Source: Caldifarciminota bacterium (GTDB lineage Bacteria > Hydrothermota > Tepidihabitantia > B3-TA06). Taken from it: a DNA stretch of 64,000 nucleotides. Positions 1 through 64,000 of this stretch are shown here, piece after piece (the first letter of the stretch is position 1; every line of letters begins with the position of its first letter). The notes under the pieces are model-generated. The model was not told the origin of the DNA and did not search any database. It was given only the letters and a program-made list of their open reading frames with translations. The position numbers and the translations under genes are program-made. The stretch is taken from assembly GCA_016934635.1 (NCBI GenBank), contig JAFGSK010000024.1, forward strand, positions 1 through 64,000. Direction: 5' to 3'.

Positions 1-8
1 ACCTGGAA

Positions 9-45
9 TGTGGGGTGGAGAGCTGAAAACATTCTCCACCCCACA
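9..45. repeat. 13-bp perfect inverted repeat
   Basis: Two perfect 13-base arms (TGTGGGGTGGAGA at 9-21 and its complement at 33-45) flank an 11-base loop. No T tract follows, so it is not an obvious intrinsic terminator. It lies 130 bases beyond the 3' end of the minus-strand YjbQ gene. The stretch from 46 to 176 holds no convincing gene, only degenerate intergenic repeat text. Confidence 0.6.
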
Positions 46-176
46 AATGCGAGTTCTATTATGACTATTTGGGTATTAATACACCTTATGCCCATTCATT
101 CTTTTCAATTGGTTTTCTCTTTGTTTTTTGTAATCTATGCGGTTCACTCTCTACAGCCAGTGGTGAATATCTTCGG

Positions 177-596
177 TTACTCACCAACCAGTTGCACATG
201 CAACAGCCGCGAACGCGGGCGGTTGTCGAAGTCGATGTAGGTAACCTGCTGCCAGGCGCCTAAAACGAGTTTCCCGCCCTGAAAGGGTACTGAAAACGAG
301 GCTCCGATTAATGCCGAACGCAGGTGCGAAAAACCGTTCCCGTCGCCCCAGGTGGAGTCGTGGTGGTAGGTTCTGCCCGAGGGTATGAGCTTTTCTATGA
401 GTTCTTCCAGGTCTTTTAAGACCCCGGGTTCGTACTCGATTGTGGTAATTCCTCCGGTGGAGCCTGGAAGTATCACGGTTAGTATACCTTCCTTGAGCTT
501 GGAGGTCGCAACTATCTCCCTAAGCTTCGGTGTTATGTCGTGCATGTCCGCGAAGCCTTTGGCCTTTAAGCTGATGTTATCAGAGTAAACGCTCAT
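177..596 (-). CDS. yjbQ: YjbQ/UPF0047 family protein
   Basis: This 139-residue protein has the size and conserved pattern of the YjbQ (UPF0047) family: an N-terminal beta region, then GITTIEYEPG, the HHDSTWGDGNG block and the GTWQQV-like segment LGAWQQVTYIDFDNRPR near the end. Family members have been linked to a weak thiamine-phosphate synthase activity in vitro, but the physiological role is unsettled. Two ATG codons are adjacent (599 and 596). AGGAG lies 5 bases before the second and only 2 before the first, so 596 is preferred. The frame stays open upstream to 776, but that part is intergenic repeat sequence. It appears monocistronic, facing away from the GGDEF gene's 3' end across a repeat-rich gap. 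Confidence 0.88.
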   Translation of the reverse strand: MSVYSDNISLKAKGFADMHDITPKLREIVATSKLKEGILTVILPGSTGGITTIEYEPGVLKDLEELIEKLIPSGRTYHHDSTWGDGNGFSHLRSALIGASFSVPFQGGKLVLGAWQQVTYIDFDNRPRSRLLHVQLVGE

Positions 597-696
597 CATT
601 GCTCCTTTCAGTCGCGAGGTTGACGGTTCACTACTGACGGCTTGTAAAGAATGTTCGTCAGCGGCGAGATGTACGTAGTGTGGAACAAAATTAGTC

Positions 697-714
697 GCGG
701 GTTGAAGAACCCGC
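697..714. repeat. Small dispersed hairpin
   Basis: Perfect 7-base arms GCGGGTT and AACCCGC are separated by GAAG. There is no T tract. It belongs to the class of small intergenic hairpins also seen at 841, 3349, 29687, 41809 and 56751. Confidence 0.6.
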
Positions 715-840
715 TCTCCATCTTTAGTCATTGGTTTTCTCTGTGTCCTCTGTGGTTTGTTCTCTCTATAGAGCAAGCTGTAAGCAACAGGCAGTCAGGG
801 ACCTGCGCCCGCAGCTTGTGTCTTCTTTGTTTAATAATTC

Positions 841-860
841 GACAGGCAGGAGTGCCTGTC
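841..860. repeat. Small dispersed hairpin (GACAGGCA type)
   Basis: Perfect arms GACAGGCA and TGCCTGTC are separated by GGAG. A near-identical hairpin lies at 56751-56772 with 9-base arms and a different loop. This makes a dispersed repeat more likely than chance. Confidence 0.65.
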
Positions 861-1012
861 CCACACGCTCCCAATTTCAAATTTGCATTTTGCAATTTGA
901 TATTTGAAATGAACCCTCGTGTTCTTTGTGGGGCAAATTCTCTTATCGCTTTGTGTGCTTTGTGGTTCAATCTATCTCTGCCGTCAGCTGTCAGCCGTAG
1001 GCGGTCAGCGTC

Positions 1013-3292
1013 TCATCCTTCTCCCAAAAGCTTTTGCGCCTGGGGGCTTAACTCCCTGTATCCAAGTTCGAACGCTCGCATTATCTCCTGTCGGGCCTTT
1101 TCCCTGCGACCCAGGGCCAGGAGCGCTTCTCCCTGATGGTAGATGGCCGAGGCGTCGGTCGGGTCCTCGGCAAGCGCATGGGAAAGATACTCGAGGGCCT
1201 TCTCGGTAGCCCCGAGGTAAAGCAGGGCAATCGCATAATCCCTCCAGTGCCATGCTGATATGTTCCCTTTCTTTTTGTCAACCAGCTTCTCGTAGGCCTC
1301 CACAGCTTCCTGGTTCCGGCCAAGCTCGAAAGCGGCGGTTGCGGCAACCTCGAGCGCTTTAAGATTGGATGAATCATGCTCAAGAACCTGGTGAGCGGCC
1401 TCTAAGGCTTCCTCCTGTTTCCCAAGATAGGAAAGCGCTTCTGCGTAGTACAAAAGAGACCTGTCATCGGATATTCCGAACGATTGTAACTCGGAATACT
1501 CCTGAGCCACCTTGTCGAGTTCATCGTGCTCGTAGTAAAAGTAGAGCTTGGAGAGAAGAATCTCTGAATCGAGCTGGATTATCTGGTTTATGCCCTTGAA
1601 CCTTGCTATATCGACCCCCTTCTGTGCGATATCGAGTGCACGAGTCCGGTCAAGTCCCTTTACCGAGCTGTCGTATACGACCGCACTGAAGGACGCCTTG
1701 TCCTGCTTGGCGTATCTTTTCCTCAGGTCTTTTATACTTTCTGCTACCTTGGAGGCTGAGGTAGCTGAAGGCAACCAACCGATGTGGTCTCCTGAAACGG
1801 TACTCACGACCTCGCCTGGAGGAGCCATCCGTTCCAGTTCGGCAGCCAGGCTTCGGTAGAGTTCCTTTACCGTGGATGAACCTCGCTGGTCCCTGATGGT
1901 AGCCAGGTTATCGAAGTACAGAAGTACTATAAGGAAATGTTCGCGCTCCTGGCTCTCGCGAAGCCTCGATTCAAAGAGAGCGCGTGAGGTAACGCGCGGT
2001 TCTTTCCTGCGCTCCTTGCGGCGACGGTCTAATACAGTCCTTTTACCGCGATCAGAAGGCGGCACCCACTCAAGTAAAAAACCAGTCTCCGGACTGAAGG
2101 TCTCCCCTGCCTTTCGCAACGCGAACGAAACCTGGGGCTGACAAAGTATTACCTCTATCTCTCCAAGTACGATACGCGGATAGTAGCCTATGACCTTCTG
2201 TGAACCCGGCTGGATAACAGGCTCGGAGTCGGTGAATTTCCGGTTATCGTAGACCTTGAACACGTCCTCTACGTCCACGCCCATGTCCGAACCGAGATCT
2301 ATGGTCACTATCCCGGTACGATCATCGAAATCTATGACCGTTCCCCCTTCGTCCCTGATGCGCTCGAAAGCCATGATCCTGTTGCGCCCGAGTTTCTTTG
2401 CCACGTAGGTCGCAACGTCTGCCTGCTCGTATAGCTGTTCGAGTTCTCCCGAAAGACCTTCCTCAGGTGTGCGCATGATAACAGCGCTGTCACCGGTGGA
2501 TATGCCGATACTCGTAGTAACGTTCGGGATGGAGAGGGCCTTGAAATCAGGATTGGATTGTCTGTAGCGTTCAAGTTCCCCTGAGGTGGGTATCTCGGTT
2601 TCGTTGATGTAGGCCCTGAGTTCCTCGCCTATCTCGCCTGCGTCCTTTGCGGTAACGTAAGGTACAAGAACCCCGAACTCTTCTCCACCGAGCCTGGCCA
2701 GGAGTACGCCTTCATAATCCTTTCTGGTGAAGAACTCACGCACGTGTCTTGCGAACGAACGAAGCACCTCGTCCCCGAAACGATGTCCGAGCGTGTCGTT
2801 AACCGACTTGAAGTGGTCTAAATCGAGGTGGAAGAACGAAAGTGCAGGGCTGCGCTTTCGCTCGCCCGTTTTCTTCGACGAGGCTTGTTTTTTTACGCCT
2901 ATTGCGGTTTCTATCATCCTTGCGCGGAACGCGTCTTTCTTCAAGAAACCGGTCAGGCCGTCCCGGTCCCGCTCCTCGCGTAAAAGGAAGTTCCCCATGA
3001 GAAACGATAGTAGGCTTGAAATCTCTGAAAGGTCTAGCTTTAAGACCTCGTCAGGCGAAACCGCCCCGACCAGGCGTCCGCCGGCGCCTTCAAGTGATAT
3101 TACGAGCTTCGCGTCGACGGTCTTCTCCTTGGCCCTACCCAGTTCCTGGACTAAAGCTTCCATGTCTATATCTTTTTCAGCGGATGTAAGCTGCTCATCG
3201 TTTAGCATAAAGCATATGCCTGAAAGTTTTGCCCCGAGAGGCTTAAGAGCCTTGGAGGCTTCCTTGCGAAATTCGTCCAACGCCTTGCTCAT
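1013..3292 (-). CDS. GGDEF-domain protein with second degenerate GGDEF and TPRs
   Basis: This 759-residue cytoplasmic protein has three parts. After an N-terminal sensory-like region, a GGDEF diguanylate cyclase domain spans about residues 110-325 and carries an intact GGEEF signature at 202-206. No RxxD inhibitory site is visible just before it. A second region around residues 445-590 looks like a decayed GGDEF fold, with SGDHI at the signature position. TPR repeats fill roughly residues 610-759. It should make cyclic di-GMP and bind a protein partner through the TPRs. A longer frame begins with TTG at 3325, but that codon is the start of a TTGACA -35 box. ATG 3292 lies 5 bases after the -10 box, so a leaderless mRNA is predicted. 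Confidence 0.85.
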   Translation of the reverse strand: MSKALDEFRKEASKALKPLGAKLSGICFMLNDEQLTSAEKDIDMEALVQELGRAKEKTVDAKLVISLEGAGGRLVGAVSPDEVLKLDLSEISSLLSFLMGNFLLREERDRDGLTGFLKKDAFRARMIETAIGVKKQASSKKTGERKRSPALSFFHLDLDHFKSVNDTLGHRFGDEVLRSFARHVREFFTRKDYEGVLLARLGGEEFGVLVPYVTAKDAGEIGEELRAYINETEIPTSGELERYRQSNPDFKALSIPNVTTSIGISTGDSAVIMRTPEEGLSGELEQLYEQADVATYVAKKLGRNRIMAFERIRDEGGTVIDFDDRTGIVTIDLGSDMGVDVEDVFKVYDNRKFTDSEPVIQPGSQKVIGYYPRIVLGEIEVILCQPQVSFALRKAGETFSPETGFLLEWVPPSDRGKRTVLDRRRKERRKEPRVTSRALFESRLRESQEREHFLIVLLYFDNLATIRDQRGSSTVKELYRSLAAELERMAPPGEVVSTVSGDHIGWLPSATSASKVAESIKDLRKRYAKQDKASFSAVVYDSSVKGLDRTRALDIAQKGVDIARFKGINQIIQLDSEILLSKLYFYYEHDELDKVAQEYSELQSFGISDDRSLLYYAEALSYLGKQEEALEAAHQVLEHDSSNLKALEVAATAAFELGRNQEAVEAYEKLVDKKKGNISAWHWRDYAIALLYLGATEKALEYLSHALAEDPTDASAIYHQGEALLALGRREKARQEIMRAFELGYRELSPQAQKLLGEG

Positions 3293-3297
3293 GCCCC

Positions 3298-3325
3298 AGT
3301 CTAATCGGGAGTTGCCGACTGTCAA
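3298..3325 (-). promoter_or_regulatory. Leaderless-type promoter of the GGDEF gene
   Basis: TTGACA (3320-3325), a 16-base spacer and TAGACT (3298-3303) are followed by only 5 bases before ATG 3292. Transcription would begin at or next to the start codon. There is no Shine-Dalgarno sequence. Confidence 0.6.
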
Positions 3326-3348
3326 GTTTAAACTTGAAAGACAGTGGA

Positions 3349-3370
3349 GAACGGACTCTCCAGTCCGTTC
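3349..3370. repeat. Small dispersed hairpin
   Basis: Perfect 9-base arms (GAACGGACT and AGTCCGTTC) flank a 4-base loop in the divergent gap between the GGDEF and TPR genes. An imperfect palindrome ending GGTCGGCCCG follows at about 3380-3402, and a similar phrase recurs near 5199-5211. No T tract is present. Confidence 0.55.
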
Positions 3371-3410
3371 AAAGAGCTAAGGGACCAACCTTCAGGTCGG
3401 CCCGAAAGGC

Positions 3411-3438
3411 TTGACAACCAGGTAACTCCAAGTATTCT
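3411..3438 (+). promoter_or_regulatory. Sigma-70-type promoter of the TPR gene
   Basis: TTGACA (3411-3416), a 16-base spacer and TATTCT (3433-3438) precede a short leader. The ribosome-binding site AAGGAGGG lies just before ATG 3472. Unlike several neighbours, this gene has a normal leader. Confidence 0.5.
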
Positions 3439-3471
3439 AATGCATACAAATCAAAAAATCAAGGAGGGTAT

Positions 3472-4998
3472 ATGATAAACTTAGTACTATTTTTACTAAC
3501 CCAGCCCGGGGCAGATTGCGACTATATGTTCTCGGCCAAGGCCTTTGCCGCGGACACCTTCGTGTGCAGACCCAAGTGGTTTATAACCTACACGGCACTG
3601 ACCCCTGACCCTTGGGATAAAACTTCTATGAGACTTCTTGAGCTTGCAGATTCGATCTACTTTTCGTCTTGTGATTCATCGCTCAGGACCGAATGTCAGA
3701 GAGAAACACGCAAGACTGCCTACGCTGTGTATGAGGCGGTTACAAAGATCTACCCATACTCGTCAGCAGAACCGTATGTACGCACAACCCTTGCGTGGCG
3801 AATGCTGGAACAGGCAAGATTCGAGGAGGCGGTCGAAGAGTTCAAGGATTTATTCGACCACTCCGAAGATAAAGATATCCGGGTTATCGCCGCCTACGGC
3901 AAGGGACTTTGCCATTTTTACCTGGGTGAGTACGAGGAAGCTTTCGGCTGGCTGCTTGACGAGGAAGGCTACCTGAAAAACTTGAAGATAGCCTCGAACA
4001 AGGAAGACGAGGATACTTTTATTGGGATTGCATACAACGAGACCGCTGACAGCCTTGTGGACAAAGCCCTGCTTATGAAAGCCCTGGCTGCAGAGCGATT
4101 AAGGTGGTGGGGCGATGCCCTGGCAATATACAGGCAATTAACCGATGAATACTCGGAACGAGCGTCAGCAGGAAAGGCGTGGTTTAAGATAGTGGATTTC
4201 TATCTTCAAGCGAGGGAGGTCGAAAAGGCAGAGGCTGCAACCTATGATCTGGTAAATCCACGCATTCCTGTCCGTTATATGGAGTGGTTCAAACATGCAC
4301 TGGCCTTGATGTACGACTACATGTTAAACGTTGCATTCGACACCGCCAAAGCTGAAGGATACAAAAAACAGTTAATGGAACTCGATGGTTCTGATGAATT
4401 GAGTAAAAAGCTCTTCTTAGAAGGATTCATTGAAAAGTATTACCAGGATGTTGCAATGGGATTAACCGATCCATCTGAAACCAATGACTTAAGAGAAGTA
4501 ATCGATCATCTGCACCGGTTCAACCCACAAAGCAATTACCTGCCTAGGCCGTTAACGCTACTTGGTTTGTTGCTCACCGAAGCGAAACGCTACGACGAGG
4601 CCGACAGCGTATTCAATACTGTAAAGAACTGGCCTGACAACTTAGCAACCCTCGACCTCTTGCCTGCGGTGGAGTTTCACCTCGCGCGTATTCAGTACTG
4701 GCAAGCACGATACATCGAAGCCACTACAACACTCGAGACCTGGCTTAAGGATCACGAGGACAACCGGGAAGTCGATCCCAATCTTAAAGCCGCAGTGTAC
4801 TGGTACCTGGGGCTAGCCTGTATGCAGAATGGAGAAAGAGAGAAAGACCCCAGGATAAGAGTGAGGCTTTATAAAAGGACCGATGAAGCGGCTCTAAAGC
4901 TTAAGCAGGAATATTCCGAAACAGCGTTTTACGAATGCTTGGTTCGAGAGAATGGGGAGGATTTCTATGCCCCCACTAATGAGGTTTATCCACGATAA
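3472..4998 (+). CDS. TPR-repeat protein of unknown function
   Basis: This 508-residue protein starts at ATG 3472 behind a strong AAGGAGGG site. The N-terminus is short and hydrophobic (MINLVLFLLTQ) and could be a weak signal peptide. The body is helical and reads as divergent TPR repeats throughout (for example FEEAVEEFKDLF, YEEAFGWLL, YDEADSVF and YIEATTTLETWL). Several cysteines sit near the N-terminus. No catalytic motif is recognised. It lies alone between two gaps and probably acts as a protein-interaction scaffold at the envelope. That role is inference. Confidence 0.8.
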   Translation: MINLVLFLLTQPGADCDYMFSAKAFAADTFVCRPKWFITYTALTPDPWDKTSMRLLELADSIYFSSCDSSLRTECQRETRKTAYAVYEAVTKIYPYSSAEPYVRTTLAWRMLEQARFEEAVEEFKDLFDHSEDKDIRVIAAYGKGLCHFYLGEYEEAFGWLLDEEGYLKNLKIASNKEDEDTFIGIAYNETADSLVDKALLMKALAAERLRWWGDALAIYRQLTDEYSERASAGKAWFKIVDFYLQAREVEKAEAATYDLVNPRIPVRYMEWFKHALALMYDYMLNVAFDTAKAEGYKKQLMELDGSDELSKKLFLEGFIEKYYQDVAMGLTDPSETNDLREVIDHLHRFNPQSNYLPRPLTLLGLLLTEAKRYDEADSVFNTVKNWPDNLATLDLLPAVEFHLARIQYWQARYIEATTTLETWLKDHEDNREVDPNLKAAVYWYLGLACMQNGEREKDPRIRVRLYKRTDEAALKLKQEYSETAFYECLVRENGEDFYAPTNEVYPR

Positions 4999-5363
4999 AA
5001 TTTCTCATTCTGGAGATCGAAAAGCGTAGGAGTCGACCTTGAGGGACTGCGCCAAAAGTCAAGAAAACCAGACAAGGGGTTTAAATCCCTTGTCTCAACC
5101 TGGCTGTTAGCTACGTATTGATGCGACTTACTAACCAAATTTGCTCTGCGTTATCGGACTAAAAGCGGCTCAACAGGGATTTTGACCCAATCCCTTGAGG
5201 TCGGCCCGCCCGATCCCATGTTACCAACAGACACTTCACATAGAGTGTCTTCTGTTTAAATAGAATTCATCGAGGTTTTTTCGTTCTAAGGCATTGAGCT
5301 GCTGCAATAAAGGTTCACTTACCTCCGCTTGACAAAACTCGATTCCGGGTTAAAGTTAATCGT
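4999..5363. other. Intergenic region with hairpins and a promoter
   Basis: No gene is seen here. The region holds a 9-base-arm hairpin built on GACAAGGG/CCCTTGTC (about 5070-5095, loop GTTTAAAT). A second imperfect hairpin is AGGGATT/AATCCCT (about 5175-5195). Neither has a clear T tract. The promoter of the next gene is at its right edge. Confidence 0.5.
5329..5356 (+). promoter_or_regulatory. Leaderless-type promoter
   Basis: TTGACA (5329-5334), a 16-base spacer and TAAAGT (5351-5356) lie 7 bases before ATG 5364. No Shine-Dalgarno sequence precedes the start. Confidence 0.55.
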
Positions 5364-8300
5364 ATGGTAAATTTCATTGTAAGCCTTAAATTGCTTCTGC
5401 TTGCCTTACCGCAGGCATGGACCATTACCGGTCCGGACGGCGGCATGGTCGGCCAGGTCGCCGTGGATGGAAGCGGCTATTACCACGTAGCCACGTTGGA
5501 AGGAATGTTTAAAGGACCAGATGGCAATTTGGAATACGACGGAGCAGTACCCCCAGGACTGACCGAACTTGCTTTCGTTGGAGGAAAGAAATGGGCTTGT
5601 ACAGACGGCTCAGGTTTGTTGTTCAAGGAAACCAATTCTGACTGGCAACCTGCACAAGGAGTTCCGCAAACTTCCTCGGTAGTAGGTATTGTTGAGTTTG
5701 GTAACTATATAGTCGCAGCAACTCGAGTAAGCGGTGTTTATTTTTCAGAAGATAACGGCCAAACCTTTAAGGCAATAACCTCAGACTGGGAGATTCCCAA
5801 CGGTGCCATATCCGCGATAGCCGGTTCAGAACCGGGAAATTACGAATATCTAGGAATAGCCTTCAGTAGCCCTCGTCAATTATACTTCCGTAAGACAAGT
5901 GAAGAAAAGACGAGTATCCCAATTCCTGGTTACATACAAACCGAAATTACCTGTATGGTTTCTGTCTCAGGTGAGGTTGAAGGAAGTCGTTACTTCTACA
6001 TAGGCACCGAGGACGGCATAACCTGGGTTTTGAATCCGCTTTCGGTACCGATCTGGCAGGAGAAAATGGACCTTATAGGTTCGTCTATAGTCGAACTGGC
6101 CGCCATGAACGGCCTTATCTATGCCGCCACCTATGGAGGTGTACTGTACAATACTGCAGGAAACGTAACCGGTAATTGGCAGCCGGTTACCCAAGGAGAA
6201 ATAACCACACCACTCATCTTCGACCTTTACGCTACTTCAGACCTCGTCTGTGGCACCTCAGACGGTGTATACCGCCTTGGTGGCTCTTCGGGCTGGGACA
6301 AGGTTGAAGGTCTGCGTGCACATGCCTTTACTTCGATAGATATTGCCCAGGATGATGCTTCAGGGCGCATAGTTTCCTCCCTGGGCGGCGGTTTGTACTA
6401 TAGAAAAGAAAGCTCCACGGACTGGGGTCAGGATGCATGGCACGTTCCCTTTGCTTTCGACGCAAAAGCAGGAGGTTATTCGGAAAAATACAGGTTTTAC
6501 GTTGCCGGTCTTCCAGGACTTGCTCCAGCCGAAATGAGCAGTGGCATTTCCTGGGGTTCAACAAGAACCTATCCAGGCTCGGGTGTAGAAATAATGGCAA
6601 CGGTAACCCACGTTGCCTGCAGACCCGATCAACCCCAGGATGTGTGGTGTATAACGACCGATAGTTCCGGAAGACCTTCACCGACCAAACTTTACTTCAA
6701 TAACAATTACGGTGCGGCCGGTTCTGACGTCTATTCGCTCGATTTGGGAAATGCATACATCACAGACCTTGTGTACTCGAAAAATAACAAGATGCTGTAT
6801 ATAGCCGACAGAAACCAGAACGATATCTTGCGCCTGAGTAATCCTGAAACCCAAATATTTGATAGAAGAAGCTTCACTGACGGGATACCGGTCCAGTTGG
6901 CTGCAGCCGGGAACAACCTCTACTCGCTCACCAGCACAGGGGATATATTTTTAAGTGTCGATAATGCAGAGAATTGGAAAATGACACCATCCCAACCGGG
7001 TAACGGTTCTATCACGGGAATTGCCGCAGACCCCTCCTACCCTAATTTCCTGTTTGCTGCGGAAGGCGGCTCTAATCCGGTTATGCATGCGTCCGCCGAT
7101 AGCGGTAGAACCTGGGTTAACCAGGGAAATGTAGATGGGAATTTCAAGTGCTGTGCTGCAATGGTCGCAGAGGATATGGGTAACCAATACAAGATTCAAG
7201 CCTACGCAGCTACTCACCAAGGGGTTTTCTCCGAAACCTTTACCCTAGAGGTCGGCGGTTCGGGACAGGAAAAACTTGATCTTGTAATTTCGGTCGTAAA
7301 CCCGATATTTCGTCCTGAGATCGGCGAAGTCGCAAAATTCGAGTACGGCGGGCAAGACATTAACGATCTCGACTCGTGGACGCTTGAGGTCGTTGATACA
7401 GCAACAAGACAAGTTTTGTTCAGGCAAGAGGGGGGAGGCCCATCTCCAACCACTGAATGGGACGGTTATGATATGAACGGTGTCATGGCTCAGGATGCAG
7501 AACACCGAGTAACCTTTTCCGGCTCCAACTCACAAGGATCCGGTGCAGATACGACTTACGTAAAGCTAATTATCGGCAGGCCTCCGCAGAGCACAGTCAT
7601 TGAAGCTACCAAGGGCGCCCGTAAGTTGAACCAGTTTGCTAATAAAGCTGAGATTTGTTATCTCAGCAGAGGCCCGCTTGAGGCCTTTCTGGCTGCATAT
7701 AATCCTTCTGATGAAAGCTACCTTTTCGGATATTCGATAAGTAATACCAGGGATAACATGACCCCGATCTTAACGACCGCTCGCGCAGATAATAATACCT
7801 CCTGGTTGGCATGGGTAGATGAAATCAGCGGGAATTCCCTAGTATCCATTTCGGATAAACAAAACTCCTACGAATTTACTACCGGTGATGAAAAGATCAC
7901 TAATATAGCGATTGCGGTCTCAGCAACCGGGATTCCTGTCATCGCAGCGACAAAAGAACCACTAGGTGGATATCTTCTCTTCATTCAAGACACCTTGGGA
8001 TTAGAGGGGGATTTCACCGAGGGAGAATCGGTGAAAGATATCGAACTGGTTCCTGCCTCAGACGGGGTTCACACCTTGTATCTCTCGAACAACTTCATCC
8101 ACGATGCGCTATGGACAGGTCCTAGCCTAGGGTTCGATCGCAGCAAAGACCCTGATATTGGAAACTCGATGGAGCTTACCGCAACATCACACGGTTCCGA
8201 TGTGTACCTGTTTTACTTGAGCGGCAGCGGTGAGTTGTTCCTCCGGGAATACTCGTCCTCTACAGGCTGGGATGAACCTTACTCCATGGCACCTCACCTG

Positions 8301-9545
8301 AGCGGTGCCCAACCCCGCAACATCACCTGTACGGTTGATGACGAAGGTGACCTGACCCTGGCCTGGGAAGAAGCCGGCAATATCCGCTTCATCCAGCGCG
8401 TAGGCGGAACCTGGAGTAGCGTTGGCAATCAGACTGAATCAGCGAATACATACTTTCCCCAGTTGCCTTCGCGCGTATTCGGTACTGACCAGCCGCTAAT
8501 CGCCTGGACCGAAAAAACCGCAGGCCCCATAAACAGGGTGCAAGTTACGGAACTAGGCCAGGCTCCGATCGAGGATACGTTGACTCTCACACTCGATTAC
8601 CCCGACCCTTTTACCCACGGAGACACACTGAATATCAAGGTCCATGCAACTCCCCCTGCCCAGGAACTCGGTGTATGGGTAGAGGTTCTCAATGAACCTG
8701 ATGAGATACAGAGGTGGCCTGCTTCAGACGCAACAATCGATTCTATCTCTGCATTCTTCTACAACACCGACCCTCTGCCCCTAGGTCAGGTTGCCCTCGG
8801 AGCAGACGGCCTTTACAAAGGAATCCCTTACTCGAAAGTAGGCGCTTTCCAGGTGATCCCTGGAGCGAATACACCAAGACTGAGTATGGATTTCCCTGAG
8901 TACCTTTTCCGTGGCGACACCCTTGAAATCACGGTAACCTCCAACCGCGTGATGGATTATATAGATGTTGAGATCGAGTTGGATGGCGGGCAGATTACGA
9001 AGAAACCTGACTATCGTGATCCGCCAGAGGGTTCCAGCAGCTATCCCTCGCTGTACGCCGTCTACTACGGTACCGAAGGCTGGGAATTGGGACCTCATCA
9101 GTTGTACGCCGAGGGAGATACTGAAGATGACGACATAAATCTAAAGGTTTATGACACGGTTTATGTCAGAGAAGCACGGGATACCTTAAACCTAATCAAA
9201 GAAGAAGACGTGTACTTTGTGCCGAACCCGGCTATCCAGCAGAGCACTGCCTACATCTACTTCGAACTAAATTATGCCGCCCGGGTAACACTCGAAATCT
9301 ACACCGTGCGCGGCAAACGCCTGCTGCAACATCAAGCCGAAGACGGCGAGATGATCGAAAGAGGCTACCGATCCATCGAATTGGATGTTTCAGAGTTGGG
9401 GTCTGACGTGTATCTTTTCGTCTTCATCGCCGATGCTGCCGAGAGCACAGAGTTCCAAGACTTAAAGAAGGACATAGAAGCAGCAGGGGGTGATATCCCG
9501 GATGACTACGTCAAGATCGTCAAACCCTTCGTGGTGGTGAGGTGA
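5364..9545 (+). CDS. Large secreted beta-propeller protein with C-terminal sorting domain
   Basis: This 1393-residue protein has an N-terminal signal peptide (MVNFIVSLKLLLLALPQAWT). Residues about 20-640 form propeller-like repeats with Asp-box/BNR signatures such as SADSGRTW and SEDNGQTF. A FlgD-like Ig segment (EWDGYDMNG, about residue 690) follows, then a second propeller-like region and two Ig-like repeats (DTLTLTLDYPDPFTHGDTL and related, about 1070-1280). The last 100 residues, from VYFVPNP on, look like a Por-type sorting tail with a FlgD-like core. It is probably exported to the surface by a T9SS-like route. The stop overlaps the start of the PorV-like gene, so the two are likely co-translated. 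Confidence 0.82.
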   Translation: MVNFIVSLKLLLLALPQAWTITGPDGGMVGQVAVDGSGYYHVATLEGMFKGPDGNLEYDGAVPPGLTELAFVGGKKWACTDGSGLLFKETNSDWQPAQGVPQTSSVVGIVEFGNYIVAATRVSGVYFSEDNGQTFKAITSDWEIPNGAISAIAGSEPGNYEYLGIAFSSPRQLYFRKTSEEKTSIPIPGYIQTEITCMVSVSGEVEGSRYFYIGTEDGITWVLNPLSVPIWQEKMDLIGSSIVELAAMNGLIYAATYGGVLYNTAGNVTGNWQPVTQGEITTPLIFDLYATSDLVCGTSDGVYRLGGSSGWDKVEGLRAHAFTSIDIAQDDASGRIVSSLGGGLYYRKESSTDWGQDAWHVPFAFDAKAGGYSEKYRFYVAGLPGLAPAEMSSGISWGSTRTYPGSGVEIMATVTHVACRPDQPQDVWCITTDSSGRPSPTKLYFNNNYGAAGSDVYSLDLGNAYITDLVYSKNNKMLYIADRNQNDILRLSNPETQIFDRRSFTDGIPVQLAAAGNNLYSLTSTGDIFLSVDNAENWKMTPSQPGNGSITGIAADPSYPNFLFAAEGGSNPVMHASADSGRTWVNQGNVDGNFKCCAAMVAEDMGNQYKIQAYAATHQGVFSETFTLEVGGSGQEKLDLVISVVNPIFRPEIGEVAKFEYGGQDINDLDSWTLEVVDTATRQVLFRQEGGGPSPTTEWDGYDMNGVMAQDAEHRVTFSGSNSQGSGADTTYVKLIIGRPPQSTVIEATKGARKLNQFANKAEICYLSRGPLEAFLAAYNPSDESYLFGYSISNTRDNMTPILTTARADNNTSWLAWVDEISGNSLVSISDKQNSYEFTTGDEKITNIAIAVSATGIPVIAATKEPLGGYLLFIQDTLGLEGDFTEGESVKDIELVPASDGVHTLYLSNNFIHDALWTGPSLGFDRSKDPDIGNSMELTATSHGSDVYLFYLSGSGELFLREYSSSTGWDEPYSMAPHLSGAQPRNITCTVDDEGDLTLAWEEAGNIRFIQRVGGTWSSVGNQTESANTYFPQLPSRVFGTDQPLIAWTEKTAGPINRVQVTELGQAPIEDTLTLTLDYPDPFTHGDTLNIKVHATPPAQELGVWVEVLNEPDEIQRWPASDATIDSISAFFYNTDPLPLGQVALGADGLYKGIPYSKVGAFQVIPGANTPRLSMDFPEYLFRGDTLEITVTSNRVMDYIDVEIELDGGQITKKPDYRDPPEGSSSYPSLYAVYYGTEGWELGPHQLYAEGDTEDDDINLKVYDTVYVREARDTLNLIKEEDVYFVPNPAIQQSTAYIYFELNYAARVTLEIYTVRGKRLLQHQAEDGEMIERGYRSIELDVSELGSDVYLFVFIADAAESTEFQDLKKDIEAAGGDIPDDYVKIVKPFVVVR

Positions 9546-11569
9546 CGATGGAAAAGCGCAGTCTTCAAAGAATCGACCGTGTTGTTTTCTTTAGTGTGAT
9601 CATCGCGACTGCAATCGTTTCACCACTCGGTGCTCAAGAAGCCCTTCCTGTTTCATATTCTGGACTCGGGATACTCGACCTTTCCTTCGGCGCACGAGGG
9701 CTTGCCCTTGGCGAGGTGATGCAGGCCGTACCCGCAGATCGGTTCAGCCTTTACAACAATCCGGCGACCTCGGCATTTGCAGAACAGACGGTCGTAATCG
9801 CCGGTGTCCAGAACATGGGGTTGGTAAGCTGCGGCGGAATCATCGGCCTGTTCCCGTTCAAGTTCGGTACCTTCAGCATAGGTATCAAGGGAGCAACGGT
9901 TGACGGTCTGGAAGTTCGCCCTGATCCCAGCGATCCAGACTTCGTACGAGACACTACCGCCGCGGTAATGGCCGTGCCTGCACTCTCCTTTGCTCGGAAA
10001 TTCGGAACCATCAGCGCAGGCCTTACCCTGCGTGCGCAAACCGTCTCCTTAGGCTACAACCCGGCCAACGACGAGCAGCTAATCTCTACGGCTGTAGGCC
10101 TCGATATAGGCGCGTACCAGGATTTTAAGGATATAGGCCTTGGATTGGGTTTCGTCGTTCAAAATCTCGGCCCACGGATGTACTTCATCGGCGGCGAGGA
10201 AGATTCCGTCGGTACACCCCAGCCTACCTACATAGCAGCCTCGGTCCGTTATTCCCTTCTGGGGAATAAACTTCATCTTCTGGCAGGCCCTGGTTTCGGT
10301 TCGCGTGGTTTCGCGTTTTCCACAGGGGTGGAATTTTCCCCCTGGGAGATATTCTCACTGCGCATAGGCTATGCAACTGAACGCTTGGCGGACAACTTTT
10401 TCGACGGTTTTGCGGCCGGTTTCGGACTTCAACTGTCCAATCTGGAGATCAACTACTCATATCTGCCCAATACTCAGGTAGGCGGCGCTGGAGGTGGTAT
10501 ACACGGCATAGACCTGGGATTCCACTTCGGCGCCAGCGCGGTACAGAAGGAGCGCCTTCTTGCCGAGGCACGCGCCCAGGCTGAGAAAGAAGCTCTGGAA
10601 CGCCAGAAGCTCACGAGTAAAAGTCTATACGAACAAGGCTTGACCCAGTACAACATGAAACAGTACGACGAAGCCCTAAGAAGCTGGGACATGGCTTTGA
10701 TATGGTGGCCTGATAATACGGATGCTCGGAATATGATAGACAAGGTTACCGCAGAAAAGGATGAGATGAAACTAAACGCCCTGGTGAATCAGGCCAAGCA
10801 GGCATATGTGAGTAAAAACTACGTGGCGTTGATGGTGATGACCGAGCAGATCCTTGCTCAAGACTCGGCCCACAGCCTGGCTTTATTCTATCGCGAAGAG
10901 GCCGAGAAAAAAGCGACTGAAGAGCTTATCGCCAATGCGCCTGCACCGGTGCAGGAAGACTTGAGGGGCGGCATTGCCGCCCTGGCCGAGCAGGACTACC
11001 TTACCGCAATGAACTCCTTTGAAAAGGTTCTGGATTTCGATCCAGGCAACTCGTTCGCCCAGGATTACATACGTAAGACCCAGGCTGAGATAGACCGCTA
11101 CATCTCCGAGCAGGTAACCGAGGTTGACGAGCTTCTGGGTCGCAACCGATACAACGAAGCCAAATCAGAGGTGCGAGAGCTTCTCGAACTTGCTCCGCAG
11201 AACTCAGACCTGCTTCAAAAGCTTGGTGAAATAGACACCAAACTCTCGGAGGACGTGGAGCGCCGCATGAAACGGGCACAGGAAACCGAAGATGCAGCCC
11301 GTTCAGAAAAGGAGCTTCAAACAGTCCTGCAACTCGATCCCACAAACCAGCAGGCACAGCAAAATCTTAACGAGGTCCAGAAAACGACCAAGAAGACCCA
11401 GGACGTGCAGACCCTTTACCTTCTGGGGGTGGAATCATACTCAGAGAACAACTACGAACTCGCGATAAGTTACTGGCAAAGGGTATTAGCTATAGACCCC
11501 AATCATGCGAATGCGCGCAAGAATCTGGGGCGAGCACAGTCCAAGCTTGCCGCGCTCAAGGGCAGCTAG
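9542..11569 (+). CDS. PorV/PorQ-like outer-membrane barrel fused to TPR repeats
   Basis: The 675-residue protein has a signal peptide ending near SPLGAQ. An approximately 300-residue PorV/PorQ-type beta-barrel follows (LSFGARGLALGE, then the FSLYNNPA block, then alternating strands up to about residue 335). An Ala/Glu-rich helix and five or so TPR repeats complete it (for example LYEQGLTQYNMKQYDEALRSW and YSENNYELAISYWQRVL). PorV-type proteins shuttle or anchor T9SS cargo, and the upstream gene encodes such a cargo. GTG 9542 overlaps the previous stop by 4 bases. ATG 9548 is an alternative with GAGGTGA just before it. The TPR tail would lie in the periplasm and is unusual for PorV. Confidence 0.82.
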   Translation: MTMEKRSLQRIDRVVFFSVIIATAIVSPLGAQEALPVSYSGLGILDLSFGARGLALGEVMQAVPADRFSLYNNPATSAFAEQTVVIAGVQNMGLVSCGGIIGLFPFKFGTFSIGIKGATVDGLEVRPDPSDPDFVRDTTAAVMAVPALSFARKFGTISAGLTLRAQTVSLGYNPANDEQLISTAVGLDIGAYQDFKDIGLGLGFVVQNLGPRMYFIGGEEDSVGTPQPTYIAASVRYSLLGNKLHLLAGPGFGSRGFAFSTGVEFSPWEIFSLRIGYATERLADNFFDGFAAGFGLQLSNLEINYSYLPNTQVGGAGGGIHGIDLGFHFGASAVQKERLLAEARAQAEKEALERQKLTSKSLYEQGLTQYNMKQYDEALRSWDMALIWWPDNTDARNMIDKVTAEKDEMKLNALVNQAKQAYVSKNYVALMVMTEQILAQDSAHSLALFYREEAEKKATEELIANAPAPVQEDLRGGIAALAEQDYLTAMNSFEKVLDFDPGNSFAQDYIRKTQAEIDRYISEQVTEVDELLGRNRYNEAKSEVRELLELAPQNSDLLQKLGEIDTKLSEDVERRMKRAQETEDAARSEKELQTVLQLDPTNQQAQQNLNEVQKTTKKTQDVQTLYLLGVESYSENNYELAISYWQRVLAIDPNHANARKNLGRAQSKLAALKGS

Positions 11570-11614
11570 AGACTGACTTTCGTTCAAGGATTCGCCTTAA
11601 TTCGAGGAGGATAC

Positions 11615-11761
11615 ATGGCGGGTGTTCGGATTGACGTAGGTGGAGGTTTTATTGTTCAGTATAGGCGAGGACTGTTCCCCGATCTCAACGAATCAATATT
11701 ACCCTTGCCGTCGAGGAGGTCTCTGTACTCCTTACGTAGTAGACACCTGAGGGCAACCTGA
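11615..11761 (+). CDS. Possible 48-residue ORF
   Basis: An AGGAGG site at 11605-11610 is followed by ATG 11615 and 48 codons (beginning MAGVRIDVGGG). The 3' half overlaps the end of the convergent NlpC-like gene. The ribosome-binding site is the only strong evidence. The second half reads like antisense of a real gene, so this may be a truncated remnant. No function is recognised. Confidence 0.25.
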   Translation: MAGVRIDVGGGFIVQYRRGLFPDLNESILPLPSRRSLYSLRSRHLRAT

Positions 11762-12623
11762 AACCTGCATCATCAATTCCTCCCCAGGAGAACGTAAACT
11801 CAGGACCTGTAACCTCACCTGTATAGATCCTGCGACCCGAAGAGTTGAATATGGAAAAGGAGAGTTCCTCGATGTCACCCGGGTTCATAAGTCTCAGCAG
11901 GACACCTTCCCTTGCAAGAAAGGATTCCGAGATAATCTGCATATTCGGTTCACCCAATTCATCTTCATCCACTCCGGGATTAAAAAGGCTTCGTGCAGAG
12001 TAGCCCCCGTATGCAGACCATAGCGCTTGTGGGTTGTACCAGACCCGGCATGCGGAGCCGGACGCCTCGTAAAGTGCAAAGGTACCTGAACCCGGCGTTT
12101 CCCCCGGGTCTGCTATTAGAATTACGTGCGAACCCGGTTTTACAAGCGCATCACCAGGAAGAACGTCAGGCTTTGCTACTGCATAGTAGTTGTCGAGGAT
12201 ACCGCCGGTGTTCGTTCGTGGAACTCCCCAACATCTGCAAACGAACGCCGAGCAGTCTATACCGGTTGTCCAGTCCGGAGGGTAGATCCCGGTCGCCGCA
12301 CCATAGTTCTGATAGTGGCACATGTGGTTGCCCGCTGCAAGACCGTCCTCCAGCTTCTGGATGTATGTAACCGTGTCGTCATTGCCCCCGTATGAGTAGG
12401 CCATTCCCTGGTAGGTGTTTCCAGGCTCCCAGTCGGAGGTTTGGTGGTCTGCGCAGCCGTACCTGGCGAACATCGAATCCCAGGCGGTGGTGTTTGCCGA
12501 ATCTGCATACCAGGTAAGTCCGGCAAAGCTTTCCGCACGCGCTAATATCTCCTCCCTTGTGACGGCATTAGCCGATCCCAACGTAATACAAAGGAGGAGA
12601 GATGTCCGTAAGAGGTGCGTCAT
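11685..12623 (-). CDS. Secreted NlpC/P60-like cysteine peptidase with FlgD-type tail
   Basis: This 312-residue protein has a signal peptide (cut near GSANA). Its catalytic-looking region contains GIDCSAFVCRCWGV (candidate nucleophile Cys in DCSAF) and LPGDALVKPGSHVILIA (candidate His), the arrangement of NlpC/P60 or CHAP cell-wall hydrolases. The last 85 residues form a FlgD-like sorting/Ig tail (LSFSIFNSSGRRIYTG through to VYYVRSTETSS). It probably cuts peptidoglycan or a surface peptide. ATG 12623 overlaps the stop of the preceding propeller gene (ATGA), with GGAG 7 bases upstream. It is therefore the third gene of a minus-strand operon with 12620-14418. Confidence 0.78.
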   Translation of the reverse strand: MTHLLRTSLLLCITLGSANAVTREEILARAESFAGLTWYADSANTTAWDSMFARYGCADHQTSDWEPGNTYQGMAYSYGGNDDTVTYIQKLEDGLAAGNHMCHYQNYGAATGIYPPDWTTGIDCSAFVCRCWGVPRTNTGGILDNYYAVAKPDVLPGDALVKPGSHVILIADPGETPGSGTFALYEASGSACRVWYNPQALWSAYGGYSARSLFNPGVDEDELGEPNMQIISESFLAREGVLLRLMNPGDIEELSFSIFNSSGRRIYTGEVTGPEFTFSWGGIDDAGFRLPSGVYYVRSTETSSTARVILIR

Positions 12624-13546
12624 GAAACGCTCCATTTTAGGATATACGCCTTGCCATCATCGCTGACGGTGAATACATAAACATCACCTCGGCAATTGAC
12701 CGCAACGTTGCGCCAATGTACTGAAGCATAGTACGTACCGGGTAAATCTTTAATAAGCATAGTATGGGTTTTCCCTGTAGCAGCGAACAAGTGGAAGGTT
12801 CTGGTTGTTATGGATTCAGTCCCACGCGAATCCCAAAGCCAGAGCTCAGAGCCTCGAATCTCTCGAATCGTATCGGCGGTATCAAGAAAATCCAGACAAT
12901 TTCTCGGTTTGCGCAAAACCTCGGTAATATATGTAGTCGATGAGAATCCTGCTCCATCAGTATAACCAACACCGTTTTCAGATTCAAACGCCATTTTTTT
13001 GTCCAAGTAAAATGTTTTAATTGTGGGACTGCACGAAAGAAAGCCATCGAAATTAAGAACCTTCTTAGCTTTATTGAAGCCGTAATTCGTCCGGAACACC
13101 AATCCTTCACCGGGGTAAATGGATATTTCTCTAATCCTCTGTATCGTATCGTGCTTGATCTTCATCCGGTCAACCTCCTTCTCGCCATCCATAATTGTCA
13201 CGAGGGCAGTATTAGAAGTGGTATCCAGAAGGTATATCCGATCGAGGCTGTCGAGGGCCATATCTGCGGGTCCGAACTGCAATTTAACCTGACGGATGAA
13301 TGAACCTGCCGTATCGAAGTACAATATGCGTTGATTGAGTTGATCGAGGAGAAAAAGCTTTAAATCGGTCGCAATTAGACGGCAAGGACCTTTTATGCTA
13401 TCACCGAGATGAAGGGCTACCTGATACTCTCCACTACCTGGAGTAAACTCGACTAGCGTATCCGGCCCTGCGTAGGTGACGCCCTCGAAAGGTACAGCCG
13501 CAACTGTCGAAGCTAAAAGAACAAATACTAAGGTGATACGCGCCAT
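12620..13546 (-). CDS. Exported NHL-like propeller protein
   Basis: The 308-residue protein has a signal peptide (MARITLVFVLLASTVAAV) followed by a six-bladed-propeller-like pattern. The blades include RLIATDLKLFLLDQLNQRILYFDTAG and MALDSLDRIYLLDTTSN. It is a close paralogue of the next upstream gene, sharing the layout and the last blade (GDVYVFTVSDDGKAYILKW). Its start lies inside the 3' end of that paralogue (19-base overlap), so translation is probably coupled. It likely binds a ligand or partner outside the cell. No enzyme motif is seen. Confidence 0.78.
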   Translation of the reverse strand: MARITLVFVLLASTVAAVPFEGVTYAGPDTLVEFTPGSGEYQVALHLGDSIKGPCRLIATDLKLFLLDQLNQRILYFDTAGSFIRQVKLQFGPADMALDSLDRIYLLDTTSNTALVTIMDGEKEVDRMKIKHDTIQRIREISIYPGEGLVFRTNYGFNKAKKVLNFDGFLSCSPTIKTFYLDKKMAFESENGVGYTDGAGFSSTTYITEVLRKPRNCLDFLDTADTIREIRGSELWLWDSRGTESITTRTFHLFAATGKTHTMLIKDLPGTYYASVHWRNVAVNCRGDVYVFTVSDDGKAYILKWSVS

Positions 13547-14418
13547 TTCAGGATGGATGCCCTGCCTTCAGGAGAGGAGGTAAAAACGTACACGTTTCCT
13601 ACCGCGTCCACCGATACGTTGCGCCAGCCTACGTCGTAGGAAAAGTAGTTTTCGTCTACCGGGATCACTACAGCCTGCTCACCATCCTCGTAGACCTTCA
13701 GCGAACGTTTGTAAAACGAACCGGATTTGTCTTGTATCACGGATTCTATTCCTAAGTAAAGTTTACCCGAAGCGTCGTCGGCAAGGATCGTGAAATCATC
13801 GCGCATTGAGGGCCTGAGATAGAACTCGGTAACCTGCCCCACCTTGTCTATGGCTTCTACGAACCAGGTTCGGTAAGCTGCCGTAGGCATGCAGGTGACC
13901 TTCAGACGATGTTTCAAGGCAAGTGTATCCGTGGGCTTAAGGGTAAATTGAGCGCTTGCCCGACAGGGCGTTCCGCCTGAGAAGAGCACCAACTCATCGT
14001 TGTAGTCCAATGAGATTTCTGTAATGACGGACAGCGGTTCATAGCCGATCTTTAAGGAATCGACTTCTTCATCGTCATCCATTATTATTATCTCCGCAGG
14101 CTGGGTACGATTCTCCAAAAGCCAGATGCGTCCTGAGCCGTCAACCGCCATGTCGGAAGGCCGGAAAGAAGCAATTATCTCCTTCACAAACCTGCCTGAT
14201 GTGTCGAAGCAAAGAACGCGGTGGTTCAGCTGATCCAGAAGATAAAGCCAGGGGTCGGCTGCGATCAACCGATAAGGACCCAAAGGTACATCTTCATCTT
14301 TTAGCCCGAGTTCGGGCTGCCCCGAGCCAGGTTCAAAAACAACCACCTCCTCAGGCAGCCGGTATTCCAGCGCCGGGAGGGTTGTTAAAAGGAAAATTAT
14401 TCCACACATTATCTTCAT
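13528..14418 (-). CDS. Exported NHL-like propeller protein
   Basis: The 296-residue protein begins with a signal peptide (MKIMCGIIFLLTTLPALEY) and continues as propeller blades. They include YRLIAADPWLYLLDQLNHRVL, MAVDGSGRIWLLENR and VSVDAVGNVYVFTSSPEGR. It heads a three-gene operon with its paralogue and the NlpC-like protein. ATG 14418 lies 6 bases after the -10 box, so the mRNA should be leaderless. The pair probably arose by tandem duplication. Confidence 0.78.
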   Translation of the reverse strand: MKIMCGIIFLLTTLPALEYRLPEEVVVFEPGSGQPELGLKDEDVPLGPYRLIAADPWLYLLDQLNHRVLCFDTSGRFVKEIIASFRPSDMAVDGSGRIWLLENRTQPAEIIIMDDDEEVDSLKIGYEPLSVITEISLDYNDELVLFSGGTPCRASAQFTLKPTDTLALKHRLKVTCMPTAAYRTWFVEAIDKVGQVTEFYLRPSMRDDFTILADDASGKLYLGIESVIQDKSGSFYKRSLKVYEDGEQAVVIPVDENYFSYDVGWRNVSVDAVGNVYVFTSSPEGRASILKWRVSP

Positions 14419-14424
14419 AACAAA

Positions 14425-14452
14425 ACCATAGTCATGGATGGAAGTTTGTCAA
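14425..14452 (-). promoter_or_regulatory. Leaderless-type promoter of the propeller operon
   Basis: TTGACA (14447-14452), a 16-base spacer and TATGGT (14425-14430) end 6 bases before ATG 14418. The -35 box sits just past the stop codon of the upstream methyltransferase gene. Confidence 0.6.
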
Positions 14453-14455
14453 CAC

Positions 14456-15241
14456 CTAACGCTTACGACAACGAATGTGCAAGAAGTGCGGGATAAGTCG
14501 GGTATCGGCAAGGTGCGGCGCCTTTTGGATAGCCTCGTCCGGAGCGGTTGGCTCCTGTACGTATTCAATAACAAAACTTGAACCGATAAGGAGATTAAAC
14601 CACTTAGAAAGTGTTAGAGTAAAACGGGGCATAAGGAACTCTTTGTAATTTGCCCTTAGTTCCGGAGGCGTCTGGGAAAATATCCAGGCCTCAACCCTTC
14701 CCTTACATCCTTCAAAGTATCCTCCAATCTCGAGTGCAATGTGATTGCCTTCCTCGTTATCAACCCATTTACGGTGAGGGGTGTCGGTGCATGGGTGGCA
14801 TATCGAAAACTGAAAGAACCCTGCGGGTTTTAGTACCCTGTAAGCCTCTTCGATAGCCAAATCGGGGGAGGCCATATCCATCAAACTCATGAATGCAGTG
14901 GCAAAATCAAAGGACTCGTCTCCAAAGGGTAGTTTTGTCCCGGAGGAAACCAGATAGCGGATACCCATAGGATTTTCATTTTCCGTTTCTGATGCATATC
15001 GAATGAATGTAGGCGCTATATCGACTGCAGTCATCTCTGCACCCAGCTCTGCAAGTTTGCGGGTGTTGTAGCCCTCGCCGCAGCCAATATCCAAACCTCG
15101 CAGACCCTTGATGTCTGGAAGTATCGAAAGGAATGCCGGGGTGTTAAAAAGATCACGGTACACGTCATACCCCATTCTGGATAGCTTAGTCCATGCCTCC
15201 GCATTCTCTTCCCAGTAACGTCCTACTTCCTTATCATACAA
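14456..15241 (-). CDS. SAM-dependent methyltransferase (class I)
   Basis: The 261-residue cytoplasmic protein has the class I methyltransferase fold. Motif I is LDIGCGEGY at residues 50-58. The acidic residue ending strand 2 is in MTAVDIAP. The SSGTKLPFGDESFDFATAFMSL segment and the VLKPAGFFQFSICHP post-motif follow. This pattern fits the Methyltransf_11 group. The substrate cannot be read from sequence. AAGGAGG lies before ATG 15241. It is upstream of the propeller operon on the same strand, but that operon has its own promoter. Confidence 0.88.
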   Translation of the reverse strand: MYDKEVGRYWEENAEAWTKLSRMGYDVYRDLFNTPAFLSILPDIKGLRGLDIGCGEGYNTRKLAELGAEMTAVDIAPTFIRYASETENENPMGIRYLVSSGTKLPFGDESFDFATAFMSLMDMASPDLAIEEAYRVLKPAGFFQFSICHPCTDTPHRKWVDNEEGNHIALEIGGYFEGCKGRVEAWIFSQTPPELRANYKEFLMPRFTLTLSKWFNLLIGSSFVIEYVQEPTAPDEAIQKAPHLADTRLIPHFLHIRCRKR

Positions 15242-15367
15242 CGTGCCTCCTTGTTTGATTAACTCATCTCACGACGAAGGGAGACGGGGTTTTGTTGATG
15301 TGCAACCTTCCCTTGCCAAAGCCCGTCTTTTCAGTAGTATAGAGAAAAATTAAAAAGAGGTTTGAGT

Positions 15368-17731
15368 ATGCAGTATTTATGGTTTATCGTGGCCGGGATG
15401 GGGTTTTTCACATCATCTTCGGTGAGCTTTTCCGAGCGTTCGGATGCGCTGTGGTCCAACCCGGCAGGTCTGGTTCTTCACGGCGACGGCGTTGAACTGC
15501 AAAGCGGGTTTTCATTACTCGAAGACGAGCCGGCATTCAATCTCGGCATTGCCACGGGTTTCACTGGCCTGGGATACCGTACCGGTTCAGAGGATACCCT
15601 TGGCAATATAGGAAACATCTGGGTGTCCGGCCTGGGGATACCTCTGGGCAAACACGTTCGAATCGGAACGTCCTACTTCTGGGGTGAACGCAAGTATTGG
15701 AGTTTCGGACTCCAGGCGAACCCATGGAGCTGGCTGGCCCTCGGTGTCCGGCTGGAAACCGGCGATCCTTTCGGGGCAACCGCAGGTATTGGCCTGCGTC
15801 CCTTTACCGACAGGATCACACTGTTCAGTGACTTGACTTACAGAGATGGATTTGACGTTCTTAAATTCGGGGCAGGTGTAGAACCTTTCACAGGGATACT
15901 TCTGTATGGTACGTACAATATGTACCAATTTGGTGGCTCGACAGAAATAACTTCTCCAATCTGGCAAGGCGGTCTGGAACTTGCCCTTGAATCATTCAAG
16001 CTCGGGGCAGGTTACGACTCCGAAGGCGAAATTGCAATCTCACTGGCTGTTTCATTCCCTCGCTACCCAGGCATCACGTTCAAGAAACCAGGGCCAAAGG
16101 TGGTCGACTGGGTCCCTCGCGGTCGCAGTGAAGAGCCCGAGGCCTCAGGATTCAAGATAGGCGCAATCTCATTCGGTTCAACAAAGGCAAAGACCTTCTA
16201 CGACCTTCTCAATGAAATTCGCGACATGGGAGACCGCAAGGACATCAAAGGTGTTCTTTTGGATTTCCGTGGTGCGAGCTACTCCTGGTACCAGGTAGAA
16301 GAGATCCGTGCGGAACTTGCCTCACTCAAAGAAAAGGGTAAGAAGATATTGGCATTCTCAGAAGGGTACTCCATCGGGAGCTACTATCTTGCATCGGTAG
16401 CGGATAGAATCTACATGATTCCTACCGGGGACTTCTACCTTGCCGGTGGATACTATCGCACCCTGCATGTCAAGGGCACTTTGGATAAGCTGGGTATCGA
16501 ACCTGACTTTTACAGGGTTGGCGAATTTAAATCCGCATACGAAGTAGTCAATCTGAGCGAACCTTCAGCCGAGGATAGAAAGCAGCTCGAAACCTGTCTG
16601 AATTCACAGTACACTCACATACTAACCACAATCGAGCGTGACCGTGGCATTCTTCGTTCCGAGTTCGAGAAGCTGATGAACGAGCGAATATTGTTTACAG
16701 GTGATACTGCATTAGCCCTGGGTCTCGTGGACAGTCTATGCCAGGCCCTTGACCTTGACAGCATCATTAAACTTGAGTTCGGCGAGAGGGTCGAGAGTGC
16801 CGAATTTGCTACGATACACAAAGAGAGGCCCGAGGTTCCCAGGTCTTGGATAGAAGGCGAGGAGACGGAAGGGATCCTTGACCGAGGCAAGATAGCGATA
16901 GTGGTTGCCGAAGGCAGTATCGTGACCGGTGAAAGCGGCTCAAGCCCGTTGCCAATCCCGCTCGTAGGCGGGAAGTACATGGGTTCCACCACCATCTCCG
17001 AGATCCTCGATAAGGTCAGGGAAGATAAACAAATAAAGGCCGTGGTGTTTCGGATCAATTCGGGCGGGGGTTCGGCACTGGCATCTGAGATAATTAATCG
17101 CGCGCTTACAGATCTGGCAGCCGAGAAGCCTGTCGTGGTTTCTATGGCCGGAGTGGCCGGCTCAGGCGGATACTATATCGCTGCTCCCGGACAAAAGATA
17201 TTTGCAGACGCCACGACGATAACCGGTTCCATAGGAGTCCTGGGCGGTAAGTTCGTTACCAAAGGATTTAACGAGAAACTGGGTATAACCCATGGGACAG
17301 TAAAGATTTTTCCTCATGCCGACATGTTCAGCCCGGATAGAGCATTCGACGAGGAAGAGGCAAAACTGATGCAAAGGTTTATCGATCAAGGGTATGCCGA
17401 GTTCGTTAACCGTGTCGCAGAAGGGCGGGGCATGACCTTTGAGGAGGTGGACAAGGTGGCCCGAGGACGCATCTGGACAGGTACGGACGCAGTTGACGCA
17501 GGTCTTGTGGATGAGGTCGGAGGCGTCATGGACGCGGTCCACGAAGCACGCAAGCTGGCCGATCTGGATGAGGATTGTAAGGTTGTGATATATCCGAAGG
17601 CTGAGGCTGCATTCGATCTGGATGAAGGTTTCGGTGTCAACCTCCTATCTGCGGATCAGCTGCCCTCCTGGATTAACGAAAACATGCTGTACCTCATGCC
17701 TTACGAGATAGAGGTCCCTCTGGACGAGTAA
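15368..17731 (+). CDS. sppA: SppA-type serine protease with N-terminal barrel-like domain
   Basis: This 787-residue protein has two parts. After a short signal-like N-terminus, residues to about 235 read as an outer-membrane barrel domain of the PorV/UPF0164 type (SERSDALWSNPAGL and repeated amphipathic strands). Residues from about 260 form a full 67K-type SppA with two tandem ClpP-like domains. The catalytic Lys is in RVGEFKSAYE (K388) and the catalytic Ser in VAGSGGYYIA (S599). SppA proteins digest leftover signal peptides in the inner membrane. Here the usual membrane anchor is replaced by a barrel, which suggests an outer-membrane location. ATG 15368 is chosen over TTG 15362 because AGAGG lies before it. 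A strong terminator follows. Confidence 0.87.
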   Translation: MQYLWFIVAGMGFFTSSSVSFSERSDALWSNPAGLVLHGDGVELQSGFSLLEDEPAFNLGIATGFTGLGYRTGSEDTLGNIGNIWVSGLGIPLGKHVRIGTSYFWGERKYWSFGLQANPWSWLALGVRLETGDPFGATAGIGLRPFTDRITLFSDLTYRDGFDVLKFGAGVEPFTGILLYGTYNMYQFGGSTEITSPIWQGGLELALESFKLGAGYDSEGEIAISLAVSFPRYPGITFKKPGPKVVDWVPRGRSEEPEASGFKIGAISFGSTKAKTFYDLLNEIRDMGDRKDIKGVLLDFRGASYSWYQVEEIRAELASLKEKGKKILAFSEGYSIGSYYLASVADRIYMIPTGDFYLAGGYYRTLHVKGTLDKLGIEPDFYRVGEFKSAYEVVNLSEPSAEDRKQLETCLNSQYTHILTTIERDRGILRSEFEKLMNERILFTGDTALALGLVDSLCQALDLDSIIKLEFGERVESAEFATIHKERPEVPRSWIEGEETEGILDRGKIAIVVAEGSIVTGESGSSPLPIPLVGGKYMGSTTISEILDKVREDKQIKAVVFRINSGGGSALASEIINRALTDLAAEKPVVVSMAGVAGSGGYYIAAPGQKIFADATTITGSIGVLGGKFVTKGFNEKLGITHGTVKIFPHADMFSPDRAFDEEEAKLMQRFIDQGYAEFVNRVAEGRGMTFEEVDKVARGRIWTGTDAVDAGLVDEVGGVMDAVHEARKLADLDEDCKVVIYPKAEAAFDLDEGFGVNLLSADQLPSWINENMLYLMPYEIEVPLDE

Positions 17732-17745
17732 GTTTTATATTGCCT

Positions 17746-17768
17746 AAGGGCCGCGCAAGCGGCCCTTT
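17746..17768 (+). terminator. Intrinsic terminator after sppA
   Basis: A 9-base stem (AAGGGCCGC/GCGGCCCTT) with a GCAA tetraloop runs into TTTTT. It lies 15 bases after the sppA stop. Confidence 0.9.
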
Positions 17769-17782
17769 TTATACCTACGAAT

Positions 17783-17815
17783 AAAGAAGGGGATTCATTT
17801 CGAATCCCCCTCTTT
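17783..17815 (-). terminator. Terminator of the esterase operon
   Basis: Arms AAAGAAGGGGATTC and GAATCCCCCTCTTT pair with a 5-base loop between the convergent sppA and esterase genes. On the minus strand the stem ends in TTCTTT, giving a moderate T tract. Confidence 0.65.
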
Positions 17816-17854
17816 CCAGTAAACCCTAGCTAACGAGTACAAAGAGCCAGGGAA

Positions 17855-19048
17855 CTATCTTATCAATCTCAGAATCCTGGTTTCTGAAAATGACGGCGTC
17901 TGCAATCGATAGAAGTAAATACCACTGTTATGGATACAGAACTCCACAGAGTGTTCGCCCTTCTCTAGCACCCGGTCAAGGAGAGTTATCTCTTTCCTTC
18001 CCAGAATGTCGAATACCTCGAGCTTGACGTATTCGGATTTCTCCAGAGAAAATCTTATCGAGCCTGATTGATTCGTGATACCTGGTGAAGTGATGTCGAT
18101 GAAAGAAACCGGGCTGAACACATCTTCCTCAACTCCAGGCTCCTCAATAGGCATGGGGTGAGAGGAAAAGAAATCCCATATCTCGTCGTTGGCAACCAGC
18201 TGCTGTGAGCCCAGGACGGTTCCAGGCCAACGGTGTTTGTCGTCGTCCTCAGTCGTCCAGAACACCACTTCACAGCTTGAGTCTGCTCTTGACCACGTTT
18301 GCCTTAAGGCACCTTTTTCATTCGTGAAGGTGTCGGGATCCAGACTGCAGCCGAGAACCTGGACCCAGTGTCTCATCACCGAGTCTATAGGCGCCCAGTA
18401 GTAATTTTCGTAAATCCCTTGCCAGATCCTGCCGTAATAGGGGACGCTGGGGTCTTTTCGCGCGTGGATATGCATGATGGGAATAAGCCTCTCAGGCTGA
18501 CATGAATTCCAGTCCTCGACTACCAGACAGCCCATCACGGGTGCAACAGCAGCAAGTCTTTCGGAAAGCTCACAAGCCAACCGGTGAACCATCATTGCAC
18601 CGCCGCAAAATCCGGTTGCGAATATACGCAGGGTATCTATCTTGTAGTTGGCTGTCAATGTATCGACGAGTGCAGATATGAAACCTACGTCGTCCACGTC
18701 GGTCTCGAAACAGGGACCGGCGTTCCAGCAGGTAAATCCGGCCGGGATTATTGTGCCTGCAGGGTAGACGATAAAGAATCCTTCCTCGTCCGCCTTAGGG
18801 TTCATGCCACAGAACGAAACCATACCCTGGGGGGTTCCGTCCCCCCAGTGGAGATTGATCACGAGAGGAAGGGGTTCGGATCCGTCGTAGGTCGAAGGAA
18901 CGTGCAAAAGGTAGTATCTGGTCCTTCCGTCGAAGGAAAAGCTGTCCTCAACGTCGGCTGCGTAAGCCAGCCCAACACCCAGTACTATCAGAAAGACGCA
19001 ACTTCTTATCAAGACGGAACTTTTCATCAAAACGGATCTACTTATCAT
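17855..19048 (-). CDS. Secreted PHB-depolymerase/CE1-like esterase, Cys at the nucleophile position
   Basis: The 397-residue protein has a signal peptide (ending near LAYA), an alpha/beta hydrolase domain of the PHB-depolymerase/feruloyl-esterase group (about 35-300) and a Por-type sorting tail (about 320-397, VKLEVFDILGRKEITLL). Conserved family landmarks are DGRTRYYLLHVP, PLVINLHWGDG, EEGFFIVYP, the acid ARKDP and the His in DKHRWPG. The nucleophile elbow reads GFCGG, so the usual Ser is Cys148 (codon TGC at 18605-18607). This may abolish or change activity. AGGAG precedes ATG 19048. It is the last gene of a four-gene esterase operon. Confidence 0.85.
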   Translation of the reverse strand: MISRSVLMKSSVLIRSCVFLIVLGVGLAYAADVEDSFSFDGRTRYYLLHVPSTYDGSEPLPLVINLHWGDGTPQGMVSFCGMNPKADEEGFFIVYPAGTIIPAGFTCWNAGPCFETDVDDVGFISALVDTLTANYKIDTLRIFATGFCGGAMMVHRLACELSERLAAVAPVMGCLVVEDWNSCQPERLIPIMHIHARKDPSVPYYGRIWQGIYENYYWAPIDSVMRHWVQVLGCSLDPDTFTNEKGALRQTWSRADSSCEVVFWTTEDDDKHRWPGTVLGSQQLVANDEIWDFFSSHPMPIEEPGVEEDVFSPVSFIDITSPGITNQSGSIRFSLEKSEYVKLEVFDILGRKEITLLDRVLEKGEHSVEFCIHNSGIYFYRLQTPSFSETRILRLIR

Positions 19049-19059
19049 CCGCGCTCCTT

Positions 19060-20172
19060 TTATTTGATAAGACGGATGAGAGAGGTATTGGTGAATGTGG
19101 GGGTTTCCAGAATGCAGAAGTAAACCCCAGCATGTAATCCACCAGCATCAAGCACTATCGAATGCTCGCCTTCATCCAAAACCCCATCGATAAGCGTAAC
19201 AACTTTTCTTCCCAAAGCATCATAGACCTTAAGTTTCACATCTTCCCTTTCGGCAAGCGTAAATCGAATCGTTGCAGATCGAAGGAAAAGATTCGCGGCG
19301 TCTGTTTCCAAGACATTTGAAGGAGTTATCCGTCCTTCTGTTAAACCAGGCTCTTCTTCAGGTAAGGGGTGGGCGCAGAAGAAATCCCACATGACGTCGT
19401 TTGCCGATAGCTTGTGTGCGCTTTCTTCGAAGGGCCAGCCGTGGCCGCCGAGCTCTGTAGTCCAAAGAACCACCTCACAGGCTCCATCGGTTCTGGACCA
19501 GGTCTGTCTCAAGGCCCCAGTCGCATTGTAGAACGAGTCAGGACCCTTGTCGCATTCGAGGCGTTCGGCCCAGTCGCTCATCGTCTCCTCAACCGGTTTT
19601 ATGTATCCTCCGTCGCCATAGTAGGGCATCATGGGATCGTCACGAGCATTGAAGCTGACAATTGAAGGTGGCCTTGTCGGATAACAGCCTGACCAGTCGT
19701 AGGTCAGCATCGACCCGGCAACAGGTGCGAAAGCTGCAACCTCCTCAGAAAGCTTACAAGCCATCCAGTAGGTCATGAAGGCCCCGGCAGACCAGCCAGT
19801 CATGAAAACCCTGCGTTCGTCTACCGCGTATCTTGCTTTCAACGTATCCACCAGCTCGTCTATGAACAACGCATCGTAATCTGTCCAACCCTGGCCAATC
19901 GCATTGGGATAAGCTGCAATAAATCCTTCCTCGTCAGCCTTCACGCTCAGTCCTGTGACCGAAGCCATATTCTGACCTTGGTTGATTCCAGCGAAGTGAA
20001 GGGCCATTAGTAAAGGCAGCGGTGTCTTACCGTCGTATCCGGGAGGCGTATGAAGAAAACATGTTCTTTCTCGCCCATCTGAGGTCGTTACGTTCTCGGC
20101 AACATTGTTGGCAAAGCCTGCTCCGAGTATGCATGAGAAAACCATTACTGCTATTACCTTCTTTATGCTCAT
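19060..20172 (-). CDS. Secreted PHB-depolymerase/CE1-like esterase
   Basis: The 370-residue protein has a signal peptide (ILGAGFANN region), an alpha/beta hydrolase domain and a sorting tail (VKLKVYDALGRKVVTLIDG to LIRLIK). The elbow is GWSAGA with Ser128. The acid is in NARDDP and the His in GGHGWP. The missing N in GWSAGA differs from the GFSNG of its paralogues. It probably splits polyester, acylated polysaccharide or similar extracellular substrates; the substrate is not readable. AAAGGAG precedes ATG 20172. Only 11 bases separate its stop from the next gene. Confidence 0.87.
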   Translation of the reverse strand: MSIKKVIAVMVFSCILGAGFANNVAENVTTSDGRERTCFLHTPPGYDGKTPLPLLMALHFAGINQGQNMASVTGLSVKADEEGFIAAYPNAIGQGWTDYDALFIDELVDTLKARYAVDERRVFMTGWSAGAFMTYWMACKLSEEVAAFAPVAGSMLTYDWSGCYPTRPPSIVSFNARDDPMMPYYGDGGYIKPVEETMSDWAERLECDKGPDSFYNATGALRQTWSRTDGACEVVLWTTELGGHGWPFEESAHKLSANDVMWDFFCAHPLPEEEPGLTEGRITPSNVLETDAANLFLRSATIRFTLAEREDVKLKVYDALGRKVVTLIDGVLDEGEHSIVLDAGGLHAGVYFCILETPTFTNTSLIRLIK

Positions 20173-20225
20173 TTTAATTTCTCCTTTCTATCTAATCACC
20201 CTGACCGGCAGGGCTTTCCCACCCA

Positions 20226-20234
20226 GGGGGGGGG
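20226..20234. repeat. G9 homopolymer causing a frameshift
   Basis: Nine G on the plus strand lie inside the sorting tail of the esterase. Removing one base restores the tail shared by the paralogues. Confidence 0.75.
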
Positions 20235-21263
20235 TTCATACGGCAGAAATAAACACCACCGGGAAGGCCAGATGCATCGAACTCAAATTCGTGTTGTCCG
20301 GCATCGAACAAACCGTCCGAGAGTATGGCTATCTTGCTGCCTGTTACGTCGTAGAGAACAATCGTAACACGACAAGCCTGATCGAGCGTAAAGCGTACTG
20401 AGGCTGTACCTGACATAATTCCTTGAACATCGAATGCTGAACACTCTTTCAGACCAGTCTCTGATATCCAAAGCTCCTGGGCAGGCATCGGGTGGCCCGT
20501 AAAGAAATCCCACATGAGATCGTTTGCAGAAATCTTGTGCGGACTTGTCAGGCGAGGCCAGTTATAATGCCCGCCTTCGTCAGTGGACCACAGGACGTTC
20601 TCAACTTCGTTTGAAGGATTCGACCAGATCTGCCTCAGAGCGGCGTCTGTGTGCCAGAAGCTGTCCGGACCCTCGGTACACCCGTTTTGTGTCACCCAAC
20701 TCTGAAGCATCTCCTCAACCGGAGCGGTTCCTTGACCTCCATAGTAAGGCACCACGGCATCATCACGTGCGTGGAAATGGATAGTCGGGATCGGTCTATC
20801 GAGACTGAACTCCCACCAGTAGGTAATCATAAGCCCTCCGGCAACCATAGATACAGCGGCTATCCTTTTAGATAACTCGGCAGCAAGCACATGTGCCATG
20901 AATGCCCCGTTCGAGTAGCCTGTGGCGTAAATTCTCATCGTATCCAAGGCGTACTCACTCAATAAAGAATCTATGAGGGCCGAGATGAATCCGACGTCAC
21001 CGTACATGTCCCAGCTCGGTGGAGAACCAAGGGCGTCCGGGTATACGGCAATGAAACCTTCCTGGTCCGCTTTCGCGTTCAGATTCGTTGTCATGGCCAT
21101 AGCTTCACCAGTCCCTGCGTAAAAGTGAAGAGCTATCAGGAGGGGCAGTGGGTCCTCTTCGTTGTACTGTGGTGGGGTATGAAGATAATAAGTTCGCGTA
21201 CCTCCGTCGTGGGTTATTGAACCATCGACATCTCCAGCTCCTAGGAAGCCGGCAAAGAATGTT

Positions 21264-21272
21264 AAAAAAAAA
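21264..21272. repeat. A9 homopolymer causing a frameshift
   Basis: Nine A on the plus strand lie inside the signal-peptide coding sequence of the esterase. Adding one base joins start codon and hydrolase domain in one frame. Confidence 0.75.
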
Positions 21273-21308
21273 CACTTACAAGAAATGTCCTCCGCACTGC
21301 AACCTCCT

Positions 21309-22496
21309 TCATTTCAAGACTGTTATGTGTTGGGTTCCAGTAACCGCAGGTGTTATTACCTTAAGGAAGTATACACCCGAAGGTAACTTCCGGATGTCAA
21401 TATCAATTTGGTGTAAACCTGCGGTCAGTTCTCGCTCTGAAATTCGGGTTTTGAGACGACCCGAGGCATCATAGAGCTTAAGGCTGACTTCTTGATTGAA
21501 ATCAAGCGAAAGTATTACTGAAATCCTGTCTGCAGAGAAATTGGTTTTTGCTGTGAAAGAAAAATCCTGGGGAAGGCGATACTGCTCAGTTATACCGGGT
21601 TCCTCTTCCTGCACCGGAAGTGGATGCGCAACGAAAAAACTCCACATCTCGTCGTTAGTGATAACTTCTTTTGTACCAAGAGGTGAACCCGGCCAACCAT
21701 GTTGGTAACGTTCTACCGTCCAGAAGATAATTTCACAGCTGTCGTCTGCTCGCATCCAATGTTGTTTGAGTGCACCCGAGTCATTATAGAATGTATCCGG
21801 GCCGATATCGCACCCCATACGAGACGACCAGAAATCCATCATCGAATCCATCACTGAATAGGAACCGTTGGGATCGTGTCGTGAATGAAAGTGTATGGTT
21901 GGCATGAGTCTTTCAGGCTCGCAGTCGTTCCAGTCATCGAAGTATAGCGGACCAGCCACTGGACCTATTGCTGCGATGCGGGAACCAAGCTCGCAAGCCA
22001 GTCGGTAACACATAGACGCACCGTTCGAAAATCCCGCTGCATGTATTCTCAAGGTGTCCACGTTATACCCGGCACGAACCGTATCTATAAGAGCATCTAT
22101 AAAACCCACATCGTCTACCGTGGATTTGTATATTTCACCTGCATTCCATCCTGTAAAGCCTAGAGGAAGAAACGTTCCCTCCGGATAACAAACCAGGAAT
22201 CCTTCCGCATCGGCCTTTGGATTCATGAGAGAAAAACTTGCCTGCTGAGAAGCAGAACCTCCACCACCGTGAAGGTTTATCACAAGGGGAATCGAATCAT
22301 CACCGGTATAGGAAGGGGGTACGTGTAAAATATAGCTTCTGATTCTGCCGTCGTGCATGAAGCTTGCTTCAATGTCTGCTCCGCTTGTTATTCCGGCAAG
22401 GCACATACTTAAAATCGGTATTACAGGAAGCTTCTTAAGGTTGGTTATTCCCCTATAGATACCTGTACAGGCAAGAAAACGGACTACGGGAATCAT
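21309..22496 (-). CDS. Secreted PHB-depolymerase/CE1-like esterase
   Basis: The 395-residue protein has a long N-terminal region with a hydrophobic signal (VIPILSMCLAGITSGA), an alpha/beta hydrolase domain and a sorting tail (VSLKLYDASGRLKTRISE to QHITVLK). The oxyanion segment is NLHGGGG, the elbow GFSNGA has Ser157, the acid is in SRHDPNG and the His in YQHGWPG. ATG 22496 follows AAGGAGG. The frame is also open to a TTG at 22514, but that lies upstream of the ribosome-binding site. It is the first gene of the four-esterase operon; its stop overlaps a possible ATG of the next gene. Confidence 0.87.
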   Translation of the reverse strand: MIPVVRFLACTGIYRGITNLKKLPVIPILSMCLAGITSGADIEASFMHDGRIRSYILHVPPSYTGDDSIPLVINLHGGGGSASQQASFSLMNPKADAEGFLVCYPEGTFLPLGFTGWNAGEIYKSTVDDVGFIDALIDTVRAGYNVDTLRIHAAGFSNGASMCYRLACELGSRIAAIGPVAGPLYFDDWNDCEPERLMPTIHFHSRHDPNGSYSVMDSMMDFWSSRMGCDIGPDTFYNDSGALKQHWMRADDSCEIIFWTVERYQHGWPGSPLGTKEVITNDEMWSFFVAHPLPVQEEEPGITEQYRLPQDFSFTAKTNFSADRISVILSLDFNQEVSLKLYDASGRLKTRISERELTAGLHQIDIDIRKLPSGVYFLKVITPAVTGTQHITVLK

Positions 22497-22606
22497 TGTT
22501 CCTCCTTTCCGCAAAGTTAAAAGCCTAACTATATTTTCTTCAATGTTGTCGCCTGGACTTAAAAGGAAAACCTCAATCCCGGAGCGACCCCATTGACCAC
22601 TCTATA

Positions 22607-22634
22607 AATATACACGCAGATAGTTATTTGTCAA
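22607..22634 (-). promoter_or_regulatory. Promoter of the four-esterase operon
   Basis: TTGACA (22629-22634), a 16-base spacer and TATATT (22607-22612) lie about 110 bases before ATG 22496. This gives a leader of about 100 bases. Confidence 0.5.
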
Positions 22635-22663
22635 GTATTGGTAAGTATTATGCAAAAGGTGGG

Positions 22664-22691
22664 CGGGCCGCTTTCGCGGCCCGTTTTTTCT
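22664..22691. terminator. Bidirectional hairpin terminator candidate
   Basis: The stem CGGGCCGC/GCGGCCCG is followed by TTTTTT on the plus strand and by a weaker ACCTTTT on the minus strand. No plus-strand gene ends nearby. On the minus strand it lies about 120 bases beyond the secreted GyrI gene, which it may terminate. Confidence 0.55.
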
Positions 22692-22813
22692 ACGATTAGA
22701 ATAAAATACCCCTGGTCTTCCAGGTCCAGTACATCTTCAATCATCCAGCTAGACCAGCCAGAACACAAGGTCAATGCTTCAGGATTGCGGACCGGTCGCA
22801 TACCGATCGAGAA

Positions 22814-23359
22814 TCACCCATCGATCAACGGTATCTGCATCTCTATGACATCCTGCGGTGAATCGATCATGTTCCACTCGAGATGAATTTCCCTTATAGG
22901 CGCGGTAACTTTCAAATCGTTCATTCCGACGTACTCAAATAACCGATCCCAGGCTTTACTCAGATTCTGACCGTACAGAGTCTCACCGTCACCGTAGTGG
23001 AAAGCGCTTAGTAACTCTCCGCCTTCATAAAGTCTGGTTTTGATTTCTGTGGTCTCTACTGTATCGGAAACCGGGACGCAGACCTCTATGTCAAAACCCT
23101 CTTCCGTACCTGCGTCGTAGTAAAGTGCGAATGGGGGTCCGGTGATGTAAGACCCGGCATGCGCGAAGAGCTTAAGGAAATAAGTTGGTGTCTCCTCGAA
23201 CTGCCCGCGATAACGGATACCGGCGATGAGCATGTCCTCGACCGTCTTTTCAGTAACGTTCATGCCCCCTGGATTGACGAATTCATCCGCACCTAGTAAC
23301 CGCGGTACAGTCAGTATTATTAACATCGTCAACGACAGGATGAGAATCTTTACTCTCAT
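22814..23359 (-). CDS. Exported GyrI-like (effector-binding) domain protein
   Basis: The 181-residue protein starts with a clear signal peptide (KILILSLTMLIILTVPRLLGA). The rest has the GyrI/AraC effector-binding pattern: TVEDMLIAGIRYRGQF, then PPFALYYDAGTEEGFDIEVCVPV, then YGDGETLYGQNLSKAWDRLFEYV, ending in EIHLEWNM. Such domains bind small amphipathic molecules. Export to the periplasm is unusual. Its ribosome-binding site and the DNA upstream are homologous to the linker inside the nearby AraC-GyrI gene. It probably follows the trmO-like gene but has a terminator-like hairpin between. Confidence 0.75.
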   Translation of the reverse strand: MRVKILILSLTMLIILTVPRLLGADEFVNPGGMNVTEKTVEDMLIAGIRYRGQFEETPTYFLKLFAHAGSYITGPPFALYYDAGTEEGFDIEVCVPVSDTVETTEIKTRLYEGGELLSAFHYGDGETLYGQNLSKAWDRLFEYVGMNDLKVTAPIREIHLEWNMIDSPQDVIEMQIPLIDG

Positions 23360-23535
23360 TTTATGCTCCTTTATGGTTTTATTGATGGCATTATTACCAA
23401 CCCGAGTATTGTACCTGGGACTTGATTGGGGGTCTTCTATATTCTTGTTATCTCTTTGACGAATCTTGCGAAATCTTTGTTATCTGTTTCCACCTTTACG
23501 CCACCAAAAGACTGAGTTTGCGAAACTCCTATTAA
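23360..23535 (-). pseudogene. Remnant of an AraC-domain tail and linker
   Basis: Read on the minus strand, this DNA aligns with the end of the AraC domain and the linker of the gene at 24118-25065. Shared stretches include TTCGCAAGATTCGTCAA, a TGGCGT-AAGG segment, GTAGAAGAC/ATAGAAGAC and AAAACCA-AAAGGAGCA followed by ATGAGAGT. Translation gives WWRKGGNR and then a TAA at 23480-23482, against KWREGGS in the intact gene. The 3' end of the remnant supplies the ribosome-binding site of the secreted GyrI gene. Confidence 0.7.
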
Positions 23536-23556
23536 ATATCTGGATAATAGTCTGCG

Positions 23557-23581
23557 ACCGGCGGCAGGATGCCGCCGGTCT
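23557..23581 (-). terminator. Terminator candidate after the TrmO-like gene
   Basis: Perfect 10-base arms (GACCGGCGGC/GCCGCCGGTC) with a 5-base loop lie 42 bases beyond the trmO-like stop. Only scattered T follows on the minus strand, so strength is uncertain. Confidence 0.55.
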
Positions 23582-23622
23582 TCGTTTCATTCTTGATTAA
23601 TGGCTCTTTTGGGTTTTAAGGT

Positions 23623-24081
23623 TCAATCATCTACGTCAAGTCCGTCCTCGGGCATCCAGTCAGGCCACTCGGCGCACCAGGGCGCCGTATCAGGACTCTG
23701 GACCCGGTCACAGACCGGGATGTAAGGCTTGATGTCAACCACCGGCGTATCGTCGGCGGCGTCTATCTTGGCTATTTCAACCAGGCCTTTCTTGTGATCG
23801 ACACCTAAAACCTTTACTGTGGTGAGCGCCACCGGATTGGGTCGAACTGGTGATCGGGACGCGAATACACCGGTTACCGGGGTGTCGTAAGGGGGTTCGT
23901 TCTGAAGCGTCTTTCGACATTCTTCATCCGCTGTATAATTACACCACCAGAGAACCTGGGCGTAGGAAAAGTGCTCGAGTTCCTTTAATGCGGGTATGTA
24001 CCGGGGCGCAATCTCAAGGAAGAGCTTTTCTTTTTTGCGTCTCACGTAACCCACAGGTCGTATTGTCATAGATTCACTCAT
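23623..24081 (-). CDS. TsaA/TrmO-like protein (tRNA N6-methyltransferase family)
   Basis: The 152-residue protein shows the TsaA-like (UPF0066) fold. It has IRPVGYVRR at the start, LEHFSYAQVLWWCN, the signature GVFASRSPVRPNPVALTTVKV and a closing IDAADDTPVVDIKPYIP. TrmO methylates N6-threonylcarbamoyladenosine in tRNA using SAM. Short family members like this one lack the long C-terminal domain of E. coli TrmO, so the substrate may differ. AAAGGAG precedes ATG 24081. It lies 36 bases after the AraC-GyrI gene on the same strand and is probably co-transcribed. Confidence 0.87.
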   Translation of the reverse strand: MSESMTIRPVGYVRRKKEKLFLEIAPRYIPALKELEHFSYAQVLWWCNYTADEECRKTLQNEPPYDTPVTGVFASRSPVRPNPVALTTVKVLGVDHKKGLVEIAKIDAADDTPVVDIKPYIPVCDRVQSPDTAPWCAEWPDWMPEDGLDVDD

Positions 24082-24117
24082 GATAAATACTCCTTTATTG
24101 TCAATCGTGTCAGAGCA

Positions 24118-24591
24118 CTAGAGAGGCTTTACAGGTATACACATGTCGAAGATGTAGGTGCCTTCAGGGTCTTCTTGGGGATTGTTGAGAAAGATCTCAT
24201 AGCAGGGTGAATCGGCAGGTTGATATCCGGACTCGGGTAGCCATTTACCGTAAATGTAGTCGTATGCTTCCTTGATCTCCTGGGGTTGTCCTTCAAAGTG
24301 GTAGATCGCGTACTTACCTTGAGGAAGTATTGTCGTATTAACTTCGCCTTCAGGCTTGATTTCTTTCGGCACGGTTACGCAGACGTCGTAGCGGCATTTA
24401 TCGCGAGGTGTTACATCAGGGTCATCGTGTGATATTCCCAGGTACTTGGTATCGGGTTTCAACAGGTCACGGGTATTAGCCCATTTGTAAAGCCTGAGGG
24501 CCGTTTCGGCAAGACCCGGGTCCCAGTACCCATTAAGGTGTCTGATGTAGGCTATGTGCAGTTCAGCCATGTATCTTACCTCAACTCTCAT
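24118..24591 (-). CDS. Possible internal start giving a free GyrI domain
   Basis: In-frame ATG 24591 (MRVEVRYMAELHIAY) has AAGGAG at an ideal 6-base spacing and would make a 157-residue effector domain alone. In the related sequence near 23360 the same site is the real start of a separate gene. This supports, but does not prove, its use here. Confidence 0.4.
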   Translation of the reverse strand: MRVEVRYMAELHIAYIRHLNGYWDPGLAETALRLYKWANTRDLLKPDTKYLGISHDDPDVTPRDKCRYDVCVTVPKEIKPEGEVNTTILPQGKYAIYHFEGQPQEIKEAYDYIYGKWLPESGYQPADSPCYEIFLNNPQEDPEGTYIFDMCIPVKPL

Positions 24592-25065
24592 CTCGTGCTC
24601 CTTTGTGGTTTTATTGCCAACACGTGAATTGTAACCAGAGCTTGGTTCTGAGTCTTCTACATCCTTGCGATCGGATTGACGAATCTTGCGAAGTCTCTGC
24701 TCATAGCTTCCCCCTTCACGCCACTTCGATGCGGACATGCCGAAATGTTCCTTGAACGCCCGCGCAAAATAGGAGGAGGACGAGAACCCGCAGTCAAGTG
24801 CGACCTCGGTAATGGAGCGGAACGGATTGTGAACGAGTACTATAGCCGCTTTTTCCAATCTTATCCTTCTTACATAATCGCTCAGGGTTTCGCCTACGAT
24901 ACTTCTGAAAATGCGGTGGAAGTGATAGGGAGAAAATCCCGCAGCCCGGGAGATTACTTCTAGCGAGAGTTCCCGGTCGATGTGTTTGTCGATGTAGTGC
25001 AATGCCTTGTTCAACCGGGAGCGGTACTCCCTCTGTTTCTTCTCTCTATATGATGCAGTCATCAT
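24118..25065 (-). CDS. AraC-family regulator with GyrI-like effector domain
   Basis: The 315-residue protein has an AraC-type double helix-turn-helix at about residues 15-118 (LSLEVISRAAGFSPYHFHRIF and ITEVALDCGFSSSSYFARAFK). A charged linker of about 40 residues and a GyrI-like effector-binding domain (about 159-315) follow. It should activate or repress genes in response to a small hydrophobic ligand, as Rob and similar proteins do. Inside the linker is a full ribosome-binding site (AAGGAG at 24598-24603) 6 bases before an in-frame ATG at 24591, so a separate effector domain could also be made. The first two codons are both ATG; no clear ribosome-binding site precedes them. Confidence 0.88.
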   Translation of the reverse strand: MMTASYREKKQREYRSRLNKALHYIDKHIDRELSLEVISRAAGFSPYHFHRIFRSIVGETLSDYVRRIRLEKAAIVLVHNPFRSITEVALDCGFSSSSYFARAFKEHFGMSASKWREGGSYEQRLRKIRQSDRKDVEDSEPSSGYNSRVGNKTTKEHEMRVEVRYMAELHIAYIRHLNGYWDPGLAETALRLYKWANTRDLLKPDTKYLGISHDDPDVTPRDKCRYDVCVTVPKEIKPEGEVNTTILPQGKYAIYHFEGQPQEIKEAYDYIYGKWLPESGYQPADSPCYEIFLNNPQEDPEGTYIFDMCIPVKPL

Positions 25066-25154
25066 CTAATTGTACGGATTAGTTCAACCAAATACTTTTC
25101 AAATCTTGCTCCTGGCTTTCTATCCGTGATCCCCATGAAATCGGGTTTTTGTTT

Positions 25155-26024
25155 TCATGGGGTGTTAAAGAACTCCCACATGAGCTCATTGCTGTTGATC
25201 TTCCGGGATGGTTTGGCGCCTCCTGGAAAAGGTATCCCCTTCCCTCCAGGCCAGGTATGCTTTCCGTCAGGGGTCGTCCACAAAACGACATCTATGCCTG
25301 TGGAATCGTTATGCCATCTTATTTTAAGCACGTCATCCTCGAAAACTGTTGTATCCGGTTCAGGATTGCATCCGCATTTCCGTGCCCACGTAGAGATGAT
25401 TTCATATATCGACGGATAGAAGACGCCTCTGTATTTGTAGCCTTCGTACGTCGACGCTGGATCGTTGCGGCTATGGAATGCAATAAGCCTGACCGGCCTC
25501 TCGGGATTCAGGCATTCAAGCTGCTCTTGAGAAAGACCGGCGCCTGCCACGGCAATGCCTGCAATCGTTTCCGAGAGCGCGGCACTAACAAACAGAGCCA
25601 TCTGGCCGCCGTTTGAGAACCCGACAAGGTAGATTCGTGATGTATCGACGTAGTAGTTCGCTACGAGGGTATCAATAAGCGCGGAGATGAATCCGAAATC
25701 ATCGGTACGTCTGCGGCCGTCGGTGTTCCAGGCCTTCCTTAAGCCTGTGCCTTCGGGGTAGCAGACGATGAAGTATCCTTTCTCCGCGAAAGCGTTCATG
25801 TCCGAGCGGTATGCCTCGAGCGCGGCGCTCTCGGAAAACCCGTGCAGATTTATAACAAGCGGCAAGGGTCCTCCGCCGTCGAGTAATTCAGGTTGAAAGA
25901 TACAGTAATGCCTTATTCGACCTTCGAACCTGAGGGAATACCTTTCACCCGGGCTCCCGCATCCCGGAATGACTGACAATAATAAAACAAGTAGAACACG
26001 GACGTACTTCTTTATTCGAGACAT
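25155..26024 (-). CDS. PHB-depolymerase/CE1-like esterase, putative lipoprotein
   Basis: The 289-residue protein has a signal peptide ending in a lipobox-like VIPGC (Cys22), so it is probably a lipoprotein. The hydrolase domain has PLVINLHGFSES, the elbow GFSNGG with Ser137, the acid in SRNDP and the His in GKHTWPGG. There is no C-terminal sorting tail, unlike the four operon paralogues at 17855-22496, so it is likely anchored by lipid instead. ATG 26024 follows AAGGA and comes 4 bases after the previous stop; an upstream frame to 26075 overlaps that gene and is rejected. It forms a two-gene unit with 26029-26973. Confidence 0.85.
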   Translation of the reverse strand: MSRIKKYVRVLLVLLLSVIPGCGSPGERYSLRFEGRIRHYCIFQPELLDGGGPLPLVINLHGFSESAALEAYRSDMNAFAEKGYFIVCYPEGTGLRKAWNTDGRRRTDDFGFISALIDTLVANYYVDTSRIYLVGFSNGGQMALFVSAALSETIAGIAVAGAGLSQEQLECLNPERPVRLIAFHSRNDPASTYEGYKYRGVFYPSIYEIISTWARKCGCNPEPDTTVFEDDVLKIRWHNDSTGIDVVLWTTPDGKHTWPGGKGIPFPGGAKPSRKINSNELMWEFFNTP

Positions 26025-26028
26025 ATCC

Positions 26029-26973
26029 TTACTCCCTAGCGTTCTCCGATGAGGAATCTTCTGCGTCCTCGCCAATTTGAACCAGCTGTTTCATGGGATG
26101 GTCGGTAAAGAATTCCCAGATCACATCGTTCGCGTTTATCGCACGTGACGGAAAAGCAAGCGAGGGGAAAGGGAAACCTCGTCCAGAAGGCCAGGTGTGT
26201 CCTCCGCGTTTTGTAGTCCAGAGAATAACCTCGATCCCCTGGTTATTGTACCATCTCTGCCTCCAAGCTTTTCCATTTACAGAAATGAAAGTATCAGGGC
26301 CATTGTCACATCCATTGAGTAATGCCCACGTCTCCAGATTGTTCTGAATGGAGTAGAAGTAAACGCCGGCTAAGGAATCGCCGTAGTAGCGGACAACCGG
26401 ATCGTTGCGTGCGTGGATATGAATCACCGGTACCGGACACTCGGGTTCACAATCCTCGTAGACAAGGCCTCCGGACACCGGTGCGATGGCTGCAATCCTT
26501 GAAGAAAGCTCGCAGGCTAGCCGATGTGACATCATGCCGCCGTTGGAAAACCCTGTGGCGTAGATCATTGTTGTATCGATTGAGTACCTGGAAATCACGG
26601 TGTCAATTAGGGAGTTAAGGAATCCCAAATCGTCGGCGTCCTTCCTCCTTCCAAGTTTATTACCCGCGTTCCACGCCCTTGGCCAGCCAGTACCGTTGGG
26701 GTAAACAACGATAAAACCTTCATTGTCGGATTTGTGGTTCATCCTTGTCATATAGCGGTGAATCCTTGCCGAGGCCGCAAACCCATGAAGGCTGAGTACG
26801 AGTGGAGCGGACGTGGAATCGGAGTACGACGGAGGGATGTGTACGCGGTAAGTACGTTTCAGACCGTCAAATTGAAACCAGTAGCGGCAATCCCGCGCCC
26901 TGAGAAAGCCGACTATGCTTAAGAGTACTACAGGTAGTGCAAGATACTTTCTCGTTTTGTTCGTTACCTTCAT
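26029..26973 (-). CDS. Secreted PHB-depolymerase/CE1-like esterase without sorting tail
   Basis: The 314-residue protein has an N-terminal signal (LALPVVLLSIVGFLRA) and the full hydrolase set: PLVLSLHGFAAS, EGFIVVYPNGTG, elbow GFSNGG with Ser143, acid in ARNDP and His in GGHTWPSG. It ends in an acidic Ser-rich tail (EDAEDSSSENARE) rather than a Por-type domain. It may stay periplasmic or be released by another route. A TATAAT lies 15 bases before ATG 26973, so the leader is very short, and no good ribosome-binding site is seen. Confidence 0.86.
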   Translation of the reverse strand: MKVTNKTRKYLALPVVLLSIVGFLRARDCRYWFQFDGLKRTYRVHIPPSYSDSTSAPLVLSLHGFAASARIHRYMTRMNHKSDNEGFIVVYPNGTGWPRAWNAGNKLGRRKDADDLGFLNSLIDTVISRYSIDTTMIYATGFSNGGMMSHRLACELSSRIAAIAPVSGGLVYEDCEPECPVPVIHIHARNDPVVRYYGDSLAGVYFYSIQNNLETWALLNGCDNGPDTFISVNGKAWRQRWYNNQGIEVILWTTKRGGHTWPSGRGFPFPSLAFPSRAINANDVIWEFFTDHPMKQLVQIGEDAEDSSSENARE

Positions 26974-27052
26974 TCTTAAGAATCCTACATTATAGCTTCA
27001 TCATGTCAAGTAAACAGGATGCTTAGATCAATATGGAATAAATAGCGAATCC

Positions 27053-27081
27053 TTGACATAGGGCAATTCCTTTGTTATGAT
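27053..27081 (+). promoter_or_regulatory. Sigma-70-type promoter
   Basis: TTGACA (27053-27058), a 17-base spacer and TATGAT (27076-27081) precede a normal short leader with AGGAGG before ATG 27109. Confidence 0.7.
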
Positions 27082-27108
27082 TGCCAAAAGTACCTTAGGA
27101 GGAACTAG

Positions 27109-27483
27109 ATGCAAACGCTTCAGAAGTACGTTGAAGAGATTGCCGAATGGTTGCGCGAAGCATTCTCGGTAAGCGTCGTTGGTGAGGATGGCTTAATGCT
27201 CGCCTATAAAACTAGGGTAGGCGGCGAGAACGTGGAATTTACGAGTGCGGTACTTACCGAAGTAATGCGTAACATCGAAAGAATCGTAAGGGAGATGCAG
27301 AAAGGAAAATTAGTGGATACCCTAATATCGATGGTTGATGCCCATTTCCTGACCAAACCCTTAGATGAAGACGGTAAGGTCTTTCTTGCAATAGGTGTGC
27401 CGCGTGGTGCAAATCTGGGTGCAGTTCGCTACGTAAGCAAGGTCTACATAAATAAGTTGCAGGAGGCCATACCAAAGGTTTGA
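27109..27483 (+). CDS. Roadblock/LC7-domain protein
   Basis: The 124-residue cytoplasmic protein has the roadblock/LC7 (MglB-like) pattern: two helices flanking strands, with VSVVGEDGLMLAYKTR, a central helix (LTEVMRNIERIVREMQ) and HFLTKPLDEDGKVFLAIGV. Such proteins form dimers that act as GTPase-activating or regulatory partners of small Ras-like GTPases. No GTPase gene is adjacent in this window. A second roadblock protein is at 48356 and a DUF4388 protein, often found near roadblock genes, is next door on the other strand. Confidence 0.8.
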   Translation: MQTLQKYVEEIAEWLREAFSVSVVGEDGLMLAYKTRVGGENVEFTSAVLTEVMRNIERIVREMQKGKLVDTLISMVDAHFLTKPLDEDGKVFLAIGVPRGANLGAVRYVSKVYINKLQEAIPKV

Positions 27484-27606
27484 CGCATAATCGAGGCGCA
27501 CCTTAAAAAATCACGATATTGACGGAAGGAAGGCTTTTATATAACCTGTAACTTCGCGATCCCGAGTTTAAGTCGGCTTTATCTTTTTCGGTGGTATTTC
27601 AGACAA

Positions 27607-28581
27607 TTACCGGGGCATTATTCCTTCCCCCCCACTGGAGTCCCATATCTCCGGTCCCTCTTCCCTATCTTTCCCAGCAGGAGAGATAAGTTTACCCAAT
27701 CCATATTGAGAAATGATCTTACTTTCTTTATCGGAAAGCTGTTCATAGAGATCTGAAAGATGATCGGTAAGTTCACTGCGGTCAAGCCCTGACCGAGCTG
27801 CCTCATACAACTGCTCCAGGGATTGTCTATAGGCTTTAGCCTTATCTTTAAGGGGCATGTCGTGAGGTATGTTGTTGACTAATTCCCCTTCCTCTATCAT
27901 ACGTATATCCCATCCTTTTGAATAGGTCCACTTGTTGAAATCGGTGTGAATCCGCTCCCTGTTACGTTTTTGCTTCACCCTTGTTTCGATCAAATGACTT
28001 AAAAGCCGTGCTGTTTTGCGGAAGATGCTTCGTAGCAAAGCCGATTCTTCATCTTCAGTGGTAATAAGTCCCTTTTTCTTAAGTCTAGCTATAGTGATGG
28101 CTACTTTGGTTTTAGACTGTCCTAACAAACGTGCTATCTCCGGATAAGAACGCTTTCCGTCGATCTGGGAAACGATCGCCCAATCCATCGCTCCTACATC
28201 AAACGTATTCTCCGCTTCAGGATCAACCGGAATCAGAACCAATGCTGCATCCTCAAAAGGCAACTCTTTACGTGCCGCATCCCATTCTGTAGCCCTCTTG
28301 GATGCCTCACTAAGTAAGTCGGTTAATGATTTGGTGATCCGTTTATTCAGGTTAACATCTTCGTCATGAAATTTGAAGCTGCCGGAAACCAGGATAAAAA
28401 GCTCTATATAAGCCTCATCTCCCACCAGTCTTCCTGTGTGGCAGTCGAGCAGTTCCCCTCTTGAGAAAAAAAGAGTACCATTTGCAGCACCCGTGATCTC
28501 AAGGTGTCCGGTCTTCCTACTCATCGCAAGTAGTTGGATGATATCCAAAAATCCTTGGCGTTCTATCTTTCCTTCAAGCAT
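27607..28581 (-). CDS. DUF4388 (PATAN-type) domain protein
   Basis: The 324-residue protein starts with a DUF4388/PATAN domain (MLEGKIERQGFLDIIQLL, SRKTGHLEI, GTLFFSRGELLDCHTGRLVGDEAYIELF). A winged-helix-like region follows at about 150-200 (DWAIVSQIDGKRSYPEIARLLGQS, then ARLKKKGLI). The C-terminus is helical. Such proteins are thought to serve signalling and gliding-type systems, often with roadblock proteins and response regulators. GGAG lies 8 bases before ATG 28581. The exact role is unknown. Confidence 0.78.
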   Translation of the reverse strand: MLEGKIERQGFLDIIQLLAMSRKTGHLEITGAANGTLFFSRGELLDCHTGRLVGDEAYIELFILVSGSFKFHDEDVNLNKRITKSLTDLLSEASKRATEWDAARKELPFEDAALVLIPVDPEAENTFDVGAMDWAIVSQIDGKRSYPEIARLLGQSKTKVAITIARLKKKGLITTEDEESALLRSIFRKTARLLSHLIETRVKQKRNRERIHTDFNKWTYSKGWDIRMIEEGELVNNIPHDMPLKDKAKAYRQSLEQLYEAARSGLDRSELTDHLSDLYEQLSDKESKIISQYGLGKLISPAGKDREEGPEIWDSSGGEGIMPR

Positions 28582-28635
28582 TCAACCCGCTCCATAAAGG
28601 TTTACCCCTTCCTAAGGTCTAAGAAGATAAACACC

Positions 28636-29106
28636 TTAAGCCTCCAATCCGAATTCCTTAAGCATAAGATTCTTAGCCGGCTTAAGATAAGAAGAATCTA
28701 TCAATACACTGATCGAAGAAAAGGATGTACTGATCATGTCTATGTTAATCGCTTCCTGAGCCAGGATTGAAAATATCTTACCAGCAATACCTGTTTGCCG
28801 TGACAGCTTCTTACCATAAACAGTTAACATACCCATCCTCCGTTTGATAACGAATTCCGTGGACTCCAGAGATGTAAGGTCCTTAAGAAGTTTGGTCGCT
28901 TTTTCAACATCTGCTTCAAGAAGAGCAAACGCAATATCTGCTTTTGAATCGGCTAGCTTGCTTTCGGAAATCATCAATATATTAAGTCCACCGGTTCCGA
29001 GGTGAGAAAAAAACTCGGCAGCTATACCTGGCCGATCAGGTACTGATTTGGCTATTACCATAGCCATATTTGCTTTGGTTTCGACTAACTCTACCGTAGA
29101 TCCCAT
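28636..29106 (-). CDS. Stand-alone tandem ACT-domain protein
   Basis: The 156-residue protein consists of two ACT domains like those at the end of aspartate kinase: SVPDRPGIAAEFFSHLGTGGLNILMISES and LSRQTGIAGKIFSILAQEAINIDMISTS. No kinase domain is present. It probably binds an amino acid and acts as a regulator, as free ACT-pair proteins do. GGAG precedes ATG 29106, and a good promoter lies just upstream. Confidence 0.82.
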   Translation of the reverse strand: MGSTVELVETKANMAMVIAKSVPDRPGIAAEFFSHLGTGGLNILMISESKLADSKADIAFALLEADVEKATKLLKDLTSLESTEFVIKRRMGMLTVYGKKLSRQTGIAGKIFSILAQEAINIDMISTSFSSISVLIDSSYLKPAKNLMLKEFGLEA

Positions 29107-29123
29107 TTATTTCTCCAGTAATA

Positions 29124-29152
29124 AGTATAGAGGAATTAACACCATCTGTCAA
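29124..29152 (-). promoter_or_regulatory. Promoter of the ACT-domain gene
   Basis: TTGACA (29147-29152), a 17-base spacer and TATACT (29124-29129) lie just before the ribosome-binding site of the ACT-domain gene. Confidence 0.7.
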
Positions 29153-29184
29153 CTCCCAGTGTTAACTTACTATCCTAATGAGGT

Positions 29185-29499
29185 TTACTGTACCCTTTCT
29201 TTTGTCCAAAATTCGCAGATTGACCCGCTTTCGCTTTTTAACACACATTCAACCGGTCCCCATTGTAACCATACCTGGCGTCCTATATAATTACTTGTCC
29301 AAAAACACTGGCTCTTCGACTCAATCCGCCACACCTCATCGTTCTGACGAACGACCACTAAACCTGAACCGAAATAATCTCGAAGTAATGTCGCCTGCTC
29401 CCAATCACTCGAAGCCGTACCGGTTACTACATTTGAACTCAACGCACAACCGTTAACTAACAACATCACCCCTAATATACCCCACATGATTTTTTTCAT
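29185..29499 (-). CDS. Small lipoprotein of unknown function
   Basis: The 104-residue protein has a short lipoprotein signal ending in LVNGC. The mature part is about 86 residues with several Trp residues and two further cysteines (SQCFWTS and VECVLK), perhaps forming a disulfide. No family is recognised. It stands alone. Confidence 0.65.
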   Translation of the reverse strand: MKKIMWGILGVMLLVNGCALSSNVVTGTASSDWEQATLLRDYFGSGLVVVRQNDEVWRIESKSQCFWTSNYIGRQVWLQWGPVECVLKSESGSICEFWTKERVQ

Positions 29500-29686
29500 C
29501 CTGTACTCCAGATTATAAATAAATATACCCGCTATCGTTTGATTGTCAATACCCTTGAGACTGTGCGCGGGGAGATAGTTCCCAGGCCAACTCCCTTTTG
29601 ATTCAACACAGAAGGCGCAGGAAAAAATACAGAAGGCCTTAGGGGCAATGCCTGCATCGCCCTCTCCTGTACCCAGATAATCAATC

Positions 29687-29706
29687 GGGCGACTCGTGAG
29701 TCGCCC
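29687..29706. repeat. Small dispersed hairpin
   Basis: Perfect 9-base arms GGGCGACTC and GAGTCGCCC flank two bases. There is no T tract. Confidence 0.6.
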
Positions 29707-30270
29707 CTACGGCCTTATATAATCTGCGTTACCGAAGGAGATTGTCCGGAGGGAGCTTAACTCACCACAATGGACACAAAGCGAAAATTAACCGATCCAA
29801 GTAAGCCGAGTGTATTTTGGACTTAACCAAATCAGGCATTCCAGCGAATCTGCGTCATCTGCAGATAGAAAACCCCTCCGTGGTCCCCGTGTTCTCTTTG
29901 GTTCAATGTATATCCACCCCATCCTGGTAACGTTGTATTGACTATAGACAATTGTTGGAGTATGAACTTAGTAACATTGCTTCCATCTTCTTGTTCGCGA
30001 TTCCTTTGTGTGGATTATACTCATTGTCAATCACAAAGAAAACTGTGAGCATACACTAAGTTCCCAATTTGGCAAAGATACACACCTCGGGGATGGAATT
30101 ATCTCAGGTCTTTACTAAGAAGGCAATCCTACTAAGGTTCCTGTCAAGTATAGCTTGCGCAGGGGATTTTCATATCATACAAAAAAACTAGTAGCGAGTA
30201 AAAAACAACATCCCTGCTTTCTTCAATAATTCCTCATTATGTAGCAACGATCTACCGATCCACATAGAGC

Positions 30271-30299
30271 TTGACAACCCTAATCCATAGCTTTATAAT
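30271..30299 (+). promoter_or_regulatory. Perfect consensus leaderless-type promoter
   Basis: TTGACA (30271-30276), a 17-base spacer and TATAAT (30294-30299) both match the sigma-70 consensus exactly. ATG 30307 follows after 7 bases, so the Rrf2 mRNA should begin at its start codon. Confidence 0.8.
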
Positions 30300-30306
30300 A
30301 AGGATT

Positions 30307-30708
30307 ATGAACAGGTTGAATACCACTATACGCTACGCGATAAGGGCGGTGATCGTTCTCGTTAAAAAAAATAATCACCCCATCTCTATCAAGGCAATTT
30401 CCGAAGCGGAAGGGCTTTCTATAAAGTATCTTGAACAACTTTTCCTCAAACTCCGAAAGGCCGGGTTGGTCAAGAGTGTACGTGGGATGTACGGCGGTTA
30501 TTTCCTGGCTAGACCTGCGGAGAAGATTACTTTAGGAGAAGTAATTCGAGCTGTTCAGCCCAACGGTGTTTACGTTGCACCTTGCACGCGGATAAAGGGA
30601 CGCTGTGAAAGGCAAAAACACTGCCACGCAACTGAATACTGGACCAGGCTTCAGACTCTTCTTGACGATTTCTTTAACTCAACCACCCTGGCTAACCTTC
30701 GCATCTAA
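30307..30708 (+). CDS. Rrf2-family regulator with Fe-S type cysteines
   Basis: The 133-residue protein has the Rrf2 winged helix (TTIRYAIRAVIVL, ISIKAISEAEGLSIKYLEQLFLKLRKAGLVKSVRG, GGYFLARPAEKITLGEVIRAV). Three cysteines follow in CTRIKGRCERQKHC, close to the C-X5-C-X5-C of IscR-type regulators but with X6 in the first gap. It probably senses Fe-S cluster status, redox or iron. It heads an operon with CutA and a SufT-like gene. TTG 30271 in the same frame is rejected because it is the -35 box. Confidence 0.87.
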   Translation: MNRLNTTIRYAIRAVIVLVKKNNHPISIKAISEAEGLSIKYLEQLFLKLRKAGLVKSVRGMYGGYFLARPAEKITLGEVIRAVQPNGVYVAPCTRIKGRCERQKHCHATEYWTRLQTLLDDFFNSTTLANLRI

Positions 30709-31025
30709 TGTTTCTCGAAGTTCATACTAGTTTTTCCAACCTGAGTGAGGCAAAACTGATTTCCCGTAAATTGGTCGAGGAACATCTGGCAGCTTGCGCC
30801 AATCTTATGCCTGCCTGTTCTATATACAGGTGGAAAGGTAAGCTTGAAGAAACCGATGAGGTAATTGTTATTTTTAAAACCGACAACGAACACTATCCGA
30901 AGTTGGAGGCTAGGTTGAACGAGCTACATTCCTACGAAGTGCCGATGATTACGGTTACAAAGATCGAGACAGGTTACGAAAGTTATCTTTCCTGGATGGG
31001 AAACAGCCTACGCAAGGAGGAATGA
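30708..31025 (+). CDS. cutA: CutA divalent-cation tolerance protein
   Basis: The 105-residue protein fits CutA1 in length and motifs: VEEHLAACANLMP, IYRWKGKLEETDEVIVIFKT and HSYEVPMITVTKI. CutA forms a very stable trimer and has been linked to copper tolerance and signalling; the true role is unclear. Its ATG overlaps the Rrf2 stop by one base (TAATG). No ribosome-binding site is visible, so translation is probably coupled. Confidence 0.92.
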   Translation: MFLEVHTSFSNLSEAKLISRKLVEEHLAACANLMPACSIYRWKGKLEETDEVIVIFKTDNEHYPKLEARLNELHSYEVPMITVTKIETGYESYLSWMGNSLRKEE

Positions 31026-31324
31026 TGGTAACAAAAGTACAGGTGCGAGAGGCGTTGAAGAAGGTAATTGACCCTGAGATAGGCATCAACATCGTCGATC
31101 TTGGACTAATATATTCGATCGATGTAAAACGTGACGTGGCTCATATTCGTATGACCCTTACCGTACCAGGATGTCCCTTAGCTAACATTCTCACGGCACA
31201 GGCTGAAAAGGCGGCACGAGGGGTGGAAGGGATCAAAGACGTAAAGCTTGAGCTTACCTGGGATCCTCCCTGGAATCCAAAGATGATGTCCGACGAAGCA
31301 AAGCGTAAGCTGGGCTGGGTATAG
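31025..31324 (+). CDS. MIP18/SufT-like Fe-S assembly protein
   Basis: The 99-residue protein is a DUF59/MIP18 domain alone: VREALKKVIDPEIGINIVDLGLIYSI, RMTLTVPGCPLA (conserved Cys) and VKLELTWDPPWNPKMMSDEAKRKLGW. Relatives (SufT, PaaD, human CIAO2) help mature Fe-S proteins. ATG 31025 is 4 bases after AGGAGG and overlaps the CutA stop; ATG 31022 is too close to the site. Its place after an Rrf2 regulator fits Fe-S homeostasis. Confidence 0.88.
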   Translation: MVTKVQVREALKKVIDPEIGINIVDLGLIYSIDVKRDVAHIRMTLTVPGCPLANILTAQAEKAARGVEGIKDVKLELTWDPPWNPKMMSDEAKRKLGWV

Positions 31325-31449
31325 GAAAACGCAGATCCATTAATCTACCAAAATTCCAAGATTTCGTTTTAAGCCGTCACAATCCTTAACACCTGCCTCT
31401 CTTTGTGCTACAACACACTGCTACGCCTGAAGGGATAGACCCTCGTTAT

Positions 31450-32130
31450 CTAGAAATCGGCAAGGACCTTGGCTGCGTCCTCGAGTAAAATCACAAGTTC
31501 TTTTTTTAGATCAGTTGGAGTATTTTCTACGGGCAGATTCCCGGTATCTACAAGGTAGGCGAAAAAACATTCCAAGGGATTTCCCTGGGTGCGTGAATAA
31601 TACTCCGTTATCATCGTCTGCCATTCCGGGAAATTTCCCTTCAAACAAAAACAGGATTCTTCAGCAAGTCTCTTGAACAGTCCCCCCTTCACAGGATCTT
31701 CCTCAACGGAAACCCTGGGAAGATAGAATCGTAGTTGCCCAATAAGAATGCCGCATTCGAAAGCATCCTTAGACAATGACTCAGAGTCGGCGAAATCGGA
31801 TATCGCCTCTGCAAGCTCGAAGTACTGTGCGGTGGTCTGTGACCTCTTCTTGGACAAAAGAAGCTTACGCAGATCTTCAACCTGGTTGCGAATTTCATCA
31901 GGAAAATTGCAGTCGAAAAGGGCATTCGAGGTCCACTGTAGAGCCGTTCGAGTCGAATCGAACCAGTATTCACCGGTTAATTCAGGCAGGAGATAGTATT
32001 CTCTGAGGGTTTGGTAAAAGATGCCCAGACTGACAAAATCCCTTATAGATACGTCCTGACTAGTTACAATTGCAGGGGCCAGCATCACCGCCAACAACAA
32101 GTGTGTTTTGAAAATAACTCTCTGGGTCAA
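31450..32130 (-). CDS. Exported protein of unknown function
   Basis: The 226-residue protein has a signal peptide (THLLLAVMLAPAIVTSQD) and a mainly helical mature part with several cysteines. It starts at TTG 32130 behind GAGGAAG. It sits 17 bases after the neighbouring exported protein (32148-32945) in the same direction and probably shares its operon. The two have similar helical layout and a common ESxxxxFECGIxIG-like cysteine placement only loosely, so a paralogous origin is uncertain. No family is recognised. Confidence 0.65.
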   Translation of the reverse strand: MTQRVIFKTHLLLAVMLAPAIVTSQDVSIRDFVSLGIFYQTLREYYLLPELTGEYWFDSTRTALQWTSNALFDCNFPDEIRNQVEDLRKLLLSKKRSQTTAQYFELAEAISDFADSESLSKDAFECGILIGQLRFYLPRVSVEEDPVKGGLFKRLAEESCFCLKGNFPEWQTMITEYYSRTQGNPLECFFAYLVDTGNLPVENTPTDLKKELVILLEDAAKVLADF

Positions 32131-32147
32131 CGAAACTTCCTCAAAGG

Positions 32148-32945
32148 CTAGGCGCAGAGGATAAACTCCAGATCGAAAACGGTGTAGGTGGTCTTAATCT
32201 CACCTAGAAGCTTATCCAGATCATCTTCCGCTACCGGAGGATAGTAGGGCAAACCGGAGATGAATTCCAGGATCTTGGATCGCTGGTAATCACTCATGGA
32301 ATCCTTCAAGGCTGTAATCACAGCACTCCAGTTGTCGCTATCTTCCTTCTCGATCGTCTCCACCAGGGTACTCACGTGGCTGAGAACCAGCGGTTTACCC
32401 TCTTCTTCGTCGCATCCTGGATAAATAGCCAGCCTGACACCCATTGCTGCAATCCATTTACCCAAGTCATAGGCGTTGGAGCCGTTTACGTAAGACTTCG
32501 GGTCATCAGGTACGAATTCTCCTACCAGGGTTTTGATCTCGGCATCCAGTTGACTGAACAACTTTAAAACCGAATCCTTGGGAGCGCCTTCCTCGATAGC
32601 GCTCTCAATCGCCTGAGAGGTCTTAATACGTACATCGACCTTACATTTTCCCTGATCACCGATCAACAAGAGTTCGTTTCGTAAGGCCTTAAGATTTGGT
32701 AAGACGCAGCTTCGATCTTCGTTTAGTTGATAGAGATCTAGGGCATATCTGAAAAAAGCCCCTGCCCTTACTATAGGATCCTCTGCCCCGCCGGTACGCA
32801 GGGTGATGTGTTCGGTTACCTCTTCGGTATGGGGAAGATTGGCCCACAACGAGTCTGTAACTACACCTTCGACTTCAACAAAGTCGACCTCCGGCATCTG
32901 GAACGAACCGAAGACCAACAAACATCCTGCCATGATTAATGACAT
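32148..32945 (-). CDS. Exported protein of unknown function
   Basis: The 265-residue protein starts at ATG 32945 behind AAGGAGG. The N-terminus (MSLIMAGCLLVFGSF) is a short hydrophobic signal with a possible lipobox LIMAGC. The rest is helical, rich in acidic residues and has no recognised motif. It is the first gene of a two-gene unit downstream of the TPR-CHAT gene. Confidence 0.65.
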   Translation of the reverse strand: MSLIMAGCLLVFGSFQMPEVDFVEVEGVVTDSLWANLPHTEEVTEHITLRTGGAEDPIVRAGAFFRYALDLYQLNEDRSCVLPNLKALRNELLLIGDQGKCKVDVRIKTSQAIESAIEEGAPKDSVLKLFSQLDAEIKTLVGEFVPDDPKSYVNGSNAYDLGKWIAAMGVRLAIYPGCDEEEGKPLVLSHVSTLVETIEKEDSDNWSAVITALKDSMSDYQRSKILEFISGLPYYPPVAEDDLDKLLGEIKTTYTVFDLEFILCA

Positions 32946-33043
32946 CTTTTCCTCCTTGGATGATTAATTACGCCCGTCATGTCTAACTGTATTTTAAGTA
33001 AAAAATCCTGTAATGCAAGGGGAGATACGCGTCGAAGTCGCGT

Positions 33044-33101
33044 TCATCGCCGCTCGCCGATTAAAATAAACGATGCCCAAAAGAAAGGATGGGAGTATTA
33101 A
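33044..33101 (-). pseudogene. Duplicated 3' tail of a CHAT-type gene
   Basis: Read on the minus strand this gives YSHPFFWASFILIGERR followed by TGA. It is nearly the same as the last residues (YSHPFFWASFVLIGEWR) of the intact CHAT gene 60 bases away. Homology stops sharply at 33101, where a palindromic element begins. It is either the scar of a lost second CHAT gene or a local duplication. Confidence 0.75.
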
Positions 33102-33103
33102 CA

Positions 33104-33139
33104 CACCACAAGGATACTCCGTCTCCTTGCGGGGACCCC
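33104..33139. repeat. GCGGGGACCCC-type palindromic element
   Basis: Arms CCACAAGGA and TCCTTGCGG pair, followed by GGACCCCGAAA. The same GCGGGGACCCC ending is seen at 42790 and 43250. It lies between the CHAT gene end and its duplicated tail. Confidence 0.6.
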
Positions 33140-33161
33140 GAAAGGACGGATTGCTCCAAAC

Positions 33162-36100
33162 CTATCGCCACTCGCCGATCAGTACAAAAGATGCCCAAAA
33201 GAAAGGGTGGGAGTATTTTTCGCTGCCAATCAGCTTCTGCTGGGCTCGACGCAGCGCCTCTGAGGTAGAATGATTCTTCAGCTGTTCGTAAAAGGTAACC
33301 ATCAGCAGCTTGGTAGATTCGTCGGCCACCGGCCACAGGGTAGCGACAATAGAAGGGGCGGACTCCATTGCGAGTGAAAAAGCCTTGGCAATGCTTTCAA
33401 ACTCCAAACCTGGTTGACTGCCGCCTACCGCGGTCTCGCATGCAGAAAGTGTAATCAGTCTTACCTTATCCCACGATTGATTGGTTATCTCAGAGACCGT
33501 CCAGTGTCCGTCTGTCGATTGCGTTCTGGCCAGATAGATATACGATTCCCAAGGGTCCTCGGGATTCAGTCTGCAATGGGTTGCCAGGTGCAGGACCTCA
33601 CTGTGGGCCGCGTTGCGCTGCACCTCGAATTCAGTTGCCTGTGAGCGAACGAGCGTAGTCGAATTAGGATACACAGTCTTTATTGAGGCCACTTCCTCCT
33701 CGGCGCTTGGAAGCTTAGCACCGGTAGGATTCCCGACCAGAAGCAAGGCATCCGGATGCCAGTCGTTCTCCTCACTGCGGCGATAAATGCACTGGAAGAG
33801 TTCGGTGGAGGTCAAAACGTTCCAGTTGTATCGTTCAGACAGGAAGACTGAGCTATCCCCTACAGTATCCATCAATGCGCCCCAGGGTACGTAGTAAAGG
33901 TTACCCGAAGGTATGAAGGTTAAAACCTTTACCGCTTCAAGTTCCTGCTCAAACGGCTCGATGAGGTAGGAGTAAAGCTCGGCGAGCGCATTCTTTAAAG
34001 GAGCAACCTCATTTTTGTAGAAATAACTGCCGTCGTCTCCCCACTTCCACCCAAAGAGCCTGTCTTCCGCCACAAGACGCCTGGCATTCTCTTCGCTGCA
34101 GAACCTGCGGCAGCGCACAACCAGGCTGTCCAAAACGACACGTCCGACCGAGACCGAGCGCACCTCGTATCCTTCACTGCAGACAAGGAATAGATAGAGT
34201 CGACTAGCCCCGGCGTAGGTCATCAAGAGTTTCTGGCCTGGGGGTAACTCGGATTGGAGAACACCGATATCGGCCGCATTCACCCTGACCAGGGATGAGT
34301 AATCAGGATCTGCCTGCACCTGGGCTGCTACCTCGAAGTACTCCGCCTTGGTTCGGGCAAGATTGGATGTTATTCTTTCGACCGTCTCCTGGCTGCGCAG
34401 GGAATCCGGTTTGGTATACTCCTCGACAAGTTGAGCCTCGAGTTCCTCAACCTGCTTTGCCAGTTCCTGGGAACCGGCGACCTTTTCCTGCATCCCAGGC
34501 ACCCCGATGGCAACCTCGCCGCTCTGGGTAAGAGCAGTTTTCAATGCCTGGGACTTTGACCGCTCCAGATAGGCAAAGGCCTGCTCAGGCTTTCCCATCC
34601 TCATAAGGATCGCGAAGATGGCTTCGTATCGGTCGCTTACCGTCTCGGTGTAAGCAGCCCGTAACTCCTCGGAGGTTATCTCCCCTCGCGACTGCTCGAA
34701 TATGTCGATGGATCGACGCAGGTAGTAAAGGGATTCATCAGTTTTTCCCAGCGCGTCGTAGGTCAGACCGATACGGCTGCAGCTTGAGCCTACGTTGGGA
34801 TGATCTTGCCCCAGGCTTCCCTCCCAAATCGTCAAAGCGCGCTTGTAGGATTCCAAAGCCTTGTCGTACTTTCCCAGGCTTTCATAGGCGTTACCGATGT
34901 TGTTGTAGGTGTAGGCAAGACTGGGATCGAGTGAATCAAGCCTAGTGAGTTTGAGTGCAATGGCCTTATTGTAGTACTGCAGGGCCGAGGGGTAATTACC
35001 TTGATTAGCATAGATTACTCCGATGTTGTTGTAAACTGAAGCCAGCGCCGGATCATTAGGGCCAAGCAAAGCCAGCCAGATATCCGTGGCCTTCTTGTAG
35101 TATTCTAGAGCTTCGGTATTAGAACCAAGCCTGGATAAGACGTTGCCAAGGTTGTTGTAACGCGCGGCCACGTCAGGATGATTAGGACCCAGCACATCGA
35201 TATCGATAGCTAATGCCTGCTTGAAGTTTTCCAGCGCCTTCGGGTAGTCACCCAGGGCAAGGTAAACTCTACCGATGTCGTTGTAGTCGGAAGCCAGCTC
35301 CGAGCAGGATTCCTTGTTTGAAGCCAATCTGAGGGAAAGAGCCTTATTGAAATTCTTTAAAGCCGACTGGTAGGATGCAAAGTTGAGATAAAGGCTGCCG
35401 ATGTTTGCGTAGTGCACGGCAATATCGGGGTGATTCGGTCCTAAACAGTGCTCACTGATTTCGAGTGCAGTCTCATATGATGCCAAGGCCTCATTGCATC
35501 TTCCAAGCGCCTTATACACATCGCCGAGTATCACGTAGTTGGTAGCGAGGTCAGGATGCTGGGACCCGAGTAATTTGGTACGAATGGATAAAGCGCGTTT
35601 CTGATCATCCAAGGCCTCCTCATACGCCTCGAGTTTGTAATGCATGTAACCGATATCGGTATAACTCTTGGCAATCCTGGTGTGTTCGTACCCGAAGGCA
35701 TTCAGTTCAATCTCAAGGGCCTTCTCGTGGTTATCCAATGCCGGTTGATATGACCCCTGTTTGTAATGGATGTATCCTATATTTGCGTAACTCGCAGCTA
35801 CCATGGTATCGGCAGGCCCGAGTGTTTTCAGCTGTAAAGCGAGAGCCTTCTCAGCGCTGGTAAGGGCCTCTTCATACTTCCCTAACTCGCATTGAATTAG
35901 GCTGATGTTAGTATAGGTTGTCGCTATCAATGGATCGTCTTCGTCAAGGACCTTGAGTCGGATGAGGAGCGAACGACGATAGTTGTCCAACGCCTCCGTG
36001 TAATCCTTAATGTTCCAATAAAGATACCCGATCTCGCTGTAGATGCTTGCAACCGACACATTATCCTGTCCCAGAAGCTTCTGGTATATCCCCAGCATCT

Positions 36101-36410
36101 TCTCGAAATCGGTTATCGCCTGGCTGCAGGAACCGTTCTCCTTGGCTTTAGTCCCTGTCCGGTGGAAAAGCTTGGCTGCATCACCTAAGACCTTGCTTCC
36201 TTCTTGGGTTTGACCCTGCTCATTCAGTTTATTCCCCAGGGTATACAAGCTGTCTGCAACCGTGCGCAGGGAATCGAGGTCCGCATCCTGAGCGGTTAAG
36301 GATTTGGCCGAGACAAACAATGCCAAACCCAAAAGAAGAGTCGAAACCGGCGCGCCGAAGCTGTTACACTTGACTGAATACTGTCTGCGTTTCGGGCCGT
36401 TGGTGCACAT
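33162..36410 (-). CDS. Exported TPR-CHAT protease-like protein
   Basis: The 1082-residue protein has a signal peptide (VSTLLLGLALFVSAKSLTAQ), about twelve TPR repeats of 42-44 residues in the kinesin-light-chain style (YANIGYIHYKQGSYQPALDNHEKALEIE and similar, about 60-600), a helical spacer and a C-terminal CHAT domain (about 730-1082). The caspase-like dyad is present: His945 in LHLATHC and Cys991 in LSACET, followed by the WPVADESTKLLM block. CHAT proteins are caspase-fold peptidases, often in signalling or immunity, but are usually cytoplasmic; this one is exported. ATG 36410 has AAGGAGG 6 bases upstream. Its target is unknown. Confidence 0.88.
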   Translation of the reverse strand: MCTNGPKRRQYSVKCNSFGAPVSTLLLGLALFVSAKSLTAQDADLDSLRTVADSLYTLGNKLNEQGQTQEGSKVLGDAAKLFHRTGTKAKENGSCSQAITDFEKMLGIYQKLLGQDNVSVASIYSEIGYLYWNIKDYTEALDNYRRSLLIRLKVLDEDDPLIATTYTNISLIQCELGKYEEALTSAEKALALQLKTLGPADTMVAASYANIGYIHYKQGSYQPALDNHEKALEIELNAFGYEHTRIAKSYTDIGYMHYKLEAYEEALDDQKRALSIRTKLLGSQHPDLATNYVILGDVYKALGRCNEALASYETALEISEHCLGPNHPDIAVHYANIGSLYLNFASYQSALKNFNKALSLRLASNKESCSELASDYNDIGRVYLALGDYPKALENFKQALAIDIDVLGPNHPDVAARYNNLGNVLSRLGSNTEALEYYKKATDIWLALLGPNDPALASVYNNIGVIYANQGNYPSALQYYNKAIALKLTRLDSLDPSLAYTYNNIGNAYESLGKYDKALESYKRALTIWEGSLGQDHPNVGSSCSRIGLTYDALGKTDESLYYLRRSIDIFEQSRGEITSEELRAAYTETVSDRYEAIFAILMRMGKPEQAFAYLERSKSQALKTALTQSGEVAIGVPGMQEKVAGSQELAKQVEELEAQLVEEYTKPDSLRSQETVERITSNLARTKAEYFEVAAQVQADPDYSSLVRVNAADIGVLQSELPPGQKLLMTYAGASRLYLFLVCSEGYEVRSVSVGRVVLDSLVVRCRRFCSEENARRLVAEDRLFGWKWGDDGSYFYKNEVAPLKNALAELYSYLIEPFEQELEAVKVLTFIPSGNLYYVPWGALMDTVGDSSVFLSERYNWNVLTSTELFQCIYRRSEENDWHPDALLLVGNPTGAKLPSAEEEVASIKTVYPNSTTLVRSQATEFEVQRNAAHSEVLHLATHCRLNPEDPWESYIYLARTQSTDGHWTVSEITNQSWDKVRLITLSACETAVGGSQPGLEFESIAKAFSLAMESAPSIVATLWPVADESTKLLMVTFYEQLKNHSTSEALRRAQQKLIGSEKYSHPFFWASFVLIGEWR

Positions 36411-36569
36411 CGAGTTCCTCCTTGGCAAGATATAGATTAAACTCGATGTCTAGTCTAATCTCCCCACTGTTATTGTCAACTGAAGGTTTATCGGAGGAAC
36501 TGGGAGAACGCAGTACGTTAACGCACCGCGTTATCGAACTCCGTTCGTCCACCCTTCCCAATATCAAAA

Positions 36570-36592
36570 GGGGTCTTGTTTGCCAAGACCCC
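36570..36592 (-). terminator. Terminator of the LRR gene
   Basis: The minus strand has GGGGTCTTG, a GCAAA loop and CAAGACCCC followed by TTTTG, 46 bases after the LRR stop. Confidence 0.75.
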
Positions 36593-36637
36593 ACAATCTA
36601 GTCTCTATCTTAAAAACCTGCCGGTCGAAGACGGCTC

Positions 36638-37672
36638 CTAGTAGGCAATGTAGCAATTGGGAAGCTCTTTATGAAGCTTCTTAATACCGTCGGTCGAGAT
36701 CCCAGTGCCTTTAATGTTAAGGCTGCGAAGATTGCTCATCTTCGAAAGCCAGTCCACCGAAGCGTCGGTTATCGAGGTTGCACTTATGTCAAGCCTGGTT
36801 ACCTTGGTCATTGTAGAGATCGTTTCGATACCTTTATCGGTAATCGCCGCACCGTGGAGATTGAGTTCGGTGAGACTGGATATTCCGGCAAGGGCCTTGA
36901 GTCCGTCGTCTGAAACCTTCAAGGGACGGCCTCGCAGATCTGTAACCCCGGTCTTGGTCCGGAAAAGATTCAGTGTACGCAGTTTTTCCATGCCTTCAAG
37001 GTAAGCCACTCCCTCGTCGGTGATCTCAGTGCTCTCAAGATCGAGGGTACGCAGATTTTCCAGTTTCGAGATGTGGGCCAGACCTTCATCTGAGATGTCG
37101 GTGTATGCCAGATTCAACGCTCTAAGATCCTTTAGTGAAGCAAGGTATGCGAGGTCGTCGTCATCCACCTTGGTGTAAGCCAGATCCAATGCCTTGATAT
37201 TATCCATGCCTTCCAGTTCCTTGAGGTCTCCTTCTTCAAGTCCAACCACACTCACGGCAACAACGTTGGGAAGCTTCTTTAACTCGCCGAGTTCGGCTCC
37301 ATCGGCCTGCACGGTCAAGATCTTGCCCTTGTCTTCGATGTCGTTAAAGGAATGTTCGACCAGATCGATGCCTATAACGTTTCCATTGACTTTGAACTCG
37401 CCCATCACGTTCTCGTAATCGATACTGTCTTCTCCGTTCCAGGGCAGGTAGTAGGGCGTAAGATATACAAAATCCTCGCCCGCTTCCCAGTTTGTAACGT
37501 CCAGTCTGGTTTTATAGTACAGGCCTTCTTCGGTGACTGCCAGCATCTTGTATTCCTCGTCGCCTCTCAGGGTAAATTCCCCCATAGAGAACGGAAAGCT
37601 CAAAGGCTGTGCCGCCAGCGGCGATAAAGCGACTACGCCCACCGCTACTGCGATAAGAACCTTTTTGGTCAT
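36638..37672 (-). CDS. Exported leucine-rich-repeat protein
   Basis: The 344-residue protein has a signal peptide (VLIAVAVGVVALSPLAAQ), an N-terminal beta region of about 110 residues and then about eight LRRs of 24 residues of the cysteine-free bacterial type (LRALNLAYTDISDEGLAHISKLEN and similar). It likely binds a protein outside the cytoplasm. GAGGAGG precedes ATG 37672; the upstream M at 37702 has no site. It lies upstream of the CHAT gene on the same strand but with a terminator between. Confidence 0.85.
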   Translation of the reverse strand: MTKKVLIAVAVGVVALSPLAAQPLSFPFSMGEFTLRGDEEYKMLAVTEEGLYYKTRLDVTNWEAGEDFVYLTPYYLPWNGEDSIDYENVMGEFKVNGNVIGIDLVEHSFNDIEDKGKILTVQADGAELGELKKLPNVVAVSVVGLEEGDLKELEGMDNIKALDLAYTKVDDDDLAYLASLKDLRALNLAYTDISDEGLAHISKLENLRTLDLESTEITDEGVAYLEGMEKLRTLNLFRTKTGVTDLRGRPLKVSDDGLKALAGISSLTELNLHGAAITDKGIETISTMTKVTRLDISATSITDASVDWLSKMSNLRSLNIKGTGISTDGIKKLHKELPNCYIAY

Positions 37673-37827
37673 CTTTGACCTCCTCGCTTTAACTACTTTC
37701 ATTAATTAATTCAATGGAACCGCATACCTTCGGTTCCACCCTCAGGTTGCAATCACTCATTTGCAACATAGCTTAACCATAGAAATTTTTGGCCCGTTGT
37801 CAAGCCCTTAACCTTGCACATAAAACC

Positions 37828-37855
37828 TTGACTTTTGCCCTATTTAGTGTATATC
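37828..37855 (+). promoter_or_regulatory. Promoter of the cyclase gene
   Basis: TTGACT (37828-37833), a 16-base spacer and TATATC (37850-37855) precede a leader of about 35 bases that contains AGGAGG (37886-37891). Confidence 0.5.
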
Positions 37856-37896
37856 TATCGTGTGGCTCATGAATCTCAGCACACCAGGAGGAAACC

Positions 37897-40800
37897 TTGC
37901 GTAACGTGATCCCGCGTTTCATACACGAGAAATACGAAGAGGGTATCTTTGAAGGCAGCTTCAATGCGGCCACTATGTTCGTAGACATCTCAGGCTTTAC
38001 GAGCATAACCGAGTCCTTGATGCGCCGGGGAACCGAAGGGGCCGAACGCATCTCGTCCATGTTAAACGAAATATTCAATCCGATCATCTACGAGGTATAC
38101 AGACATGCCGGGTTTATAACAGGTTTTGCGGGCGATGCTTTTACCGCGGTGTACCCTGACGCGAACCCCTTCAAGCCTTTGTTTACCGCCCTGGCCATCC
38201 AGGAGAGATTCGCCAGCAGAAAAGAGGAATCAAGCCAGGGCCAGCTTTCGGTAAAGATCGGGTTATCGTACGGGGAAGTTCTGTGGGGTATCGTAGGCGG
38301 CGAGGAAAGGAAGGCTTATTACTTCAGAGGAGAACCCGTGGCCGGTTGCGCGAAAGCGATCGAGGATTCACAGCCTGGACAGATTGTGCTTGACGATAAT
38401 CTATACAACTCCCTGACAATGACCTCACCTGATCCTGCAAGGATCGTAATACCCCCTCCTCAAGAAGAAATATCCTCACAAACGTCGATTATCAGTCAAT
38501 CGGTGGTTGAAAAATTCGTGCCCAGAAAGGTTCTCCTGTCAAAACGTACCGGGGAATTCCGCGAAGTTGCATCGGTGTTCATTTCATTCAGGGAGATCCC
38601 GAATTTCTTTGAGATGCCGCAGTTCGTCGAGACGGTTTTAGAGAAGTCTTACCAGTATGGCGGATACTTGAACAGCCTGAACTTCGAGGACAAGGGGCCC
38701 AGCCTTCTTGTCCTTTTCGGCGCACCTGTGTCTCATGAGAACAACGTCAAAAGGGCTGCCGACTTCGCACTCGACGTTCGCAAGGAGTTCCGTTTCGTGG
38801 TAAGGACGGGAATTACCGCAGGTGCGGTATATGCAGGAGCGGTTGGTAGCCCCAAAAGATCCACTTATACTGCACTGGGCGACGCAGTGAATCTTGCAGC
38901 ACGTTTCATGACCGCCTCCGATTGGGGAGAGATCTGGATTTCGTCCGAAGTCGCACGAAGACTCGGAAATTCTTACGCCACGGAAGCCAAGGGTTCTCAC
39001 AGGTTTAAAGGGAAGTCGGAACCTTGTGAGGTCTTCGGGCTCCTCGACCCCCAGATACGACCCGCAGGTGAACTCTTTACAGGCGAGATGGTCGGGCGCG
39101 ATAAGGAATTGACCCAGGCCAAGGACTTTACACATGCACTCGACCAAGGTCGTTTCGGAGGGGTTATTAACATCTACGGCGAGGCGGGAATCGGCAAGTC
39201 AAGGCTTCTTTTTGAGCTGGCGGGCGAGCTTGGGAAAAAGGTTCAAACGTGCGTATTAAAAACCGATGAGGTGCTTCGCAAGGGTCTGAATCCCTTCATA
39301 TATTATTTTAAAGGCTTCTTTAACCAGGCCGACGTTAACACCACGGACGTTAACAAGGAAAACTTCGAGACCGCCTGGCGCGACCTCCTGTGTCGCCTCG
39401 AAGAAGCCCCTGACAACGAAAGGGTAGAACCTGTAATCGCCGAGTTGAGACGTACGAAGTCCATATTCGGTGGACTCCTGGGTCTGAGATGGCCGGGTTC
39501 CCTTTTTGAAAAGCTCGACGCTCTAGGCCGTTTTGATAACACCGTGTATGCGATAAAGGAGTTCTTCAAGGGAATTTCGCTTGCAAAACCTGTAATGATT
39601 ATACTGGAGGATGCGCAGTGGCTCGATGCCGACTCCTCCCAGGTTTTTAAGGTTCTGACCCGGAACCTTGACGATTACCCGATCGTAATATACACCACAT
39701 CGCGTTTTGCAGATGACGGCTCCAAACCCAGGATCGAACTCGAAGTCCCTCAGCAAGAGATCGTGATCGATTACCTCGATCAAGATTCCGTGGCAACCTT
39801 TGTCTGTAACCAACTGGGTGCAGAAGCCGACGACGGGCTTCTCTCGTTCATTAAAGAAAGAACCGAGGGAAACCCCTTCTTCGCCGAGCAGTTTTGCTTA
39901 TACCTTAAGGAAAACGAACTCATAGAGCGCAGCAACGGAAAATACAGCAAGGTAAAGGGAAAGGCCGAGATCCCGGGCGGCATCAAATCAATCCTGGTCT
40001 CAAGGCTTGACAGGCTGTCTGCAGGATTAAAGGATACGGTGCAGACCGCGTCGGTTCTGGGCCGGGAATTCGACGTAGCCATACTTGCCGCGATGCTTGC
40101 AAGGCGCAGGCTGGAGGTACTTCTGGACGAAGGCGAAACCGAGGGCATCTGGACCGCGCTTACCGAGATAATATACATATTCAAGCATGCCCTGATGAGG
40201 GATGCCGCCTACGGGATGCAGCTTCGCAAGAGACTGAATGACCTTCATAAGCTTGCAGCCGAGGCCATGGAGCGTTTCTATGCCGCAGATCCGACCCATT
40301 ACGCGGACATCGCGTTCCACTATGAGCAGGCCGAGACCAACCTACAGGCAAAGGTCTATCTCGAGCGCGCCGCAGACTACGCCCGGGAGACATTCAAGAA
40401 CGAAGAGGCGATAGACCTTTACAACAGGTTACTCGCCTTGCTGGACGATCGAGGAAAGGCGATTTCCACACAATCGAACAAAGCGAGTATACTCCAGCTA
40501 ATAGGAAGATGGCAGGAAGCCGAGACGATCTACCGTGACAACCTCAAGAAGGCGGAAGAAGCCGGAAACAGGATTCTTCAGGCGGACAACGCGAACAGCC
40601 TCGGACTCCTTTTACGCGGCAAGGGGGCGTTCGATGAGGCCGGCGAGTTTTTTTCCATGTCCCGTGAAATCTATACAGATATGGGAAACAAGCTTCGCGC
40701 CGCTACTGTTACCGGAAACATAGGCGGTATAGGCTTCATGAAAGGGGACTTGAGGGATGCACTGGAATGTTTCCAGGAGTGGCTGGCCGCCGGAGAGGAG

Positions 40801-41793
40801 TTTGAGGATAAGAAGGAGATATCTAAATCCTTGAGCAACATAGGTATCATCCACGCAATGGTCGGCGAGCGAGAGAAGGCTTTGGAATATTTCGAACGAA
40901 GCCTTGCGATTACCGAAGAACTGGACGATCCTCAAGGACTCGCTGCAACCCTGGGAAACATGGCAATCGTTTTCAGTAACACAGGTCAATACGACAAAGC
41001 TCTCGAGATGCAGCAAAGGGCTTTAGAGATTGCCAAGGAGATGGGTAACAAGCAAGGAATAAGTACGACCATGAGCGGAATAGGGTTCATTTACGAAGCA
41101 CGTCAGGACTATCCAAAGGCTCTGAAATACTACCGGAGTAATCTTGAGATCAACCAGGAGTTGGGCAATAAGCGAAGCCTCGGTATAGCTTACGGCAACA
41201 TCGGCAATGTCTATGCACGGATGGAATCATATGATAAAGCGCTGGAGTACTACACAAATCAGCTGGAGATAGCTCGAAGCCTTGCTGATGAAGAAACCAT
41301 GTGCAAGGCCCTCGGCAATTCAAGCATCGCCTACAAGGAGCTTGGGAATTTCGAGAAGGCCAGGGACCACAACGACAAGGCTGTAGAGATTGCCCGCCAA
41401 CGCAACCTCAAATCCCATCTGGCGGTTTACCTCTGCGAGTCGGCAGGATTGAGCTTCCGAGAGGGTGACATCCAAGCCGCGGCTACTGCCAACTGCGAGG
41501 CGCTTAAGCTGGCCGAGGAAACACATAACAACGATGTTGCCTTCACATCGAGGTTATTCAATGCACAGATTGCAGCAAAGGAAGACAAAAATAAAGCAGT
41601 GTTAACCCTAGAGGACTTATTGAAGTCTGAGCTTCAAGACTGGCAGCGCGCCGCTTTGTACCACGAGCTTTACAAGCTTACCGGCAAGGATGAGCACAGA
41701 AAATCCGCCCTTGATTTGTATAGGAAACTCCACGAGAAAACCTCCCGCCCCAGCTACGCAAAGAAGATAGCCGAACTTAAAGGCAGCCCCTGA
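37897..41793 (+). CDS. Soluble-adenylyl-cyclase-like protein: two cyclase domains, ATPase, TPRs
   Basis: The 1298-residue cytoplasmic protein starts at TTG 37897, 5 bases after AGGAGG. It has two class III cyclase domains. The first (about 20-180) holds both metal-binding Asp (D30 in FVDISGF and D80 in GFAGDAF). The second (about 222-370) lacks them but has the candidate adenine Lys (K266 in FEDKGP) and the transition-state Asn332/Arg336 in GDAVNLAARF. A P-loop ATPase follows with Walker A GEAGIGKS (428-435) and Walker B VMIILEDAQW. At least eight TPRs occupy the C-terminal third. Only one complete active site can form across the two domains, as in animal soluble adenylyl cyclase. It probably makes cAMP in response to a ligand or partner; bicarbonate response is possible but unproven. 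Confidence 0.87.
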   Translation: MRNVIPRFIHEKYEEGIFEGSFNAATMFVDISGFTSITESLMRRGTEGAERISSMLNEIFNPIIYEVYRHAGFITGFAGDAFTAVYPDANPFKPLFTALAIQERFASRKEESSQGQLSVKIGLSYGEVLWGIVGGEERKAYYFRGEPVAGCAKAIEDSQPGQIVLDDNLYNSLTMTSPDPARIVIPPPQEEISSQTSIISQSVVEKFVPRKVLLSKRTGEFREVASVFISFREIPNFFEMPQFVETVLEKSYQYGGYLNSLNFEDKGPSLLVLFGAPVSHENNVKRAADFALDVRKEFRFVVRTGITAGAVYAGAVGSPKRSTYTALGDAVNLAARFMTASDWGEIWISSEVARRLGNSYATEAKGSHRFKGKSEPCEVFGLLDPQIRPAGELFTGEMVGRDKELTQAKDFTHALDQGRFGGVINIYGEAGIGKSRLLFELAGELGKKVQTCVLKTDEVLRKGLNPFIYYFKGFFNQADVNTTDVNKENFETAWRDLLCRLEEAPDNERVEPVIAELRRTKSIFGGLLGLRWPGSLFEKLDALGRFDNTVYAIKEFFKGISLAKPVMIILEDAQWLDADSSQVFKVLTRNLDDYPIVIYTTSRFADDGSKPRIELEVPQQEIVIDYLDQDSVATFVCNQLGAEADDGLLSFIKERTEGNPFFAEQFCLYLKENELIERSNGKYSKVKGKAEIPGGIKSILVSRLDRLSAGLKDTVQTASVLGREFDVAILAAMLARRRLEVLLDEGETEGIWTALTEIIYIFKHALMRDAAYGMQLRKRLNDLHKLAAEAMERFYAADPTHYADIAFHYEQAETNLQAKVYLERAADYARETFKNEEAIDLYNRLLALLDDRGKAISTQSNKASILQLIGRWQEAETIYRDNLKKAEEAGNRILQADNANSLGLLLRGKGAFDEAGEFFSMSREIYTDMGNKLRAATVTGNIGGIGFMKGDLRDALECFQEWLAAGEEFEDKKEISKSLSNIGIIHAMVGEREKALEYFERSLAITEELDDPQGLAATLGNMAIVFSNTGQYDKALEMQQRALEIAKEMGNKQGISTTMSGIGFIYEARQDYPKALKYYRSNLEINQELGNKRSLGIAYGNIGNVYARMESYDKALEYYTNQLEIARSLADEETMCKALGNSSIAYKELGNFEKARDHNDKAVEIARQRNLKSHLAVYLCESAGLSFREGDIQAAATANCEALKLAEETHNNDVAFTSRLFNAQIAAKEDKNKAVLTLEDLLKSELQDWQRAALYHELYKLTGKDEHRKSALDLYRKLHEKTSRPSYAKKIAELKGSP

Positions 41794-41808
41794 GTCAGCC
41801 GTGAATGA

Positions 41809-41827
41809 CACAGACTGAGAGTCTGTG
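41809..41827. repeat. Small dispersed hairpin
   Basis: Arms CACAGACT and AGTCTGTG flank GAG just after the cyclase gene. No T tract follows. A GCTGTAGGCGGTGAGCGG tract of the GTAGGCGGTCAGCG repeat type lies at about 41883-41929. Confidence 0.55.
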
Positions 41828-41932
41828 GCACACAGGCAGCACTTAACAAAGGTGTTTTCCAGATGTTAACTGTATACCGTTAGCTGTAGGCGGTGAGCGG
41901 TACGCGGTCGGCGTTATGCGGTCGGCGGTAAG

Positions 41933-41960
41933 TTGACTTGTGCAGATTCCGGGTTATCCT
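41933..41960 (+). promoter_or_regulatory. Leaderless-type promoter
   Basis: TTGACT (41933-41938), a 16-base spacer and TATCCT (41955-41960) end 5 bases before ATG 41966. No ribosome-binding site is present. Confidence 0.6.
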
Positions 41961-41965
41961 TCTAT

Positions 41966-42802
41966 ATGGGTAAGAAGAACCAGGACATAGGCAAGCAGTT
42001 CCAGTACTACGATATCGTGATGGCCGCGTTCGTTACGGTTCTACTCGTTTCGAATATCGCATCCGCAGCCCGTATAGTTCAGTTCACTCCGATTATCCTT
42101 GATCTGGGCAGATTACTCTCGCCTTTTAAGTTTATCCTGGGTGAGGTGGCAACTGTTCCCCGTATATTAGAGATAAACTGGTTTCCCTGGCCTCTGGATG
42201 CAGGAACCTTTCTTTTCCCTCTTGCGTATATATTCGGGGACATCCTTACCGAGGTTTACGGCTACGCCCGTGCGCGCAGGGTTATCTGGATTGGATTCGG
42301 AGCAAACGCCCTTATGTCCGGCATCATCATGCTGGTCGGTTTGATTCCTGCAGCCCCTTTCGGGCCTTCAGCCCATGCCTACAGCGAGGTGCTGGGGCTT
42401 ACACCCAGGATCGTTGGCGCTTCCCTGCTCGCTTACTGGGCAGGCGAGTTCTCAAACTCCTTTACCCTTGCCAAGATGAAGGTATGGACAAAGGGCCGCT
42501 TCTTATGGGCAAGAACCATAGGTTCGACTTTAGTGGGACAGTGTGTTGATACTGCGGTCTTCGTATTCGCCGCTTTCCTGGGTGCTCGAGGATTCGCAAT
42601 TACCGACATCGTTGGGATACTCATAGGCAACTACATATGGAAGGTTGGCACCGAGGTTTTATTTACACCGGTTACGTATCTGGTCGTAGGAGGACTCAAA
42701 AGAGCCGAGTGTGTCGATCACTACGACCGCAAGACTAACTTCAATCCGTTCCATGTATTCATACCCCGCAAAATGACTGCTTCATTTCGCGGGGACCCCT
42801 AA
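41966..42802 (+). CDS. Queuosine-precursor transporter (YhhQ/VUT family)
   Basis: The 278-residue inner-membrane protein has six or so membrane segments and the YhhQ signature: LVSNIASA near the start, FPLAYIFGDILTEVYGYARARRVIW, and GQCVDTAVFVFAAF later. These proteins take up queuine or preQ precursors for tRNA modification. TTG 41933 in frame is the -35 box and is rejected. The last 12 codons (from the P of IPRK onward) come from a palindromic repeat element, so the C-terminal tail is probably not part of the ancestral protein. Confidence 0.9.
   Translation: MGKKNQDIGKQFQYYDIVMAAFVTVLLVSNIASAARIVQFTPIILDLGRLLSPFKFILGEVATVPRILEINWFPWPLDAGTFLFPLAYIFGDILTEVYGYARARRVIWIGFGANALMSGIIMLVGLIPAAPFGPSAHAYSEVLGLTPRIVGASLLAYWAGEFSNSFTLAKMKVWTKGRFLWARTIGSTLVGQCVDTAVFVFAAFLGARGFAITDIVGILIGNYIWKVGTEVLFTPVTYLVVGGLKRAECVDHYDRKTNFNPFHVFIPRKMTASFRGDP
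42762..42799. repeat. GCGGGGACCCC-type palindromic element at a gene end
   Basis: Arms CCCCGCAAAATGA and TCATTTCGCGGGG pair with one wobble, then ACCCC. The element lies inside the 3' end of the transporter gene, with its TAA directly after. Confidence 0.7.
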
Positions 42803-42885
42803 TAATCGAGGTCAATAAGGTATAGGCTATCGGACCGACATATGCTTACTTGTCAAGTTATTGAGATGACAACCGAGGAGAATAA

Positions 42886-43242
42886 ATGAAAGAATTCCCC
42901 GAGTTCATGCGCAATCCGAAAAACGCTATTGACCCCCAGTTTCAGTCCGAGGGAGTTGAAGGCTACGTTTACGACGGAGTCGACGGCTCCCAGATGGCGT
43001 TCTGGACCACCTCGAAATCCGGCTCCTCATCAGAGCACACCCACGAATTCGACGAATACTTCGTTATCCTTGAAGGTGAGTGTATCCTGTTCATCGACGA
43101 AGAGAGGATAGTGCTCAGAAGAGGAGATGAGTATCACATCAGGAAGGGTGTACCGCACTCGACCGAGTTTGTCCGAGGCACCCGTTCGATCCACGCCTTC
43201 GGCGGAAAGCGGGCGAAGAGATCACCCCACATCGTTACTTAG
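42886..43242 (+). CDS. Cupin-domain protein
   Basis: The 118-residue protein is a single cupin: motif 1 is HTHEFDEYFVILEGE (metal-type His, His, Glu) and motif 2 ends in IRKGVPHSTEF. It could be a small metal-dependent enzyme or a ligand-binding protein; the substrate is not readable. GAGGAG precedes ATG 42886. The last codons and the stop (TAG) lie inside a palindromic element at 43223-43260. Confidence 0.83.
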   Translation: MKEFPEFMRNPKNAIDPQFQSEGVEGYVYDGVDGSQMAFWTTSKSGSSSEHTHEFDEYFVILEGECILFIDEERIVLRRGDEYHIRKGVPHSTEFVRGTRSIHAFGGKRAKRSPHIVT

Positions 43243-43260
43243 TAACGATGCGGGGACCCC
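43223..43260. repeat. GCGGGGACCCC-type palindromic element at a gene end
   Basis: Arms CCCCACATCGTTACT and AGTAACGATGCGGGG pair with one wobble, then ACCCC. The cupin stop codon lies at its centre. Confidence 0.75.
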
Positions 43261-43261
43261 G

Positions 43262-43315
43262 AACTAATGCTCCTTTTTTGGCTTTTAGTCGAAAAAGATC
43301 GCAAATCTTATAAGG
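43262..43315 (-). repeat. GCGATCTTT...AAGGAGCATT element
   Basis: On the minus strand this reads TTGCGATCTTTTT, then a GACTAAAAGCC segment, then AAAAAAGGAGCATTA. Related copies lie at 45588-45642, 56962-57000 and 59267-59320. Confidence 0.5.
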
Positions 43316-43343
43316 TTACTTGATTTTTTATTCTTATGGTGTT

Positions 43344-45437
43344 CTAAATTTTGTGCTCGAACTGGAGCTTGTACAGACCGTAGTACACGCCCTTCTTTTT
43401 CATGAGTACCTTATGTGTGCCTTCCTCCACGATGCTCCCGTGGTCGAGGACTATGATGCGGTCCGCGTCGCGCACGGTCGAGAGCCGGTGAGCGATGATG
43501 AGTGCGGTACGGCCCTCAAGGAGCTTGTGAATTGCGTCCTGGATAAGAGCCTCGGTCTTGGTGTCGACGGACGAAGTTGCCTCGTCGAGAATAAGTATTG
43601 ATGGATTGATGGCCAGGGCGCGCGCAAACGCCAGGAGCTGACGCTCACCTACCGATAAGTTTACGCCCCGTTCTTGAATAGGAGCCTTGTAGCCTTCGGG
43701 TAATTTGGAAATGAACTTGTCGGCGTTGGTTACCATTGCCGCGGCCTCGACTCGTTCGTGGGATATGTCGGAGCGCAGCCTGATGTTGGTCTCGATGTCC
43801 CCGATAAAAAGAAACACGTCCTGCATCACGATACCGACACGGGAACGAAGTTCCTTCTTGTCCAGCCCCCTAGCATCGTGTCCGTCAACAAGTATCTTGC
43901 CTTTCTGAATCTCATAGAATCTGCAAAGGGTATTGATTATCGAAGTCTTGCCCGCCCCGGTTGCACCAACGAACGCAACACGTTCACCGGGCTTTACCTT
44001 GAAGTTGATGTCTTTTAGTACCCAATCATCGTCGTTATAAGCAAACCATACGTCCTGGAATTCAATCTCGCCTTCAATCTTACTGGGCAGCTTGCGCCCC
44101 TCATAGGCTTCCTCTTTCTCGTCTGCAAGCATGAATATCCGTTCGCCCGACGCCATCGATTCCTGAAGCAACTGGAACTTCTCTGCGATGTCGCGGATAG
44201 GCTGGAAGAATATCTCCACGAATGCCAGGAACGCGGCAAGGTGCCCTATGGTCACGTCGGTCGGTATGATCTTGATCCATAAACCACCGAACCACAAAAT
44301 TGCGGCTACAGCGGCGAAGGCAAGGAAGTCTATGAGCGGTCGAAAAACCGCGAACACCATGATCTGCCCGTAGTGAGCCCTGAAGTAACTCTCGTTGATA
44401 TCGTTGAAATCTGAAAGCCTCTTACGCTCCCTCGTGAATATCTGTACCACCTTGATACCGGACAGATTTTCGGCAAGAAATGCATTGATGCGTGCTATCC
44501 TGACTCTGACCTTACGGAATGCCGTGCGCAGCATCCTGCGGAATATAACGGTTACGATGGCCATAGGCGGAACCACCGCAAAAAGCACGAGCGCCATACG
44601 CCAGTTCTGGAACAAAGGCAGGTAGATGATAAGCCCTATCAGAAGGAAGAAGTCGTAGAAGAAGCTCGTTACAATATCCGAGAAGAACTGGTTGAGCTTT
44701 TCAACGTCGTTTGTGGTTCGGGTAACGAGGCGTCCCACCGGGTTGTGGTCGAAGAAACGGACCGATAATCGCTGAAGATGTGCGAAGATCTTGACCCTGA
44801 GTCGGTGCATAGCCCGCTGCCCAGCAAAGAACATCATCAACTGCTGCCCGAAACCGAATATCAACTGACCGAGCGCGAGGAACACGAAAAACAGGGAGAA
44901 GCGAACAAGACCTTTCAAGTCAGCGTCGCGCAGCGGTAGCAATATGCTCTTCTGGAAGGTCTCACCTTTCTTGTTGTACTTGCTGAAGTCACCGTAAGGA
45001 ATGAGGTATTTCCCGTCCTGGAGCTCGGAATAACGTTCGAGAGTCTCAGGAGATAAATACTCTTCTGCCTTCGATTGATCGAGCAGATAGTATTGCACTT
45101 TGTCTACCATCCTGGATTCCGGATCTTCTATTCCCTTGAGATTTCTGAGGGATGAATAAATGATTGCGTATGTTGAGTCGTTTACCTGTAAGACGTAATC
45201 GGAGTACTGGCTTGCTTCTTGTGCTGACAGCTCTATCATCCGGTAAACCTTAAACAGATAATCGTCGATTGCCATCTGGCGAATAGTGGGCATAACAAGG
45301 CGAGTGCCGGCAAGGATTAGCGCCATCAGCCCCCCCAGAACCATCATCCACCAGTCTTTCTTAACGAATCCGAAGAGACGACCTACGATCCGGGAGTCGT
45401 ATATCTTGCCTAGCTTTTCTTCCTCGTGAGAAAACAT
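43344..45437 (-). CDS. ABC exporter subunit with complete ATPase site
   Basis: The 697-residue protein has six membrane segments and an ABC domain (about 455-697). Walker A is GATGAGKTS, the signature LSVGERQ, Walker B ILILDEATSSVD with the catalytic Glu, and the switch His is in IIAHRLSTV. A long soluble insert of about 120 residues sits between the first two membrane segments (SAQEASQYSDYVLQV to LLPLRDADLKG). ATG 45437 follows AGAGG; the upstream frame to 45521 has no site and overlaps the probable promoter. It pairs with the degenerate subunit at 45643 to form a heterodimer of the TM287/288 or BmrCD type, exporting drugs, lipids or peptides. Confidence 0.9.
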   Translation of the reverse strand: MFSHEEEKLGKIYDSRIVGRLFGFVKKDWWMMVLGGLMALILAGTRLVMPTIRQMAIDDYLFKVYRMIELSAQEASQYSDYVLQVNDSTYAIIYSSLRNLKGIEDPESRMVDKVQYYLLDQSKAEEYLSPETLERYSELQDGKYLIPYGDFSKYNKKGETFQKSILLPLRDADLKGLVRFSLFFVFLALGQLIFGFGQQLMMFFAGQRAMHRLRVKIFAHLQRLSVRFFDHNPVGRLVTRTTNDVEKLNQFFSDIVTSFFYDFFLLIGLIIYLPLFQNWRMALVLFAVVPPMAIVTVIFRRMLRTAFRKVRVRIARINAFLAENLSGIKVVQIFTRERKRLSDFNDINESYFRAHYGQIMVFAVFRPLIDFLAFAAVAAILWFGGLWIKIIPTDVTIGHLAAFLAFVEIFFQPIRDIAEKFQLLQESMASGERIFMLADEKEEAYEGRKLPSKIEGEIEFQDVWFAYNDDDWVLKDINFKVKPGERVAFVGATGAGKTSIINTLCRFYEIQKGKILVDGHDARGLDKKELRSRVGIVMQDVFLFIGDIETNIRLRSDISHERVEAAAMVTNADKFISKLPEGYKAPIQERGVNLSVGERQLLAFARALAINPSILILDEATSSVDTKTEALIQDAIHKLLEGRTALIIAHRLSTVRDADRIIVLDHGSIVEEGTHKVLMKKKGVYYGLYKLQFEHKI

Positions 45438-45587
45438 CAATTGCCTCTTTCCGGTGTTACATGTAGTGTTATAAGTTGGCGTAGCAGAATGAGGTAATCT
45501 TGTGATATAAATGTAACGCATGGCCGGTAGATTGCGTCAATAATACTGAGAGTGCGTATTGTTCGATCGATAAGCAGCCGAAGACTG

Positions 45588-45642
45588 CCTGCGATCTTTG
45601 ACCCTACGGGTCGCAAGCGTATTGCGAAGTAATAAAGGAGCA
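45588..45642 (+). repeat. GCGATCTTT...AAGGAGCATT element
   Basis: Sequence runs TGCGATCTTTGACC, a short CCC-TA-GGG palindrome, then CAAGCGTATTGCGAAGTA and AAAGGAGCATT. It sits directly after the stop of the upstream ABC gene. Related copies are at 43262, 56962 and 59267. Confidence 0.55.
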
Positions 45643-47409
45643 TTATTTAACTCCCTGCAGTCTTGCGAACAATGCGTAAAGCCCGTCTTTTTTAATAAGC
45701 TCCTCGTGGGTTCCGCGTTCCGCTATCCTGCCCTCGTCCATGACCAGGATCTCGTCGGCGAAGGCAAGGCTGCGGGGTCGTGCGGAAATGATTATTACCG
45801 CACGCTCGCGCATTATCCCTTTTAGGGCGGTGAGTATCTCGATCTCTGTATCGGCATCTACCGCGGAGAGGGCATCGTCGAGGATGAGTATTTTGGGTTC
45901 CGTAAGGACAGCGCGGGCTATAGTAAGCCGCTGCTTCTGCCCGCCCGAAACGGTGACTCCGCGCTCACCTAAAACGGTGTCATAAGCTTGCGGGAACTCC
46001 GTAATCTCGTCATGGATGCCTGCTATCCTGGCAGCCTCCTCGACCTCCCCAGTGGTGTATTCGCGCTTTAGTCCGAACGCTATGTTTTCCTTCACCGTCT
46101 GCGAGAACAAAAACGTATCCTGGGGAACCATTCCTATAGAGCTTCTGAGAACCTCGAGTGGAATCGTTCTTATGTCGTGACCGTCTACCGTAATTGTACC
46201 CTGTGGGGCCTCGTAAAGCCTCTGGATGAGATTCACCAGGGTTGACTTGCCCGAACCAAGGGTGCCTATGATGCCAAGTATCTTCCCGGGATAGAGCTTG
46301 AAGCTCACGTTCTTCAAAGCAGGATGCGGCATCTCCGGGTAATAAAAGGTCAGTTTCTTGAAGGAAATCTTGCCTTCAATACTCGCAAGGTTCAAGGTTT
46401 TGCCTGTATCCTTGATCTCCGGTTTGGTTTCAAACAGTCTGTTGAGCCGCCCCATTGCCGCGGCACCTGCCTGGAGCATGTTCATTAACCAGCCGATAGC
46501 CATCATGGGCCACAGGATGACGTTGATGTATTGAGGCAAGGCTATGAAGGAACCGATGGTAAGGTCTCCTAATATCACCTCCCGACCGCCGAGCAGGAGG
46601 ATGAGAAACATCGATATGCTCGCCAGAAAACCCACCAGCGGGAACATGATACCCCATATCTTGAAGAGATCGATATTCTTGTCTACATAATCCCTGCTTA
46701 CGCTTTTAAACTCTCGGGTTTCACCGTCTTCCTGAACGTAGGCCTTCACAACCCTGATTCCCGAAAGGTTCTCGGTAACGCGTGCCATCATCGAGGAGAA
46801 CGCCTCCCGAACAGCGCGCCAGCGTGATCGAAGTACCCGTGAAAATCTGCCGACGAAAACCAGAATCACTATCAGGGGAATCAGTGTAAAAAGGGTCAAC
46901 TTTGCAGTAACAGGGAACTCCAGGAATATCATTCCGACGATCGCAGCCACGCCCTGGAACACGATATCCACGACGATGATCGGACCGAAGGTTATCGAGC
47001 GCCGTATGTGCTCCACATCCTCGGTGGAGTGCGCCATCAGGTCACCGACCTGACGCTTGTCATAGAACGAGAATGATAAGGACTGCAGGTGGTCGAAAAG
47101 GTTCAGGCGAAGGTCGGTAATGACCCTGACCCCGGTTCCGGAAAGCCACCTGCGCCAGAAGTACCGCCCGACTGCGATAAGGAGCCCGATTACGAGGTAG
47201 ATACCGACGTTGACGGCTACATATCCGAGGGATACGTCAGGGGAAAGGCTGTTTATGGCATCGGCAAGGAACTTGATCAGGAGAACCTGACCGATATCCA
47301 CTATTGCAAGGAAGATGAATCCGCCGATTATCTTAGCCCAATGCCCCTTGAGGTAGGGCAGTATGGTTTTAAAGGAGCGGATCCCCTCGTTGGATTTATC
47401 GCGCCGCAT
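45643..47409 (-). CDS. ABC exporter subunit with degenerate ATPase site
   Basis: The 588-residue protein has six membrane segments and an ABC domain (about 350-588). Walker A is GTLGSGKST and the signature VSGGQKQR. The Walker B catalytic Glu is Asp (ILILDDALSAVD), and the switch His is replaced (IIISARPRSL). These are the hallmarks of the non-catalytic site in heterodimeric exporters. Its partner is the next gene, 205 bases downstream. An AGGGTTC segment before ATG 47409 is a poor ribosome-binding site. Confidence 0.9.
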   Translation of the reverse strand: MRRDKSNEGIRSFKTILPYLKGHWAKIIGGFIFLAIVDIGQVLLIKFLADAINSLSPDVSLGYVAVNVGIYLVIGLLIAVGRYFWRRWLSGTGVRVITDLRLNLFDHLQSLSFSFYDKRQVGDLMAHSTEDVEHIRRSITFGPIIVVDIVFQGVAAIVGMIFLEFPVTAKLTLFTLIPLIVILVFVGRFSRVLRSRWRAVREAFSSMMARVTENLSGIRVVKAYVQEDGETREFKSVSRDYVDKNIDLFKIWGIMFPLVGFLASISMFLILLLGGREVILGDLTIGSFIALPQYINVILWPMMAIGWLMNMLQAGAAAMGRLNRLFETKPEIKDTGKTLNLASIEGKISFKKLTFYYPEMPHPALKNVSFKLYPGKILGIIGTLGSGKSTLVNLIQRLYEAPQGTITVDGHDIRTIPLEVLRSSIGMVPQDTFLFSQTVKENIAFGLKREYTTGEVEEAARIAGIHDEITEFPQAYDTVLGERGVTVSGGQKQRLTIARAVLTEPKILILDDALSAVDADTEIEILTALKGIMRERAVIIISARPRSLAFADEILVMDEGRIAERGTHEELIKKDGLYALFARLQGVK

Positions 47410-47526
47410 GAACCCTGAGTTTACCTTTAATTATAATCATGTCAAGAATACATACTTGACTATGGACGTATGAAATTATTTAAGGGAAATCAGATGTATT
47501 CTACGATCGGTCGTCCTCTCCCCCAC

Positions 47527-48294
47527 TCAAGTCGATGACAGCTCTTTAATGGAAATCACCTTGCCGGTTTGACCATCGAAGAGGACCTCCAACGCAGGAA
47601 CACCCTCCACACCAACTACGGAAAAAACGATCTTGACTTGTGAACTACCGATCCATGAAACGTCGACCGCTTCTGTCCCTGCCGAACCTTCATAGGTTTG
47701 TTGAAGCCTCATCCATACCGGGAACACATCAAGAAAAGCCGGTTGATCCTGACCTAAAGTGAATATCAGGGCATCCTGATTGTGTATGCCGTCTGCTTCA
47801 CGATCCTTTACGAGAAGGAGCCTCTTCGAATCCGGACTCCATAGAACCGCCTCGAAGTATTCCCAACGCTCTGGATGAACCGGAGCAGCAGTCTTGGTAG
47901 AGTAAAGATTGACGATCTCCTCACACTCGACCAACGCAGACAGGGTGTCCGCTTCGGGATCGTAGAGATAGAGGATCTTGCGGCTTCTGATACCGAACCA
48001 ATCCGAAGGCCATTCATCAAGCCACATTTCATCGCCCGACCCGAAACGCACTGTGGAATCTAAGGCTAACGCAATGAACTTGGAGTCAGGTGAGGGTTCT
48101 TTAAACGCGAGGTTAGTGGGAACGATTGCGTGGTCGGCCAGCTTTTTGATGGTCAGGCTGTCAAGTATACTCCCCACCATTCCTTCCTGATTCGGCTCTA
48201 TCCTTGGAGTATCGATTCCTTTACCCTTACAACCCGGCAAACCACAAGCTAACAAAACTATAATTAATTCAATGCATACGGTCAAACACTTCAC
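47527..48294 (-). CDS. Lipoprotein, TolB/WD-like repeats possible
   Basis: The 255-residue protein starts at GTG 48294 (AAGGTGGA 6 bases before); GTG 48300 is too close to the site. The signal ends in a lipobox-like LPGC. The mature part has short segments like PSPDSKFIALALDS and LWSPDSKRLLLVKDREADG that resemble TolB-type propeller blades. No enzyme motif is visible. It probably lies on the periplasmic face. Confidence 0.7.
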   Translation of the reverse strand: MKCLTVCIELIIVLLACGLPGCKGKGIDTPRIEPNQEGMVGSILDSLTIKKLADHAIVPTNLAFKEPSPDSKFIALALDSTVRFGSGDEMWLDEWPSDWFGIRSRKILYLYDPEADTLSALVECEEIVNLYSTKTAAPVHPERWEYFEAVLWSPDSKRLLLVKDREADGIHNQDALIFTLGQDQPAFLDVFPVWMRLQQTYEGSAGTEAVDVSWIGSSQVKIVFSVVGVEGVPALEVLFDGQTGKVISIKELSST

Positions 48295-48355
48295 TGTCAC
48301 TCCACCTTGGAAGGATTGTATAATCCTGGATTAAGGCCGGCTTCAACCAGTCTTG

Positions 48356-48751
48356 CTATCCTATCATCTTGAGTCTTTTCGCGGACTCTTGAAGATCGTA
48401 AAGCAGGAGTCCTAGCTTCACCTTGGGACCGGCAGCAAGGGCAATAATCGTCTTACCTGCCTCGGCGGCCATAAGATAACCGCTTGAATGTTGAACCAGG
48501 ATATAACCAGGCTTCGACCATCCCAGACCATCCCCTGCTTTCCGTACGGAGTTCAAAAGAAAGGCGCTCATCGCTGCCAAGCGTTCGTCGGCAGACCCTT
48601 TAGGCCGAACAGCCATAAGAAATCCATCCAAGGAAACGATGGCTGCCGAACTGATCTCAGGATAGTCCGCTTTGAAAGCATCCAATTCCTTGTTCAGAAC
48701 CTCAGTCAAACTATCTTCTGATGGTTCCTTGACTTCGGGTATCTCATCCAT
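48356..48751 (-). CDS. Roadblock/LC7-domain protein
   Basis: The 131-residue protein has an acidic N-terminus and a roadblock/LC7 domain (ISSAAIVSLDGFLMAVRPKG, then a helix with AAMSAFLLNSVRKAG, then GYILVQHSSGYLMAAEAG and GLLLYDL). It is probably a regulatory partner of a small GTPase. GAGGAAG precedes ATG 48751. The first codons overlap the -10 and -35 boxes of the divergent tRNA promoter. Confidence 0.85.
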   Translation of the reverse strand: MDEIPEVKEPSEDSLTEVLNKELDAFKADYPEISSAAIVSLDGFLMAVRPKGSADERLAAMSAFLLNSVRKAGDGLGWSKPGYILVQHSSGYLMAAEAGKTIIALAAGPKVKLGLLLYDLQESAKRLKMIG

Positions 48752-48756
48752 ATACT
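48729..48756 (+). promoter_or_regulatory. tRNA-Val promoter inside the roadblock gene
   Basis: TTGACT (48729-48734), a 16-base spacer and TATACT (48751-48756) lie 10 bases before the tRNA. The -35 box is inside the roadblock coding sequence and the -10 box overlaps its start codon. Confidence 0.7.
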
Positions 48757-48766
48757 TCCTCTCTCT

Positions 48767-48840
48767 GGGCGATTAGCTCAGTTGGTTAGAGCGCTGGTCT
48801 CACATACCAGAGGTCAGAGGTTCGACTCCTCTATCGCCCA
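48767..48840 (+). tRNA. tRNA-Val (anticodon CAC)
   Basis: This 74-base tRNA has a 7-base-pair acceptor stem (GGGCGAT/ATCGCCC). The D arm is GCTCAGTTGGTTAGAGC. The anticodon arm is CTGGT-CTCACAT-ACCAG, with anticodon CAC for GUG codons. The T arm contains TTCGACT. Discriminator base is A. CCA is not encoded. The convergent lipoprotein gene's stop codon begins at the very next base. Confidence 0.95.
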
Positions 48841-49542
48841 TTACTCAAAAACTATCGAACCTAAAGGAGTTGGCTCCTCGGTAATCATGGTAACAGCATC
48901 ATGTCCGAAGGCCGCCAGTTTCATCTCCTCCCGCGGAGATTTCAGGATCGCAATCCTAAGTAGCGGTATTGAGTCATTTACCCACAACTCAATGACGGTT
49001 GTATCACTCACCATCTTCGACACCACACTGTCACCGGAAATTACTCCAACCCTGTTATGTCTGATGTCGTTAACCTCGGTCCAGATGCATCGATATTCAC
49101 CGGTACCCACAGTTACCGTGGAATCCCCTTTCATTCCCTGCTCAATTTCTTCTTCGAGGAATACAAAAGGACGATTCTCATCTGTGGGATACCAACATAA
49201 CTCATCTCCTTGCGGCATCTCTACCGCAGGCTGGTCACCAAATTTAACGATCATCCTTTCCGCCACACCACGATAACCGTACGGCACAAGCATCTTGTGA
49301 ATCACCCGATCTCCACCGATGGTACTCGCCATCTCAAGCCAATAGTAAGGCTCTCCGTGAAGGGTGTCTATACCAGTGATCGCATATCGGATTGTACGTT
49401 TGCCGAGTTCTTGGCTCTCAACATCATACTCTATCCAATCGCCTACACTCCATTCTGGGGTAGAGTAACTGACCCTGGGCTTGCAACCTGCCGAAAATAA
49501 ACCAAATAGAAACACCACCAGTAGTGTACTGTATCTCTTCAT
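48841..49542 (-). CDS. Lipoprotein of unknown function
   Basis: The 233-residue protein has a lipoprotein signal ending in FSAGC. The mature part is mostly beta strands: WSVGDWIEYDVESQELGKRTIRYAI and PYYWLEMAST. It looks like a small lipid-binding or barrel-like fold, but no family is recognised. AAGGAGG precedes ATG 49542. Its stop codon directly abuts the tRNA-Val 3' end. Confidence 0.72.
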   Translation of the reverse strand: MKRYSTLLVVFLFGLFSAGCKPRVSYSTPEWSVGDWIEYDVESQELGKRTIRYAITGIDTLHGEPYYWLEMASTIGGDRVIHKMLVPYGYRGVAERMIVKFGDQPAVEMPQGDELCWYPTDENRPFVFLEEEIEQGMKGDSTVTVGTGEYRCIWTEVNDIRHNRVGVISGDSVVSKMVSDTTVIELWVNDSIPLLRIAILKSPREEMKLAAFGHDAVTMITEEPTPLGSIVFE

Positions 49543-49660
49543 ATCGATTCAATCCTCCTTAATTCCTTAAACGAGACTTTAGTGAGAAAAACGCGATTGT
49601 CAAGCTGTATCATGCCATACGATAGGACTCATTACAGATAACATCTTTTGTTTTCTTGAC

Positions 49661-49738
49661 TTAACAACTTGATAAGCAATTGTTAAAAAATTCAAAACCT
49701 TGACAAGAGTTCGATTCCTACTATACTGACGTATAGTA
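49661..49738 (+). promoter_or_regulatory. Promoter with two inverted repeats
   Basis: TTGACA (49700-49705), a 16-base spacer and TATACT (49722-49727) form the promoter. A perfect inverted repeat TTAACAA-N12-TTGTTAA (49661-49686) lies just upstream of the -35 box. A second, TACTATAC-N4-GTATAGTA (49719-49738), covers the -10 box. The two sites suggest an activator and a repressor; the regulators are unknown. Confidence 0.6.
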
Positions 49739-49767
49739 TGATAAAAATCAAACCCTAGGAGGGGTAC

Positions 49768-50019
49768 GTGTCAAATTGCTCAAAGACAAATGTATATCAA
49801 GCCATTGCGGACTGGGCAAACGTACAGGTAACCACGATAAAGCCTGAGACTCAACTGGATGGCCTAGGAGGTAAATCCTGGCCCGATGATGCTCCTCCTC
49901 TTATCACTACCCTGGAGGATCTCTGCAGTATTACTATTCCCCAGGAAAGTTATACACTCTTTGAATCTGTTGACGACATAGGAAATTTTCTGGGTGGTGA
50001 AGATCACCAGTATAGCTAA
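49768..50019 (+). CDS. Acyl-carrier-protein-like small protein
   Basis: The 83-residue protein starts at GTG 49768 after TAGGAGGGG. Its pattern follows acyl carrier proteins: VTTIKPETQLDGLGGKSW, then LITTLEDLCSITIP, then LFESVDDIGNFL. The usual DSL motif reads GGKSW, so a serine is present but the preceding Asp is Lys, and a short PDDAPP insert follows. Phosphopantetheine attachment is uncertain. It is followed 25 bases later by a TPR gene, with which it seems co-expressed. Confidence 0.6.
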   Translation: MSNCSKTNVYQAIADWANVQVTTIKPETQLDGLGGKSWPDDAPPLITTLEDLCSITIPQESYTLFESVDDIGNFLGGEDHQYS

Positions 50020-50044
50020 CATAGCCTAAAGAGGTGACCTTATC

Positions 50045-51202
50045 CTGAGAGATACGATTCAACTAGCTTCCACATGGACACGAAGCAAGCGGCTACGAGT
50101 ACATGCCGAAGAAGAACTGAAACGAGGCGAGCGAAAGAGGGCCTTTCGCCTAGCCTTGGAAGGGCTGAAGCATCATCCTTCAGCATACGAAGCCGCCGAG
50201 TTGAATCGTATTGTAGGTCGAGTGAAGTATCTGGAAGGCAACTTTCCCCAGGCACTCCCATATGCCCAAAAGGCGCTGGCTAGTGCAAGACAAGCCGATG
50301 AGTATTACCAACTTTGTTTGTGTGCTTTATTCCTGGGGCAACTCAATGCCCGGTTGAATCGATATCGAGACGCCCGCAGGGCGTGGAAAGAGGCCCTGGA
50401 AGTAGCAATCGAACACGAAAATCTCAGATTTCAGGGACAGATATACATAAATACTTCTATGCTGGAACACAAGCGTGGCAAGTATGAATCTTCACTTAAA
50501 CTGCTCAAAAAGGGGGAGGACTGCGCAGATATGGTCGGTGATTTCAATGCATTGGCAACGTGCTATGGAAGGATGTCTACAACCTACCTCGAACTTAACG
50601 AAATCGATCTTGCCAAGTTATATCTAAAGAAGATGGAGAAATTGGCCAGCCGAATGGATATACCTAGACTAAAGGCTACCGCATTCTTCCATAAGGGTTC
50701 CTTTTACATGAAACTTGAGCGGTACAAAAAAGCAGTTTCACCTTTCGAGAAATCCGCGGCTTTATTTGAAGAAATAAATGACAAACGTTATCAAGTAATC
50801 ATGTTAACAAATATAGCTTCGGCATACATGGGTACAGGAAATCAAAAAAAAGCAGAAACAACGCTTAAAAAAGCTGCGATGATAGCCAAATCCACCGGTT
50901 CAGAAACCATTATGTGTAGAATAAGTATCTCTTATGCCGAGCTTTACGCTTCTTTAAAGAATCCCAAGCAGACCTACGCTAACTACGAGAAAGCGCTAAC
51001 GCTCGCCGAAAAGCTCGGAAACGAGGATAGATTCATCCTCATCCACAAGAGCATTAAGGAAACCTTGGAGAAGAAAAATGACCAACTGCCAGGACTGAAG
51101 GATTTATTAACCCGTGCCCGCCGCAGCTACAAAGCAATGGGACTTCTCGCTCAAGACAGGGAAGCGAAAAAGTGGCTTGAGCGGATTACGAACTCGACTT
51201 AA
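50045..51202 (+). CDS. TPR protein with a likely CTG start
   Basis: The 385-residue protein is made of TPR repeats (for example YLEGNFPQALPYAQKAL, YRDARRAWKEALEVA and YKKAVSPFEKSAALF). The reading frame opens after a TAA at 50027 and has no ATG, GTG or TTG before 50156. Coding-type sequence (from LRDTIQLASTWTRSKRLR) starts at CTG 50045, 7 bases after GAGGTGA, a full match to the ribosome tail. CTG is therefore the likely start. If TTG 50156 were used, 37 residues and the first helix would be lost and there would be no site. Function is unknown; it may partner the ACP-like protein. Confidence 0.72.
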   Translation: MRDTIQLASTWTRSKRLRVHAEEELKRGERKRAFRLALEGLKHHPSAYEAAELNRIVGRVKYLEGNFPQALPYAQKALASARQADEYYQLCLCALFLGQLNARLNRYRDARRAWKEALEVAIEHENLRFQGQIYINTSMLEHKRGKYESSLKLLKKGEDCADMVGDFNALATCYGRMSTTYLELNEIDLAKLYLKKMEKLASRMDIPRLKATAFFHKGSFYMKLERYKKAVSPFEKSAALFEEINDKRYQVIMLTNIASAYMGTGNQKKAETTLKKAAMIAKSTGSETIMCRISISYAELYASLKNPKQTYANYEKALTLAEKLGNEDRFILIHKSIKETLEKKNDQLPGLKDLLTRARRSYKAMGLLAQDREAKKWLERITNST

Positions 51203-51259
51203 GCCGGATGCACATCTAAGATCACCCTGGATATCAAGGCATGTATTAAATCGGTATCC

Positions 51260-52183
51260 TCAATCTTTAATCGACTCTGCAAATCTCTCAGGCGGCCATT
51301 CCTTGGATAAGGGTCTTATCTTATCGAAGTATAACTCGATCCACTTTCTTGCCAACTGGTATTCCTTTTCCCCTGTCTCGAAATCCATCGGACCGAAGCG
51401 TTCATCGAATACGGGCTGAATCAGGTAGTAATCGGTCCGAGGATTCGCCCTGGGGTAGAAATCGAGTTGGAGTTCGAGCACTGCTTTCACGAGGTACATA
51501 ATGGCGGCCAGGGTGTTGTCCACCAGTTGGGTGGAGTCTATCTTTGGTGGTGTGGTGTATCGCGCGGGCGTGATGATGTACACCTCATCGAGGGAATGTG
51601 AAAGCACGGGTTCGATGGGCGCCCAGTTCTTGCCCTCTGCACCGTCGACGTAGCATGGACCGTCAGGCGAAGGAACCGGTACAGGGTCGAACTTGAAGGC
51701 AACCGAAGAGGTGGCGAGAAGCACGTCCTCCAGCTTCAGGTTTGAGTATTCCGGTTCGAGGTTGTTCCAGAAAACCTCCTTGCCGGTTTCATTCTCGACC
51801 GCACAGATGTAGGTAGGAAGCTTGAGGGCGGAGATGGTGGATACGCCGATTTCATCCAGAAGTTTGCGAAACAATAAACGTTCTGGTTCGGCATCGAACA
51901 GTGAACACAGCTTCCTGGATACCACCTGCCTTGTCATCTGGGCAAGGAAGCGCTGTCGGTAGACATCGGAGTTTTTGAGATTGAAGATAACGTTATTGAA
52001 ACGTTCCCAGTACCAGCGTGATGAGAGAATGCAGTCGAGGGCGACGGCGATCAGGCCTCCCACCGAGGTGCCTGCCATAACCTGGGGAGACTTTTCACGT
52101 TCTTCAATAAGGTACTCGCAAAGGACAATCTGTTGTGCCAGGCGTGCGTCGCCGCCTGTGATGCAAAGGCCTATTCTGGACAC
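51260..52183 (-). CDS. Patatin-like phospholipase
   Basis: The 307-residue protein starts at GTG 52183 behind AAAGGAGG. It has the patatin core: oxyanion segment ITGGDAR, nucleophile elbow GTSVG, and the catalytic Asp in YVDGAEG. It should hydrolyse acyl chains from lipids. No signal peptide or membrane segment is seen, so it is probably cytoplasmic. The gene next upstream on the same strand is a decayed relative. Confidence 0.87.
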   Translation of the reverse strand: MSRIGLCITGGDARLAQQIVLCEYLIEEREKSPQVMAGTSVGGLIAVALDCILSSRWYWERFNNVIFNLKNSDVYRQRFLAQMTRQVVSRKLCSLFDAEPERLLFRKLLDEIGVSTISALKLPTYICAVENETGKEVFWNNLEPEYSNLKLEDVLLATSSVAFKFDPVPVPSPDGPCYVDGAEGKNWAPIEPVLSHSLDEVYIITPARYTTPPKIDSTQLVDNTLAAIMYLVKAVLELQLDFYPRANPRTDYYLIQPVFDERFGPMDFETGEKEYQLARKWIELYFDKIRPLSKEWPPERFAESIKD

Positions 52184-52210
52184 ATATCCTCCTTTACGGT
52201 TCTGTCTGGA

Positions 52211-53181
52211 TTATCCGAAGCGCAGCTTCCTAATCATATCCTTGTCAAGTTTCTGTGGACCATTTTTCCTGGACCAGGCTGCGGTGTCTTCGTACTGGTC
52301 TTCCTCGTTGTCGAAGTTAAAAATGGAATAGTTTTTTCAAGCTTGGGCATGTAAAGGTAAGCTTGTTTCGAGGCAAGATCAAGAACCCGGTCGATCTCGC
52401 AGTTGAATAAATCGTCCTATAAAACCTCGAATGCCTGAATAGCGTTCTTCAGCAGCTTTGGTACCGGAATCGCGATACCGGTTTTGTACTCTTTCTTCTT
52501 GTTCCCACGCATCTTGCTGATTACGTATATCTCTTCGCAGTTCTCCTTACGCATCGCCTCCACCGGTATCCCGTCGCGACCCGTACCTCCGTCTATGAAA
52601 GCTCTAACCTTGCTGAAGCCTTTTATCTTCCGGAGCTGAAACGCGATCGGGATAGCGCAGGAAGCCATGAGCACATCCACGACAGGGAGCCTGGCATGCT
52701 GCGGGTTCCGGTTGCTGAATCGGTATTCCTTGCCGGTTACGGGATCAACCGTCGAAATGTAAGTCGGCAGATAAAGGTCTTTCATGATCTTGAAATCCAT
52801 CTTACCCTCTATCACCTTCTTAAGAAGCTTGAGCAAGGGTGCTGTATTCAGGATGTATCCTGATGGTATGTTATTCGTGAATATCCGTACGATCCCCCCG
52901 GGGCTCACATCGTAAACGTCCGAGTTTCTGAGATCGAAAAGGAGTTTCTTGTAATCATCCCATGTATAGGAGTATTTGGCAGGGCTTTCTCCGTCTTCGG
53001 TGCGAAGTATGGCATTGAGCGCCACCGCATTGAGGGAGCCTGAACTTGCCCCGGCAATCACGTTGGGACGTATCTTCTTGCTATCGGGGTATTTACCCTC
53101 CAGGAGGATCTGAGTAAGATCACAAAGTTGGGCAATTCACGCGCACGCCCCTGAGAATACGAACCCTATCTTTTTGGCCAT
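52211..53181 (-). pseudogene. Patatin-like phospholipase, multiply disrupted
   Basis: Three lesions break what would be a 323-residue gene. Codon 15 is TGA (53137-53139) in the oxyanion region SGACA*IAQL, where the intact paralogue has Arg, so CGA to TGA is likely. A TAG lies at 52417-52419 after FEVL, and the same frame continues as DDLFNCEIDRVLDLASKQA. A run of six A (minus strand; 52332-52337) needs a seventh to continue into NYSIFNFDNEEDQYED and end at TAA 52211. GASSG and the IDGGTGRDG catalytic Asp remain. AGGAGG precedes ATG 53181. The open part 52417-53061 could still give a truncated protein from a GTG. Confidence 0.82.
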
Positions 53182-53487
53182 TATGCCTCCTCGGGTATTT
53201 TGCATATCCTTGATGTTCCTTACGACTCTCAACTACAGCATTGTAGTATATACCGAGGATTTGTCGAGAACAGAAGCGGTTAACGGCGAATTTAGGTTTA
53301 TTCCGGTTTATAGCCAAGGCATACCGTTAATTCGGTGGCTTGCAGCAATTCCGGCAATGATTTTTCTATAAACCTCTTAAAAAGGATTATTAATATCCGA
53401 TTCTTTGTGTCCTTTGTAATCTTCTTGGTTCAATCAAGCAACCCTCAGGTACGGTTGATTTCAGCTTAAATCGGGCTATAGTTGAGT
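53182..53487. other. Intergenic region
   Basis: No gene is supported here. On the minus strand a TCGACA-N16-TACAAT pair (about 53240-53268) could be the patatin promoter. A degenerate TTTGTGTCCTTTGTAATCTTC repeat lies near 53404. The right end holds the sigma-factor promoter. A plus-strand frame of 65 codons from 53174 has no ribosome-binding site. Confidence 0.45.
53455..53482 (+). promoter_or_regulatory. Leaderless-type promoter of the ECF sigma gene
   Basis: TTGATT (53455-53460), a 16-base spacer and TATAGT (53477-53482) end 5 bases before GTG 53488. Confidence 0.6.
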
Positions 53488-54120
53488 GTGGCCAAAAAGG
53501 CATCAAGCAAACCTGCCTCAAGGAATGGTACGAACCTTTCCCGTCGGCTGTACGTCAAAGAAAATGAGATGGCAAGCGAAGGATTTTCCGCTGTATTGAC
53601 CTCACAAGAGGTGACATCCGAAGCGGAAGCGCAAGCCGTGGCACGGGCACGGGAAAAAGTGCTGGATAAGATATACTCCGATCATGCGCCGATGGTATAT
53701 AATCTATGCTTCAGGATGCTTGGCAACCGTGCCGACGCTCAGGATGCTACTCAAGACGCCTTTGTTAAGGTTTATGCAAACCTAGAAAGGTTTGCCGGAC
53801 GTGCAAAGCTTTCTACCTGGATATACCGTATCACCATGAACCACTGCATAGACAGACTTCGACGCAAACGCCTTAAAACCGTGGAGATTTCAGAGATGCA
53901 GGCATCTCCTTCGTGCAACCACGATACCCGTATCGCACTGGAGGAAGCCATTTCCTCCCTTTCTCCAAGTTATCGCAGTGTATTCGTTTTACACGACATC
54001 CAGGGCTTTCACCACGCCGAGATAGCCGAGATACTTAAAATCACACCCGGCTCATCAAAATCATTACTTCATCGTTCCCGTTCAATCTTACGGAAAAAAC
54101 TGGAAGTATTAAGGAGGTAA
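53488..54120 (+). CDS. ECF sigma factor (RpoE-like)
   Basis: The 210-residue protein has sigma region 2 (MVYNLCFRMLGNRADAQDATQDAFVKVYANL, then STWIYRITMNHCIDRLRRKR) and region 4 (LSPSYRSVFVLHDIQGFHHAEIAEILKITPGSSKSLLHR). An extra N-terminal segment of about 50 residues precedes region 2. GTG 53488 is taken as the start because it lies 5 bases after the -10 box; TTG 53482 overlaps the box. It is followed 3 bases later by its likely anti-sigma factor, then an HtrA protease. This suggests an envelope-stress operon. Confidence 0.9.
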   Translation: MAKKASSKPASRNGTNLSRRLYVKENEMASEGFSAVLTSQEVTSEAEAQAVARAREKVLDKIYSDHAPMVYNLCFRMLGNRADAQDATQDAFVKVYANLERFAGRAKLSTWIYRITMNHCIDRLRRKRLKTVEISEMQASPSCNHDTRIALEEAISSLSPSYRSVFVLHDIQGFHHAEIAEILKITPGSSKSLLHRSRSILRKKLEVLRR

Positions 54121-54123
54121 TTT

Positions 54124-54888
54124 ATGAAGAAACATGTGTCTGATAGACTCCTTTCTAGCTACGTGGATGGGGACCTGAAAAAAGACAAAAAAGTGCGGAT
54201 TGAGAGACACCTCGAGCGCTGCAAGATATGTAGCCAGCGTCTGGCCGAGTTTCGATCGATAGTCGAGGCTGCGTCGAAACTAGAGCAGGTTGAGGTGCCG
54301 GAAGGGATGCTCGTCGGAATTCGCGCTCGTCTTGCTGACCAAGGCGCCAGCCAGGAAGTGATAAGGGCAAAGCCCCGACATCAACTCGGCTTCTGGCACG
54401 GTATTATCATTGGAGCTGCTCTAAGTGCAGCGGTTATCTTGTTCGTAGTTGTACCCCATATCGGAATCGTGGGATCGGAAGAACCTGAGCGTGAGAAACT
54501 TATCCTTAGGTATACAGAAGAAGAGGCAGGCCCTGACTTGGGACTGGCCAAGGCTCAAGATTTCGGCGAAACACCTCCCACCACCAGAACCAAAAAAAAC
54601 TACACCTCAGTGCCCCACGTTCCTGAAACAGGTGACTTGGTTTTCACTACACTGCAACAGCCGGTAGACTCCAGTCTCCCTGATACCTCACCGCGAAGAC
54701 ACGTTATTATGGAACCCTTGGACGAAGAGGCCAGACGAAAAATGCTCACTCAAAAAGGTCTGATTCAAGTATTCCCCTTCGAGGGCCCTCACTTCAATTT
54801 CGTCAAACCCAAGCAAGACAACTCCCCGACGCTTGTTCCGGTACTGGAGGCCGATACTAATACGAAGTTCAAAAAGTTCGATGAGTGA
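54124..54888 (+). CDS. Anti-sigma factor with zinc-finger-like N-terminus
   Basis: The 254-residue protein has a cytoplasmic ZAS/zf-HC2 domain (RIERHLERCKICSQRL, the H-X3-C-X2-C motif at about residues 28-36), one membrane segment (GIIIGAALSAAVILFVVV, about 92-112) and a 140-residue periplasmic part rich in Pro and Glu. It should hold the ECF sigma factor inactive until it is cleaved under envelope stress. AAGGAGG just before ATG 54124 gives tight coupling with the sigma gene. Confidence 0.88.
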   Translation: MKKHVSDRLLSSYVDGDLKKDKKVRIERHLERCKICSQRLAEFRSIVEAASKLEQVEVPEGMLVGIRARLADQGASQEVIRAKPRHQLGFWHGIIIGAALSAAVILFVVVPHIGIVGSEEPEREKLILRYTEEEAGPDLGLAKAQDFGETPPTTRTKKNYTSVPHVPETGDLVFTTLQQPVDSSLPDTSPRRHVIMEPLDEEARRKMLTQKGLIQVFPFEGPHFNFVKPKQDNSPTLVPVLEADTNTKFKKFDE

Positions 54889-54906
54889 GGAAAGAGGCGA
54901 GTAAGA

Positions 54907-55002
54907 ATGATGTACAGGCATCTAAATCATAGGGTTACGAGTTACCCAGGAAGGAAGAATAAGGGGATGCAACGCAATGCAAGGATCGAACGTCTGTTGT
55001 AA
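54907..55002 (+). CDS. Possible 31-residue basic peptide
   Basis: An ATG pair at 54907/54910 begins a 31-codon frame rich in Arg, Lys and His, between the anti-sigma and HtrA genes. AGAGGCGAG lies upstream at loose spacing. It may be just leader sequence. No function is recognised. Confidence 0.22.
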   Translation: MMYRHLNHRVTSYPGRKNKGMQRNARIERLL

Positions 55003-55040
55003 AGAAAATTCAACAAAATAACACTTTTAGGAGGCACGCA

Positions 55041-56465
55041 ATGAAGCGAGTCTTACAATTAGTAGCATTGTTACTCATTCCATTCGTCGTAGGCAACGCG
55101 GCTGTGCCCGCTGACGGATTCAGCGAGGTGGTAGATAAAATCTCCCCATCAGTTGTAGAAATCTCGGTACTGAAAAAAGTCGCGCAAAGCTATAACTATG
55201 ATTTCAACTTCGACGAGGATGAGCGGCCTGAGGATTTGCGTAAGTACTTTAAATTTTGGGGGTTACCGGATATACCAGAGGTTCCGGAACCGACACCCGT
55301 ACTCGGTTCCGGAACCGGGCTGATCTACGATACCAAGGGGCTCATCGTCACCAATAATCACGTTGTCGAAGATGCCGAGGAAATTACTGTAAAGCTCTCA
55401 GACGGAACCGAATACACCGACGTGGAAGTAGTCGGACGAGATCCTGAAACCGATCTTGCGGTAATTAGGATCAAACCCAAGGGCACCCTCGCCTCTGCCA
55501 GGTTCGCAGATTCCGACGCGGTAAAAGTCGGTGACTGGGCAATAGCCCTGGGAAACCCCTACAATCTGGAATATACGCTTACCGTGGGTGTAGTAAGCGC
55601 CAAGGGTCGTAACAGGGTAGGGATATACGGTGGTCCGTCCTTTCAGGACTTCATACAAACCGACGCGGCAATCAATCCCGGCAACTCGGGTGGCCCTTTG
55701 TGCAACACCAACGGCGAGGTTATCGGTATCAACACAGCCATTCGTACCGCAGGCCTAGCCAATTCTGGAATAGGTTTTGCCATACCCTCCAATATGGCCA
55801 AGAAGATCGTAACCATCCTCATCGAAAAGGGCAAGATTTCGCGCGGGTATCTGGGCATATTCCTCGAGGAAGCCGATCCTGATGTTCTCGATGCGATGGG
55901 CATAAACCAAACCGGGATCTTTGTAACCAAGGTAGTTCCTGAAACACCTGCGGAAAAGGCCGGACTCGCCGACGGAGACTTTATCACATCCTTCGCAGGA
56001 GAGGAAGTTACTTCGGTTGAGCAATTCAGGTGGCTTGTGGCATCTACCGAGCCTGGCACCTCTGTTAAAATGAACTTCATCCGCGATGGACAAAACAAAC
56101 AGGTTAACCTCAAACTTGCCGAACGCCCGGCCCCTGAAGAGATGACCGAATCAGGAATCACCCCTGAAAAAGAGCCTGAAGAAACCGCCGAATTCGTCCT
56201 CGGTATCAAAGCTCGCAATCTAACAGATTCGGAAAAGGAAAGTTACGGTGTAAAAAGTGGCGTTTACGTGAAAGAAGTTAAGCCTGCTAGCATTGCTTCG
56301 AAGGCCGGGGTTTTGACCGGAGATGTAATACTAAAAGTCAACAAAAAGACCGTCTCCGACGTCTCAGAGTTGAAGAGACTGAAAGGTGATCTGGAAAAGG
56401 CGGACATAATCCTCTTCCAGATTAACCGTAGAGGACACACGCACTTCCTAACCATCCGACCCTAG
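55041..56465 (+). CDS. HtrA/DegP-type periplasmic serine protease
   Basis: The 474-residue protein has a signal peptide, a trypsin-like domain and two PDZ domains (about 255-370 and 385-474). The triad is His107 in VTNNHVVED, Asp138 in ETDLAVI and Ser216 in NPGNSGGPL. It should degrade or refold damaged envelope proteins. AGGAGG precedes ATG 55041. The gene follows the sigma/anti-sigma pair, as in envelope-stress regulons, and may be driven by that sigma factor. A strong terminator follows. Confidence 0.93.
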   Translation: MKRVLQLVALLLIPFVVGNAAVPADGFSEVVDKISPSVVEISVLKKVAQSYNYDFNFDEDERPEDLRKYFKFWGLPDIPEVPEPTPVLGSGTGLIYDTKGLIVTNNHVVEDAEEITVKLSDGTEYTDVEVVGRDPETDLAVIRIKPKGTLASARFADSDAVKVGDWAIALGNPYNLEYTLTVGVVSAKGRNRVGIYGGPSFQDFIQTDAAINPGNSGGPLCNTNGEVIGINTAIRTAGLANSGIGFAIPSNMAKKIVTILIEKGKISRGYLGIFLEEADPDVLDAMGINQTGIFVTKVVPETPAEKAGLADGDFITSFAGEEVTSVEQFRWLVASTEPGTSVKMNFIRDGQNKQVNLKLAERPAPEEMTESGITPEKEPEETAEFVLGIKARNLTDSEKESYGVKSGVYVKEVKPASIASKAGVLTGDVILKVNKKTVSDVSELKRLKGDLEKADIILFQINRRGHTHFLTIRP

Positions 56466-56480
56466 AAAGACCACAAAGAG

Positions 56481-56509
56481 CCGGGGCCCTCCAAGGCCCC
56501 GGTTTTTTT
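56481..56509 (+). terminator. Intrinsic terminator after htrA
   Basis: Stem CCGGGGCC/GGCCCCGG with a 6-base loop runs directly into seven T. Confidence 0.92.
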
Positions 56510-56545
56510 ACCCCACGTCATCGCTACGCGATACCGTGGGGACAC
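56510..56545. repeat. GYGGGGAC-type palindromic element
   Basis: Arms CCCCACGTCATCGC and GCGATACCGTGGGG pair with two mismatches; the ending GTGGGGACACT is a diverged form of GCGGGGACCCC. It abuts the htrA terminator. Confidence 0.55.
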
Positions 56546-56729
56546 TGATAAAAATTATTCATTTTCGACTACGGCGAACGCTTGCAAACCGGAGGTTCAT
56601 GTTCTCGGTGCGGAGGGTTACGCTTGCGGCCCGAGGATTAAAAAGATCGCAGACGGCCTACTGCCGCTGACGGTTACCGGCTAACAGCTGCCGGCAGGCA
56701 TATTTAAGAATTGACGAGGCAAGGACGTA

Positions 56730-56772
56730 GGACACCTTCTCAGGGTGTCCGGACAGGCACTCTTGCCTGTCC
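56730..56772. repeat. Two adjacent dispersed hairpins
   Basis: GGACACC/GGTGTCC and GGACAGGCA/TGCCTGTCC follow one another. The second matches the hairpin at 841-860. Neither has a T tract. Confidence 0.6.
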
Positions 56773-56961
56773 TACACCTTCAGGTGGACGCGTGGTTGAG
56801 TTGGAGATTCAGCTTATCAAAAAAACAGGTTGGAGGATCTGTTCCACACTCTCGTCGGGTGAAGCCGGATCGTGGGATCCATTGGTACGAACACTAAATA
56901 ATAAATTGGGACTGTTTGACGCAAAACGCTACGGAGTCCCAACACCGGCCCCTACGTTTCC

Positions 56962-57000
56962 CTGCGATCTTTTTTAGCCAAAAGGCCAATAAGGAGCACT
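56962..57000 (+). repeat. GCGATCTTT...AAGGAGCACT element
   Basis: TGCGATCTTTTTTAGCC is followed by AAAAGGCC and AATAAGGAGCACT, ending at the stop of the pyrophosphatase gene. Related copies lie at 43262, 45588 and 59267. Confidence 0.55.
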
Positions 57001-59135
57001 TAGAATAGTTTCAGCGCCACCACCAGCCCGAGGAATACGATCGACACCATGCTCATCAGCTTGATGAGGATATTCAGGGCAGGCCCTGCGGCGTCCTTGA
57101 ACGGATCGCCCACGGTATCGCCGACCACCCCGGCCTTGTGCGCATCCGAGCCCTTGCCGCCGAACTGCCCTGACTCGATGAATTTCTTGGCGTTATCCCA
57201 TGCCCCGCCCGAGTTGGCCATGAATATGGCCATTGCAAAGCCTGTGGTTATCGCTCCTGCAAGAAGCCCGAGCACCCCTTCAACACCCAGTATTATACCT
57301 GCCACAACCGGCGTAACCATTGCCGAAAGCGCAGGAACTATCATCTGTTTCTGGGCAGATTTGGTGCAAAGCATTACGGTGCCCGCGTAGTCGGGCTTGA
57401 CCTTGCCCTGCATGAGTCCCTTGGTGTGTGTGAACTGGTGCCGCACGTCCTTGACGATGGCCTGCGCCGAGGTGCCTATGGCCCGCATTATGAGGGCGGA
57501 GATAAGGAACACGAGCATCGCGCCGAGGAATATGCCGATTAAAAGGCGCGGGTTGGTGAGTGATATGTCGAGTGCGGCTATGGTGCTGCCTGCCTTACGG
57601 ATTGCCTCCTGAGCCTCGTTGCGGTATGCAACCAGTAGTGCGAGTGCTGTCAGCGCTGCAGAGCCAATGGCAAACCCCTTGCCCGTGGCCGCGGTGGTGT
57701 TGCCGAGCGAGTCCAGGGCGTCGGTTCGCTTGCGCACTATAGGCTTGAGCTTTGCCATTTCCGCGTTGCCGCCCGCGTTATCGGCAACCGGGCCGTACGC
57801 GTCGGTCGCAAGGGTGATTCCCAGGGTGGAAAGCATGCCCACGGCGGCTATCCCGACACCGTAAAGACCCATGTTGAAGTTATTCGAGCCTCCTGCAAAG
57901 TAGAACGCGCCAAGTACCGCGGCTGCAACGACGATGACCGAGGGTGCCGCGGATATCATCCCGACAGACAGGCCTTCGATTATTACGGTGGCGGGTCCGG
58001 TCTCTGCAGAACGCGCGATGCCCTTTGTGGGTCTGTAGTTATCTGACGTGAAGTACTCGGTCAGGAATCCCAGGATTACGCCTGCAACAAGGCCTGTGAG
58101 TACCGAGAAGAAGACACCTATATAGGAGGGTCCGAGAACGAACCACACAACGAAGAAAGCGCCGATTGCTGTGAGCAATGCGGCCCCCCAGATACCCCTT
58201 CTGAGGGCCCAGAGGAGCACCCTCTGCTCGGCGCGCTCACCTGCCCGAACCAGAAAAAATCCTATGATGGATGCAATAAGCCCGACCGCTGCGATGACCA
58301 GGGGGAGAAGTACCATCTTCAGGCTCATCTCGGCCGCTAATGCGGCGGTAAGCCCACCTGCAGCTGCGGCGGCTAAGGCCATGGTTGCGACTATGGAGTC
58401 GGCGTAGGACTCGTATAAATCTGCGCCCATGCCTGCAACGTCTCCCACGTTGTCTCCTACGTTATCCGCGATTACGGCCGGGTTGCGCGGGTCGTCCTCG
58501 GGGATGCCTGCTTCCACCTTGCCCACGAGGTCTGCACCGACGTCCGCCGCCTTGGTGAATATGCCTCCGCCCACGCGTGCGAACAGGGCGTAGAAGCTCG
58601 CACCCATGCCGAAGTTGAGCATAGTCGAGGCGATAATGGGGAGACGCTCTACCACTGGCTTGGCCTTATACACCGAGTTCAGGATGACGTACCATATGGA
58701 AAGGTCCAAAAGTGCTAGACCTACGACCACGAGCCCCATCACCATGCCCGAGCTGAACGCAACCCGCAGGCCCGAATTAAGGCTTTTCTGGGCCGCGTTG
58801 GCCGTACGCGCCGAGGATGCGGTAGCGACCTTTAACCCTAAGAAACCTGAAAGCCCTGAGAAGAATCCTCCGGTTATGAACGCGAACGGAACCGGTAAGG
58901 GAACGAGCTTGAGTATCGCCAGGGTTAAAAGCACAGCAAAGACAACCACGAAGAATATCGCAACAACGCTGTACTGCCGTTTTATGTAGGCAGTGGCGCC
59001 CTCGCGGACGGCCTTTGCTATGGATACCATTACATCGGTACCCTCTTTTTTCTTTAAAATCCCTAACACCAGAAGGACTGCAAACCCCAGGGCGACCAGC
59101 GCCCCTGCAGGCGCAAACCAGTACAACCACTGCAT
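57000..59135 (-). CDS. hppA: Membrane-bound proton/sodium pyrophosphatase
   Basis: The 711-residue inner-membrane protein has about 15-16 membrane segments and the pyrophosphate-binding blocks ADVGADLVGKVEAGIPEDDPRNPAVIADNVGDNVGD (about 197-232) and the C-terminal GDTVGDPFKD. It pumps H+ or Na+ using pyrophosphate. The GNTTAATGKG segment (478-487) has Ala/Gly where the K+-independent type has Lys/Thr, so it is of the K+-dependent type. Which ion is pumped cannot be told here. AGGAGG precedes ATG 59135. It stands alone. Confidence 0.95.
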   Translation of the reverse strand: MQWLYWFAPAGALVALGFAVLLVLGILKKKEGTDVMVSIAKAVREGATAYIKRQYSVVAIFFVVVFAVLLTLAILKLVPLPVPFAFITGGFFSGLSGFLGLKVATASSARTANAAQKSLNSGLRVAFSSGMVMGLVVVGLALLDLSIWYVILNSVYKAKPVVERLPIIASTMLNFGMGASFYALFARVGGGIFTKAADVGADLVGKVEAGIPEDDPRNPAVIADNVGDNVGDVAGMGADLYESYADSIVATMALAAAAAGGLTAALAAEMSLKMVLLPLVIAAVGLIASIIGFFLVRAGERAEQRVLLWALRRGIWGAALLTAIGAFFVVWFVLGPSYIGVFFSVLTGLVAGVILGFLTEYFTSDNYRPTKGIARSAETGPATVIIEGLSVGMISAAPSVIVVAAAVLGAFYFAGGSNNFNMGLYGVGIAAVGMLSTLGITLATDAYGPVADNAGGNAEMAKLKPIVRKRTDALDSLGNTTAATGKGFAIGSAALTALALLVAYRNEAQEAIRKAGSTIAALDISLTNPRLLIGIFLGAMLVFLISALIMRAIGTSAQAIVKDVRHQFTHTKGLMQGKVKPDYAGTVMLCTKSAQKQMIVPALSAMVTPVVAGIILGVEGVLGLLAGAITTGFAMAIFMANSGGAWDNAKKFIESGQFGGKGSDAHKAGVVGDTVGDPFKDAAGPALNILIKLMSMVSIVFLGLVVALKLF

Positions 59136-59266
59136 TACTTTACTTCCTCCTTGACTTCGTTGGTTTTGAGCATAAGGCGGTAGTTTACTGCACTTGCACC
59201 GCTTGTCAACGAAGCTCTCTGTCTGGGAATGAAAACGTTTGATCTTGTTGCTGCTGGTAGGTTATT

Positions 59267-59320
59267 CCGCGATCTTTTGATCTTCCAGATCGCAAGCGTT
59301 ACCGAAGGTAAAAAGGAGTG
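59267..59320 (+). repeat. GCGATCTTT...AAGGAGTG element
   Basis: CGCGATCTTTTGATC, a GATCTTCCAGATC palindrome, then GCAAGCGTTACCGAAGGTA and AAAAGGAGTG. It lies just before the rarA promoter. Confidence 0.55.
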
Positions 59321-59326
59321 TTTGTT

Positions 59327-59354
59327 TTGACTACTTGCATTTACTACTTATAAT
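59327..59354 (+). promoter_or_regulatory. Leaderless-type promoter of rarA
   Basis: TTGACT (59327-59332), a 16-base spacer and TATAAT (59349-59354) end 6 bases before GTG 59361. Confidence 0.7.
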
Positions 59355-59360
59355 CACTTC

Positions 59361-60725
59361 GTGGACTTGTTTGGTGAACACCCGACCGAGGCAGAGGATT
59401 TGACCCGCGAGCCCCTGGCAGAACGCATGCGTCCGCGGTCCCTGGACGAGTTCTGCGGCCAGGAGCACCTGGTGGGCAAGGGAAGACCTTTAAGGAAGCT
59501 TTTGGAATCAGGCCACCTGCCCTCAATGATATTCTGGGGACCCCCGGGTTCGGGAAAAACAAGCCTGGCGTTTCTGATTGCAAGGCTCGTCAACTCCGAG
59601 TTCGTTGCTAAGTCTGCGGTAACAGCCGGGATAAAGGACGTCAAGTTGATAGTCGAGCGTGCTAAAATGGTCTGGAAGGCTCACCACAGGCGGACTATCC
59701 TGTTCCTGGACGAGATACACCGTTTCAACAAGGCCCAGCAGGACGCTTTTCTGCCCCACGTGGAGCGCGGTACGATTACCCTCATTGGAGCGACAACCGA
59801 GAACCCGTCGTTCGAGGTAATTGGCCCCTTACTGTCACGCTCCCGGGTGTTCGTGTTCAACCCGTTGACCGAGGATGACTTGAAGCAGATACTCAAGCAG
59901 GCGATGGAAGATGAACGGGGACTTAAGGATATGAGTCCTGAGGTCGGTGATGATGTCCTCGAGTTCATCATCCGGATTTCGGACGGGGACGCACGCAGGG
60001 CGATGAATACTCTAGAGGCGGCGGTACAGGTTACCGAACCCGATAGCAAAGGAATAAGGATGGTTACTAAAGAGGTGACCGAGGCCGTGCTGGAACGTAA
60101 GTTCATGCTTTACGACAAGTCTGGAGAGGAGCACTACAACCTAATATCGGCGTTCATAAAGTCGATGCGCGGCTCGGACCCGGACGCCGCTTTGTACTGG
60201 CTGATGCGGATGATAGATTCGGGCGAGGACCCATTGTACCTTGCGCGCCGGATGGTCATCCTGGCTGGCGAGGACATAGGTCTTGCCGACCCCCAGGCCT
60301 TGGTTATAGCCAATGCTGCAAAGGATGTGATTCACTTCGTGGGTTATCCCGAGTGCGTGTTTCACCTTGCAGAAGCCGCCATATATCTTTCGCTTGCCCC
60401 TAAGTCCAACGCAACACTCCAGGCCATCCAGCGCGCCCGCAAGGACGTGCTCCAGACCCAGGCCGAACCCGTACCCCTGCACCTGAGGAACGCACCTACT
60501 AGACTTATGAAAAACCTCGGGTACGGTAAGGAATACCAGTACCCGCACTCGTACGAGGAGGCTCTTGAGGACCAGGCGTACCGCCCGTCCAAGGTGGAAG
60601 GGAATGTGTACTATCAGCCTACGGACAGGGGCAGAGAAGCAAAGCTCAGGGAACGACTCAAGGAAATACGCGAGCACCGCCGCCGTTTACGGGAAAAGAA
60701 GAAACCCGATAAGGAAAAACCCTGA
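59361..60725 (+). CDS. rarA: RarA/MgsA replication-associated AAA+ ATPase
   Basis: The 454-residue cytoplasmic protein begins with the RarA N-terminus (MDLFGEHPTEAE, then ERMRPRSLDEFCGQEHLVG). Walker A is GPPGSGKT (60-67) and Walker B ILFLDEIHRFNKAQQD. The TTENPSFEV sensor and a C-terminal MgsA domain (HYNLISAFIKSMRGSDPDAALYWLMRM, then YPECVFHLAEAAIYLSLAPKSN) follow. It acts at stalled replication forks. GTG 59361 lies 6 bases past the -10 box. The tail is rich in Arg, Lys and Glu. Confidence 0.95.
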   Translation: MDLFGEHPTEAEDLTREPLAERMRPRSLDEFCGQEHLVGKGRPLRKLLESGHLPSMIFWGPPGSGKTSLAFLIARLVNSEFVAKSAVTAGIKDVKLIVERAKMVWKAHHRRTILFLDEIHRFNKAQQDAFLPHVERGTITLIGATTENPSFEVIGPLLSRSRVFVFNPLTEDDLKQILKQAMEDERGLKDMSPEVGDDVLEFIIRISDGDARRAMNTLEAAVQVTEPDSKGIRMVTKEVTEAVLERKFMLYDKSGEEHYNLISAFIKSMRGSDPDAALYWLMRMIDSGEDPLYLARRMVILAGEDIGLADPQALVIANAAKDVIHFVGYPECVFHLAEAAIYLSLAPKSNATLQAIQRARKDVLQTQAEPVPLHLRNAPTRLMKNLGYGKEYQYPHSYEEALEDQAYRPSKVEGNVYYQPTDRGREAKLRERLKEIREHRRRLREKKKPDKEKP

Positions 60726-60821
60726 ATTAACCTTTTTTCACTCCAAATTATACTTTTGTATAACCCAACCTAAATCAAGTAATTCAAGTGCGGAAATTAT
60801 GTAAGTTAGAGGGTGAAGTTC

Positions 60822-60837
60822 TGGCATGTAAATTGCT
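60822..60837 (+). promoter_or_regulatory. Sigma-54-type promoter
   Basis: CTGGCATG-N4-TTGCT matches the -24/-12 consensus, with exactly 10 bases between GG and GC. Transcription would start near 60848, before the AGGAGG site of the next gene. Such a promoter needs an activator of the NtrC type, none of which is encoded in this window. Confidence 0.6.
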
Positions 60838-60872
60838 TGCAATAAATAAATCACAAAACTCGGGAGGAAGTA

Positions 60873-61646
60873 ATGAAAACCTTCGTTTTTATCTTTGCGG
60901 TCATCCTGGTAAATTTCGCCCTCACTCCTTCATTTGCTTCGGTGCAGGACCTTAAAGAAACATCAAACATCAACCAAAGTGACGAGGACAACGAGAATCC
61001 AGGCACAAACAATCTGTTACCTTTCGACCACGACGTAGCAGCATACGAGATAATAGCACCTGAGTCGATTGTTGAGCCTAATGTAGACATCGAAACCTGT
61101 GTTAGTGTATGCAACCTGGGTGAAGAAGCCGAAACCTTCAACGTAATTTTCAACATCTACGATTACGATCCGGACACATTAGTCTACCACACTGTAAAAC
61201 CCGGCACACATCTTACTGTTGAAAGCGGCCTACACGAGTTAACCTTCTCTTACTGGACACCGGGAGACTCGGGAAGACACTACGTTGCAGAACTTATCGT
61301 TTCCTGTGCCAGTGACCAGAACCCTGACAACGATACTTTGATAAAGCACGTCTGGTCAGGCGCTGCGGTTGCAGAGGCTCCGACAACAAAGGGCTTCGAT
61401 CTCAAGATCGATGGACAGACGATTCTGTTCTCGGTGCCCTATCAGGCAAGAGCCGAGATAGCGGTATTTGACGTCAGTGGAAGCAAGGTCAGAACGCTGA
61501 CGGACAAGATCTACCCCCAAGGCACCCACAACCTTACCTGGGATGGACGCGATGTTCGAGGGAACAAGGTCTCCCAGGGCATCTTCCTCGTGCGCATGGA
61601 GGCTCGGGGCTTTGAGGCGACAAGGAAGGTAATAATCGTTAACTAA
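60873..61646 (+). CDS. Secreted CARDB-like protein with FlgD-type tail
   Basis: The 257-residue protein has a signal peptide (VFIFAVILVNFALTPSFAS), a CARDB/Ig-like domain (about 55-165, EPNVDIETCVSVCNLGEEAETFNV) and a FlgD-like sorting tail (about 175-257: AEIAVFDVSGSKVRTLTDK, TWDGRDVRGNKVSQGIFLVRM). It is probably a surface or matrix protein. GGGAGG precedes ATG 60873. Its tail is nearly the same as that of the next gene, 15 bases downstream. Confidence 0.78.
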   Translation: MKTFVFIFAVILVNFALTPSFASVQDLKETSNINQSDEDNENPGTNNLLPFDHDVAAYEIIAPESIVEPNVDIETCVSVCNLGEEAETFNVIFNIYDYDPDTLVYHTVKPGTHLTVESGLHELTFSYWTPGDSGRHYVAELIVSCASDQNPDNDTLIKHVWSGAAVAEAPTTKGFDLKIDGQTILFSVPYQARAEIAVFDVSGSKVRTLTDKIYPQGTHNLTWDGRDVRGNKVSQGIFLVRMEARGFEATRKVIIVN

Positions 61647-61661
61647 AAGAAGGAGGAAGAA

Positions 61662-62759
61662 ATGAAACCCTTCACACGTTTTTCAAAACCCATCTTTGGG
61701 TTGATCATAACGCTCACAGCAGCAATCCTCGCCCCGACCTTTGCCTGGGTGCAGGAACCGACCGAGCAAACAGGCTACTATTACGCGTACGACAACGAAG
61801 AGACGGAGCCGCCGTTTTCAGAACCCGAGCTGCCACCTTTACCAACATATAAACCGATACATAGCAACCCCGAAGCTTTAGACCTCGATTACTACATAGA
61901 TCACGCCTGTCCATATACGCTCCCAGATTCCTTTTGGTTCTACGGACAATGGCATGTACCCGGTGACACTGTATTCATATCACCAAACGGTTATATTAGC
62001 TTCGATAAAGTAGATCATTCGGACTTCCCCCATCCTCCTTTCCCCTCCACCCCTTTCCCAAACCAGGCGGCCCCTAATTCCCTAATAGCCCCATTGTGGC
62101 AGGATAACTGGTGCGGTGACACAAAACCGGAGGATTATGAACACGTTTACTGCCTTTATGTTTCTCAGACACGAATTCTTAAAATCGAATGGCACAACAT
62201 GATTGGTATTGCGGCTTCTTCCGTGTACGACTATATGACAGAACTACAGCTTGGTGGTCAAGAGCTCCTATCTGAAAACGAATATGGAGTCATTTTCAGT
62301 AACCACTTTATTCACTTTTTGTATAATTCGTGCAGTCATAGTTGGAACACAGATAACGGTAGTACAGGATTTGAAGATCAAACCGGGGAACACGGTATCT
62401 ATTATCCCTACGAAAACCTTATCGATGAACGTGTAATTCGAATCGGTTACAAAAACCCTTACTCCGCAGTCAAGGAGGAAGGGCTTCCATTTCGTATCAA
62501 GACGCTGGGAGTCCGGCCAATGCCTGGAGGATGCCGTGTAACCTTCACCATACCTGCTACATCCAAGGTCAAACTGGACGCCTTCGATGTATCCGGTCGT
62601 CACATACGGACACTTGCAGATCGTTCCTACCCCCAAGGTACCCACACCAAAACCTGGGACGGTTGCGATGCCCAAGGGCACAAGGTCGCTCAGGGAGCCT
62701 ACCTCGTTCACATGGTGGCGGAGGATTTCCGCGCCGCTAAAAAAATCATACTTTACTAG
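61662..62759 (+). CDS. Secreted surface protein with FlgD-type tail
   Basis: The 365-residue protein has a signal peptide (IFGLIITLTAAILAPTFAW), a central domain of about 200 residues rich in aromatic residues (DSFWFYGQWHVPGDTVFISPNGYISFD, then NSLIAPLWQDNW) and a FlgD-like tail (VKLDAFDVSGRHIRTLADR). The central part has a nidogen-like look (fluid W and Y with LIAPLW). AAGGAGG precedes ATG 61662. It is co-transcribed with 60873 and is a paralogue of the next gene. Confidence 0.78.
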   Translation: MKPFTRFSKPIFGLIITLTAAILAPTFAWVQEPTEQTGYYYAYDNEETEPPFSEPELPPLPTYKPIHSNPEALDLDYYIDHACPYTLPDSFWFYGQWHVPGDTVFISPNGYISFDKVDHSDFPHPPFPSTPFPNQAAPNSLIAPLWQDNWCGDTKPEDYEHVYCLYVSQTRILKIEWHNMIGIAASSVYDYMTELQLGGQELLSENEYGVIFSNHFIHFLYNSCSHSWNTDNGSTGFEDQTGEHGIYYPYENLIDERVIRIGYKNPYSAVKEEGLPFRIKTLGVRPMPGGCRVTFTIPATSKVKLDAFDVSGRHIRTLADRSYPQGTHTKTWDGCDAQGHKVAQGAYLVHMVAEDFRAAKKIILY

Positions 62760-62831
62760 GGGGTTAAGAAGACCGAGTTACAATCTCCATAAGCCAAGTC
62801 GTCGAGTCGTTTAACATGAACGGATTCGGTC

Positions 62832-62871
62832 TTGACAAGATGCTTTATAGGCTTATTCTTCTTAAGAAGAA
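62832..62871 (+). promoter_or_regulatory. Promoter with an overlapping palindrome
   Basis: TTGACA (62832-62837), a 16-base spacer and TATTCT (62854-62859) form a possible promoter. A perfect 16-base palindrome, TTCTTCTTAAGAAGAA (62856-62871), overlaps the -10 box and is followed by GGGTTTTT. It could be an operator or an attenuator stem. Confidence 0.45.
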
Positions 62872-62967
62872 AGGGTTTTTAACTGATAGGAGGATGCGTA
62901 CGAAATCCTTAAATGTCGTTTTAAGCAATAGATACACCGTATTTTAAAAACCATCGGGGAGGAAATC

Positions 62968-64000
62968 ATGACCAAAGTCATTACTTTAATCCTTTTAACG
63001 GGTACGGCCTACACAGGAATGGCTGGTGGTGCGGTCGGATGGGTAGCCTGGCCTACCGAGGCTACCGATTATTACTACGCCTACGACGACGCGTCACAGG
63101 CTCCATTTACCTATCCCGAGTTGCCTGAAATGCCCCAAGCACCATATGAGAACTATGCAATACACGATGACCCGGACGCGGTAATGCTTAACCCTTACAA
63201 TGATCGCACGAACAAGTATTATCTTCCTGATTCATTCTGGTTCTTCGGCAACTGGTACAGACCCGGACTCGACCTCTTCATCTCTCCTGACGGCTGGCTT
63301 TCGTTCGACGATCCACCGGATGAAGGCTACCCGACTCCACCGGCAATTATCCCTCCTTTTCCTGTTGCCGATGCCCCTAACGAATTAATGGCCGTATTAT
63401 GGGAAGATTACAACCTTACAACAGCAGCTCCACCTTCGGACAGCAACCGAATATACCTTTTATACGATTCAACCTCACAAATCCTCACCGTTGAGTGGTA
63501 CAAGGTTCAACACTCCCAAAACCAACATCAATACAGCTTCCTTGCCTTCCTCCAAATGGGCGGACAGGAATTGTTAATGGGGGAAGGAGGCGGTCTTTTC
63601 TATTCAGGTCATCTTATCCATTTCATGTATAACTTCGCTTCGGCAGGCTGGGACGCAGATGGGGCCGTAACAGGCATAGAAGATTACTTCGGTGAAGCCG
63701 GCATATTTTACCAGGGGGTTATCGACACCGAGGACGACGATCTCCACGTTATAAGAATGGGTTATCAGAAAACCTTCATCCATAACATAACAGCGATAGC
63801 CATCTTGAAACCTGACACCTTGGTAGCCACCCAGGTTCCTGTCGAACCCAGGATTGTTGCTGCAAATACCGGCAGAGAATCGGATGTTGCCGACGCACAA
63901 GTCGACATCTTCGACAAGGATGAACAAGGTGTATACACCTATCACTATACAGCCCTTCACATGAATTCAGGTGATTACGATACCCTTTTCGCAGACCCCT
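62968..64000 (+). CDS. Secreted surface protein (partial, runs off the window)
   Basis: An open frame from ATG 62968 (GGGGAGG 5 bases upstream) continues past the window edge, giving at least 344 residues. It has a signal peptide (VITLILLTGTAYTGMAG) and a central domain paralogous to the previous gene: DYYYAYDDAS, LPDSFWFFGNWYRPGLDLFISPDGWLSFDD and NELMAVLWEDYN. A CARDB-like segment starts near residue 275 (LVATQVPVEPRIVAANTGRESDV). A FlgD-type tail may follow outside the window. Confidence 0.8.
   Translation, partial: MTKVITLILLTGTAYTGMAGGAVGWVAWPTEATDYYYAYDDASQAPFTYPELPEMPQAPYENYAIHDDPDAVMLNPYNDRTNKYYLPDSFWFFGNWYRPGLDLFISPDGWLSFDDPPDEGYPTPPAIIPPFPVADAPNELMAVLWEDYNLTTAAPPSDSNRIYLLYDSTSQILTVEWYKVQHSQNQHQYSFLAFLQMGGQELLMGEGGGLFYSGHLIHFMYNFASAGWDADGAVTGIEDYFGEAGIFYQGVIDTEDDDLHVIRMGYQKTFIHNITAIAILKPDTLVATQVPVEPRIVAANTGRESDVADAQVDIFDKDEQGVYTYHYTALHMNSGDYDTLFADP

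Follow-up and report, generated by a model that had tools for sequence, protein, structure and literature searches.

What does the gene at positions 37897..41793 (+) of the window, the 64,000-nucleotide stretch of DNA from a Caldifarciminota bacterium that was analysed here, encode, and how far does its resemblance to the soluble adenylyl cyclase (sAC) of mammals, ADCY10, extend to descent, catalysis and regulation? An earlier note on this DNA had described a protein with the architecture of ADCY10, suggested that it may bear on the origin of that enzyme and act as a bicarbonate sensor, and proposed a structure-based comparison with ADCY10 and a phylogeny of the cyclase domains.

The open reading frame codes for 1298 amino acids and has homologues along its full length. 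By direct reading of the sequence, a ribosome binding site, AGGAGG (37886..37891, +), is located 5 nt upstream of a TTG start. The Pfam model Guanylate_cyc matched the protein twice (2.1e-21), and the two class III cyclase domains were placed at residues 17-171 for C1 (37945..38409, +; phmmer against C1 of ADCY10), which holds both metal-binding Asp residues, and at residues 219-384 for C2 (38551..39048, +; Pfam and phmmer), which holds a Thr, an Asn and an Arg of the active site. These are followed by a STAND-type AAA_16 NTPase at residues 398-597 (39088..39687, +; Pfam 8.6e-15) and a TPR region at approximately residues 827-1214 (40375..41538, +), as delimited by Pfam and NCBIfam spans, with TPR_12 at 4e-62. 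The NTPase contains a Walker A motif, GEAGIGKS, at residues 428-435 and a Walker B motif of the hydrophobic-ED type, MIILED, at residues 567-572; TSR at 601 and GNP at 658 are found downstream, just past the AAA_16 span, and all four features by which STAND NTPases are recognized are present. The combination of two cyclase domains, a P-loop ATPase and TPRs that had been read from the letters is thus borne out by Pfam, and D30, D80, K266, N332 and R336 had been numbered correctly. The domain layout is not a product of chance, since comparison with an orthologue from the same genus points to purifying selection (dN 0.22 and dS 2.1 over 453 codons, with dS near saturation), and full-length homologues were also found elsewhere in the phylum.

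The likeness to ADCY10 is seen in searches of single sequences as well as in the domain tree. When the first 390 residues were searched against PDB chains, human ADCY10 was the best match (1.2e-20), with C1 aligned to C1 and C2 to C2. Used alone, C1 also retrieved ADCY10 as its best match (1.4e-13, the next family being at 1e-4), and C2 was nearer to bacterial single-domain cyclases than to ADCY10. The structure-based comparison pointed in the same direction on a low-confidence model: an AlphaFold prediction from a two-row alignment was poor (pLDDT 57, pTM 0.44), and the first 14 PDB matches in a fold search with it were all human sAC and spanned both domains, but this evidence carries small weight because the TM score was only about 0.35. 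The tree included 113 domains, among them human C1 and C2, 48 bacterial C1 domains, 48 bacterial C2 domains and 15 single-domain cyclases, with the domains of transmembrane adenylyl cyclases left out. All C1 domains formed one group (99/84) and all C2 domains another (100/99), apart from the 15 single-domain cyclases, and human C1 was placed inside the bacterial C1 group and human C2 inside the bacterial C2 group. The division into C1 and C2 therefore appears to be common to animals and bacteria, and the ADCY10-like architecture proposed in the earlier note is upheld by the phylogeny. Judged by these comparisons, the 1298-aa protein is a true homologue of ADCY10 and a cyclase of the sAC/ADCY10 type. 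As far as the tree indicates, it does not stand close to ADCY10 among the bacterial members of the family: human C1 was positioned outside the 22-member C1 clade (100/99) to which the protein belongs, and the pairing of human C2 with the C2 domain from Ensifer (98/93) needs to be treated with caution because both rows have an unusual composition.

The active site was compared with human ADCY10 by alignment, taking the roles of the human residues from published work (PMC12867704, Table 1; PMC12250328). Human D47, D99, K144, T405, N412 and R416 are kept as D30, D80, K120, T325, N332 and R336, respectively. The two metal-binding residues, D30 (37984..37986, +; role in PMC12867704) and D80 (38134..38136, +), are located in C1, and T325, N332 and R336 (38869..38904, +; also recovered in a motif check) in C2. 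The same arrangement was observed across the bacterial tandem proteins, where both metal Asp residues are present in C1 of 48/48 and none occupies the D47 position of C2, while C2 carries the catalytic Asn in 47/48 and Arg or Lys at the Arg416 position in 48/48. With both Asp residues in C1 and the Asn and Arg in C2, the two domains therefore form one complementary active site, as had been suggested for this protein and as now holds over the whole set of 48.

The adenine-binding lysine is a different matter. K266 had been put forward as its candidate, an assignment that has to be withdrawn: D265-K266-G267 (38689..38697, +) corresponds to the loop of human FDKG 338-341, K266 aligns with K340, and the position of the adenine lysine, K334, is occupied by S260 (38674..38676, +). 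The loops are of equal length, and since the residue count to the FG turn is the same in the human and the 1298-aa protein, K266 is ruled out in this role. Among the bacterial C2 domains the adenine lysine is present in 29/48 and lost in 19/48, for which reason we regard K334 as a catalytic detail of animal sAC and did not use it as a criterion of descent. In an 11-member C2 clade that includes the 1298-aa protein (96/80), it has been lost from every member and replaced by S, G, L, T or M, and both metal Asp residues, the Thr, Asn and Arg and the DK of the loop are invariant. The loss of this one lysine from an otherwise intact set of catalytic residues is, at the level of sequence, the most unusual feature of the protein. 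Two other tandem cyclases in the same genome keep the adenine lysine, but the one on contig 25 (L011) has Lys in place of Arg416 and the one on contig 29 (L012) has Ile in place of Asn412.

Because the adenine lysine is missing, the activity and base choice of the 1298-aa protein are less than certain, and it could be argued that the subfamily makes a different cyclic nucleotide or uses several NTPs as substrates. Such an altered substrate would be consistent with the replacement of the lysine in 11/11 members against an invariant background, and the Pycsar cyclase models of PADLOC match both C1 and C2. However, the equivalent of Thr405 is kept as T325, K334 of the human enzyme contacts the base only via water (PMC12867704), and the Pycsar match reflects general class III homology, with no Pycsar effector among the neighbours (PADLOC on the two upstream genes, Pfam on four neighbours). 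We consider this explanation unlikely, and see a similarly low chance that the lysine was lost once in the ancestor of the subfamily, that selection for another base or a less strict choice of substrate has preserved the remainder of the active site and that the lysine of the DKG loop contacts the base instead. A role in Pycsar defence was set aside, as the homology is weak and of a general kind only.

A second question is whether the protein senses bicarbonate, CO2 or pH like its mammalian counterpart. Bicarbonate is bound in human sAC by K95 and R176 (PMC12867704, PMC12250328), and both are replaced by neutral residues here, K95 by G76 (38122..38124, +) and the bicarbonate switch R176 by A152 (38350..38352, +). 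Arg was found at the R176 position in 0/48 bacterial tandem proteins and Lys at the K95 position in 8/48. In animal sACs with neutral residues at these sites the HCO3- response is abolished, although some of these enzymes respond to pH instead, and the direct pH control in fish and sea urchin sAC does not depend on having both K95 and R176 (PMC12867704); some control by pH is conceivable for the bacterial protein too. A lysine, K153, adjoins the R176 position in the 1298-aa protein, and the class IIIb Thr, which has been described as a predictor of regulation by bicarbonate among sAC-like cyclases (PMC3383692), is present as T325. Since the K95 and R176 positions are neutral here and such substitutions abolish the response in animals, the bicarbonate sensor envisaged in the earlier note is unsupported in its human form, and we think it quite improbable that the protein is a bicarbonate or CO2/pH sensor of the mammalian kind. 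The C1/C2 division of human sAC thus appears to be shared with bacteria and its bicarbonate site is not, which fits the view that control by bicarbonate is a special case and not a general property of the family. The idea that the cyclase pair is degenerate and that its sole role in the STAND-TPR protein is to bind nucleotide as a regulator, which the loss of the adenine lysine could suggest, is very improbable given that the remaining catalytic residues are invariant in the subfamily and that the gene is under purifying selection.

We favor the explanation that the gene encodes a cytosolic sAC-type nucleotidyl cyclase that is switched by its STAND module, makes cAMP as its most likely product and is not a human-type bicarbonate sensor, and we consider this probable. 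C1 and C2 would pair within the chain to form a single active site, to which C1 would supply the two metal Asp residues and C2 Thr325, Asn332 and Arg336, leaving a mirror site that, as the sequence shows, is devoid of its catalytic residues. The AAA_16/STAND NTPase and the TPR array would together serve as the sensor. The TPRs may bind a ligand, for which a protein or a metabolite is the likeliest candidate, whereupon the NTPase would change its nucleotide state and free the cyclase pair from inhibition. This model builds on STAND proteins generally and on the autoinhibition of human sAC in its full-length form, which has lower activity than the truncated one and in which a STAND P-loop and an autoinhibitory region have been predicted (PMC12802110). 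By this analogy, sensing of a metabolite or protein via the STAND-TPR part is plausible. The genome also encodes two cNMP-binding proteins, one of 159 aa and a CRP-like one of 215 aa with a phosphate-cassette-like stretch (FFGEMAVLDGSPRNADA), and we infer a link to the cyclase in which these would read the cAMP signal.

In the comparison of neighbourhoods across the genomes of the phylum, no single neighbouring gene points to the cyclase signal. Upstream are a divergent LRR-repeat gene (36638..37702, -; Pfam, neighbourhood comparison) and a TPR-CHAT gene with caspase-like His/Cys motifs (33162..36428, -; Pfam, motifs and paralogues), both with a signal-peptide-like start and both retained beside the orthologue from the same genus. 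Of the four tandem cyclases that the genome encodes, two have a TPR-CHAT gene within about 5 kb: the 1298-aa protein, with the TPR-CHAT gene at 33162-36428, and the paralogue on contig 52, which is followed by the one at L064:9180-11588. The genome contains seven CHAT genes. Duplication of the TPR-CHAT gene and the cyclase as one pair is not supported, because the CHAT protein on contig 52 is nearer to that on contig 61 than to the one at 33162-36428. Phosphofructokinase, glycosyltransferase-like and acetate/butyrate-kinase-family genes adjoin a related tandem cyclase in four genomes (L052, L054, L056, L060), and in three others (L053, L055, L059) a related tandem cyclase has genes for a histidine kinase and a sigma-54 response regulator upstream of it. 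Two paired ABC exporter genes (43344-47409) were observed near the cyclase gene, and such a pair is also present close to a homologue (L019:1940-5733), in a different order and orientation; the shared proximity may be due to chance. The neighbours of the cyclase differ between lineages, and a conserved operon was set aside as a clue to function.

Relatives of the 1298-aa protein were identified in 36/147 genomes of the phylum (match at 1e-30), three more tandem proteins are encoded on contigs 52, 25 and 29 of the same genome, and others reside on plasmids of Leptospira and Ensifer. The sAC-like architecture is not new, in that bacterial relatives are known and common, and the protein is ordinary for its kind. 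Of the suggested relevance for the origin of ADCY10, the homology is real, but a special bearing is weakened because the family is widespread in bacteria, with bacterial sACs described in 2004, and because human C1 is placed outside the C1 clade of the protein. What our analysis adds is an extensive collection of sAC-type enzymes from bacteria of an uncultured phylum.

Full-length mammalian ADCY10 shares with the 1298-aa protein an intramolecular C1-C2 pair with one complementary active site, the F(E)DKG loop of C2, which has the same length in both, and a P-loop STAND NTPase followed by a long C-terminal part, which in human ADCY10 contains TPR. It differs in K95, R176 and the adenine lysine K334, in place of which the bacterial protein has G76, A152 and S260, and in the position of human C1 outside the C1 clade of the latter. 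Single-domain class III cyclase-AAA-TPR proteins, such as those on contigs 50, 18 and 35 of the same genome, likewise combine a cyclase with AAA_16, but have one cyclase domain each; the contig 50 and contig 18 proteins seem self-contained and are therefore presumably homodimers. Bacterial sACs with a P-loop domain are already mentioned in the literature (PMC6660944, citing Kobayashi 2004; PMC3085406), and from the bicarbonate-regulated sAC-like cyclases of Kobayashi, Buck and Levin (2004), as summarized in these later articles, the 1298-aa protein is set apart by its lack of the human bicarbonate residues, a distinction made by description and not by sequence. Also close in kind are LBBP_RS18155 of Leptospira borgpetersenii (WP_002741124.1), in which TPR were also found, and an open reading frame on a plasmid of Ensifer adhaerens: both have tandem C1-C2 domains with AAA_16, the DKG loop and no adenine lysine, but differ in sequence, with 24-26% identity to the 1298-aa protein over the cyclase pair.
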